A stretch of DNA of 34,667 nucleotides, taken from the IMG/VR virus record IMGVR_UViG_3300037475_000083, positions 1 through 34,667 of that record. One strand, written 5' to 3'. Under the pieces are notes generated by a model. That model had not been told where the DNA came from. It did not search any database and was given only the letters and a program-made list of their open reading frames with translations. Below, piece after piece: positions 1 to 34,667 of this stretch; within the stretch, counting starts at the first letter, position 1, and every line of letters begins with the position of its first letter. Made by a program: the position numbers and the translations under genes. The DNA is from a virus.

Positions 1-1439
1 CCCATTCCCTTTTTCCTTGACCCTTCCGCTTTCCAGTATAATTTCTCTATAGAATTATATATTTTATTTAATTCTTTATCTTTAGACTTTCCTTCTAATT
101 TTATTCCAGAACCTAATCCAACATCGAATAGTTTAAATTCACCTTTTATTTCCTCAAGATTTATTCCGTTTCCATACTGATTTGCATAATTTTTATCGGG
201 AGTCATCCAATAACCTTTACCAAATCTTAAATTAGTATGAACCCCATGCTCACTATTTTTTATGTATCCTCTATAGTAAGTATTTGAACTAAAATGCTGA
301 TCAACCAATGCATCAGCTTTAGCTAATATAGAATCTTTATTAACCAAATTAGAATCCATATACTCAACATAACCCCTGACACCATCAAGAAGATTAGGAT
401 TATTCCGCATCTCATCAATGCCTGATTGAACCGTAAAATCAGATAACGCATTACGATGTTCCTCTGGAATATTGTCAGAGACTAATTGATCAACAGTAGC
501 AGATTGCAGATTATTGATTTGATCACGATTGAGAATTTCAAACTGAGCCGTATCATTAGCATGGTCAACTGGATGGCCTTGATCTGAGACATATCGTGTA
601 GCCTTATCCTGAATTTTTGGCTTTAGTGCAGCGCGTGATTCTGGATTGTCATTATGTTCCTGCATGTCTTTCCAGAATTGATAGGTTTCCTTATCAATCA
701 TTCCATCTGCAAAAGCCTTATCTGCATCACCAGAAGTAATAGGCGTATCAGTAGGCAAGCCACGCATACGATTAACATTTGCTTTTAATATTCCCCAAGC
801 AAATGGAATGGTGGATAAAGACATACCCAGTACACCACCCGCTCCCATGCCTTTGGCTATACCAAGAATGTCATGCTTGCCAGTTTCAGCATTGAAATTA
901 TCAATCGTTGCCTGTGGTAATGTCGCACCAGCACCAATGCCAAAACCTCTCGTTAACTCTTTACCAAACAATCCCATTGAAAGCGTTTGTTTTTCAGCTT
1001 CACTGCCAATTGTTTCAGGGAAATATTTCCCCATTGTTTCACCTAGCAACTCCTTGATAGGCTTTCTAAACAATTGTGGTGCAACGCGTCCAGCAACCGC
1101 AGTCAAAGGCTTTACAGCTAAACCGCCAGCTTCCGCAAACATCCAGCTTAATGGATTTAGAGATTGACCAAGTAAATTGGATGCTTCATTCACACCCCAT
1201 TGTGTCCAGCCTACCTCTGGATTTTCATTGCCACGTTTCAATGCCTCAAACGTAGCTGCTACAGTTTTCCCGCGAGGCGATTGATTGAATTCATTATCAA
1301 ATGATTTAATGGCATAGACTGGTGTTGCAATACCCGCTGATAAATTATCAAAAGCAGATTGAGCAACATCTGGCTTGTGAGTCAGATTGTCAGAAATAAA
1401 CTTTTCATGCGGCGTTAGTTCTTGATCACGGGTCAGCAT
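1..1439 (-). CDS. Putative ejected virion protein with ADP-ribosyltransferase-like C-terminus (3' end outside window)
   Basis: The frame is open for 479 residues and runs off position 1, so no stop is seen. The ATG at 1437-1439 overlaps the upstream TAA (TAATG), with AGGAG about seven bases ahead. The N-terminal two thirds is Ala/Gly-rich and unrecognised. Residues about 385-425 hold YYRGY (Arg390) and GYWMTPDKNYANQYG (409-423). This resembles the ADP-ribosyltransferase (ART) fold found in phage polyvalent proteins: an Arg on the first strand, then an S/T-bearing strand followed by a helix. The expected third catalytic Glu is not in the visible part. A peptide with the expected ending (GYQGI, then SEVMLFD) is encoded at the opposite window edge, so this gene and 33819-34667 are probably one gene of about 760 codons. 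It lies where T7-like phages encode ejected core proteins. The ART assignment was made by eye. Confidence 0.65.
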   Translation of the reverse strand, partial: MLTRDQELTPHEKFISDNLTHKPDVAQSAFDNLSAGIATPVYAIKSFDNEFNQSPRGKTVAATFEALKRGNENPEVGWTQWGVNEASNLLGQSLNPLSWMFAEAGGLAVKPLTAVAGRVAPQLFRKPIKELLGETMGKYFPETIGSEAEKQTLSMGLFGKELTRGFGIGAGATLPQATIDNFNAETGKHDILGIAKGMGAGGVLGMSLSTIPFAWGILKANVNRMRGLPTDTPITSGDADKAFADGMIDKETYQFWKDMQEHNDNPESRAALKPKIQDKATRYVSDQGHPVDHANDTAQFEILNRDQINNLQSATVDQLVSDNIPEEHRNALSDFTVQSGIDEMRNNPNLLDGVRGYVEYMDSNLVNKDSILAKADALVDQHFSSNTYYRGYIKNSEHGVHTNLRFGKGYWMTPDKNYANQYGNGINLEEIKGEFKLFDVGLGSGIKLEGKSKDKELNKIYNSIEKLYWKAEGSRKKGM

Positions 1440-3586
1440 TATTCAACTCCTGGAATAACGTTAATCCATTGCTCCTCCGGCGAAAGGAATTTTCTGTTTT
1501 CTTTTGAAGTTTTAAATATTTGTTGTCTTTGATATCCCTTTTCAGCCTTAAGTTTTTTCATTTCACTTACAGCTCGCGCCTTAAGATCACTCGTCAATGG
1601 TGCAGAATATGCAATATTGCCGCTCACATCTCTTGCCTGAACGATATTTTTAGGTGAGATGGTTACAGTCAATGGTGAACGATTCATCAGTTCAATATGA
1701 GCAGATTCACTCATGCCACGTCTGAGATATGCATTACCTTCATTGATGGCATACTGAGCAATAGCATCCATTTGCGCTGGCTCAATATCATTCTGTTTTC
1801 TATTTATCATGTAATTTGCGCCCGACATTGGCTCAAAAGCATTTTTAATATACTTGGCTACGTCTGGCACATAATTATCAGCGTTGTAAGTGCTGCCATC
1901 CTTTTTGCTAAACTGTAAATTTTTCTGTGCAATGAAATGAGCATAATTCATGCCAGACTGGACAAGATTTGAATTTAACATGGCTGCGGTTGCTGGATCA
2001 TTTTGCCCCTGAATCACTTTAAGTGAATCAGTCAATGCAACGTTAACACTGTTTTTTAAATAATCGTCTGTAATGGCATTTCCTGTATTTGGATCTGCCG
2101 AGGTATATTTTCTATTCTGGTTTGCAGTAATAAAATCCAGATTGTCCCTGTCAGAATTTCTTGTGCCACCCAGACTAATGGCTTGCATGACCACTTTCTG
2201 TTTTGGGTTTTTCATTTGATCTGCAAAATACAATTGATTCTGTGGTGAATACTGTTTGAAAGTATTATATGCATTAGCTGCGTTTACTGCGGGATCGCCA
2301 GCCGCATTAAAACCATTTTCAACTGTTGCAACATCTTCATAGGGAATAGGATGAACGGTAGGCCAATGATGAGCCTGTGCATAAGCAATTGAGTTATTAA
2401 CGTAAGTATTTTTATTCTTTGCCATCTCTGCTTTGATGGAATTCACTTCATCAACATTATCAGGCTTTGTATTCGTCAGTTTATTATTGAGATAGGATTG
2501 CGTGTCTGCAAAATCCCTTACAATTCTGCCGCCAATGGTTGTCCTTGCCATTAAGCGTTGAGAATTGCCATTACTCAAATCATTCATGTATTGAGTAAGC
2601 GCTTTTTTCTCTGCAAGGGAGGAATAATCAGTGCGTCCTTTTAATTCATCAACTCTTGCCTGAATTTTTGGCAATGGAGCATTTGAATTAATTAAACCGT
2701 CTGCCATTCTAACGCCATTAAATTGCTGCTTAATCTCATTACGCTGATTAGGCGTCATGTTTTCATAAGCCTGAACATTAAACTGGTGTTGCTGAATACC
2801 ATCAGACGCGTCTACAAAACTTCTATCAGAAGCATGATAATTGACTAGCCAGTTAGTATTCTCATCAACCGGATAATTAAGGTTATTAGCCTTATTTTTA
2901 TCTATTGGATTTGTCATTACAGCATGGAATGCTTCCGGTGTATGACCTTCAACATTCTGCACCATGTCATGCACATCTTTCTCAAGGTCAACAACATCTG
3001 ACATTGACTTGATAGCTGCACCACCCTGCAATGGCGTTAATGATCTTGCCAAAACGAGTGTTTTAATCTGCTTAAGCAACGCTTCCTGATAAGTTGCTGC
3101 ACCTTCTGCATCACCACTGCGCAATTTCTCTTTCAATACATTTAACTGGGCTGGCCAGTTTTCATAATGTTCAAATGCTGCGCCTATCTGCGATTGTTTT
3201 ACACTAGCCTGAATCGCATCCAGCTCTGTAGCATTTAAAGACTTACTTGAATACTGTTGCAGTTTTGATCTATCGCTCTTGTTGACGTATGCCGCCTGAG
3301 TCATTTTATCCAGACTGTCGCGCATGGTTTCCACATGCTTCATGGCATTGGCAGGGTCAGTCAGAATTTGTTCCTGCATACTCAACTTAAGCTCGTCAAC
3401 GTTAGCGACTGAGCTTAAATACATGGCATTACTTCTATCTTCCGCGATTGTTTCCGCTACCTTCTCACTGCTTTGAGCAATTGAGCCTAGCGTTTTGGCA
3501 AATTCTTCATACCCTTCCGCACCACTAGCCACATTAACTGGCTGAAATACAGGTTGAGATTCTTTGTATTGGGGAAATTCTGCCAT
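1439..3586 (-). CDS. Internal virion protein, T7 gp15-like position
   Basis: This encodes 715 residues, largely helical, hydrophilic and Gln/Asn/Ala-rich, with no signal peptide or membrane segment and no enzyme motif that I recognise. AGGG stands seven bases before the ATG. It follows the small gp14-like gene by 2 nt and overlaps the next gene by one base. By position (after tail tube B and the small hydrophobic core protein, before the large ejection proteins) it matches T7 gp15, an inner-core protein that is ejected and helps build the channel across the host envelope. The call rests on synteny, length and composition, because proteins of this class are poorly conserved. Confidence 0.6.
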   Translation of the reverse strand: MAEFPQYKESQPVFQPVNVASGAEGYEEFAKTLGSIAQSSEKVAETIAEDRSNAMYLSSVANVDELKLSMQEQILTDPANAMKHVETMRDSLDKMTQAAYVNKSDRSKLQQYSSKSLNATELDAIQASVKQSQIGAAFEHYENWPAQLNVLKEKLRSGDAEGAATYQEALLKQIKTLVLARSLTPLQGGAAIKSMSDVVDLEKDVHDMVQNVEGHTPEAFHAVMTNPIDKNKANNLNYPVDENTNWLVNYHASDRSFVDASDGIQQHQFNVQAYENMTPNQRNEIKQQFNGVRMADGLINSNAPLPKIQARVDELKGRTDYSSLAEKKALTQYMNDLSNGNSQRLMARTTIGGRIVRDFADTQSYLNNKLTNTKPDNVDEVNSIKAEMAKNKNTYVNNSIAYAQAHHWPTVHPIPYEDVATVENGFNAAGDPAVNAANAYNTFKQYSPQNQLYFADQMKNPKQKVVMQAISLGGTRNSDRDNLDFITANQNRKYTSADPNTGNAITDDYLKNSVNVALTDSLKVIQGQNDPATAAMLNSNLVQSGMNYAHFIAQKNLQFSKKDGSTYNADNYVPDVAKYIKNAFEPMSGANYMINRKQNDIEPAQMDAIAQYAINEGNAYLRRGMSESAHIELMNRSPLTVTISPKNIVQARDVSGNIAYSAPLTSDLKARAVSEMKKLKAEKGYQRQQIFKTSKENRKFLSPEEQWINVIPGVE

Positions 3587-3588
3587 GT

Positions 3589-4026
3589 TTAAACCCTCGA
3601 ACTAGGCGCTTTCGCAGAATAGGAATAAGCCGATGCTGCTGCACTGGCAACGTCACCAAATAATTGCGCGTACAAATTATTTTTAACATTTTCTTTCTGG
3701 TTTTTGATGTTTTGTTCTTCAAGCTCGCCTGTAATATCAATATTTTTCTGTTCCTTGGCGCCAATATTGAATGTATTTGCCTGAATTGCATTAAAACTGG
3801 GGGATGAAAAGGCAGTACCCGTAGTCGTCATATGCGCTTCCTGAGCCTTTAAAACCTTCTCCATGACATCAAAATTCTGCAAGGTTTTCTCTTGAGTCTG
3901 CAAACGAGTCTGGGATGCTTTCAAATCAAGCGCTTCCTGAGCCTTGTTAGCTGCTGCTATCTCCGACCCCATCTTTCCAGCCGTTGCAACCCCTGCAATC
4001 ACCAATGCTGCGACTTCTATACCCAT
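3589..4026 (-). CDS. Small internal virion protein, T7 gp14-like
   Basis: This encodes 145 residues. The N-terminus is hydrophobic and Ala/Gly-rich (residues 1-30, a possible membrane helix). A long amphipathic, Gln-rich helical region follows (about 30-120), then an Ala/Ser-rich tail. The layout matches the small ejection proteins of podoviruses (T7 gp14 class), which insert in the host outer membrane at the start of DNA delivery. GGAG lies seven bases before the ATG. It sits directly after tail tube B, as gp14 does after gp12 and gp13 in T7. The role is inferred from position and composition. Confidence 0.6.
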   Translation of the reverse strand: MGIEVAALVIAGVATAGKMGSEIAAANKAQEALDLKASQTRLQTQEKTLQNFDVMEKVLKAQEAHMTTTGTAFSSPSFNAIQANTFNIGAKEQKNIDITGELEEQNIKNQKENVKNNLYAQLFGDVASAAASAYSYSAKAPSSRV

Positions 4027-4037
4027 TGCCTATCTCC

Positions 4038-6125
4038 TTATAGCACTGCCGCATCAAGCTGATAGCTAATCCCCAATATCTGCAAGTCAAAAGGCGACCT
4101 TTGCGTTATTGATATGATTGGCACTCCATTATCATCAAACCGATTCGATCCTGAAAACGGCGAAATAATGGCTGTATCAGTCTGTGGCGTTATTGGCTTC
4201 CCATTAAACAATGGAAAACTCTGGTATGGTACCAACTTACCATTGATGGAAAAATCTAGCGAGTTGTAGTAATCGACATAAATACGCTGCACCGTCTTTT
4301 TAAATGGTGAGGTGCCAGCTTCGTAATATGGGTACATGGGCGTGAGTACGTTGCTATACAATAAGCCGATTAAAACGGTATCAGCAATTTCATCAGGATT
4401 ATCAACCGTGATTTGTCCTCCAACCACAAGATACTCGCCAAAGTCCTGATTAAGATAGAGAACCTGTACAGTATAGCCATCCAGCAAATCAAGTCCTGAT
4501 ACTACTCCTGTGGTTGCCATTGCTGCTGAAAAAGTACAATCCATTTTTGAATCATCAACCATTTGCTCAATCGTGAATTGATTTGTAAGGTTGTAGAACT
4601 TGAGAACGTGCATTGAATTATCAATCGTGCATATATCAATAATGTCTACATCATCCTGAAATACAGTTGGCGTTAATGCTGCCAATTTCACTTCCGCAGC
4701 AAACTGAAAAGTTGTAATCGTGTTGTCATTATTTAAAAAATAAATGAAGTTATCCTGAGATGTATCAGAACCTCTTACCAATGCGCGATTTTCAGGTGTC
4801 TTTACCAAATGAGATGATGCAACGGAAATATTACTGGAAACGTAAGTCAAACCAATTCCATTAAAATGGAAATTAATAATTGCCTTACCCGTTTTATTTG
4901 AATAGTAGGAATCATTGATATATGAAATCGGTTTTAAATCAGGTGAAGCGCCATATGCAGATTGCTGCCTTATGGAGAAGGATGTGGGCGTTAATGCTGT
5001 ATTCAAGTCTTGAGGACAGGCAAATTCATAATACTGGCAATAAATTTCCATTTGCTTGCCGCCATTCATCCATAAAATAGAACCAGAATTTGTCTGGCCA
5101 ATTGTATAAACGATTGCGTCTGTATCTGCACCCGTACCAACATCAAAGTTAATTGGCTTATTAATTTTAGATCCAAAAATGGTATTGCTTAGTGATGAAG
5201 TATTTCCAAACCATAAACGATTTTGAAAAAATAAAACTTTTGCTGGCCATCCAAGATCATCACTCCATGCTGGCTGGCGAATGGAATATTGCGAACCTGA
5301 AACGTAATAACCAGACGTCTGAAATGGTAATTGAACATCAGCAGTAAATGTAACTGTGTGTCCAACCTGACTAACAGTTTTAATAATCGCATAACCAATT
5401 GGCTGAAATTCACTTAATCCAGAACCAACTATTTCCCCACCTATCCAGTCATCTGTATATGTTGCACCGTCTGGCAATCCAGCGAATGCAATCGTTAGTA
5501 CATTCATGGCAACTGATAAGGTAACTGACGTACCACTATAATTTATTTTATTAAAATCATAGGAAGGATATGGATATATTGCGAGTGGATCAAAAGCAAA
5601 TGTAGGTGGATTATTTCCGTTGTACGCAGTGATGTATAATTTTCCTGGGATATGATCAGGATGACTAAATATGATTGCATCATTGTCCTGTGTGTAATCC
5701 AGTTCGCCTAATTCTGCCGATGTATACGGCATTGCGACTTGCTGAACAAACGTGAGTGAATCTGAAAATGCCACGACATTGGTACCATACGCAGTAACAA
5801 CGTCAGCGCCAGTATTCGTAATGATTTGTACCTGTGAAGCCGCCGATGTGAATACATTGAAAAATCCATTTACAGAAACAACCACATAATGATTGTTGAA
5901 GTTATCGACAAAATCATACATTCGGGAATTCATTTCAGCGTAGTCTGTTGCGTTGTAGCGTAGGGATGTACCCTTGCGCTTCTTGGCAAGCCCTGTGGTA
6001 CCTATTTCCATATTCAAAAGGCTTTGAGCTGCCGTCAGATACTCATTGGTATCTGTGCGCTTCCAAACCTGTACGTCTACTTCACCCGTAGTGAATTGGG
6101 TGAGATGGGTCATCTTCTGGGGCAT
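4038..6125 (-). CDS. Tail tubular protein B (nozzle), T7 gp12-like
   Basis: This encodes 695 residues, beta-rich with many aromatic and Asn/Thr residues. The N-terminus (FTTGEVDVQVWKRTDTNEY, then LLNMEIGTTGLAKKRKGT) matches the opening pattern of podovirus tail-nozzle proteins: a G-E motif, an R-x-D-x-x-x-Y motif and a G-x-x-x-R-x-G-T motif. The length is normal for the family (about 650-800). The product would form the hexameric distal tube of the short tail. AGGA lies seven bases before the ATG. It is 15 nt downstream of tail tube A, its usual partner. Confidence 0.88.
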   Translation of the reverse strand: MPQKMTHLTQFTTGEVDVQVWKRTDTNEYLTAAQSLLNMEIGTTGLAKKRKGTSLRYNATDYAEMNSRMYDFVDNFNNHYVVVSVNGFFNVFTSAASQVQIITNTGADVVTAYGTNVVAFSDSLTFVQQVAMPYTSAELGELDYTQDNDAIIFSHPDHIPGKLYITAYNGNNPPTFAFDPLAIYPYPSYDFNKINYSGTSVTLSVAMNVLTIAFAGLPDGATYTDDWIGGEIVGSGLSEFQPIGYAIIKTVSQVGHTVTFTADVQLPFQTSGYYVSGSQYSIRQPAWSDDLGWPAKVLFFQNRLWFGNTSSLSNTIFGSKINKPINFDVGTGADTDAIVYTIGQTNSGSILWMNGGKQMEIYCQYYEFACPQDLNTALTPTSFSIRQQSAYGASPDLKPISYINDSYYSNKTGKAIINFHFNGIGLTYVSSNISVASSHLVKTPENRALVRGSDTSQDNFIYFLNNDNTITTFQFAAEVKLAALTPTVFQDDVDIIDICTIDNSMHVLKFYNLTNQFTIEQMVDDSKMDCTFSAAMATTGVVSGLDLLDGYTVQVLYLNQDFGEYLVVGGQITVDNPDEIADTVLIGLLYSNVLTPMYPYYEAGTSPFKKTVQRIYVDYYNSLDFSINGKLVPYQSFPLFNGKPITPQTDTAIISPFSGSNRFDDNGVPIISITQRSPFDLQILGISYQLDAAVL

Positions 6126-6140
6126 AGCTCATCCTTGAAA

Positions 6141-6710
6141 CTATACAAATGTGACGCGATCAAAGTCATTGAACGGTGTACTTTGAACTGACCTCTCCAT
6201 GTCATTTTCTAGTATAGCTTTAGTTCGAGCATCTTTGTATTCCTGATACAAATATTTAGACAATTGAAGATTATTTGTAAGCGTAGGGGCGCATTTAGCT
6301 GCCGCGTATAAAACGAGCTGCCTTGCAACCAGTGGCGGCCAGTTTTCAAATGGCACGTCATTGGCTATGTAGTAATACTGAATGGGTAATGTGTTGGCCA
6401 GCATCATGCCATCCCATATGGCATATTCAGGCCATTGAGCGCCTGTTGCTGCCCACTGAAAGAATTTTCCATAGTTACCAGGCAACTGATAGCTATAAAC
6501 ATAATCAGGGGAAAAATTCGTCGTTTCAGGCGAGTAATTAGCTACATAAACAACCGCAAAATTCCAGTTGTAATCCAGCAATACTTCCTTGTAAAGTGAC
6601 AGAATTTTTTTTGAAACCGTATCAGCATCAGGACTATCCGTGATAGCAGAAACAGAGTTTCTTCCCAATTCAGACAGGGCATCATTCGTAAGGTCGAGTA
6701 ATGATGGCAT
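6141..6710 (-). CDS. Tail tubular protein A (gatekeeper), T7 gp11-like
   Basis: This encodes 189 residues, the normal length for this family. It has the typical helical N-terminus (LTNDALSELG, then DTVSKKILSLYKEVLLDYNWNFA) and a mid-region ending in YQLPGNYGKFFQW, which matches the L-P-x-D/N-x-x-R/K-x pattern of gp11-like gatekeepers. The C-terminal helix carries LVLYAAAKCAPTLTNN and a charged tail. The product forms the ring between portal and nozzle. It has a strong GGAGG five bases before the ATG, and that ribosome site sits just after a stem-loop (6720-6751). Confidence 0.87.
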   Translation of the reverse strand: MPSLLDLTNDALSELGRNSVSAITDSPDADTVSKKILSLYKEVLLDYNWNFAVVYVANYSPETTNFSPDYVYSYQLPGNYGKFFQWAATGAQWPEYAIWDGMMLANTLPIQYYYIANDVPFENWPPLVARQLVLYAAAKCAPTLTNNLQLSKYLYQEYKDARTKAILENDMERSVQSTPFNDFDRVTFV

Positions 6711-6719
6711 TACTACCTC

Positions 6720-6751
6720 CTAAAAAGAGGGGAAGCCCGTAAGGACTTCCC
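6720..6751 (-). terminator. Intrinsic terminator between head and tail genes
   Basis: On the minus strand a 9-bp stem (GGGAAGTCC with GGGCTTCCC, one G-T pair, loop TTAC) is followed at once by CTCTTTTTAG. It starts seven bases after the decoration-protein stop and ends in the ribosome site of tail tube A. It probably lowers tail-gene expression relative to the capsid genes instead of stopping all transcription. Confidence 0.75.
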
Positions 6752-6757
6752 AACCAA

Positions 6758-7600
6758 TTACGCTGTCGCAATGATACGATAATGGATTTTAGCCACGAAG
6801 GTACTATCACCAGTTGTAAATGCAGCAGTTGCATTACTGAGATAAATCCCTTTGTTAACCGTAGTCGTGAACGGAGCAACCGCAAGACTTCCAGCCTGAC
6901 GGAATGACGTACTAGCAGCAGCGCCAGTAAAGTCAGCAGCGGCTTCTGAGGCAGTAGCCAATACACCAGCACCGTTAACGGTGGAGTCATATTGAGCTGC
7001 AACCACACCACCAGCGGCAAACTGAGCAGCACCGTAGGTCATTACCAGTTCCATTTGATCAATGATGATCAAATTATTGGCGCCTGGAGCGGCAATCAAT
7101 AATTTTGGAGCTGCGTACATACCGTTGAATTCAGCCGCAGTAATCGCAACACTTGCGTATAACTGCAAGTTGTTAACGTTAAAGCCTGAATCGGTACCAA
7201 TACTTCCATTGGTATCGCCAGCAAGCAGGATATTGCCGACTGTATAGGACGCAGGAGCGCCATCAACAGAAGCAACATACGTCTTGGTGTTGTCGGTTAC
7301 GTTCTTTGCAGCCGCTTGACCCAATCCAGTTAGAACACTTGCGATTGTCCAGTTTGGCGCAGAGTATGAAACCATAAACTCGCCAAGCGTGGAATTTTCA
7401 CCAGTGTTTAATGGAAATGTGGAAGTGTCATCATAATTGATATAGATGACATCATTAGGCTTGATCTTTGCAGAAAGATCATTCATGTAACCAGCGGTAG
7501 TAATCGTCGCAAGATCATCCTCTGTGGAAGCAATGAAAATGCTAGGAGCTGTACTGGTGTTACCTTCGGATATTAAGGCAAACGTATCGAAATTTGACAT
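6758..7600 (-). CDS. Probable head decoration or head-fibre structural protein
   Basis: This encodes 280 residues, rich in Ala, Thr, Gly and Val with almost no Cys, which is a virion surface composition. The N-terminal ~60 residues contain TTAGYMNDLSAKIKPNDVIYINY, similar in style to short adaptor domains of phage structural proteins. The C-terminal half (about 140-280) has the pattern ITAAEFNGMYAAPKLLIAAPGANN, then AAGGVVAAQY, then KIHYRIIA. I associate this with a beta-sandwich domain common just downstream of phage capsid genes. GGAGG lies eight bases before the ATG within a 14-base leader shared with the gene at 18167. It lies 17 nt downstream of the capsid gene. The exact role is not proven. 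Confidence 0.6.
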   Translation of the reverse strand: MSNFDTFALISEGNTSTAPSIFIASTEDDLATITTAGYMNDLSAKIKPNDVIYINYDDTSTFPLNTGENSTLGEFMVSYSAPNWTIASVLTGLGQAAAKNVTDNTKTYVASVDGAPASYTVGNILLAGDTNGSIGTDSGFNVNNLQLYASVAITAAEFNGMYAAPKLLIAAPGANNLIIIDQMELVMTYGAAQFAAGGVVAAQYDSTVNGAGVLATASEAAADFTGAAASTSFRQAGSLAVAPFTTTVNKGIYLSNATAAFTTGDSTFVAKIHYRIIATA

Positions 7601-7617
7601 AGCAAAATCCTCCGTGA

Positions 7618-8499
7618 TTAGTTAGCTACAAATGGGTTATTAACGGTGAGGAGAGCTATACCATTTGCCTGAATTACTTCTGCACCAGAAGTCATGACTG
7701 TCAGCAATTCCCAACGATCATTTTGCGGTACCCAAGTAATAGAGGTCATCACATCACGGTTAAAGATTTGTACCATTGCTTCCTTGTTCACCAATGGAAT
7801 CAGGTAAGTATCTGTACCCAATGAACTGGTGAAAGGAATTGTGTTGATACCATTACTTCCGAGTGTGCGGATATCTACACCGAGGTAGGACACTAACTGG
7901 TTATCCACCAATGGGCGTCTGTCGTTGTAGAACAAGCTCACAACCTTGTCGTCGTTAAGCATGGATTTTTTAGTGATAGCTGCAAGCCACAATGAGCAAG
8001 CATGATTCATCACGTCCACACCTTGATCTTCAAGATAAGACAAGCCATCAGCCATCTTTCCTTCGTTCATACCTGTGTTGACACCAACGGTTACCGGAAC
8101 GGTATAGGTTGAGCCGAAGCCAGGGGAAGTGAACAGGGAATTGATCTTGATGTAATCGCACATACGGCCAGCCGCTTTCGCGTGTAGCTTCGCATGGTCA
8201 ACGATTTTGTCGTAGGCGAACAAGGTCTTTTCACCACCACCGATAACGGTTTTCAGTGCGTAGTTGAACGGCACGACCATTACGTTGGTTGGATTAACGG
8301 GAGTAACTGGAATATCAACAGGCGCATAAGTCTGTTGTTGCATCTCGATGATATCGGAAACAGGTACGTTGGTGGCATCACCAGTCGTTCCGTGGCGTTC
8401 CTCGATGGTGTTCATCAAGAATTGATGGTTCTGGAATTTGATTGTTACTTCGGTGTCAAATAATTCTGACGCTGTAGCTAAATTGATTTGGTTAGTCAT
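7618..8499 (-). CDS. Major capsid protein
   Basis: This encodes 293 residues starting MTNQINLATASELF. An upstream TTG in frame (8526) is possible, but GGGGGA seven bases before ATG 8499 decides the start. Features of HK97-fold capsid proteins are an N-terminal segment on nucleocapsid-like helices, an acidic/Gln stretch (SDIIEMQQQTYAPVDIPVTP), a central helix rich in Lys/Ala (DHAKLHAKAAGRMCDYIKIN), and a beta-rich C-terminus ending VTMTSGAEVIQANGIALLTV. It sits after the scaffold gene and a 490-base leader that holds its own promoter candidate. The identification rests mainly on position plus composition, with good overall agreement. Confidence 0.82.
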   Translation of the reverse strand: MTNQINLATASELFDTEVTIKFQNHQFLMNTIEERHGTTGDATNVPVSDIIEMQQQTYAPVDIPVTPVNPTNVMVVPFNYALKTVIGGGEKTLFAYDKIVDHAKLHAKAAGRMCDYIKINSLFTSPGFGSTYTVPVTVGVNTGMNEGKMADGLSYLEDQGVDVMNHACSLWLAAITKKSMLNDDKVVSLFYNDRRPLVDNQLVSYLGVDIRTLGSNGINTIPFTSSLGTDTYLIPLVNKEAMVQIFNRDVMTSITWVPQNDRWELLTVMTSGAEVIQANGIALLTVNNPFVAN

Positions 8500-8565
8500 C
8501 CTGACATCCCCCAATAGTTTCAACAAGGTTTCACGTAGAACGCGAAACGGTTCATTGATTAACTA

Positions 8566-8666
8566 TAGGGTTATGGTCTGGTGACCGGCCTATATTGATC
8601 TTGATCCTAAATCCAAGGTTATCGCTTTCACGGGCTTAGATTTAGAACAGTTTAATCATAACCCTA
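8566..8666 (-). repeat. Nested inverted repeats upstream of capsid gene
   Basis: The outer arms are TAGGGTTATG (8566-8575) and its perfect complement CATAACCCTA (8657-8666). The inner arms are CTAAATC (8607-8613) and GATTTAG (8639-8645). The outer right arm overlaps the -10 candidate, so it may act as a DNA dyad such as a repressor site. The inner pair would be inside the transcript and could fold. Confidence 0.55.
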
Positions 8667-8684
8667 AATTTAGAAGCATGTCTA
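8655..8684 (-). promoter_or_regulatory. Candidate promoter for the capsid gene
   Basis: Reading leftward: TAGACA (8679-8684, one mismatch to the sigma-70 -35 box), an 18-base spacer, then TATGAT (8655-8660, one mismatch to TATAAT). It would give a leader of about 150 nt. It follows a terminator-like stem-loop, which makes a separate capsid transcript sensible. Confidence 0.5.
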
Positions 8685-8929
8685 TATCTCTTTGTCTATG
8701 TACTTAAATCATCTATTTTTGCCATGTTTACTACATTACAAAAAATTAATTAGTCGGATTAGCGCGCTAATGCGATTTATTTTTATGGTGCCGATTAGTG
8801 TTTGGCACTAATTCGCACTTCATACCACAAAGAATTAGTGAAATTAGTGAAATTTGTAATTTTTCTAATTTTTGTAATATTTCGGGCAATTAATAACCAG
8901 AATGTAAATAATAAATTCAGGAATTTATA

Positions 8930-8965
8930 TAAAAGTAAATACCCGTTTAGATTTAACGGGTATTT
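8930..8965 (-). terminator. Stem-loop terminator after scaffold gene
   Basis: A perfect 11-bp stem (AAATACCCGTT 8937-8947 with AACGGGTATTT 8955-8965, 7-base loop) is followed leftward by ACTTTTATATA. It starts 27 bases past the scaffold stop. A second copy of GATTTAACGGGTA lies just upstream (about 8970-8983). The U-run is interrupted, so termination may be partial. Confidence 0.65.
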
Positions 8966-8991
8966 ATTGGGATTTAACGGGTAGTTATTAT

Positions 8992-9624
8992 TTAACCAGT
9001 TTTCTGTTCAGCCTTTGCAGCGACCAGATTGAGATAATGGTTTCGGGCTTTCATGTCGTGAGGATTTTTCTCCTTCGCAGCATAAGCCTTGTTCACATCA
9101 TCCTGAGTGACTGAATATCCAAATGCTGGCGTCTTACTCATGCCTGGTACCTGATTATTCAAAAGCTGGGAACGATGATTCAATGCTGCCTGTCGAGCAT
9201 CCTTATTGCCAAGGAACGTATTCATCATATTATCCTGCAACTCTTTCGGATAATTTTTGTTAACGTAGTCCTTTAGGATGTTCACAGTTTCGTCATTAAC
9301 TTCCTTCTTCGCTTCCTCAAACTTCTGTTGACGCGACTCAAAGCGAGCCTTATCATCGCGCAGAAATCTCTCATATTGAGCTTGTGTCATTCCCGCAGCT
9401 TTGGCGCGAGCTTGTATATCCGCTACGCGTGCAGCGTCATGCTGTACGTCAGCAGGATTCATGTAGCTGTCAGGAACTTTACCAGCTTCTTCAAGCTTTG
9501 CTTTAAGCTGTTCATTTTCCTGGAAGGTAGGGAGCGAATTCTTATAACCAGCTTCCAGTTCTTCCACCGTTTTAAACTTTCCAGCATAGAGTTTAGGTGT
9601 TTCATTGTTGGCTTCCGTTGTCAT
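8992..9624 (-). CDS. Capsid scaffolding protein
   Basis: This encodes 210 residues, highly charged and helical, Lys/Glu/Ala/Gln-rich and without Cys. Residues 11-28 (KLYAGKFKTVEELEAGYK) match the recurring opening of podovirus scaffold proteins. The middle (about 60-115) is predicted coiled helix, and the basic C-terminus would contact the capsid shell. It lies between portal and capsid genes as expected. The start overlaps the preceding gene by 23 nt, with AAGGA eight bases before the ATG. Confidence 0.82.
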   Translation of the reverse strand: MTTEANNETPKLYAGKFKTVEELEAGYKNSLPTFQENEQLKAKLEEAGKVPDSYMNPADVQHDAARVADIQARAKAAGMTQAQYERFLRDDKARFESRQQKFEEAKKEVNDETVNILKDYVNKNYPKELQDNMMNTFLGNKDARQAALNHRSQLLNNQVPGMSKTPAFGYSVTQDDVNKAYAAKEKNPHDMKARNHYLNLVAAKAEQKTG

Positions 9625-9871
9625 TCAATGATTCCTTAATTGATTGTTGAACCCTTAAAATCGCCAGGTGTATATCCCTAAACACCGAGCGACGACCCTC
9701 ATTGAACCCAAGCCTTTCGCCAGTAAAATCCTTTTCTGACGGTTCTTCCATGAACGTATTCATCGTTCCCTGATTTAAAAGCTTGCGTCCTAACTCACTG
9801 ACCTGATAGTGCAAATACAGGTCGAAATCTTCTGGTGAAATCTTTCCACCTTTCAATAATTCTTCGATCAT
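9602..9871 (-). CDS. Small structural-operon protein (Bbp19-like)
   Basis: This encodes 89 residues, overlapping the portal stop by ATGA (9868-9871). The sequence has SELGRKLLNQGTMNTFM and FNEGRRSVFRDI. The G-R-x-x-L and F-x-x-G-R-R-x-V/F pattern resembles small Bbp19-type phage proteins found between portal and scaffold. The function of that family is not established. Tight coupling to the portal suggests a role in head assembly. Confidence 0.55.
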   Translation of the reverse strand: MIEELLKGGKISPEDFDLYLHYQVSELGRKLLNQGTMNTFMEEPSEKDFTGERLGFNEGRRSVFRDIHLAILRVQQSIKESLNDNGSQQ

Positions 9872-11454
9872 ATGGTCACCTGTGGAGATTCAGGGAACTT
9901 GACCGCACCCGCTGCCGTAGATGGTGAAGGTTGTGGCAAGTTTGCAGCTTGCTGTTGCTGCACCTGACCCATCTGTGCAAGGAAATTCTTCAATTCATCA
10001 TCAGTTGCAAATAGCTTGCGTGGCAAGTTTAATTTTTGCGTGAGGAAATTATTGATCTCATAAATGTTTGCGCTGGCTAATGCTGCACCCTGACCAAAGA
10101 ATTGCTGCTTGATCTGCATGTTAGTGATGAAGTGGTTCAAGTCTGCCTGATTCTGCAAGTCATAAAGCGGTGAGACATAATCAAACTTAAGTTTCTTCGT
10201 CGAGAAGCCAGGTATCACCTGTCGCTTCTTCGTCAACAATCCGCGTTCGTTTAGAATCTTTGCAGCAACATCAAATAATTGCTTAGGTTGCTCGTTAATC
10301 AATCTGCTAATATCTGTCGCGCTGGTACGTTGCGCCCTGTTTTCCCTAATCGATATTTCTGTGGCGCTTCGTACTGGCGTTTGTATCTCGCCAAGCGGAT
10401 CAACCTGAAAGCCTCTTTGAATGGCTTCCTGTAAATGCATAATGTGTTGCAAAACGTCTGGATAGCTAGGCATCTCAAGCGCTTCAAGCGGATTGCGTCC
10501 TCCTGGATTACGCGCAATCATTGCCCCTGCCCATTGTCTAATCGAATTGGGATTGAAATAACTACCCGCATCATAAAACATCGGTGGATTTGCCTTGAAT
10601 GCCATATTCTGACGTGTATACTGCACGACCCGGTTAAGATCGCGGATGGTCGGAAGCATATCGGTTCCCACGCCCCTTCCTTCTGCTTCTCCGGGTCTTA
10701 CCCTGTCACGGTAAACAATGATTTGAGGGTAACTGCGCCTTACAAAAAACAGATATGAGTCTGGATCATCATCCATGACTGCATAAATAAAGAAATTATC
10801 GTCGCTGTATTTAATCTGACCAAAATTGACGGTGTATATCTCATTTGGATCAGCTATCAATGCATCCCTAATCTTGCCCCTATACTCTGGATATTCATCG
10901 AGGATTGATCTTGCTGTCATCTTTTGAGCAAACCAGCATGTATTGATCACATCATCAGTAGAATATTCAATGTACAAAGCAACAGCAGGAATAGAGCGGT
11001 AATATAGAGGCACTTCATCTGATTGTGATTCAACCCAAATGGCTCCGGTTCCCCCAACCAAGTCCAGATTACTACTAGACACCACACGGCTAAGATTAGA
11101 TTCGTTAAGATAAAAGAAGATTCGCTCATTCATTTCGTCCATGACAATTTGAGCTTTGTCGATTAGGTCTTTGGTGTAAAAGTGAGGATCAAGAACCAGC
11201 TTACCCCATACTCTATCCTTGGGCAAAAGTAATCCATGAAGATCATTTGCGCGCTGATATGCTGCAAGCATGGCCGTGTTATCCCAGATTTGCTGGGTTA
11301 CTGGCTTGCCATCGTCCCGATAATTGAATTTGACATTGAATGCATCACGATCTGGTATGACATAGAAATATAACTCCTTGTACAAGGCTAGCCAGCGATC
11401 CTTATACTGTCTCGCTTCCCAAAATCTCTGATAAAGCTTCTTTGTATCTTCCAT
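9868..11454 (-). CDS. Portal protein (head-tail connector), T7 gp8-like
   Basis: This encodes 528 residues, the usual length for this family. The N-terminus (YQRFWEARQYKDRWLALYKELYFYVIPDR) matches the opening of podovirus head-tail connectors. The middle has RDLNRVVQYTRQNMAFKANPP, the pattern in which the long portal helix leads into the crown. The C-terminus is Gln-rich. ATG 11454 is chosen with AGGA about ten bases ahead; a TTG at 11478 also lies in frame. It forms the dodecameric ring through which DNA is packaged. Its neighbours (small gene upstream, scaffold and capsid downstream) fit. Confidence 0.9.
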   Translation of the reverse strand: MEDTKKLYQRFWEARQYKDRWLALYKELYFYVIPDRDAFNVKFNYRDDGKPVTQQIWDNTAMLAAYQRANDLHGLLLPKDRVWGKLVLDPHFYTKDLIDKAQIVMDEMNERIFFYLNESNLSRVVSSSNLDLVGGTGAIWVESQSDEVPLYYRSIPAVALYIEYSTDDVINTCWFAQKMTARSILDEYPEYRGKIRDALIADPNEIYTVNFGQIKYSDDNFFIYAVMDDDPDSYLFFVRRSYPQIIVYRDRVRPGEAEGRGVGTDMLPTIRDLNRVVQYTRQNMAFKANPPMFYDAGSYFNPNSIRQWAGAMIARNPGGRNPLEALEMPSYPDVLQHIMHLQEAIQRGFQVDPLGEIQTPVRSATEISIRENRAQRTSATDISRLINEQPKQLFDVAAKILNERGLLTKKRQVIPGFSTKKLKFDYVSPLYDLQNQADLNHFITNMQIKQQFFGQGAALASANIYEINNFLTQKLNLPRKLFATDDELKNFLAQMGQVQQQQAANLPQPSPSTAAGAVKFPESPQVTI

Positions 11455-11482
11455 TGTGCTGCCATCCTTGACAAACAATTAT

Positions 11483-11743
11483 TTATTTTCTGCTTTTAAT
11501 CGCTTTATTGATCATGTCAGGTAAAAATCCTTTACCTGGTACTGGGTTAGCATTCGGGCCATATCCTACAGCCTGATTGTTGCCTCCCATGACGTCAGGT
11601 GTCCATTGCTGGCCACCCTGAGATTTGATTATGTCGAGACGTGTCTTGTATAAATCCGCTTTCTTGCGTTCAAGCTCTGCCTGTTGCTGCTGATACTGCT
11701 CGTTGGCAATATCCGAACTATTGTCGCTGTCCAGAAATCCCAT
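11483..11743 (-). CDS. Small protein preceding the portal
   Basis: This encodes 86 residues. Residues 12-45 are a Gln/Glu/Lys-rich amphipathic helix (YQQQQAELERKKADLYKTR), and the C-terminal half is Gly/Pro/Asn-rich with a basic end. Start 11743 is set by GGAGG seven bases upstream; a GTG at 11749 is less likely. It overlaps the previous gene by 26 nt. Small helical proteins directly upstream of the portal are usual in podoviruses, but their role is unknown. Confidence 0.6.
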   Translation of the reverse strand: MGFLDSDNSSDIANEQYQQQQAELERKKADLYKTRLDIIKSQGGQQWTPDVMGGNNQAVGYGPNANPVPGKGFLPDMINKAIKSRK

Positions 11744-12155
11744 GCTCACGCCTCCATGCGCTTAACACTTCGTAATTCCGCTTACCAGTATACTTTAGCA
11801 ACTTGCGATACAAATGCACAGGGTTAAACGTCCAGCCTATATCTGCGCCAGACGCGTACCGGCATATCTCATTGCATGAACGTACCCAGAATGGCTTCCA
11901 GCTAATCTTTACGCGCTCATCAAGGCTAATTGTAATCGTCGCGGTCACATCCTTAATGACCCGAAGATTGCGAATTAATTGCTCACCATCCTTGCAGTAA
12001 ATCTTTCGGGTGAGCAATCCTGTGCGGTCAAAGTCAAGCATGATCCAGTCATCACCATCATAGGTAATGATGTTACAGTGCTTAAACTCTTTGCTAAAGG
12101 CTAGTTTCGATTGCACACCATTAGCAATTTTGTAGAAGATAAAGACAGCTATCAT
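11718..12155 (-). CDS. Hypothetical protein, possible Cys-containing papain-like phage domain
   Basis: This encodes 145 residues. Two ATGs are adjacent (12158 and 12155); GGGAG is six bases from the second. The first 20 residues are hydrophobic. The C-terminal part (VRSCNEICRYASGADIGWTFNPVHLYRKL) resembles a motif seen in phage proteins where a Cys-x-x-x-x-K/R segment is followed by a T/N-P-x-x-L-Y segment. I cannot assign an activity. It overlaps both neighbours, so it belongs to the operon. Confidence 0.5.
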   Translation of the reverse strand: MIAVFIFYKIANGVQSKLAFSKEFKHCNIITYDGDDWIMLDFDRTGLLTRKIYCKDGEQLIRNLRVIKDVTATITISLDERVKISWKPFWVRSCNEICRYASGADIGWTFNPVHLYRKLLKYTGKRNYEVLSAWRREHGISGQRQ

Positions 12156-12592
12156 CATAATCTCCCTTTAATAGCATTCTCTAGCCAAACCTTGCTCCAT
12201 TCATCATTAGCATGAAATTCTATTCGGGGTGAATCTTGGGGTGGTTTTTGGGGTAGATTTTGGGGTGGTTTTTCTATTTCTTGATCTTCTTCTATTTCAT
12301 CATCCCAATCATTATCTTTTGGAATGAATTTTGGCATATTTGGTATATGTTTATTTTCTCTTACAAATGATCTCTTATTGTAATTATCTGTATATTCATC
12401 TTCATAGAAATCACATAAAGAATATGAATTGATAATGGGAAGCTTATCTCTAATAAACTTCCCACTTTCACAATCGTAATATTTTTTATCAAACAGCATG
12501 AAGCTATGACGAGATTCACGGACGCGCAATTCCCTTCTTCTTTCATAGGCTGTATGTGGAACCATGTTCCAGTTATGCGATTTTAACCACAT
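12155..12592 (-). CDS. Hypothetical protein with acidic and Pro/Gln-repeat region
   Basis: This encodes 145 residues. The N-terminal half is basic and aromatic. Residues 95-108 are strongly acidic (Asp/Glu). Residues 109-122 form a four-residue proline repeat (PPQN, LPQK, PPQD, SPR). The repeat corresponds to a 12-bp DNA repeat whose plus strand has four GGGG tracts (12226-12265). The start is weakly supported, because there is no good ribosome site ahead of ATG 12592. The function is unknown. Confidence 0.5.
   Translation of the reverse strand: MWLKSHNWNMVPHTAYERRRELRVRESRHSFMLFDKKYYDCESGKFIRDKLPIINSYSLCDFYEDEYTDNYNKRSFVRENKHIPNMPKFIPKDNDWDDEIEEDQEIEKPPQNLPQKPPQDSPRIEFHANDEWSKVWLENAIKGRL
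12226..12265 (+). repeat. 12-bp tandem repeat with four GGGG tracts
   Basis: GGGG occurs at 12226-12229, 12238-12241, 12250-12253 and 12262-12265, an exact 12-bp period with 8-base T-rich spacers. It is coding on the minus strand (proline repeat). The plus strand fits a loose G-quadruplex pattern. Confidence 0.6.
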
Positions 12593-12593
12593 A

Positions 12594-12848
12594 CTAGAGA
12601 TACTGACGAAGCGAAGTCTGTACCTTGTTCATCGTGCCAGTAAATGAAATAACAGTTTTCTTGATTTCATCGTTAAACAAATCAAACAAAACTGTGTTCA
12701 TCTCATTAAGATTTTGCTTTGCATCTTCATCATTCAGAACGCGAATGAAGTTATTCACATCTTCAACGAAATCTTTTTTCAGTTTATTTAATTTTTTGTC
12801 TAAATCAGATATCAGATCAACGCTTAAACTAGCAAAATTGTATTCCAT
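12594..12848 (-). CDS. Small helical hypothetical protein
   Basis: This encodes 84 residues starting MEYNFASLSV, with GGAG nine bases ahead. Longer starts would run into the tRNA. It is mostly helical, with a charged heptad-like stretch (SDLDKKLNKLKKDFVEDVNNFI), so it may oligomerise. It is the first protein gene after the tRNA in the operon direction. No family is recognised. Confidence 0.55.
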   Translation of the reverse strand: MEYNFASLSVDLISDLDKKLNKLKKDFVEDVNNFIRVLNDEDAKQNLNEMNTVLFDLFNDEIKKTVISFTGTMNKVQTSLRQYL

Positions 12849-12878
12849 TACAATTATCTCCTTGGTTAATAAAACCTT

Positions 12879-12961
12879 TGCATGAGGATGGATTCGAACC
12901 ATCGAAGCCCGTAGGCAACAGCTTTACAGGCTGCCTGTTTTAACCACTCACACACTCATGC
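12879..12961 (-). tRNA. tRNA-Tyr (GTA anticodon)
   Basis: This is 83 nt. The acceptor stem is GCATGAG/CTCATGC with discriminator A. The short D-stem is TGT/ACA with GG in its loop. The anticodon stem is GCAGC/GCTGT with loop CTGTAAA, so the anticodon is GTA. A long variable arm (GCC stem with GGC) makes it class II, as bacterial tRNA-Tyr is. The T-stem is GATGG/CCATC with loop TTCGAAT. The 3' CCA is not encoded. It is transcribed with the late operon and may supplement Tyr decoding. Confidence 0.92.
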
Positions 12962-12984
12962 TAAACTGGCGGGCTATTTTCCCT

Positions 12985-13069
12985 TGACCGATACTAGGGC
13001 TTAATCATCCTAGCCTTCACATGCTGTCTACGTTGCATAAGCGTCTATCGAACAGGCAAAGTATCGTCA
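12985..13069 (-). ncRNA. Candidate structured RNA next to tRNA-Tyr
   Basis: This is a noncoding stretch between a small gene and the tRNA. The closing stem pairs TGAC+GATACT (12985-12995, one bulged base) with AGTATC+GTCA (13060-13069): ten base pairs. Inside are a second stem (13022-13027 with 13052-13058, one bulge) and a CTAGG/CCTAG hairpin (12994-13013) that competes with the last two pairs of the closing stem. It does not fit a tRNA cloverleaf and I know no family for it. It may be a processing element of the tRNA transcript or an independent RNA. Confidence 0.4.
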
Positions 13070-13079
13070 CCCATAAATC

Positions 13080-13298
13080 TTAATTAATATCATCTACTAT
13101 CAAAACTAATTCAATTGGAACGCCATAAAATGCCTTTATCATTCCGAAATTCTTTGGCAATCCACAAATTCTGGCTAGCTCATTCACATTTTGCGATAAT
13201 TCTTTATGCTCGCTTGGCGTTAGGCGATAAGGCGGAATCCCATCTTTATCTGATTGATAAAAATCTTTATGGCGAAGTATTTTCGCGGTTATGTCCAT
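13080..13298 (-). CDS. Small hypothetical protein
   Basis: This encodes 72 residues. The start overlaps the previous stop as TAATG, with AAGGA about ten bases ahead. It contains PPYRLTPSEHKELSQNVNELARICGLP, a soluble helical segment without a known motif. It is one of a run of tightly coupled small genes (13080-15303) of the accessory type. Confidence 0.5.
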   Translation of the reverse strand: MDITAKILRHKDFYQSDKDGIPPYRLTPSEHKELSQNVNELARICGLPKNFGMIKAFYGVPIELVLIVDDIN

Positions 13299-13528
13299 TA
13301 AATTCTTTTCCTTAATTCTATTTCCACCTTAAATCTTTCGGTTGTTTCATACGGGAAATCATAATATTTATCGCCTACCAGTATTTGATCTTCTGGATAT
13401 ATTTTTAATCCGTAAAATTGCTCGACTCCATGAATCCATTTAATGTTATTCACATTCATTGGATCAAGTCCTTTATCTTTGCAAGTACGGATAAAGTCAT
13501 AATGGTGTGGCGTTAATATGTAGATCAT
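13298..13528 (-). CDS. Small hypothetical protein
   Basis: This encodes 76 residues. The ATG directly follows the upstream TGA (TGAATG), so translation is probably coupled. The sequence is rich in Tyr/Ile and charged residues, with a segment PEDQILVGDKYYDFPYETTERFKVEIELR suggesting a small beta-strand fold. No family is recognised. Confidence 0.5.
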   Translation of the reverse strand: MIYILTPHHYDFIRTCKDKGLDPMNVNNIKWIHGVEQFYGLKIYPEDQILVGDKYYDFPYETTERFKVEIELRKRI

Positions 13529-13750
13529 TCAGCACCATATCGCATCAAGATAATAATTAACTTCTTTTTGAAGTCTGATAATAAAACAGGTTACTACAGT
13601 TAAACTCTTTTCATCTTCGTAGCTGATGATATCCTTAATAAAAATACCTCGATGCTCTACTCTTATAATAAATCTTGCTCGCATGAAATCATTATAAACT
13701 TTCAGCCATGTTAAATTAGATAATGACTTAAGGCCAAGATATTGCGCCAT
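13529..13750 (-). CDS. Small hypothetical protein
   Basis: This encodes 73 residues. The start overlaps the exonuclease stop as TAATG, with GGGGA about ten bases ahead. It has mixed alpha/beta composition with two Cys; the second ends the protein. No family is recognised. Its tight coupling to the exonuclease may mean a shared role or just operon packing. Confidence 0.5.
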   Translation of the reverse strand: MAQYLGLKSLSNLTWLKVYNDFMRARFIIRVEHRGIFIKDIISYEDEKSLTVVTCFIIRLQKEVNYYLDAIWC

Positions 13751-14313
13751 TATCTAAAGCTTCCCCGTGTAAATTCATTCTTGCCTGTACACTGTGAAGC
13801 ATTGAATAAACGATTCTCTAAATCCTCAACCTTCTTGAAGCAGTCAGCCAGAAAGATGCAATCGTTTAATGCCCTGTGCGCATTGACATACTCCACACCC
13901 ATTGCTTCGCAGATATCCATTAACCGATAGCGATAGAGCTGCATTGGCCATTTGAAATCACGCTGCGTACATATCCATTTCATGTCACGAAAATGCGCAT
14001 CAAATGTTAATGTGTTCATGAATTTATGATCAAACTGTGCATTGTGAGCTACGATGTAATCCGCTTGATGCGACATATAACCTAGAAACTTAAGGGCTGC
14101 GCCTTCTTCCTTTCTTACCCTTGTCCACTCTGCATCAATATGATTGATGTCTTGTGCTGCGTTCTTGTCACATGCCAGTAATGTTGAGAATGTCTGAATC
14201 ACTTCCCTATGATGAACGTTAAACAGTAGCGCTGCGACTTCTATTACTACATCCCCTTTGTCGGGATATAGTCCGGTTGTTTCCGTGTCCAATATCAGTA
14301 TGTTCTCAATCAT
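13750..14313 (-). CDS. DEDDh 3'-5' exonuclease (DnaQ/RNase T-like)
   Basis: This encodes 187 residues with all exonuclease motifs: Exo I DTETTG (D9, E11), Exo II AHNAQFDHKF (D95), and Exo III HRALNDC (H146, D151). The His five residues before the last Asp makes it the DEDDh type. The size is that of a free-standing proofreading-like exonuclease domain. The substrate (DNA or RNA) cannot be told; family members trim 3' ends in replication, repair or tRNA maturation. AAGGA lies five bases before the ATG. No polymerase is encoded, so it may act alone or with host enzymes. Confidence 0.92.
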   Translation of the reverse strand: MIENILILDTETTGLYPDKGDVVIEVAALLFNVHHREVIQTFSTLLACDKNAAQDINHIDAEWTRVRKEEGAALKFLGYMSHQADYIVAHNAQFDHKFMNTLTFDAHFRDMKWICTQRDFKWPMQLYRYRLMDICEAMGVEYVNAHRALNDCIFLADCFKKVEDLENRLFNASQCTGKNEFTRGSFR

Positions 14314-14333
14314 AAATATCCTTATTTTGATTG

Positions 14334-14522
14334 TTAGCCTAACTTCATTGAAATGTTTTTATCACCTATGTATGTAACTGTGTGCCTTTCAGCGTCAAAT
14401 ATAATGTTAGCCCGTAAGTATGTTGCAAGGTCTGGCATTACTCGTTGAATCTCATTAATACTATTTTCAATTTCTTTTTTTACATGGTCGAATGCTTCTT
14501 GTGATTCATATTTTGTACTCAT
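14334..14522 (-). CDS. Small hypothetical protein
   Basis: This encodes 62 residues, overlapping the upstream stop by ATGA, with GGGGA four bases ahead. It has a helical N-terminal half (HVKKEIENSINEIQRVMPDLATYLRAN) and a short beta-like end. No family is recognised. Confidence 0.5.
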   Translation of the reverse strand: MSTKYESQEAFDHVKKEIENSINEIQRVMPDLATYLRANIIFDAERHTVTYIGDKNISMKLG

Positions 14523-14701
14523 ACAATCCCCAGCATTTCCAGTATATCAAGATAGGCTATATGCAATTCTTCTGCGTCCATATGTATCTCCTGAAAACAA
14601 GAGTTACCACAGCCCACTTCAATGTAGCCATCCATCTTGCGTACATAAATAATCTTGTCTGTTCTGATCTGCACACCATTTAATTGAATCCACTTTCTCA
14701 T
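14519..14701 (-). CDS. Small hypothetical protein
   Basis: This encodes 60 residues starting MRKWIQLNGVQIRTDKIIYV. It looks like a small beta-hairpin fold followed by an acidic helix (MDAEELHIAYLDILEML). AGGTG lies five bases before the ATG, with ATGA overlap to the upstream gene. The opening resembles small phage proteins that begin with 'xWIxLNGxxI'. No function is assigned. Confidence 0.5.
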   Translation of the reverse strand: MRKWIQLNGVQIRTDKIIYVRKMDGYIEVGCGNSCFQEIHMDAEELHIAYLDILEMLGIV

Positions 14702-15012
14702 GCAACACCTACCATTGATTTTAATCTATCCATGTACATGGAGAATGTTTCTTCAGCTTTATCAATGAAATTTTTTTGACAATCAACTTTCACTTGATCA
14801 ACAATAACGGCTATATTTTCAGCGGCAAATGCCAATGTTGCACCCAGAATGACATTCATCAAGTCTGGCATAGGTAAATTATGTTTGTTTAGCGATACAA
14901 ATCCGTTAGTTATTTCTTTGAGCATATCTACATACTCAACCATTAACTTTTCATCCAGCTTCAAATCTTTTTTTTCAGGATCAAATTCGGTGTAATCTTT
15001 ACCCTCTTGCAT
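14698..15012 (-). CDS. Helical hypothetical protein
   Basis: This encodes 104 residues, with AAGG eight bases before the ATG. A charged N-terminus is followed by two or three long helices. The middle (MNVILGATLAFAAENIAVIVDQV) is hydrophobic but is better read as a buried amphipathic helix than a membrane span. It shows faint overall resemblance to the protein at 21821-22123 (about 100 residues, with a central Met-Asn-containing helix and a late charged helix), so the two may be distant paralogues. Confidence 0.5.
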   Translation of the reverse strand: MQEGKDYTEFDPEKKDLKLDEKLMVEYVDMLKEITNGFVSLNKHNLPMPDLMNVILGATLAFAAENIAVIVDQVKVDCQKNFIDKAEETFSMYMDRLKSMVGVA

Positions 15013-15021
15013 CGTGTACCC

Positions 15022-15303
15022 TTATTCAATTAAGTATTTGTTTTCTTCTGCGTCAAGGTCTATAACCTCTTGCTTGTATTGTATATGCATATTGCGGTAG
15101 GTAAACATTTGATTGTCGTATTTGCAATCGCATTCAAGGTCATAGGTAGTTCCCTCGTAGATAAACTCACCCTTGTATGACCACCATCGATTTGTTTCCT
15201 TGCGGGCAACGAAATCAAACAGATACGAAATGATTTCACGCTTCAATCGTGGCATCGACTTGACGCGCTCGAACTTCATCTTGTCATCGTGGAGAAAGAT
15301 CAT
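15022..15303 (-). CDS. Hypothetical protein
   Basis: This encodes 93 residues if started at ATG 15303, where GGAG stands five bases ahead. The longer ATG at 15354 lacks a ribosome site and would overlap the upstream gene by 71 nt, so the shorter form is preferred. It is rich in charged and aromatic residues (NRWWSYKGEFIYEGTTYDLECDC) with two nearby Cys. No family is recognised. Confidence 0.5.
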   Translation of the reverse strand: MIFLHDDKMKFERVKSMPRLKREIISYLFDFVARKETNRWWSYKGEFIYEGTTYDLECDCKYDNQMFTYRNMHIQYKQEVIDLDAEENKYLIE

Positions 15304-15925
15304 CTGCACTCCATCTTCCGGTTGATCTAAATCGTAACGTTTGCAATCTATCATATTGTCTTGCTAATTCGTCGTATTGAGCTCTGCACTTTTTTGCTTT
15401 CTCGTTTAATTCTTTTACATAATCAATATAACGCTGAATTTCGCTTTCTCTTTCTTTTATTATATTCATCAATCCCTTATTTTTATTATTATATTCTTCC
15501 AGCTCTATATTTCTTTTTTGTATTATTTCATTTCTGTTTCTAATCACTTCATCTTGATGTTTGAGCTTATATTCCAGTACGCGTATCTGTTCGTTTCTAT
15601 CCTTGAGAACCTTTTCAAGATGTTTCTGCGAGCGCTTCTTTTCTGTTTCTATCTTGATTTCATTCTGCGCTAGTTCATTTAATACATTAATTGGTGGACA
15701 CCATACTTTGCCATAATTAATGCTTCTTTTAGCTTCATCAATATTTAATCTTTTGTATATTTCATTTAATCTTGCTTCATATCCAGCTTGCCATGATTCG
15801 CGTGATGCTCTTTCGTTAAACATCATTTGAACGTCAATGCACTTTGTTATTTTAGTTGCCAATTCGTTTAAATCTTTCTTCACTTCTTCAATCATGTTGA
15901 CACATGTATAACAATTCTCGCTCAT
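15284..15925 (-). CDS. Coiled-coil hypothetical protein
   Basis: This encodes 213 residues. Residues 1-60 are helical with CYTC near the start. Residues 85-195 are a long, highly charged coiled coil (repeating Glu/Lys/Arg/Gln with Leu/Ile spacing). The tail is Arg-rich (RFRSTGRWSADDL). The ATG overlaps the upstream stop as ATGA, with AAGGA eight bases ahead. It is probably an elongated oligomer; the function is unknown. Confidence 0.55.
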   Translation of the reverse strand: MSENCYTCVNMIEEVKKDLNELATKITKCIDVQMMFNERASRESWQAGYEARLNEIYKRLNIDEAKRSINYGKVWCPPINVLNELAQNEIKIETEKKRSQKHLEKVLKDRNEQIRVLEYKLKHQDEVIRNRNEIIQKRNIELEEYNNKNKGLMNIIKERESEIQRYIDYVKELNEKAKKCRAQYDELARQYDRLQTLRFRSTGRWSADDLSPR

Positions 15926-16110
15926 GGATGTATTCCTTCTAGCTGCTGATCAATAAATTGCTGGAGTTTAACTACTTTTCCAGCCTTAATCATCTCCAAC
16001 GGTGTAACGCTACCAAGTGCAGGGTTACGGGTTTTAAACCATAACCAAGCCTTTGCAGCGTCACCGTTAAAGTATTTCTTTACCTTGTTAAAGTAAGCTT
16101 GCGGAATCAA
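15922..16110 (-). CDS. ParS/MbcA/Xre-antitoxin-like C-terminal domain, stand-alone
   Basis: This encodes 62 residues. The motif AKAWLWFKTRNPALGSVTPL followed by EMIKAGKVVKLQQFI matches the toxin-binding domain of the MbcA/ParS/Xre antitoxins (formerly DUF2384): W-x-x-T-x-N-P-x-L-G-x-x-T-P-x-x-M/L-I-x-x-G. It lacks an HTH and no RES or other toxin gene lies beside it. The start is a TTG. TTG 16110 overlaps the upstream TGA as TTGA, mimicking the usual ATGA coupling, and GGAT lies eight to nine bases ahead; TTG 16116 is an alternative. It may neutralise or mimic partners of host toxin-antitoxin systems. Confidence 0.62.
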   Translation of the reverse strand: MIPQAYFNKVKKYFNGDAAKAWLWFKTRNPALGSVTPLEMIKAGKVVKLQQFIDQQLEGIHP

Positions 16111-16445
16111 CTGCAACTATCCGGTGCTACTTCTGCCTGATTAACTTCTGGTGCTTTCGCTTCTTCTGTCGCTTGCGCCTGTTCTTGAGGCGCTTCTTGC
16201 TGTGGGGCTTGTGGTATTTCCATGTTAGCAATGGCTTTCTCAATCACACAGCTCGCTATATCAAACTGTCTGAAAGCTTCCTGCTTCAATATGGGATGGG
16301 CGGGGTATGAATTGATTGTCATCATGAATTGCATGTAATTTCGGCTATAACTTTCAAGCACTGCTTGCTTGATTGCTCTAGCCTGATTTGCATTGATTGC
16401 ATTGACTGGGGCTTGTGGAACTATTTCCTGTGATTGGTCGGTCAT
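16107..16445 (-). CDS. Hypothetical protein with helical hairpin and Pro/Gln/Ala tail
   Basis: This encodes 112 residues, with AAGGA six bases before the ATG. Residues 20-75 form two helices (AIKQAVLESYSRNYMQFMM, then FRQFDIASCVIEKAIANME). Residues 76-112 are a Gln/Ala/Pro/Glu-rich disordered tail. The helical pair has the spacing A-x-x-x-F-D-x-A-x(7)-I-A that I associate with Acb2/Tad1-type hairpin proteins (phage sponges for cyclic nucleotide defence signals). The resemblance is weak and by eye, so no function is given in the name. Confidence 0.5.
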   Translation of the reverse strand: MTDQSQEIVPQAPVNAINANQARAIKQAVLESYSRNYMQFMMTINSYPAHPILKQEAFRQFDIASCVIEKAIANMEIPQAPQQEAPQEQAQATEEAKAPEVNQAEVAPDSCS

Positions 16446-16474
16446 GATCTATCCTTAATGTTAATGAAAAGAAA

Positions 16475-16657
16475 TCATTTCTTTTTACGCAGCTTTCCAA
16501 GTGTCTTGGCAAGCCTTGCGCGTTGTCCAAGCTTTCCACCCTTCTTTGCTGCTGCATTTAACTTTGATGCGGGTATCTTCTTACCCTTTTTGACGTGTAG
16601 CGATTTGCGAAGCGCTCCTGGCTTCTTGATTGCGGCACTAATCCATTTTTCAGCCAT
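16475..16657 (-). CDS. Small very basic conserved phage protein
   Basis: This encodes 60 residues, about a third Lys/Arg: MAEKWISAAIKKPGALRKSL, then KLGQRARLAKTLGKLRKKK. This sequence type recurs in many phages near terminase or structural genes, without a proven role. The charge suggests DNA or RNA binding. GGAG lies nine bases before the ATG, and it overlaps the terminase small subunit candidate by 8 nt. Confidence 0.65.
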   Translation of the reverse strand: MAEKWISAAIKKPGALRKSLHVKKGKKIPASKLNAAAKKGGKLGQRARLAKTLGKLRKKK

Positions 16658-17078
16658 TTTTCAACACTCCATGTGTAGGCTTTTTAAGCTCATTAAACTG
16701 TGCCATTAACGAATGACATAGCGCAAGCAAATCTTTATATGCCGGTGCTTCTGCGCCGAACTCCTCTGCGAAGCATTTCTCTAATATCCACGCGCTACCC
16801 TGCCAGTTTTTAGAGCCAGAACCTATCAATTGTATAATTTCTGACACCTTGTTAGCCTGATTTTCCCGAACATCAACGTATAATTTAGCGAGATAAGTCT
16901 CTTGATCGTTTAGCACGTCTGCTTTGCCTAACGCCATCCATCTTTGCAAAGTCTCCTCGCATATTCTTGCGTGTCGTGCAGCGTTATTCACTGACAAATC
17001 AGCGCGTACATGGTGCAGAATCTTCGCGCGTACTTCATCCGTGAGCTTATCTGGTCTATCGCCTACATTAATTGTCAT
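16650..17078 (-). CDS. Probable terminase small subunit
   Basis: This encodes 142 residues starting MTINVGDRPDKLT. ATG 17078 is chosen because GGAG is seven bases ahead; TTG 17084 is in frame. Residues 12-60 look like a helix-turn-helix (VRAKILHHVRADLSVNNAAR, then ICEETLQRWMALG). The centre and end (WQGSAWILEKCFAEEFG) match the W-x-x-x-A-W-L/I-L-E-x-x-x-x-x-x-F/Y-G pattern of many small terminases and related HTH phage proteins. It would recognise the packaging site for the large subunit at 28564-30036. It heads the leftward late operon. Confidence 0.68.
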   Translation of the reverse strand: MTINVGDRPDKLTDEVRAKILHHVRADLSVNNAARHARICEETLQRWMALGKADVLNDQETYLAKLYVDVRENQANKVSEIIQLIGSGSKNWQGSAWILEKCFAEEFGAEAPAYKDLLALCHSLMAQFNELKKPTHGVLKNG

Positions 17079-17107
17079 TAGCAAACTCCTTTTGCTTGTT
17101 AGCTCCT

Positions 17108-17137
17108 ACCATAAATCAAATATTAATATCATGACAA
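17108..17137 (-). promoter_or_regulatory. Candidate late-operon promoter
   Basis: Leftward TTGTCA (17132-17137) and TATGGT (17108-17113) are separated by 18 bases, a reasonable sigma-70 match. A 10-bp palindrome ATATTAATAT (17120-17129) lies between the boxes and could bind a regulator. It is the only good leftward candidate before the small terminase gene. Confidence 0.5.
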
Positions 17138-17186
17138 CTCGCCAAAAAAATAAAGTGTCGAATCATCACATAAATATATTACTATT

Positions 17187-17246
17187 AGTATTGATTCTTA
17201 ATACTTATAGTGTTAGACTGCTCTCATCTTAATTTAGTGATGAGGA
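17187..17246 (+). promoter_or_regulatory. Promoter/leader region of the DnaJ-like unit
   Basis: TATAGT (17206-17211) is a -10 candidate; the -35 is weak. It overlaps an inverted repeat AGTATT/AATACT (17187-17192 and 17200-17205). The leader then carries TTAGTGATGAGGA (17234-17246). The same 13-mer stands before the other rightward unit (23295-23307), and in both the GAGG is the ribosome site. Confidence 0.5.
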
Positions 17247-17254
17247 TAAAAGTA

Positions 17255-17785
17255 ATGAAAATGAACCACAAAGACGCGCTACATTTACTCGGTGTAAATT
17301 TAAGTAAAACCGACAAAGATGACCGCGCGATTATCAAACATGCTTATCGTGTAGCTTGCAGTAAATACCATCCAGACAGAAACCCTGCTGGCCTTGAAAT
17401 GATGAAACTGGTTAACGCTGCTTATGACGCGTTACAGGATGTTTTAAACGGTGCGAGCTATGACAAGAGCATTCTTGATGATCATAAAGAAGGTGCAGAA
17501 AATTACGGCGACGACATTAACAACGCGTTGATGGCCATCATCAATTTAGGTTTGGAGATTGAAGTTTGCGGTTCATGGGTTTGGGTATCAGGTAACACAC
17601 GCCCACACTCCACCATTTTAAAAGAAGCCGGCTTTAAGTGGGCACCCAAAAAGCTTATGTGGCATTACCGCCCCGCAGATTACAAAAGTTTTAACCGTGG
17701 CAATTGGGATATAGAAAAGATTAGAGAACGTCACGGCAGCCAGATTATTAAAAATAAATCATTTCAACAATTAGGGAGTAATTAA
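17255..17785 (+). CDS. Phage DnaJ-like (J-domain) protein
   Basis: This encodes 176 residues starting MKMNHKDALHLLGVN, with GAGG nine bases before the ATG. Residues 1-75 form a J domain: helix I, the signature YHPDRNP (HPD at about 45-47) and helix III (MKLVNAAYDALQDVL). J domains stimulate Hsp70 ATPase. Residues about 105-160 (CGSWVWVSGNTRPHSTILKE, then GFKWAPKKLMWHYRP) form a second domain that commonly follows J domains in phage and prophage proteins; its role is unsettled. It probably recruits host DnaK. It is first in a three-gene rightward unit ending at the 18140 terminator. Confidence 0.88.
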   Translation: MKMNHKDALHLLGVNLSKTDKDDRAIIKHAYRVACSKYHPDRNPAGLEMMKLVNAAYDALQDVLNGASYDKSILDDHKEGAENYGDDINNALMAIINLGLEIEVCGSWVWVSGNTRPHSTILKEAGFKWAPKKLMWHYRPADYKSFNRGNWDIEKIRERHGSQIIKNKSFQQLGSN

Positions 17786-17787
17786 AA

Positions 17788-17895
17788 ATGGATGAAGTTA
17801 GCGACCCATTTGATCTGGAAAATATACTCGAAGAATGTTATGAAGCGGGCTACTGCTACGATTGCGGAGAATTAAATTGCACTGATTCACATTAA
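17788..17895 (+). CDS. Acidic four-Cys miniprotein
   Basis: This encodes 35 residues: MDEVSDPFDLENILEECYEA, then GYCYDCGELNCTDSH. GGAG lies ten bases ahead, and the start is 2 nt after the DnaJ-like stop. Four Cys within 19 residues (CxxC pair included) suggest metal binding. Very acidic. The short length lowers certainty, but the coupling and ribosome site support it. Confidence 0.55.
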   Translation: MDEVSDPFDLENILEECYEAGYCYDCGELNCTDSH

Positions 17896-17915
17896 CTTAA
17901 AATTAAGGAGAAAGG

Positions 17916-18134
17916 ATGTACACGGAAGCAACACATATCATAAAAAATGAGGCGCTAGTAAAGCGCCTCGAAGGATATACACAAATTAACGATACCATAA
18001 AAAGGACACGAACATATGGAATAACAGGAAAGTTTGAGATTCATCACATTTTACAGCATGAAAATTCACAATACATTGTTTCAATCACAGCGGTTAATGA
18101 ACATGACCGCGTTATCAGCGTTATTTATCCGTAA
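17916..18134 (+). CDS. Small hypothetical protein
   Basis: This encodes 72 residues, with AGGAG five bases before the ATG. It has a charged N-terminal helix (NEALVKRLEGYTQINDTIKR) and a beta-strand-rich second half (KFEIHHILQHENSQYIVSITAVN). It is the last gene of the DnaJ-like unit, closed by the hairpin at 18140-18160. No family is recognised. Confidence 0.55.
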   Translation: MYTEATHIIKNEALVKRLEGYTQINDTIKRTRTYGITGKFEIHHILQHENSQYIVSITAVNEHDRVISVIYP

Positions 18135-18139
18135 CGAAA

Positions 18140-18160
18140 AAGGGGTGAACCTCACCCCTT
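18140..18160. terminator. Bidirectional terminator between convergent units
   Basis: A perfect 9-bp stem AAGGGGTGA/TCACCCCTT has a 3-base loop. On the minus strand it is followed by TTTCG (giving CCCCTTTTTCG), a good intrinsic terminator for the lysis operon. On the plus strand it closes the DnaJ-like unit, whose stop is 6 bases upstream. Confidence 0.85.
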
Positions 18161-18166
18161 AATCTC

Positions 18167-18391
18167 TTAACCTACTTTACCGCCATTGTAATAGCTGGTG
18201 TTGTAGTGTCCCAAGTCAGCCATAGCGCTTTTAGCGCGTGAAGCGTGGCCAGCATGGTCAATCTTGTCCACTTGTGGATGGCTCACAATTCCGTTGTTTG
18301 CACCTGGTCTTTTTGCAGTTTTATTTCCACCTTGATTGGCATCAATTTCAACCGCTTTTTTTGCTGCACCTTTAACTGTTATTCCTTCCAT
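18167..18391 (-). CDS. Small Gly/Lys-rich hypothetical protein
   Basis: This encodes 74 residues starting MEGITVKGAAKKAVEID. Start 18391 is set by GGAGG seven bases ahead; a TTG at 18397 is less likely. It is Gly/Ala/Lys/Asn/His-rich and probably disordered. It shares the 14-base leader AATCACGGAGGATT with the head decoration gene, which hints at strong late expression. It is last in the lysis operon, overlapping the holin gene by 20 nt. Confidence 0.6.
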   Translation of the reverse strand: MEGITVKGAAKKAVEIDANQGGNKTAKRPGANNGIVSHPQVDKIDHAGHASRAKSAMADLGHYNTSYYNGGKVG

Positions 18392-18902
18392 TTTCAATCC
18401 TCCGTGATTGGTTTGGATGGCAACTACCGTAGAAGAAATCCATGATCGTTTGCCATTTAGAGACTAGCATACCAACAAGCATGGATAAAAGCTCGCGCTG
18501 TCCACCATCAAACGCTACGGGGAAGAAAAGCATCACAAACGCACCGAAGAAGCCAATGGTAACAAGGTATGCCATATGGCGCATGAAGTCCTTGTACTGA
18601 GCGCCATTCTTGCGAGCGTCCACCCTGTCGTCCACTTCCTTTGCGTAGTCCTGCGAGGCGATTTGCGCGAGTGCTTCCGAGTGCTTGTACTCTATTTCTG
18701 CAAGTTTATCTCCTGCTCCAGGGTCGTTAAGAATTGCCTTAGCGAGCGCATCAGTATCAGATGCACTGCCGCCGAAAGCCTGAGACAAAAGAGACACGCC
18801 GACACTGGCGAGAGGACTACCAAGTACAACGCCCAACAGAGGGGCGCTTTTAGATATGAAGTTAAGAAGATCACCACCGATAACACCTATCGATCCACCC
18901 AT
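18372..18902 (-). CDS. Holin, three transmembrane segments
   Basis: This encodes 176 residues. The hydrophobic N-terminus (about 5-45) is followed by a charged helical cytoplasmic segment (50-108: DALAKAILNDPGAGDKLAEIEYKH and onwards). Two membrane helices follow at about 110-135 (AYLVTIGFFGAFVMLFFPVAF) and 138-158 (LLSMLVGMLVSKWQTIMDFFYGS). The ending WQTIMDFFYGSC matches the 3-TM holin family. Its role is to permeabilise the inner membrane and release the endolysin encoded directly upstream (32-nt overlap). AGGA lies seven bases before the ATG. Confidence 0.85.
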   Translation of the reverse strand: MGGSIGVIGGDLLNFISKSAPLLGVVLGSPLASVGVSLLSQAFGGSASDTDALAKAILNDPGAGDKLAEIEYKHSEALAQIASQDYAKEVDDRVDARKNGAQYKDFMRHMAYLVTIGFFGAFVMLFFPVAFDGGQRELLSMLVGMLVSKWQTIMDFFYGSCHPNQSRRIENGRNNS

Positions 18903-19431
18903 TGAGAAATCCTTTTTCTTCTGGTTTGATTGCTACCAACAAGCGCATAAATCCAGTGCGCTCTCCAATTAAAACGAGACTATATTCTGCAACTGCACTG
19001 TTAAGCGCCGTTAGGGTTAATTCGCCTAATATGCCGTCATCAATTACCCCTTCCGCTTCCCGTTCCATGTAGAAAGTCCATAGGGCGCGTTGAGCAATTT
19101 TCACAGCCTGATTGATTCCGTGCTGCACAGCCATATCAAAAATATAATTGCATAACCCTTGTGACATTATTTCTTGAAATGGTGCAGCGTCCCAAAAAAC
19201 ATACCGGTAAACAAGCTTTGCCTGATCAACGGTGAGATTTGCTACGTCATCCACCGTGAGCATATTGCCACACCTGAAAATGCCGCATTTTCTTAACGTT
19301 TCCACGGAGAGATTGCGTAACAAGCGCAGCGATATGCCAAAATTAGTGGCACCGCCTGGATCTTTTTCACTGTTCACAAAGCCACCTTCGTTTTTTAAAA
19401 CGAAGGTGACGGCTTCATCAAAATTACCCAT
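18871..19431 (-). CDS. GH108 endolysin (N-acetylmuramidase)
   Basis: This encodes 186 residues. Residues 1-40 carry VLKNEGGFVNSEKDPGGATN then FGIS, the GH108 signature with the catalytic Glu (E15) in the ENEGG-type motif. The C-terminal part (about 90-170) resembles the peptidoglycan-binding region usual in this family (FDMAVQHGINQAVKIAQRAL). It cleaves the glycan backbone of the cell wall. No signal peptide is seen, so release depends on the holin. The ATG is 3 nt after the upstream stop, with AAGG about eleven bases ahead. Confidence 0.93.
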   Translation of the reverse strand: MGNFDEAVTFVLKNEGGFVNSEKDPGGATNFGISLRLLRNLSVETLRKCGIFRCGNMLTVDDVANLTVDQAKLVYRYVFWDAAPFQEIMSQGLCNYIFDMAVQHGINQAVKIAQRALWTFYMEREAEGVIDDGILGELTLTALNSAVAEYSLVLIGERTGFMRLLVAIKPEEKGFLNGWIDRCYRW

Positions 19432-19434
19432 TCA

Positions 19435-19869
19435 TCAAGCGCCTTGTGTCAGGGTCAAAGACGTTTGCAAACCATTGCGGGAACCCTGCGCTTTCATGCG
19501 TTCCTTCCAGCGATTTTCAACCTGAGCGAACCATTGGCGAATGATCTGAGGGTGAACGTGTCTCAAATCTTCCCCTGGTTGAACTGCAATGCCTTTCAAT
19601 CTCACTTTGTAAGGCTCGTAAGGAGGCACATAGGGCTTTGCAAAACGTGGATCACCCTGTGTTGGGGGTAAGGGTGCAGGGGTAGCCGGTTTGAGCGCGT
19701 TAACGATCTCCTTGACCGATCCCACGACCGCTGCGTTGATAGCTGCGAGTATGGCGGGGTCTAGTGCCAATGGCATCTCCATAGGCTTTACTTCCGGTTT
19801 TACTTCCTCTGTTGAGGGTTCGCGCTTTACATTTTCCGCATCGGGTATAAGCTTCACTTCCTTGGTCAT
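19435..19869 (-). CDS. Pro-rich hypothetical protein in lysis/replication operon
   Basis: This encodes 144 residues. The N-terminal third is Glu/Pro/Lys-rich and likely disordered, followed by a short helix (PAILAAINAAVVGSVKEIVNAL), a Pro-rich linker and a basic end (PQIIRQWFAQVENRWKERMKAQ). ATGA overlap with the nuclease gene. It is not recognisable as a spanin, because there is no signal or membrane anchor. Confidence 0.55.
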   Translation of the reverse strand: MTKEVKLIPDAENVKREPSTEEVKPEVKPMEMPLALDPAILAAINAAVVGSVKEIVNALKPATPAPLPPTQGDPRFAKPYVPPYEPYKVRLKGIAVQPGEDLRHVHPQIIRQWFAQVENRWKERMKAQGSRNGLQTSLTLTQGA

Positions 19870-20309
19870 GTTGGAACTCCTAAGTAGTTTTTAACGTAGT
19901 TGATTAAATCCTGAGCGCCTTTGGCTTCATAACAATCATAGCCTTGCTCCCTCAATTTCTCCATCCAAAACTTCTGGGCATCTGAAAGCGTTCCACCAGA
20001 CACCCGTTTAAGCTCAATATAAAGCCCGTGGTGGCCTTTTCGGGCTATGGGTATCACCAAGTCGGGCACACCAGCCTTAACGCCCATAGCCTTAAATTTG
20101 GAGGCTTCTTGGGCTTTCCGATATCCACCGTTAGGAACGTGGTAAAAAAGAATGTCATTCTTCGTTAGCCAAGTGGCCGCTACCATCTGCTCCTGATACT
20201 CAAGAGGGGTACTATCAACCCTCTCCTTCCGTGAGAGGGGTGGTAGCCCGCTTAACTCTGCTTGTCCACCATAGAGCGCTCCAAAAGCCCGCATGTATCG
20301 CTTTGACAT
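19866..20309 (-). CDS. VRR-NUC domain nuclease
   Basis: This encodes 147 residues. The fold motifs of VRR-NUC are present: an early E-x-x-x-Q-x-x-x-x-x-W-L region (EYQEQMVAATWL), GVKAGVPDLVIPI with the metal-binding Asp, and IELKR (the E-x-K) followed by SDAQKFWMEKLREQGY. Family members are PD-(D/E)XK nucleases acting on branched or flapped DNA; stand-alone phage versions probably help resolve replication intermediates. GGAGG lies five bases before the ATG. It overlaps the upstream gene by 58 nt. Confidence 0.9.
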   Translation of the reverse strand: MSKRYMRAFGALYGGQAELSGLPPLSRKERVDSTPLEYQEQMVAATWLTKNDILFYHVPNGGYRKAQEASKFKAMGVKAGVPDLVIPIARKGHHGLYIELKRVSGGTLSDAQKFWMEKLREQGYDCYEAKGAQDLINYVKNYLGVPT

Positions 20310-20548
20310 AAGGCCTCCTTGCCTAATGCATCATCCATGTCCTGTCGGGTATAAGCCGTCAGTTTGTGCAAGCGCCCCGTGATATCCATATCAGGGTAGT
20401 ACGGCGCTGATCTTTCTTTCAGTAACTTGAGCATGGCGCCTATTCGGTCGGCCATCTTTGGTGACCACGGTTCATCAGCAAAATAATTCTGCTTAATTCT
20501 TGAGGCTACCGTTGCCCCGATTGTTAATTCCGGCCACTTGCAATCCAT
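20252..20548 (-). CDS. Hypothetical protein after replication initiator
   Basis: This encodes 98 residues, with GGAG nine bases before the ATG. It overlaps both neighbours (56 nt with the initiator, 58 nt with the nuclease), which is long but both ribosome sites look real. Basic/acidic mix: MADRIGAMLKLLKERSAPYY, then YTRQDMDDALG. By position it could be a replication partner such as a helicase loader, but nothing in the sequence shows that. Confidence 0.5.
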   Translation of the reverse strand: MDCKWPELTIGATVASRIKQNYFADEPWSPKMADRIGAMLKLLKERSAPYYPDMDITGRLHKLTAYTRQDMDDALGKEALCQSDTCGLLERSMVDKQS

Positions 20549-21248
20549 TGCTCGTTACTCCGTTTGGTTTGAATACCTTGTGCCGCTCATCATAAGCAGG
20601 GTGTCCAGGCCCCCATTCGGGAACTGTAGAGCGCACTTCATGTACGCCACCGCCTTTGGTTGCCTGATATTCCTTGCTCGCCTTCATCCATCTGGCGAAC
20701 TCGTATTGCGTCTTGGCTCCCTTGTGCCGCTGCGCGAAACTTTCCAGCTCAACGCTCAAATCCAGACGCAGGTCTTTGGCAAGAATGACGTTGCCTTGAT
20801 CTGGCTCAAAAACAGAGTGCGCTCTCTCTCTGTTATTTACTTTGTTATTTAATTTGTTATTACGGGCAACTGTAGTTCCCCTATGAGAGGAACTGTAGTT
20901 CCTCTGTGAGGGGAACTGTGGTTCCTCTATTGTTTGCTGATTGGGGAACTGTAGTTCCTCTTTCTGGCATAGGTTTTGAAGATGATAGATATGCTTTCGA
21001 CCAGACTTTTCGATCAAAATTAGACCATGTTTTTCAAGGCACTTAAGCCGGTTTCGGAGATGTCTGCGCGTCATGCCCAATTCTTCGGCAAGCGTTTCCT
21101 GCATGGGAAAAATCCCCTTAAGACCTTTATGACTGGCCAGGGTAATCAAAAGAAGTTTGTCGATTGGGAGTAATTTGTAAGGATGCAATGAGACATCATG
21201 CAGGAAGTTGAGAACCTGAAAAACAATATGTACAGTTTTTTCTGACAT
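20493..21248 (-). CDS. Replication initiator, lambda O-like, with winged helix
   Basis: This encodes 251 residues. Residues 25-95 are a winged helix-turn-helix (LLLITLASHKGLKGIFPMQE, then LAEELGMTRRHLRNRLKCLE, with KHGLILIEKSGRKHIYHL as wing). Residues 96-140 are a low-complexity Gln/Asn/Ser linker whose DNA contains four iterons and three AT-rich repeats (20829-20960). The C-terminal domain (about 150-200) includes LESFAQRHKGAKTQYEFARWM. Lambda O has the same design: a DNA-binding N-domain, a linker encoding the origin, and a C-domain for the helicase loader. AAGGA lies six bases before the ATG. Confidence 0.8.
   Translation of the reverse strand: MSEKTVHIVFQVLNFLHDVSLHPYKLLPIDKLLLITLASHKGLKGIFPMQETLAEELGMTRRHLRNRLKCLEKHGLILIEKSGRKHIYHLQNLCQKEELQFPNQQTIEEPQFPSQRNYSSSHRGTTVARNNKLNNKVNNRERAHSVFEPDQGNVILAKDLRLDLSVELESFAQRHKGAKTQYEFARWMKASKEYQATKGGGVHEVRSTVPEWGPGHPAYDERHKVFKPNGVTSNGLQVAGINNRGNGSLKN
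20829..20960 (-). repeat. Putative replication origin: iterons plus AT-rich repeats
   Basis: Four copies of GGAACTGTAGTTCC-type dyads are centred at about 20872, 20895, 20918 and 20951, spaced 23, 23 and 33 bp. The best copy, AGAGGAACTGTAGTTCCTCT (20886-20905), has 9-bp arms around GT. Directly beside them are three tandem 12-bp repeats of the form TTTGTTATTTAA (20829-20864), which could be the unwinding element. All lie inside the initiator gene. This matches the layout of lambda ori, with iterons next to an AT-rich stretch within O. Confidence 0.78.
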
Positions 21249-21264
21249 TTTTAGTCCTTTAGAC

Positions 21265-21308
21265 GGTTATGAATCATTGCATTTCCTATGCAATCCGCTA
21301 TCATAACC
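21265..21308 (-). repeat. Nested palindrome in leader of initiator gene
   Basis: The outer arms are GGTTATGA (21265-21272) and TCATAACC (21301-21308). The inner arms are ATTGCAT (21276-21282) and ATGCAAT (21288-21294) with a 5-base loop. It stands 17 bases upstream of the initiator ATG. It may be an operator, a transcript hairpin controlling translation, or a second initiator site. The minus strand also contains TATGAT here, a possible -10 box. Confidence 0.6.
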
Positions 21309-21355
21309 CGTGAATACCGAGGTTTGCTGATCTGCAAGGAAATACCTTACTGTGA

Positions 21356-21376
21356 AGGGGAGTAACTAGCTCCCCT
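21356..21376. repeat. Hairpin AGGGGAG/CTCCCCT
   Basis: A 7-bp perfect stem with a 7-base loop lies in the gap between the initiator and the basic protein gene. There is no U-run on either strand, so it is not a typical terminator. Its role is unknown. Confidence 0.5.
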
Positions 21377-21443
21377 CTACACCTTCCCCGATACTACTCT
21401 TAAAATAATCTTAAATCCAAGCACTATCTATCCCGCTCAAGAA

Positions 21444-21452
21444 TGCTATGAT
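21444..21452 (+). promoter_or_regulatory. Extended -10 promoter for the basic protein gene
   Basis: TGCTATGAT is an extended -10 (TGn plus TATGAT). No clear -35 is present, which extended -10 promoters tolerate. The start of transcription would be only about ten bases before ATG 21470, leaving a very short leader. Confidence 0.5.
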
Positions 21453-21469
21453 AGTTTTTTAAACCACTC

Positions 21470-21652
21470 ATGGATGATGTGAAAATGAAGAAGAAACCAA
21501 TGGAAAAAATGGAGTTAAAGAAAGGAAAAAAAGTTGCAAAGAAAGCCATCAAGAAAGCCAAAAAAGGCTTAAAAAAAAAGTTGATTATGGCGAAAGGTGA
21601 AATGCAAAATAAAAAAGTTGAAAGAATTTTAAATAAGAGAAAAGCCGCTTAA
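21470..21652 (+). CDS. Lys-rich small basic protein
   Basis: This encodes 60 residues, over 40% Lys: MDDVKMKKKPMEKMELKKGK, then KAIKKAKKGLKKKLIMAKGE. It resembles small histone-like or nucleic-acid-binding phage proteins; no fold is assigned. There is no good ribosome site before ATG 21470. ATG 21485 (MKKKP) is an alternative, preceded by GGATG. Its stop lies inside the terminator hairpin at 21640-21664. It is a single-gene rightward unit. Confidence 0.6.
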   Translation: MDDVKMKKKPMEKMELKKGKKVAKKAIKKAKKGLKKKLIMAKGEMQNKKVERILNKRKAA

Positions 21653-21664
21653 AGCGGCTTTTTT
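21640..21664. terminator. Shared bidirectional terminator with overlapping stops
   Basis: The stem AAAAGCCGC/GCGGCTTTT (9 bp, loop TTAAA) is followed by TT on the plus strand and TCTCTTATTT on the minus strand. The loop contains TTAA, which supplies TAA stops to the genes on both strands (21650-21652 plus, 21649-21651 minus). Confidence 0.85.
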
Positions 21665-21834
21665 AATGCTTCATGTAATCTATGGAAATATTTATTCAAA
21701 AAAATTCTATTCTGACGCGCTACCCTTTTCCAATTAATTATTTTCCTTTCAAGAAATCTTCCAAGATGAATACCAAACACACCCAAAAAAAGACCACCAG
21801 AAATATGAATTAAAATTAAATCAAACTGCGTCAT
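21649..21834 (-). CDS. Small single-span membrane protein
   Basis: This encodes 61 residues. The hydrophobic segment FDLILIHISGGLFLGVFGIHL (about 4-24) would span the membrane. It is followed by a basic tail (RFLERKIINWKRVARQNR), so N-out/C-in topology is likely. It overlaps the upstream gene by 14 nt, with AAGAGA about eight bases ahead. It is last in the leftward unit downstream of the repressor. No family is recognised. Confidence 0.55.
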   Translation of the reverse strand: MTQFDLILIHISGGLFLGVFGIHLGRFLERKIINWKRVARQNRIFLNKYFHRLHEALKKPL

Positions 21835-22123
21835 TTTTTATATCTCTTAAAGCTAAAGTTGCGCGTACAAAGTTATCAAAAGACTCTTTCACATTCTGTT
21901 CAATCTTTTTAAATGTTTCTGTATCGCCATTCATGGCAAGCGGTACCAATGTCCACAAATTACATTCAATGCCACTTATTGTATTCATGATTGTTAGCAA
22001 TCCATCTATACCCATTTTGGTTGCTGCCAAATAATTAATAGCAGATATTTTTGATACTGATGACATTCCAATTCCGTTAGCATATTCAATTAAATCATCT
22101 GGATTTTTAAATTTCACTTTCAT
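21821..22123 (-). CDS. Helical hypothetical protein
   Basis: This encodes 100 residues starting MKVKFKNPDDLIEYANGIGM. ATG 22123 follows AAAAGG at short spacing; an upstream TTG (22135) is in frame. Helical content is high, with a central LLTIMNTISGIECNLWTLVPLAM. It overlaps the zinc-ribbon gene by 17 nt. It has some resemblance in layout to the 104-residue protein at 14698-15012. The function is unknown. Confidence 0.5.
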   Translation of the reverse strand: MKVKFKNPDDLIEYANGIGMSSVSKISAINYLAATKMGIDGLLTIMNTISGIECNLWTLVPLAMNGDTETFKKIEQNVKESFDNFVRATLALRDIKNDAV

Positions 22124-22253
22124 TTTCCTTTTCAAATAAATTAGAGCATTGCAGACAAATGAATTCTTTTCTAATCAGCTCATTAGTTTCCGCATTAGTA
22201 ATTACTTGAACCAATAAAGAAGTAGTTTTTCCGCATTTATAACAACAAATCAT
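22107..22253 (-). CDS. Zinc-ribbon miniprotein
   Basis: This encodes 48 residues: MICCYKCGKTTSLLVQVITN through EFICLQCSNLFEKENESEI. The two CxxC knuckles (C4-C7 and C33-C36) are 25 residues apart, the layout of a zinc ribbon. The start overlaps the upstream stop as ATGA. It could bind nucleic acid or a transcription factor or RNA polymerase; small zinc ribbons next to phage repressors are often regulators, but this is inference. Confidence 0.65.
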   Translation of the reverse strand: MICCYKCGKTTSLLVQVITNAETNELIRKEFICLQCSNLFEKENESEI

Positions 22254-22579
22254 ATTTTGGGTGCCTCAATTTCAGTTATTTCAAGATTGCGATACTTTAA
22301 CCATTCCCGAAATTCATTAATGAATGATTCGCCAAGAAAATATAATCGTGGAAACAGATCATTACGATCAACATGAGATTTTCTGGATTCCTCATTATTG
22401 TCCATTTCCTCAAAAGCTTCTGGTTTAGTCTCTGCTATCCATTTCCATTTGCCACGGTCATGGCAAGTTGGCATGAGCTTTTCAAGATGATGCGTGGTGA
22501 ATTTTGTATGAATAACAATGTAATGAATGGAATAAGTTTTCATCATTGCGCGAAGTAAATCTATTTTCATCTCATCCAT
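22250..22579 (-). CDS. Hypothetical protein
   Basis: This encodes 109 residues starting MDEMKIDLLRAMMKTYSIHY. ATG 22579 is chosen from AAGG about eight bases ahead; a GTG at 22588 is possible. The N-terminal IHYIVIHTKFTTHHLEKLM looks like a strand-helix unit, and the C-terminus is charged (EFREWLKYRNLEITEIEAP). No family is recognised. It overlaps the neighbours by 8 and 4 nt. Confidence 0.5.
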   Translation of the reverse strand: MDEMKIDLLRAMMKTYSIHYIVIHTKFTTHHLEKLMPTCHDRGKWKWIAETKPEAFEEMDNNEESRKSHVDRNDLFPRLYFLGESFINEFREWLKYRNLEITEIEAPKI

Positions 22580-22679
22580 TTTTGTCACCTTTTAACCAAT
22601 GAATCCCATATGCCACCAGAAAAAATGGCATAACAATCATAATAAGAATGCACCATTCAATGTTTTTAATTAATTTCAT
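22572..22679 (-). CDS. Single-span membrane miniprotein
   Basis: This encodes 35 residues: MKLIKNIEWCILIMIVMPFF, then LVAYGIHWLKGDKNG. One membrane helix (9-28) is flanked by basic residues. The ATG overlaps the upstream TGA as ATGA, with AGGA about nine bases ahead. A longer frame start (22754) is rejected because it would lie inside the preceding gene. It may pair with the coiled-coil membrane protein just upstream. Confidence 0.5.
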   Translation of the reverse strand: MKLIKNIEWCILIMIVMPFFLVAYGIHWLKGDKNG

Positions 22680-22912
22680 CCCATATATCCTTTTAATGCG
22701 ACTGCCGCAAAAATACTGATTAAGGCACCCATGATCCATCTGAATTGTGACCATGCCAAACTTCTAGCTTCATCAACCTTTTTGTCAACGTTATCAGAAA
22801 CTTTGTCAACCTTGTCATCCAGCTTATCCACCTTTTGCTCTATTCGTATTAATGTCTGATTTATATGACCTATGCTTTGCTCTAACAGAGCAATTCTTGT
22901 GTCGTCTGACAT
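22676..22912 (-). CDS. Coiled-coil protein with C-terminal membrane anchor (XhlA/Bdr-like layout)
   Basis: This encodes 78 residues starting MSDDTRIALLEQSIGHINQT, with GGGGG four bases ahead of ATG 22912. Residues 5-50 form a heptad coiled coil with repeats KVDKLDDKVDKVSDNVDKKVDE. Residues 57-75 (FRWIMGALISIFAAVAL) are a membrane span. This layout is shared by XhlA-type haemolysin/holin accessory proteins and by many phage proteins of unknown role. Its neighbour is a single-TM miniprotein. Confidence 0.6.
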   Translation of the reverse strand: MSDDTRIALLEQSIGHINQTLIRIEQKVDKLDDKVDKVSDNVDKKVDEARSLAWSQFRWIMGALISIFAAVALKGYMG

Positions 22913-22962
22913 ATTTCCCCCTAATTGATGCGTTTTCATATGATGTTTTCCCTTCATGATGG

Positions 22963-23163
22963 TTAGTTCCTTAATATCTGCACTTTAACTTTATACTTTT
23001 TAGCCATTGCGTCGATAGTCATTAATACATCATAAGAAGGTTTTCTTGTACCGCGCTCATAACAGCTAACAATCATTTGTGACAAACCTAATTCTTCTCC
23101 GAACTCCCGTTGCGACATTCTGATTGATTCCCTTAAAAACTTGATTTTCTCTTGTAAATTCAT
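22963..23163 (-). CDS. XRE-family HTH repressor (Cro/CI-like)
   Basis: This encodes 66 residues starting MNLQEKIKFLRESIRMSQRE. The helix-turn-helix is complete: SQREFGEELGLSQMIVSCYE, then RGTRKPSYDVLMTIDAMAKK. The size is that of a Cro-like DNA-binding protein without a cleavage or oligomerisation domain. GGAGG stands about nine bases before ATG 23163; earlier in-frame starts lack a ribosome site. It is divergent from the rightward recombination unit, with a dyad and promoters between them, so it probably represses that unit and itself. Confidence 0.85.
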   Translation of the reverse strand: MNLQEKIKFLRESIRMSQREFGEELGLSQMIVSCYERGTRKPSYDVLMTIDAMAKKYKVKVQILRN

Positions 23164-23193
23164 TTCTTCATTCCTCCTGTTAAAACGGTGAGC

Positions 23194-23223
23194 AATATAA
23201 TCTAAAACAGGATGACATAGCAA
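23194..23223 (-). promoter_or_regulatory. Candidate promoter of the XRE repressor
   Basis: Leftward TTGCTA (23218-23223), an 18-base spacer, and TATATT (23194-23199). The -35 start overlaps the edge of the dyad at 23223-23243, consistent with autoregulation. Confidence 0.55.
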
Positions 23224-23243
23224 TGTTTAATTATTTAAAACAT
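23223..23243. promoter_or_regulatory. Candidate repressor operator dyad
   Basis: ATGTTT (23223-23228) and AAACAT (23238-23243) form a 21-bp dyad with an A/T core. It lies between the leftward -35 box and the rightward TTGACA, the right place for a shared operator of the XRE protein. Confidence 0.5.
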
Positions 23244-23249
23244 GAGGTG

Positions 23250-23278
23250 TTGACAATCAAAACAAAAAGTATTAACCT
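23250..23278 (+). promoter_or_regulatory. Rightward early promoter
   Basis: A perfect -35 TTGACA (23250-23255) is followed after 17 bases by TAACCT (23273-23278), a weak -10. It would drive the unit 23314-25601. The leader holds TTAGTGATGAGGA (23295-23307), shared with the DnaJ-like unit. Confidence 0.6.
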
Positions 23279-23313
23279 AGCCTCGTTAACTTAATTAGTG
23301 ATGAGGAAATAAG

Positions 23314-23418
23314 ATGTATATGACACCGCAAGAAGAAATACAATTTTGGATAACGTTCGGCTATCTGATAGTCTGTAATGACTGCAATACAATTCATGTT
23401 AAGACAAGGATGCACTAA
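23314..23418 (+). CDS. Leader miniprotein of the early unit
   Basis: This encodes 34 residues: MYMTPQEEIQFWITFGYLIV, then CNDCNTIHVKTRMH. GAGG lies eight bases before the ATG within the 13-mer shared with 17234-17246. It has one CxxC. The stop is 2 nt before the next ATG, suggesting coupling. It is small, but the ribosome site and position support it. Confidence 0.55.
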   Translation: MYMTPQEEIQFWITFGYLIVCNDCNTIHVKTRMH

Positions 23419-23420
23419 CA

Positions 23421-23720
23421 ATGAATATCAGAAACTACATTGAAAAAGTTTTAATTAACGAACACGCATATAAAAGTTTTAACAATGGTTACTCACTGGA
23501 TGTTACTGACTTGCCAGCTCATGACCTTGATAATTTTCTGGATATGCTTTTCAAACATGACTATCACACACGCGATTTAATCCTTGACCGTATGCAGGAT
23601 TTAATTAACGAGCGTTTACCGTTGCTTGAATGCCGCGATAAATATGACGCTGGTTATGTTCCGGTACAAGATAAAACAAATGGTGAAATTAACTGGATAG
23701 CAAGACGGGGTGCAGCATGA
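23421..23720 (+). CDS. Hypothetical protein of recombination unit
   Basis: This encodes 99 residues starting MNIRNYIEKVLINEHAYKSF. It is helical, with an Asp/Leu-rich centre (DVTDLPAHDLDNFLDMLFKH) and a basic end. It starts 2 nt after the miniprotein stop and overlaps the ATPase start by ATGA. No family is recognised; its position suggests an accessory to the recombination proteins. Confidence 0.55.
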   Translation: MNIRNYIEKVLINEHAYKSFNNGYSLDVTDLPAHDLDNFLDMLFKHDYHTRDLILDRMQDLINERLPLLECRDKYDAGYVPVQDKTNGEINWIARRGAA

Positions 23721-24388
23721 GTAATACATCAATCATTATTGGCGAAAGCGGTACAGGCAAATCAACTTCCATTCGTAATCTGAAACCGGAAGAAACTTTT
23801 ATTATAAACGTTCTTAATAAACCGTTGCCGTTTCGCGGTTATAAAAATATGTACACGCGAGTTTCTGCGGATGGTTCAACTGGAAACTATTACACGTCAG
23901 ACGTATATGAACATATTGAAATTGTAATCAGAAAGATTAATGCGAAACGTCCAGAAATAAAAACATTAATCATTGATGACTTTCAATATTTGATGGCAGG
24001 GGAATTCATGAGCCGCGCATTAGAGCGCGGTTATGACAAGTTTTCAGAGATTGGAAAGCATGCTTATGATCTTTTAAAACTGTTGCCGACATTGCGTGAG
24101 GATTTGGACATTTTTGTGTTGACCCACTCGGAAGCAAATGAATCCGGCAAGATGAAAGTAAAGACCATAGGCAAGATGCTCGATGACAAGATAACAATCG
24201 AGGGTATGTACGCAATGGTACTTCAAACGGAATTAACCGATGGTAATTATCATTTCATTACCCAAGGCGATTCACGTCATATTGCAAAATCTCCAATGGG
24301 AATGTTTGAAACTCGTAACATTCCAAACGATCTAGCATTCGTCAAAACAAAAATGAATAGTTATTACAATGAGGATATAGCACTATGA
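23717..24388 (+). CDS. P-loop ATPase, Sak4-like recombination protein
   Basis: This encodes 223 residues. Walker A is GESGTGKST (residues 8-16), and Walker B is TLIIDDFQYLM (about 83-93). A sensor-like LTHSEAN follows at about 137-143. The RecA-type core with little else matches phage AAA_24/Sak4-type proteins. These work with single-strand binding proteins in strand annealing or replication-linked recombination. It is followed directly by Gp157-like and ssDNA-binding-like genes, the usual set. Starts and stops overlap by ATGA on both sides. Confidence 0.82.
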   Translation: MSNTSIIIGESGTGKSTSIRNLKPEETFIINVLNKPLPFRGYKNMYTRVSADGSTGNYYTSDVYEHIEIVIRKINAKRPEIKTLIIDDFQYLMAGEFMSRALERGYDKFSEIGKHAYDLLKLLPTLREDLDIFVLTHSEANESGKMKVKTIGKMLDDKITIEGMYAMVLQTELTDGNYHFITQGDSRHIAKSPMGMFETRNIPNDLAFVKTKMNSYYNEDIAL

Positions 24389-24885
24389 ATTTATACAGCA
24401 TAGCAAATGAGTATCAAAATATTCTGGAACAAACATTCAACCCAGAAACAGGGGAATTAAATGAAGAAGCGCTGGCTAGACTGGATGAAATCAAAACCGA
24501 TGTTAAAGACAAAGGAATTGCGGTCGCTTCTTATATTAAAAACATCGAGGCAGAATGCGAAGCAATTGAAAATGCTAAAAAATCAATGGCAGAACGGGAA
24601 GCGCGTCTTAACAGACGCGTCACCTACTTAACAAGTTACTTGCAAAGTAATATGGAGCGTTGCGGAATCAATGAGATTTCATGCCCATACTTTGTGATCA
24701 AGCTAAAGAAAAATCCGGTGTCGGTTGATGTATTTAATAAATTGCAAATACCAGAGCAATATATCAAAACAAAACAGACTATCGAGCATAGTGTTGATAA
24801 GGTGAAAATAAAAGAAGATATTTTGGCAGGTGTTGAGATACCAGGTGCAACACTTAAACAAAATGTAAGACTGGAAATCCGTTAA
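24385..24885 (+). CDS. Gp157-like protein
   Basis: This encodes 166 residues. It has the layout of the phage Gp157 family: an N-terminal region with DPETGE-like text (NPETGELNEEALARLDEI), a central coiled coil of about 45 residues (IEAECEAIENAKKSMAEREA), then a compact C-terminus with YFVIKLKKNPVSVDV and IPEQYIKTK. The family was named from a Streptococcus phage where it was linked to phage resistance, but its biochemical role is unclear. It usually sits between an ATPase and an ssDNA-binding protein, as here. Confidence 0.88.
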   Translation: MNLYSIANEYQNILEQTFNPETGELNEEALARLDEIKTDVKDKGIAVASYIKNIEAECEAIENAKKSMAEREARLNRRVTYLTSYLQSNMERCGINEISCPYFVIKLKKNPVSVDVFNKLQIPEQYIKTKQTIEHSVDKVKIKEDILAGVEIPGATLKQNVRLEIR

Positions 24886-24907
24886 TCCAACATAAGGAAA
24901 TGTAAAA

Positions 24908-25366
24908 ATGACATATAGAGTCTGGACAGATGAAGAAATCAAAAATAGAAACGTGGTCGAAGATGGCAGTTATCCATTTAAAATAACAACAATCACAAAG
25001 AAAAGAACCAAGATTCAATTGGATGATCAAGGCAATGCAAAACCAACATATGAAATGTGGGAAGTTGATTTTGAATTCCATGATAAGCATGGCGTCATCA
25101 AAAAGTTAAGGGACTGGATTATATTTTGTGAGGGCATGGATTGGAAATTACGTCATCTTGCCAGCACCACCGGACAAATTGAACTGTATGAGGCGCAGCA
25201 ATTAGCGCCCCATCATCTTCAAGGCAAGCCAGGCGTGTTCCTCTTGGGATCAAAAGAAAGTACATATAATGGCGAAACAAGAAAGCAAAACTTCGTCAAA
25301 GATTATGTAAAAAGAGAAGATCAAGTTGAAAAATCATCACTGGATGATGATATCCCGCATATGTAG
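24908..25366 (+). CDS. ssDNA-binding-like protein (DUF669-type)
   Basis: This encodes 152 residues, with AAGGA about nine bases before the ATG. The beta-rich N-terminus (DGSYPFKITTITKKRTKI), then MWEVDFEFHDKHG and LRDWIIFCEGMDWKLRHLAS, ends with an acidic tail (SSLDDDIPHM). The acidic C-terminus and OB-like middle fit single-strand binding proteins, and the cluster (ATPase, Gp157, this) is the usual setting of DUF669-type proteins. It would coat single strands for the Sak4-like ATPase. Confidence 0.75.
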   Translation: MTYRVWTDEEIKNRNVVEDGSYPFKITTITKKRTKIQLDDQGNAKPTYEMWEVDFEFHDKHGVIKKLRDWIIFCEGMDWKLRHLASTTGQIELYEAQQLAPHHLQGKPGVFLLGSKESTYNGETRKQNFVKDYVKREDQVEKSSLDDDIPHM

Positions 25367-25427
25367 ACTTGAAAATTTAGCCATCTTGCGCCAAACTGTG
25401 CAGCCTTAAAGCCACGGAGAGGCGCTA

Positions 25428-25601
25428 ATGGTTTCACGATGTTGTTCCACGAATGTTTATTTAGTAGAGACTGAATACCATATTTATTATGGGTGTCATG
25501 GGTGTTGTCGTCCCTGTGAATTGAAAGAATTCAAAAGTGTTCAAGACAACAAAGCGGTCAACAACCTCATCACTAATGACTGTTTGGCCGCTTGTTGTTA
25601 A
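25428..25601 (+). CDS. Cys-rich miniprotein closing the early unit
   Basis: This encodes 57 residues with nine Cys: MVSRCCSTNVYLVETEYHIY, then YGCHGCCRPCELKEFKSVQD, ending DCLAACC. GGAG and GAGG stand close before the ATG. The CxxCCxxC cluster suggests zinc binding. Similar short Cys-rich proteins follow ssDNA-binding genes in other phages. Its 3' end overlaps the terminator hairpin 25552-25610. Confidence 0.68.
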   Translation: MVSRCCSTNVYLVETEYHIYYGCHGCCRPCELKEFKSVQDNKAVNNLITNDCLAACC

Positions 25602-25610
25602 TTTTATTTT
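25552..25610 (+). terminator. Terminator of early unit with anti-Shine-Dalgarno loop
   Basis: The stem AAGCGGTCAA (25552-25561) pairs with TTGGCCGCTT (25584-25593), ten pairs with one G-U, and a 22-base loop follows between them. After the stem comes GTTGTTAATTTTATTTT. The loop holds CCTCATCACTAAT (25565-25577), a perfect complement to the leader of the same unit (23294-23306). The large loop is unusual for a terminator. Confidence 0.6.
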
Positions 25611-26104
25611 AGACAGTCTGGAATGAGTGATTTTAATGTATCAGGATCACTTACACTGGATAAATCCATATTCTGCGGAAAGTCTCTTAATTCTTTCAAG
25701 GTGGCTTTTAAATCATCACCAAGAATAGCATTTTCCACTTGAGGATTTAGCTGTTGCGGAAATCCAAGATCAATAAATTTTTGACTGCGAATATCGCGCA
25801 GCTTGTTAAGATGAATGGATTTTGCTTTATCCATGTGTATCTTGATACTTCCGTTATCATGCTTCCATGCATTTCTAAAGTATCTATCTTCTGGTAATGC
25901 TGACTTATCTAAAATGAAATACTCCTGACCTTCTGGAATATCTTTTTTTGCAATGTAATGTAAAAGTTGTTCATCAGTATCAATGCCAGGATGATGCTTA
26001 TCAAAATGTGCTCTATGTCTGGATAGCTTATCAAATAATTCCGCACAAGGCGTAACAATAGCCAGTGTACCTTCTTCATGCATATAGCAAATAATTTTAT
26101 CCAT
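25604..26104 (-). CDS. Tail-fibre assembly / chaperone-like protein
   Basis: This encodes 166 residues, starting 2 nt after the fibre stop. The second half (about 85-166) has the pattern HMDKAKSIHLNKLRDIRSQK, then ILGDDLKATLKELRDFPQ and DPDTLKSLIP. This matches small phage tail-assembly chaperone-like proteins whose C-termini read 'KA-x-x-IH-x-x-x-IR' and later 'LR-D-x-P'. Such genes lie directly downstream of a fibre and help it fold or trimerise. The last gene of the leftward late operon. Confidence 0.6.
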   Translation of the reverse strand: MDKIICYMHEEGTLAIVTPCAELFDKLSRHRAHFDKHHPGIDTDEQLLHYIAKKDIPEGQEYFILDKSALPEDRYFRNAWKHDNGSIKIHMDKAKSIHLNKLRDIRSQKFIDLGFPQQLNPQVENAILGDDLKATLKELRDFPQNMDLSSVSDPDTLKSLIPDCLK

Positions 26105-26106
26105 TA

Positions 26107-28056
26107 TTATTGATCTCCAAATGATGCAAAATTATAGTTTGTTGGGTCAGTTAACGATCCAGAACCATTTCTACTTTGAATAGATATAGAAGATGAAGTT
26201 GTATTCTGCACCATTAAATCATTATTGCTTAATGCATAGCCCTGAGATGCTAACGATGAAAAACTTGTACTGCTAAAGGCCGTGGTCAAATTAAATTTGA
26301 TTGTACCAACACCAACGTCTGTAATCGAAGCCACATTATATGAAGCAAGCAATGACGTACCAGCACCATTTGCATAACCCCAAGCTTTACATGCTGACGG
26401 ATGGTATTGCTGTACGCCAGGTACTACCGCAACGGAAGTGCTTGTGCCTGTTTCCTGATCTGATTGAACTGCTGCTGTTACTGTGACGGTGCCAGAAGTG
26501 GTAAATGTTCCACCTGTTGCAAGACCTGATGTAGCTACACTTGTAACCGTTCCACCACCAGCAATTTGATCATTATAATCGACATACCATGATGCTGCGG
26601 TTGTTCCTGATGTTAATACACAAGTTACGATGGCAATAGTATTTGCACCCATTGCAATAACAGTATTAGCACCGGATGATTGGACAGTCACAACACCACT
26701 GGAATTATTCACTATATAAAATTGCTGACCTTGAACAAGTGTCGAAGTAACTGGCAATACTACCGTTTGAGTAGTAGAACCTGTGAAAAATTGCATATAT
26801 GTACTTGCAACAGTTAACGTTGTTGTTCCCGCTGCCGTTGCAGTCGTAGTAAATGCATTAATATGACTGTTAGCAGAAAGATTTTTGTTTGTATCCCATC
26901 CAGCAAAGGACGAAGCAGTAGGTGAAGTTGTGACACTGCTAACGCCAGTACCACCACGACCAACCGCCAATTGCCCAGCCCATCCAAGAGTCAATGATGC
27001 CGCATTCAAGAGCGCCGTACTTGGAGATCCACCCAATGTAAGCGTAACGTTTGTATCGTCAGTTTTCGTTAATGCTGCACCAGTTGGAATCTGTGAAGTT
27101 ACTGCAAGCGTACCGGATGTTGGGAATGTCACACCGGTTGTATTGGTAAAGGTGAACGTAACAGGAAATGCACCTGAGAATGTAACCGCACCAGCCGTAG
27201 TTAATGCACCGCCAAGATTTAAGGCAAATGATCCCCATGTTGGTGCAGCAGTAGAACCAGAAAGCAATGGTAAATTTGCAGTAGCAGTACCAGCAAGAAT
27301 TGCCATTGCAGTACCTGTACTATAGACAATCCCGCCTAAGCTTGCTGTCAATGAAGCATTGGTACCACCATTCGCAAGTGATAACGGGAGAACCAAAGCA
27401 GACTGGATATTGTAGTTTGAATCCCATGATGCTGCGGTTGTTCCGCTAGTAAGAATACAGGTAACCAGCAATGTGGTATCTGCCGCCATGACCTGAATCG
27501 CATTACCACCGGATGATTGAACCGTAAGCGAACCACTGGAATTATTAACGATGAAAAATGTATGACCTAATGAAAGCGTTGAAACCACTGGCAACACAAT
27601 CGTTTGAGAAGTTGCACCTGTAAAATATTGCTGATAGGTACTGGCAACCGTTAATGTGGTTGTACCCGCTGCTGTCGCGGTTGTTGTATAGCCAGACAGG
27701 AAATTATTTGCCGAAAGATTACTGTTAGCGTCCCATCCAGCAAAGGATGAAGCCGTAGGTGAAGCAGTATAACCCACGGTATTTTGCATTTGAGCAACGG
27801 TAGTATCTGCCAAAAGCGACACACCGAGCGCCGAAATTGATCCAGCCGTCATAATGGCCGAGCTATTAGAGTATGGGTATGTATTTGCACCCAGAGATAA
27901 TCCGGCTATCCCTGACAGGTTAGGATATGCCCCTATGATTCCGGCAATCGTAACCCTGACTTCGTTGAATGTGTCTGCTGAATCACCACAATAAATAATA
28001 TCTGCGGGAACAGGTGTAGCCTTGACGGGAAATTGATATAAGCGTTCGGTAGCCAT
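26107..28056 (-). CDS. Tail fibre protein with internal duplication
   Basis: This encodes 649 residues, rich in Thr, Ser, Ala, Gly and Val and poor in charged residues, as in trimeric beta-fibres. Residues 1-45 are a short adaptor. A module of about 118 residues occurs twice (about 99-216 and 379-495), each with ASPTASSFAGWD or SPTASSFAGWD, then TTATAAGTTTLTVASTY, FIVNNSSG or YIVNNSSG, and LTSGTTAASW. The C-terminal about 100 residues (YHPSACKAWGYANGAG onwards) form a separate domain type common at fibre ends. It recognises the host surface. The assembly-type gene follows. Confidence 0.82.
   Translation of the reverse strand: MATERLYQFPVKATPVPADIIYCGDSADTFNEVRVTIAGIIGAYPNLSGIAGLSLGANTYPYSNSSAIMTAGSISALGVSLLADTTVAQMQNTVGYTASPTASSFAGWDANSNLSANNFLSGYTTTATAAGTTTLTVASTYQQYFTGATSQTIVLPVVSTLSLGHTFFIVNNSSGSLTVQSSGGNAIQVMAADTTLLVTCILTSGTTAASWDSNYNIQSALVLPLSLANGGTNASLTASLGGIVYSTGTAMAILAGTATANLPLLSGSTAAPTWGSFALNLGGALTTAGAVTFSGAFPVTFTFTNTTGVTFPTSGTLAVTSQIPTGAALTKTDDTNVTLTLGGSPSTALLNAASLTLGWAGQLAVGRGGTGVSSVTTSPTASSFAGWDTNKNLSANSHINAFTTTATAAGTTTLTVASTYMQFFTGSTTQTVVLPVTSTLVQGQQFYIVNNSSGVVTVQSSGANTVIAMGANTIAIVTCVLTSGTTAASWYVDYNDQIAGGGTVTSVATSGLATGGTFTTSGTVTVTAAVQSDQETGTSTSVAVVPGVQQYHPSACKAWGYANGAGTSLLASYNVASITDVGVGTIKFNLTTAFSSTSFSSLASQGYALSNNDLMVQNTTSSSISIQSRNGSGSLTDPTNYNFASFGDQ
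26572..26922 (-). repeat. Fibre module, copy B
   Basis: This is the second copy of a duplicated coding module (residues about 379-495 of the fibre), 840 bp from copy A. DNA similarity is clear, for example CAGCAAAGGA followed by GAAGC and GTAGGTGAAG in both. It is likely a product of intragenic duplication or recombination. Confidence 0.75.
27409..27762 (-). repeat. Fibre module, copy A
   Basis: This is the first copy of the duplicated module (residues about 99-216). It shares the motifs TTATAAGTTTLTVASTY and LTSGTTAASW with copy B, with moderate divergence elsewhere. Confidence 0.75.
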
Positions 28057-28082
28057 TTTTCACTCCTTGAAAGTTGGCAAAA

Positions 28083-28235
28083 TTAATCAGCTATTACAAA
28101 ATTACCCCTTGATGTGACTACAAATGCACCGGTATGGGTAATAACGAAATTCAAATCAGGTGGGATTGGCTGCATTCCTCCACCTAACAATGTAAATGGA
28201 TACATATTAATCAATAAACTTCGCAAGAAATGCAT
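28083..28235 (-). CDS. Small hypothetical protein
   Basis: This encodes 50 residues: MHFLRSLLINMYPFTLLGGG, then MQPIPPDLNFVITHTGAFVV, ending TSRGNFVIAD. AGGAG lies seven bases before the ATG. The hydrophobic N-terminus is short. The C-terminal NFVITHTGAFVVTSRGNFVI looks like two beta strands, suggesting a structural miniprotein. It lies between two late genes. Confidence 0.5.
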   Translation of the reverse strand: MHFLRSLLINMYPFTLLGGGMQPIPPDLNFVITHTGAFVVTSRGNFVIAD

Positions 28236-28244
28236 GGCTATCTC

Positions 28245-28547
28245 CTAGCCCGCGTTAGGACTAGCAAACCAAAGCATTCCTGTGGCCGTTGTACTGCGTG
28301 GCACACCATTAACAGTAGCCGCTGAAACAATCTGGGAGGCACCAATTGGATAAATCTGTCCTGCTAATGCGCCAGGCAACCATTGAGGCAAGCCAAGGCC
28401 GTTAAGCCAGACAATATCACCAGAACCATTGACACCAATATATTGTGAATTCAGGGTTAAAAGATCACCATTTACAGTAGTTGTAAAAGGTGTATTAAGA
28501 GTAACGGCATCTGAATAGCTTGCTACGAAGCCCCATGTAATCATCAT
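28245..28547 (-). CDS. Small structural-type protein after terminase
   Basis: This encodes 100 residues starting MMITWGFVASYSDAVTLNTP. ATG 28547 follows GGAGG by five bases; longer starts overlap the terminase without a ribosome site. It is rich in Gly, Thr, Val and aromatics, with QYIGVNGSGDIVWLNGLGLP, a beta-type composition like fibre or tail accessory proteins. No family is recognised. Confidence 0.55.
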   Translation of the reverse strand: MMITWGFVASYSDAVTLNTPFTTTVNGDLLTLNSQYIGVNGSGDIVWLNGLGLPQWLPGALAGQIYPIGASQIVSAATVNGVPRSTTATGMLWFASPNAG

Positions 28548-28563
28548 CACTACCTCCGTGTAG

Positions 28564-30036
28564 TTAAGATAAATATACCACATCGTAACTTGTTTCCACG
28601 ATCAAATTTGCTTCCATAGCAAGCACCATCGTCTGATAGCTTTTGACACCGTGGGATGACCAGTCATGTACGGGGGAATCCTTGAATCTGCCTAGTTTTT
28701 CGTCATATTCTTTTTCATAATTCGATAGGCAATCAATGAGACGTTGCGTATTTTCCTTGTTAAAATTTGTCATGAATAATTTTTGACGAATAGATTCGAT
28801 AGCAGTTTTATGTGATGAGGGACGGTTAACAAACATTCCCTTCTCTCCCATATCCTGCAAATAATCGATTGTATTTTTAAGTCCATCGTTGAAACTTCTA
28901 TTTTTTCCATCATGGGGAATAAAATGTGTGCCAAACGGTAAATTATATCTGGCACAAAATCCGTTTATTTCATCCACATAATATCGAAGATCACGATTAT
29001 TATTTTCAATGTAACCAATGACTGTTGGCCATAACTGATTACCCCTACTTTCAAATTGGGCGAGTGTAATCGCGCAGCAATCATTCACGCCAATATCAAA
29101 AAATGAATATACTTTTTTATTGGGAATGAATAATCCCGCAATAATTCTTTCTGTTTCATAGACTTTGTTAATGGCTATAGCAAAATATTTTGTTTCTTCA
29201 TTGATTTGAACGTTCCCGTAATACTCCTGCTGAATAAGATATTCAGGCATTCCAGCTCGCCTATCTTCATTTACATCTTCTTCGGTAATGTATGGATTTC
29301 CTGCTTCATCAACGAGTGTCAAAATACTTTCTTCACGGCAATACCAGAGAGGATCATTTTTATTATTTTTAATCATGTGGAAAAAGTGATTCATTCCATC
29401 GTAAGTGGATTGGCCTATTAACCAGCCACCATTTTGACGAAATACCGGAAGCATGGTGTACATGACGCGTGGATCACTAAATGCCAATTCTGACAAAACC
29501 ATCCCCAATGGATTGGTACCACGAAGTTTGCCAGGATCAATATCACAACCAACAACCCAAATGAGCGAACCATTAATCAGCTCGATTGTCATTTCAGCAT
29601 CATTCGGTTTTCTTGCCAAAAGTTTTTCAGGAATCATATCCAGAAAACGCGTACTTACACCGTTAATCAGTGCAGCACCTTGCCATAAAATCTTCCTTGC
29701 CCTGACGTTTGTGGGATAAGTCATGATGTACATGCCAGGATTAATAATGGCGGCATGGACAATGATATTCCACGTCACCACTTCTTTTCCTGACCGTCTA
29801 GGCCATTCAACAAGAATACGTTTTGAGAACCCACCAAATAAAGTTTTTTGCAGCTCAATCTGATATGGTCGCAATGGAATAACAGGAATTTTTACTAACT
29901 CACCTTTCTTCATCTTAAAGTAAAGGTTGAAGTCATCATCATGCTCCCAGACATACTGGGAATCTTCCATGTTCGATATCAGATTAGTAGCCTTTTCCAT
30001 AATTGCCCGTGCTTCCTTTAGGCATTGGCTTGGCAT
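28564..30036 (-). CDS. Terminase large subunit (packaging ATPase-nuclease)
   Basis: This encodes 490 residues. The Walker A variant is EWPRRSGKEV (77-86), and Walker B ends MVLSELAF (E183). The nuclease acidic residues sit in FFDIG (D314), IPHDGKNRS (D376) and HDWSSHGVKS (D458), an RNase H-like core. The family drives DNA into the prohead and cuts the concatemer. GGGAG lies six bases ahead, overlapping the fibre stop. By T7 order it follows the fibre gene. The small subunit is probably the gene at 16650-17078, at the other end of the same late operon. Confidence 0.95.
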   Translation of the reverse strand: MPSQCLKEARAIMEKATNLISNMEDSQYVWEHDDDFNLYFKMKKGELVKIPVIPLRPYQIELQKTLFGGFSKRILVEWPRRSGKEVVTWNIIVHAAIINPGMYIMTYPTNVRARKILWQGAALINGVSTRFLDMIPEKLLARKPNDAEMTIELINGSLIWVVGCDIDPGKLRGTNPLGMVLSELAFSDPRVMYTMLPVFRQNGGWLIGQSTYDGMNHFFHMIKNNKNDPLWYCREESILTLVDEAGNPYITEEDVNEDRRAGMPEYLIQQEYYGNVQINEETKYFAIAINKVYETERIIAGLFIPNKKVYSFFDIGVNDCCAITLAQFESRGNQLWPTVIGYIENNNRDLRYYVDEINGFCARYNLPFGTHFIPHDGKNRSFNDGLKNTIDYLQDMGEKGMFVNRPSSHKTAIESIRQKLFMTNFNKENTQRLIDCLSNYEKEYDEKLGRFKDSPVHDWSSHGVKSYQTMVLAMEANLIVETSYDVVYLS

Positions 30037-30037
30037 C

Positions 30038-31414
30038 CTAGCTCCCTAGATACTCTATATCAAAGTTTGAAAGTGAAGCGGTAGCTGATCCAACTACAGC
30101 AGTATTTGTGCTAGAACCATTCGTGACAGAAATAGTAATAATGTCATTTATGGCTGTACTAATAACTGCTGATCCGTTTAAAACAATACTGTTTGCATCA
30201 GTTGAACTATAAGTGATGTTATCCATTCGCAAGACAGTTACACCATTCTTCACAAGATTAATGAATGTGCTGCCAGCATTAGCGACTATCGCAACCAAAA
30301 TATTACAGTTAACACGATAATAACCAGCGCGATTAATTAAAAATCCTTTATTTGAAACACTAACCAAACCAACCGGATCAAGTGTGGCTGTATCAAAATT
30401 TACTGTTGCACCTGTGCCAAGCAGAACGTTCTGAGCTGCTGACATATGCATACTTGCACCAAAGAAAATTTTATTTGGATTGATGAGTTGTGCATTAACG
30501 CCATCATAAACAAATAAACAAATCTGACCGGCTAACATCATATTTCCAGTCAAATCATTTCCCTGACAATCCTTGATTGTTATAGGCACACCAGCATTAA
30601 TGGTAAGCGTTGAAACGCCAGTATTTGTGTTGGCTACTTTCACGCGGAACATTTGAAATGCTGCTATTGCGAAACCTGGGGTTGTAATCGCTATCTCAAC
30701 CGAATCTGCTGATCCTGTATCAGTGCCAGAAAAAACAGGAATTTGTGAATCAGCAATAAAACTTCCTAGCGTATCGAGATAATCATGAACTGTCGTAGCG
30801 CTTGAATTAATGCTGTCATAATATCCAACGATTCTGGAACCATCAGTACCAGGTGAATTATTCGCTAACATGGATTGCAAAATACTGGCGCTAGGATTAT
30901 CCGCAATCGTTCCCGCTATAACTCCCGATGCGCTTCCTATCCATACCTGATTTTGCAGCAATGGCGGTAATTGAGTAAAAGGTACGGCATCAGGCAAATA
31001 AGTATTAATGACGTAGGATAGATTGCGCTGCAATGCATAGTTCTGATTCTGCTGACAAAGCAATAATAATCTATCCAGTGCAGCATCAAGATTGTTTCCG
31101 TTAAATGCCTGAGCATTACCAAAGCTTGTATTGAGACTCGCTTCAACTTGCCGATTTATGGTTAAGTAATATCCCGTTGTAGGGGTAAATAGAAGGGTAA
31201 TAAACCCACCCGTAATCGGATCTGAATTGTATGTAACCGTATACTGCGAGTTTAGTGCGAGTAAATCGCTTGAAGGAACAGGTGTTGCATTCGAGGCTTG
31301 ATAAAAGACTTCTATGTCCGTTGGCAACGGGGCATAAAAGGCGAAAGTGTAAGCTAGCTGCGAAGAATTCGCTACATATTGGACTATCGTTTCCTGCTGA
31401 GGTATGTTTGGCAT
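30038..31414 (-). CDS. Tail fibre, T7 gp17-type N-terminus with C1q-like C-terminus
   Basis: This encodes 458 residues. Residues 1-135 match the anchoring domain of T7-type tail fibres: a Y-T-F-x-F strand, LNSQYTVTY, then LTINRQV, followed by FNGNNLDAALDRLLLLCQQN. Residues 225-315 hold a common fibre domain (ANTNTGVSTLTINAG, then VYDGVNAQLINPNK). Residues about 320-458 resemble a C1q/TNF-like jelly roll (AGYYRVNCNILV, FINLVKNG, VLNGSAVIS, NDIITISVTNGSS, ending SLSNFDIEYLGS). Such trimeric domains bind receptors. Confidence 0.85.
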   Translation of the reverse strand: MPNIPQQETIVQYVANSSQLAYTFAFYAPLPTDIEVFYQASNATPVPSSDLLALNSQYTVTYNSDPITGGFITLLFTPTTGYYLTINRQVEASLNTSFGNAQAFNGNNLDAALDRLLLLCQQNQNYALQRNLSYVINTYLPDAVPFTQLPPLLQNQVWIGSASGVIAGTIADNPSASILQSMLANNSPGTDGSRIVGYYDSINSSATTVHDYLDTLGSFIADSQIPVFSGTDTGSADSVEIAITTPGFAIAAFQMFRVKVANTNTGVSTLTINAGVPITIKDCQGNDLTGNMMLAGQICLFVYDGVNAQLINPNKIFFGASMHMSAAQNVLLGTGATVNFDTATLDPVGLVSVSNKGFLINRAGYYRVNCNILVAIVANAGSTFINLVKNGVTVLRMDNITYSSTDANSIVLNGSAVISTAINDIITISVTNGSSTNTAVVGSATASLSNFDIEYLGS

Positions 31415-31416
31415 GG

Positions 31417-33822
31417 CTATCTTCCATAATAATGTTTCTGTCCTGGCTCCAAATGTCCTTTTTCACCCATTACCTGATTCAGTAAAGGCGATAATATTGG
31501 AGTTGTTTTAATAGGGGCAACATATGCCATCGTGTCTACGAAATGCTTTCCCACCTTTTTAGCATAATCTTTTTGCGTAACAAATGCAGCCGAGGCAAAC
31601 GTTGCCAAAGCATTTCCTATCAACCTTAATGATGGCGAAGCAAGCAAGCTCATAATCATATCCGAGTTTTGATGTTTAGGGTCAAGCACACCCGTGAACA
31701 TGGCAAGTCCTGGCTGAATCAACTCAATCATGAATTTTTCTGCTTCCGCAAGATTCATTTTCCTGATATCTGGCATTGATTTACCCATTGCCAAATTTTC
31801 AAAATACATCACTCCGTAAGCCAATGGCATACTGCCAACCAATTGCGCTGTAGCCCATGCCAGTTTTTGCTGATTCGCATCTGCTGATCTATAACCCTGT
31901 ACAAGCACCTTATCGATAAAACTCAATGTATAGCTTTTGAAATGAGATAATTGCCTTAATATCACACCCGATATAGTGCCAGGCTTCGTTCCCATCAACA
32001 AAGTAGCCCGTTCAAATGCGCCAGGATTAAGCACCATATTCTCCGTTGCAATCTGAGACATGGCATGGACACGACGGTATAAATCATTTCTTACTTCATG
32101 CAAAGGTCGTAATTTATCTCCTGCTTCGTAAAATTCTTTTATTTCTTTTTCAGAAAGCGCATCAACGTTATCAACGGTAAATAATTTTTTTTGCGTTTTA
32201 TGTCTTAGCAATTCCCATTCTTCTGGTGACATAAATTTATTAATCCAGTTTCTTGTCGCCAATGGTAAATTTTCAAATTTTCTCGATGAATGACGTCCTA
32301 AACCTTTCGCAACAAGCTCAAGGCCACTCATTTTATTTCCATTATCAAAAGCATGTAATAAATTGACTTTAAAAAACCCAGTGGAAATCTTGTTAAGTCT
32401 GTCACTGATATTATTCATTTCACCATAACGGGCAACATAGCCAAGATGTTGCCTAAACATGGAAGCGTATTGTTTTGCGAGATACTTTCTTTGCTTTGAC
32501 GGAATGAGATCAAACATATTTGTTAGATGCGCACCCCATGCTTCAAAATAATTGTAGCCATGATTCATGGCAAAAGTTGCCATGTAATTGATATCAGGCA
32601 AACTGCGCAACGCAACAAGCGGCAATCTGGCCATAGCCGTTACTGCTCTTGTGTTAGCATCAATTGCGGCAAGCGTTGGACTAACAGCCGTTTTATTTAC
32701 ACCAGTAACTTGCTGAAAATATAAATCAGATTGATACCACCATAACCCCCCAAACTTTCCAGTATGCGGATTTACTTCCTGTTCAACCTTTCTCAAATCA
32801 AGATAAGCTGCATGTGGTGAATCACCCAGAATTCTTGCTATGCCTATTTTATTACCCGATGACTGCATATCAGTTAACATGGCATTCATCAAATTACCTT
32901 GGCCATATTCCTGATTATACTCTACGAAATCTCGCATACTCTTGGGCTGCAATCTTCGTCTTGATCTATTCTGAATGGCAACTCGATCATTAACAACAAG
33001 AGAACGTGTATTAATATCACTTTTGCCGGTCGTAATATCATCATACATTTTTCCTATTATCTGATTTAATCTTGCCTCATCAACACTACCATCTGGTAAT
33101 ACTGCATCTGAATGAATAAGATCAAATCGTTTCTTAATCGTATCTATCCATTTTTGTTTTGCAAAATCCGTTGTGAATTTTTCCTTTGATCTTGCTTCAT
33201 TGATGGCACTACGACCACCAAGAATAAGTTTGTTGGAATCGTGGGAATTTCTGAATGATCTATCTTCATTGATATGATCAAACGGCATTGCATTTGAAGA
33301 AATCAATCCTGCATTTCTTTCAGGGAAATAAACATCTTTCCATAACTTTGCAATCTTGTTTGCTTCTGGACTTTCCACTTTCTTTCCGTCATAAGCATCT
33401 GCAATCTCAAGATCATTTTTTCCAGTGCTAAGATAGGCCACTTCTTCGCGTGAAACTTTCTTAAAAAATACCCCTTCAATTTCTTCCTGAGCTGCTGCCT
33501 GAGCTGCTGCCACATTATCTGCCTGATTAACATGCCGCTTTACCAAAGTATTCTGTAAATTAGCCTTACCTTTCCTGATTCGATCTGCTGCTGCTTCAAT
33601 CTTTCTGGCATTATTGGCCGCAGTCATGGCTGATTCAAAATAAGACTTCAAGCGCTCATCATTAATTTCCTTCATGGCTTCTTCAAAAGCGCGCATGTTG
33701 CTCATGTTAGTATATTTTTTAGCTTTATCAAAAACATCAAATGCATATTGTTTCAATTCTTCCTTTGAGAAATCCTTGAGTGCTGTCAGCGCTTCATCCA
33801 TGCATTCCTTGCTTATTTTCAT
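31417..33822 (-). CDS. Large ejected virion protein, T7 gp16-like position
   Basis: This encodes 801 residues. ATG 33822 is chosen from GGGAG seven bases ahead and an ATGA overlap; an upstream GTG (33843) is in frame. It is strongly helical with no catalytic motif that I can name. Residues about 540-720 contain several moderately hydrophobic helices (for example AWATAQLVGSMPLAYGVMYF and MIMSLLASPSLRLIGNALAT). These could insert in the inner membrane during DNA entry. Its place before the fibre gene matches the large inner-core protein of T7-like phages. No lytic transglycosylase motif is seen. Confidence 0.62.
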   Translation of the reverse strand: MKISKECMDEALTALKDFSKEELKQYAFDVFDKAKKYTNMSNMRAFEEAMKEINDERLKSYFESAMTAANNARKIEAAADRIRKGKANLQNTLVKRHVNQADNVAAAQAAAQEEIEGVFFKKVSREEVAYLSTGKNDLEIADAYDGKKVESPEANKIAKLWKDVYFPERNAGLISSNAMPFDHINEDRSFRNSHDSNKLILGGRSAINEARSKEKFTTDFAKQKWIDTIKKRFDLIHSDAVLPDGSVDEARLNQIIGKMYDDITTGKSDINTRSLVVNDRVAIQNRSRRRLQPKSMRDFVEYNQEYGQGNLMNAMLTDMQSSGNKIGIARILGDSPHAAYLDLRKVEQEVNPHTGKFGGLWWYQSDLYFQQVTGVNKTAVSPTLAAIDANTRAVTAMARLPLVALRSLPDINYMATFAMNHGYNYFEAWGAHLTNMFDLIPSKQRKYLAKQYASMFRQHLGYVARYGEMNNISDRLNKISTGFFKVNLLHAFDNGNKMSGLELVAKGLGRHSSRKFENLPLATRNWINKFMSPEEWELLRHKTQKKLFTVDNVDALSEKEIKEFYEAGDKLRPLHEVRNDLYRRVHAMSQIATENMVLNPGAFERATLLMGTKPGTISGVILRQLSHFKSYTLSFIDKVLVQGYRSADANQQKLAWATAQLVGSMPLAYGVMYFENLAMGKSMPDIRKMNLAEAEKFMIELIQPGLAMFTGVLDPKHQNSDMIMSLLASPSLRLIGNALATFASAAFVTQKDYAKKVGKHFVDTMAYVAPIKTTPILSPLLNQVMGEKGHLEPGQKHYYGR

Positions 33823-34667
33823 CCGGCACTCCCTAGCACACACTTAATGAAGTTGGTAAACACACCTTCTGATTTCTTGAACTCGTCAAATTTTTCCTTG
33901 GCTGCTTCATATTCTTTTTTGGTTTCTTCATGATCCAGACTTTCAACTTGTCTGTCATTTTCAGCAATCATGTTATCTGCATCTGCTGGCAAATCATGCA
34001 CGATAGGTTCACTTTTAATATGAGACTCATCAATGCGTTGTTTCGTTCTTGCTTCCATGTAGCCGTTTATATTTTCAACTTTAGCCATAGCGCCAACATT
34101 GGAATCAGCAATATCCAGCATTTGCTTTGCCAGATCACGATAAGCTTCCTGACTTCTGATTTCCTGCTCAATATTAACCCTATCCAGTAATGTCTGGGCT
34201 GGTGGCCATACTTCTGCCAAATCCTGTAAACGCTGATATTCTTTTAATTGACGAATATTATTCTCAACAGGAAGTATTTTTTCTCTTATATCTTTTAATT
34301 CATCCATTGCTGATTTCAATGGTACTAATTCTTTTTGTATTTCTTCAATCTTATAATTATTCTCTTTCATTTCTTTTATATAATGACTATCACCAGTTTT
34401 TTCATAATTAGAAAATAACTTTTCATTTTTAAGTGTAAGCTCTGAAATAAGCTTATCCTGACGTAATCTTTCTTCAACTTCTTTTGGAACTGAAAAAGGA
34501 TGTTGATTTTCATGACCAATTTTTTCCAACATTTCTAAGATTGCTTTCTGATCAATTAAATGAGTTGCACTTTGTACTAGTTCTTTATTCTTTATAATAA
34601 GATTTGAATTTTTTGGTTTATCAAAAAGCATTACTTCGCTTTTTCCATTAGAAATACCCTGATATCC
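33819..34667 (-). CDS. C-terminal part of the ART-like ejection protein (5' end outside window)
   Basis: The frame is open from the right edge, so the 5' end is not seen. The first ATG (34631) lacks a ribosome site. Upstream of it the frame reads GYQGISNGKSEV, then MLFDKPKNS, the style of the last strand of ART and related folds; the Glu of SEV is a possible third catalytic residue. Residues after this are a long charged coiled coil (about 60-130) and a hydrophilic tail. Together with 1-1439 this would make one protein of about 761 residues. Joining the ends directly misses the frame; treating the terminal CC as shared restores it. Confidence 0.65.
   Translation of the reverse strand, partial: GYQGISNGKSEVMLFDKPKNSNLIIKNKELVQSATHLIDQKAILEMLEKIGHENQHPFSVPKEVEERLRQDKLISELTLKNEKLFSNYEKTGDSHYIKEMKENNYKIEEIQKELVPLKSAMDELKDIREKILPVENNIRQLKEYQRLQDLAEVWPPAQTLLDRVNIEQEIRSQEAYRDLAKQMLDIADSNVGAMAKVENINGYMEARTKQRIDESHIKSEPIVHDLPADADNMIAENDRQVESLDHEETKKEYEAAKEKFDEFKKSEGVFTNFIKCVLGSAG

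Follow-up and report, generated by a model that had tools for sequence, protein, structure and literature searches.

Does the loop of a hairpin at the end of an early phage transcription unit read the ribosome sites of that unit and of others, and what would such a pairing do? The question is raised by a 34,667-base virus record from IMG/VR (IMGVR_UViG_3300037475_000083), the whole of which was analysed and is called the window here. Near the 3′ end of its early unit, on the plus strand, lies a hairpin (25546 to 25599, fold approximately -21 kcal/mol; -23.5 kcal/mol and z -3.1 for the surrounding 86-nt region), the loop of which contains the word CCTCATCACTAAT (25565 to 25577, plus strand). 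This word includes the complement of the Shine-Dalgarno (SD) core GAGG. A 4-bp helix (UCAU/AUGA) closes part of the loop in the minimum-energy fold. The hairpin is directly followed by a U-rich tail (AATTTTATTTTA, 25600 to 25611, plus strand), which is terminator-like by its sequence, and directly precedes the end of a convergent gene (25604 to 26104). The final codons of a 57-aa Cys-rich open reading frame (25428 to 25601, plus strand) overlap the hairpin. A homologue of this reading frame is located in the related phage L150 (at 6808); a search of the phage collection found no relatives of it, and none of the convergent gene were found in viral contigs. As no promoter-like site is listed directly upstream of the hairpin on the plus strand, the hairpin RNA most likely arises as the 3′ end of the early transcript. 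An Rfam covariance-model search matched no known family at the hairpin of the window or at those of L150 and L146, another relative.

According to the preliminary description, the loop is complementary to the leader of the first gene of its own unit over 13 nt and, in a 12-nt version, to a leader in front of a DnaJ-like unit. Both statements are exact in letters and coordinates: the loop word matches the SD leader of the first early gene (ATTAGTGATGAGG, 23294 to 23306, 13 nt paired) and that of the DnaJ-like gene (TTAGTGATGAGG, 17234 to 17245, 12 nt paired), and all three sequences lie on the plus strand, as had been claimed. The SD core GAGG forms part of the word in the first target, where 7 nt lie between the end of the word and the ATG at 23314; in the second the paired word stops 9 nt short of the ATG. 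Both SDs are predicted to be masked in cis, the early one by the hairpin CCUCGUU/GAUGAGG (23281 to 23306, plus strand), which is kept in L146, and the DnaJ-like one by UCUCAUC/GAUGAGG (17222 to 17245, plus strand). A probable early promoter (TTGACA-17-TAACCT, 23250 to 23278, plus strand) was inferred by eye. Since the early and DnaJ-like promoter-leader regions align over approximately 88 nt (score 52, unequalled in 500 shuffles), the two leaders are not independent and count as one element.

Several other features were observed in these and similar leaders. Dyads are frequent near the promoter, and a near-perfect palindrome, ACTATTAGTATT-N7-AATACTTATAGT (17181 to 17211), spans the presumed promoter of the DnaJ-like unit and is likely an operator. 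By eye, a motif recurs a short way 3′ of the presumed -10 box in many early leaders of these phages; it reads AACTTAA (ATTAAC in others), with examples in the window (23288 to 23294) and in leaders of L016, L018 and L115. The promoter-leader of the DnaJ-like gene has look-alikes among the other leaders of its phage in L115, L116 and L117 (2, 5 and 3 copies, respectively), and the sequence is phage-specific.

The first early gene (23314 to 23418, plus strand) encodes a small CxxC protein of 34 aa with relatives in L003, L015 and L017. The early cassette, a recombination cassette (23421 to 25366, plus strand), comprises a 99-aa gene, a Sak4-like annealing protein gene, a Gp157/Mu Gam-like gene and a 152-aa gene. 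An HTH_3 repressor-like gene (22963 to 23163, minus strand) is divergent from the early unit. The DnaJ-domain gene of the second target unit (17255 to 17785, plus strand) was recognised by Pfam (PF00226, E 1.2e-9). A strong terminator-like hairpin for leftward transcription (17949 to 17969, minus strand) is located inside a plus-strand open reading frame (17916 to 18134). At 21604 to 21664 (plus strand), a hairpin ending in AGCCGCTTTAAGCGGCT was matched weakly by Rfam to the prophage sRNA isrK, with 23.8 bits against a gathering score of 50.

By itself, the complementarity in the window is only mildly unusual. Non-local inverted pairs of 13 nt number 17, compared to a mean of 15.5 in shuffled sequences, and a 13-nt match of any leader with any hairpin arose in 3.2% of simulated phages of window size, built from a pool of leaders and terminator-like hairpins taken from other phage loci. 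For a given 65-nt window to match the early leader alone by chance, the probability is approximately 2e-4. The chance figures given here are individual ones that carry no full correction for the several passes in which the relatives were looked at after the hypothesis had been stated. A C-rich loop might simply happen to match purine-rich SD leaders, which would agree with these counts and with the four relatives in which the loop is missing. The window statistics are weak and do not by themselves prove the observation to be real; it is the conservation and covariation in relatives, described below, that do so. The placement in two leaders and one loop, which the preliminary description had called striking, is supported as a pairing by the relatives.

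Relatives were fetched by their Sak4 proteins (75 to 83% identity), and word copies were sought by pattern searches of the whole records; four of them, all uncultured phages, carry such a hairpin. The SD word of the window is also present in the early leaders of L146 and L150. In each of these two records the 10-mer AGTGATGAGG occurs exactly twice, once in sense in the early leader and once in antisense (CCTCATCACTAA); the antisense copy lies on the transcript strand of the leader, 2.6 to 2.9 kb downstream of the sense copy, in the apical loop of a hairpin. The first 12 nt of the window loop word are identical in both loops, and in L146 the match to the leader resumes beyond the 11-mer, on the far side of a bulge (AAC with GUU). 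The stems of the three hairpins (GTCCGCAGTGGCC...GGCCA...GCGGAC in L150 and GCTAGCCC...GGATA...TATCC...GGGCTAGC in L146) show no evident mutual similarity; the loop alone is kept. Identical loops on unrelated stems in two relatives argue against a chance match. The hairpin region folds moderately in L150 (z -1.7) and no better than shuffles in L146 (z -0.9). The hairpin had been described as a terminator, which fits the U-rich tail in the window but not every relative; since at least one of them, L146, has no U run after its hairpin, terminator function is not the shared feature.

In L018 and L019 both partners are different and still match each other. The early leader of L018 is CAGCTACGGAGTATAAAACATG, and its hairpin, flanked by the last early gene and the convergent gene (z -4.2), holds CTCCGTAGC in the loop. 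In L019 the early leader is AACTTACTAAGGAGAAACAAATG, and a hairpin at 7233 to 7285, with a T run after it, holds CCTTAGTAAG in the loop. The longest perfect complements in the five cognate early pairs are 13, 11, 10, 9 and 10 nt, compared to 3 to 7 nt between the three word groups (one value rises to 8 when longer leader segments are used). RNAduplex energies for the early leaders range from -17 to -21 kcal/mol for cognate and from -2.8 to -10.4 kcal/mol for non-cognate combinations. The individual chance per window is 0.0033 for the L018 match and 0.0012 for that of L019. Covariation of loop and leaders in related phages, which had been proposed as a test, is therefore present, with both partners kept in L146 and L150 and both changed matchingly in L018 and L019, and it supports the proposed loop pairing with the two rightward leaders, as predicted from sequence. 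The predicted code of loop-SD pairing covaries between phages, and pairing words that have changed together at least twice in one phage clade are strong comparative evidence for RNA pairing. With two further independent words that have their own matching loops, and with every sense copy of the L018 word located at an SD, a merely accidental match is strongly disfavoured and we give it hardly any weight.

The same comparison bears on the idea that a phage regulator binds the word as DNA, the word being an operator or half-site present in the leaders and inverted in the hairpin. Such a site would account for the likeness of the two promoter-leader regions of the window over approximately 88 nt and for the dyads near the promoter. 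The word, however, always contains the SD and ends 7 to 9 nt before the ATG, its antisense copy is always found in a hairpin loop, and both partners differ matchingly between phages. A single operator copy placed in a loop would account for none of these features. As the word keeps to the SD and to a hairpin loop, this explanation is disfavoured and seems very improbable.

RNA pairing at the SD is also what the additional targets point to. Each of the ten leader-loop pairs has the SD core within the paired word, which ends 7 to 9 nt before an ATG; two copies of the SD word stand before genes in the window, two in L150 and three in L018. In the 40.7-kb record of L018, the word GCTACGGAG occurs in sense three times, each time as an SD just before an ATG: in the early leader and in front of two genes (74 and 108 aa) approximately 10 kb upstream. 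Its sole antisense copy is the hairpin loop. The pairing of this loop with the leader of the 108-aa gene comprises 12 nt plus G-U (-26.1). In L150 the second leader (TTGTGATGAGGCAATAAAAATG; 9 nt, -15.9) precedes an ArdA antirestriction gene (Pfam, 8e-36), while the probable second leader of L019 (ATACTAAGGAGAAAGAAAATG) is weak (8 nt, a bulge, then 4 nt; -13.4).

In the window, L146, L150, L018 and L019, the hairpin shares a strand with the Sak4-Gp157 cassette and follows it downstream, 2.3 to 2.9 kb from the first target and on one predicted transcript with that target. This arrangement would also suit a mainly intramolecular contact, in which the 3′ loop pairs with the SD at the 5′ end of its own mRNA and circularises it, so that initiation is blocked or an RNase III site is formed with no free small RNA; a mechanism of this type was reported for icaR (PMC3868564). 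The targets on other units, the DnaJ-like gene of the window, ardA of L150 and two genes of L018, require trans action or separate transcripts, and we regard a mainly intramolecular contact as rather unlikely.

The system is patchy, as judged from four relatives without the loop and from the low excess among Sak4 loci. No matching hairpin loop was seen in L106, L016, L017 and L003. A scan of 110 Sak4 loci gave 28 hits, compared to 47 of 330 in the null, which leaves little excess outside the clade. The exact leader pattern gave only coding matches in unrelated phages when all viral contigs were searched. Antisense copies in the records of L106, L017 and L003 are located outside hairpin loops and were treated as chance.

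We consider it likely that the hairpin is a phage antisense element which pairs with the SDs of several early units and exerts a delayed negative feedback on translation. Transcription of the early unit would eventually copy the hairpin near its 3′ end, and the loop would then expose a word whose complement lies in the SD leader of that unit's first gene. The same loop might read the other early units, that is, the DnaJ-like unit in the window, ardA in L150 and the two small genes in L018. Pairing over approximately 9 to 13 bp would block ribosome binding, as expected from the initiation block shown experimentally for icaR (PMC3868564) and for OppZ and CarZ (PMC7398697). Early translation would be lowered when transcription has reached the end of the unit; as the cassette is transcribed ahead of the hairpin, delayed negative feedback is the simplest logic. 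Complementarity, loop placement, location of the targets at SDs, conservation, covariation and multiplicity of targets can be read in the letters, from which we infer a separate RNA, its action in cis or in trans, the repressive outcome and the role in timing. Because loop and ribosome sites change together between phages, the hairpin is probably a built-in off-switch for early protein synthesis, compact and modular, one loop of which appears to serve several early units.

Some energetic results speak against this repression. After opening of both partners, the net free energy of loop pairing is only approximately -8 kcal/mol, and a co-fold without pseudoknots favours other pairings, a type of co-folding that cannot test a kissing interaction. 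The early SD is masked in cis in the window, L146 and L018, so that an extra blocker may add little in these leaders, where the cis hairpins are an additional layer. The masking has an opposite interpretation as well, in which the loop, which looks like the 5′ arm in a more perfect form, displaces this arm from the leader hairpin and activates translation as an anti-antisense. The loop, however, pairs with the SD itself, which would thus still be covered, and in the L150 early leader the SD has no cis mask; activation therefore appears improbable. For the repressive antisense element, a further and rather doubtful extension is a private-code RNA regulon, with one SD word per phage, one hairpin reading it and no cross-regulation between related phages. 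If this were true, and if the hairpin RNA were made in lysogens or early in infection, it could give sequence-specific RNA immunity against co-infecting phages with the same word. The findings also suggest a rule for other phages with start-associated sequences, where an antisense copy of the repeated SD leader should be sought in a hairpin loop.

Other putative structured elements were observed in the relatives. A repeated noncoding module of approximately 60 to 100 nt with complementary ends (ATGGCCGACGATA ... GGGAAAATAGGCCACC) is present twice each in L146 (7260 to 7356 and 7399 to 7475) and L150 (7146 to 7242 and 7752 to 7811), with a variant on the minus strand of the window at approximately 13070 to 12959. 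It is possibly an unrecognised structured RNA, for which Rfam gave no match in L146 and L150. A hammerhead-like core (CTGATGAGAGAGTAACGCCTCGAAATGCAAGTGCATAGCG) was noticed by eye in L146 (7166 to 7215), where noncoding sequence precedes the antisense hairpin; Rfam gave no confirmation of it.

Phage antisense control is known mostly in the form of single cis-antisense RNAs. P4 CI RNA, lambda OOP and P22 sar are phage RNAs pairing with phage leaders or mRNAs, the first acting through transcription termination and the other two as cis-antisense to overlapping genes; none of them is known to read as a regulon of several SDs with covarying words. In the open-access literature searched, no phage system was found that combines SD words repeated in several early units, one reading hairpin and, among related phages, different words with matching changes in both partners. 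A repeated word has been described in cluster K mycobacteriophages, where the 13-bp SD-containing SAS precedes several phage genes and a subset with ESAS has a promoter and inverted repeats upstream (PMC3203893, PMC11373665). The phages studied here likewise repeat an SD-containing word before several genes of one phage, but SAS has 13 to 19 copies and no known reader, whereas here 1 to 3 copies are accompanied by a matching antisense hairpin. As the words found here (AGTGATGAGG, GCTACGGAG and CTTACTAAGG) differ from the cluster K consensus GGGATAGGAGCCC, they are alike to SAS and not members of it.

The principle of a 3′-end RNA pairing with an SD is already known. In Vibrio cholerae, the sRNAs OppZ and CarZ from operon 3′ ends pair with their own transcripts and inhibit translation, resulting in negative feedback (PMC7398697). 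The phage element is similarly located at the 3′ end of an operon that it targets, with a predicted and covarying pairing of 9 to 13 nt at its own ribosome site. OppZ and CarZ, in contrast, are host sRNAs matured by RNase E (PMC7398697), whereas the word here is placed in the structured loop of a phage hairpin, which has several target units and words differing between phages. In icaR of Staphylococcus aureus, a C-rich 3′-UTR motif, UCCCCUG, pairs with the SD of its own mRNA and blocks initiation (PMC3868564). The phage hairpin resembles it in carrying downstream a motif complementary to an SD on what is predicted to be the same mRNA, here judged from the sequence; icaR, however, is a single host-encoded gene, while the phage loop matches several transcription units and is backed by comparative covariation.
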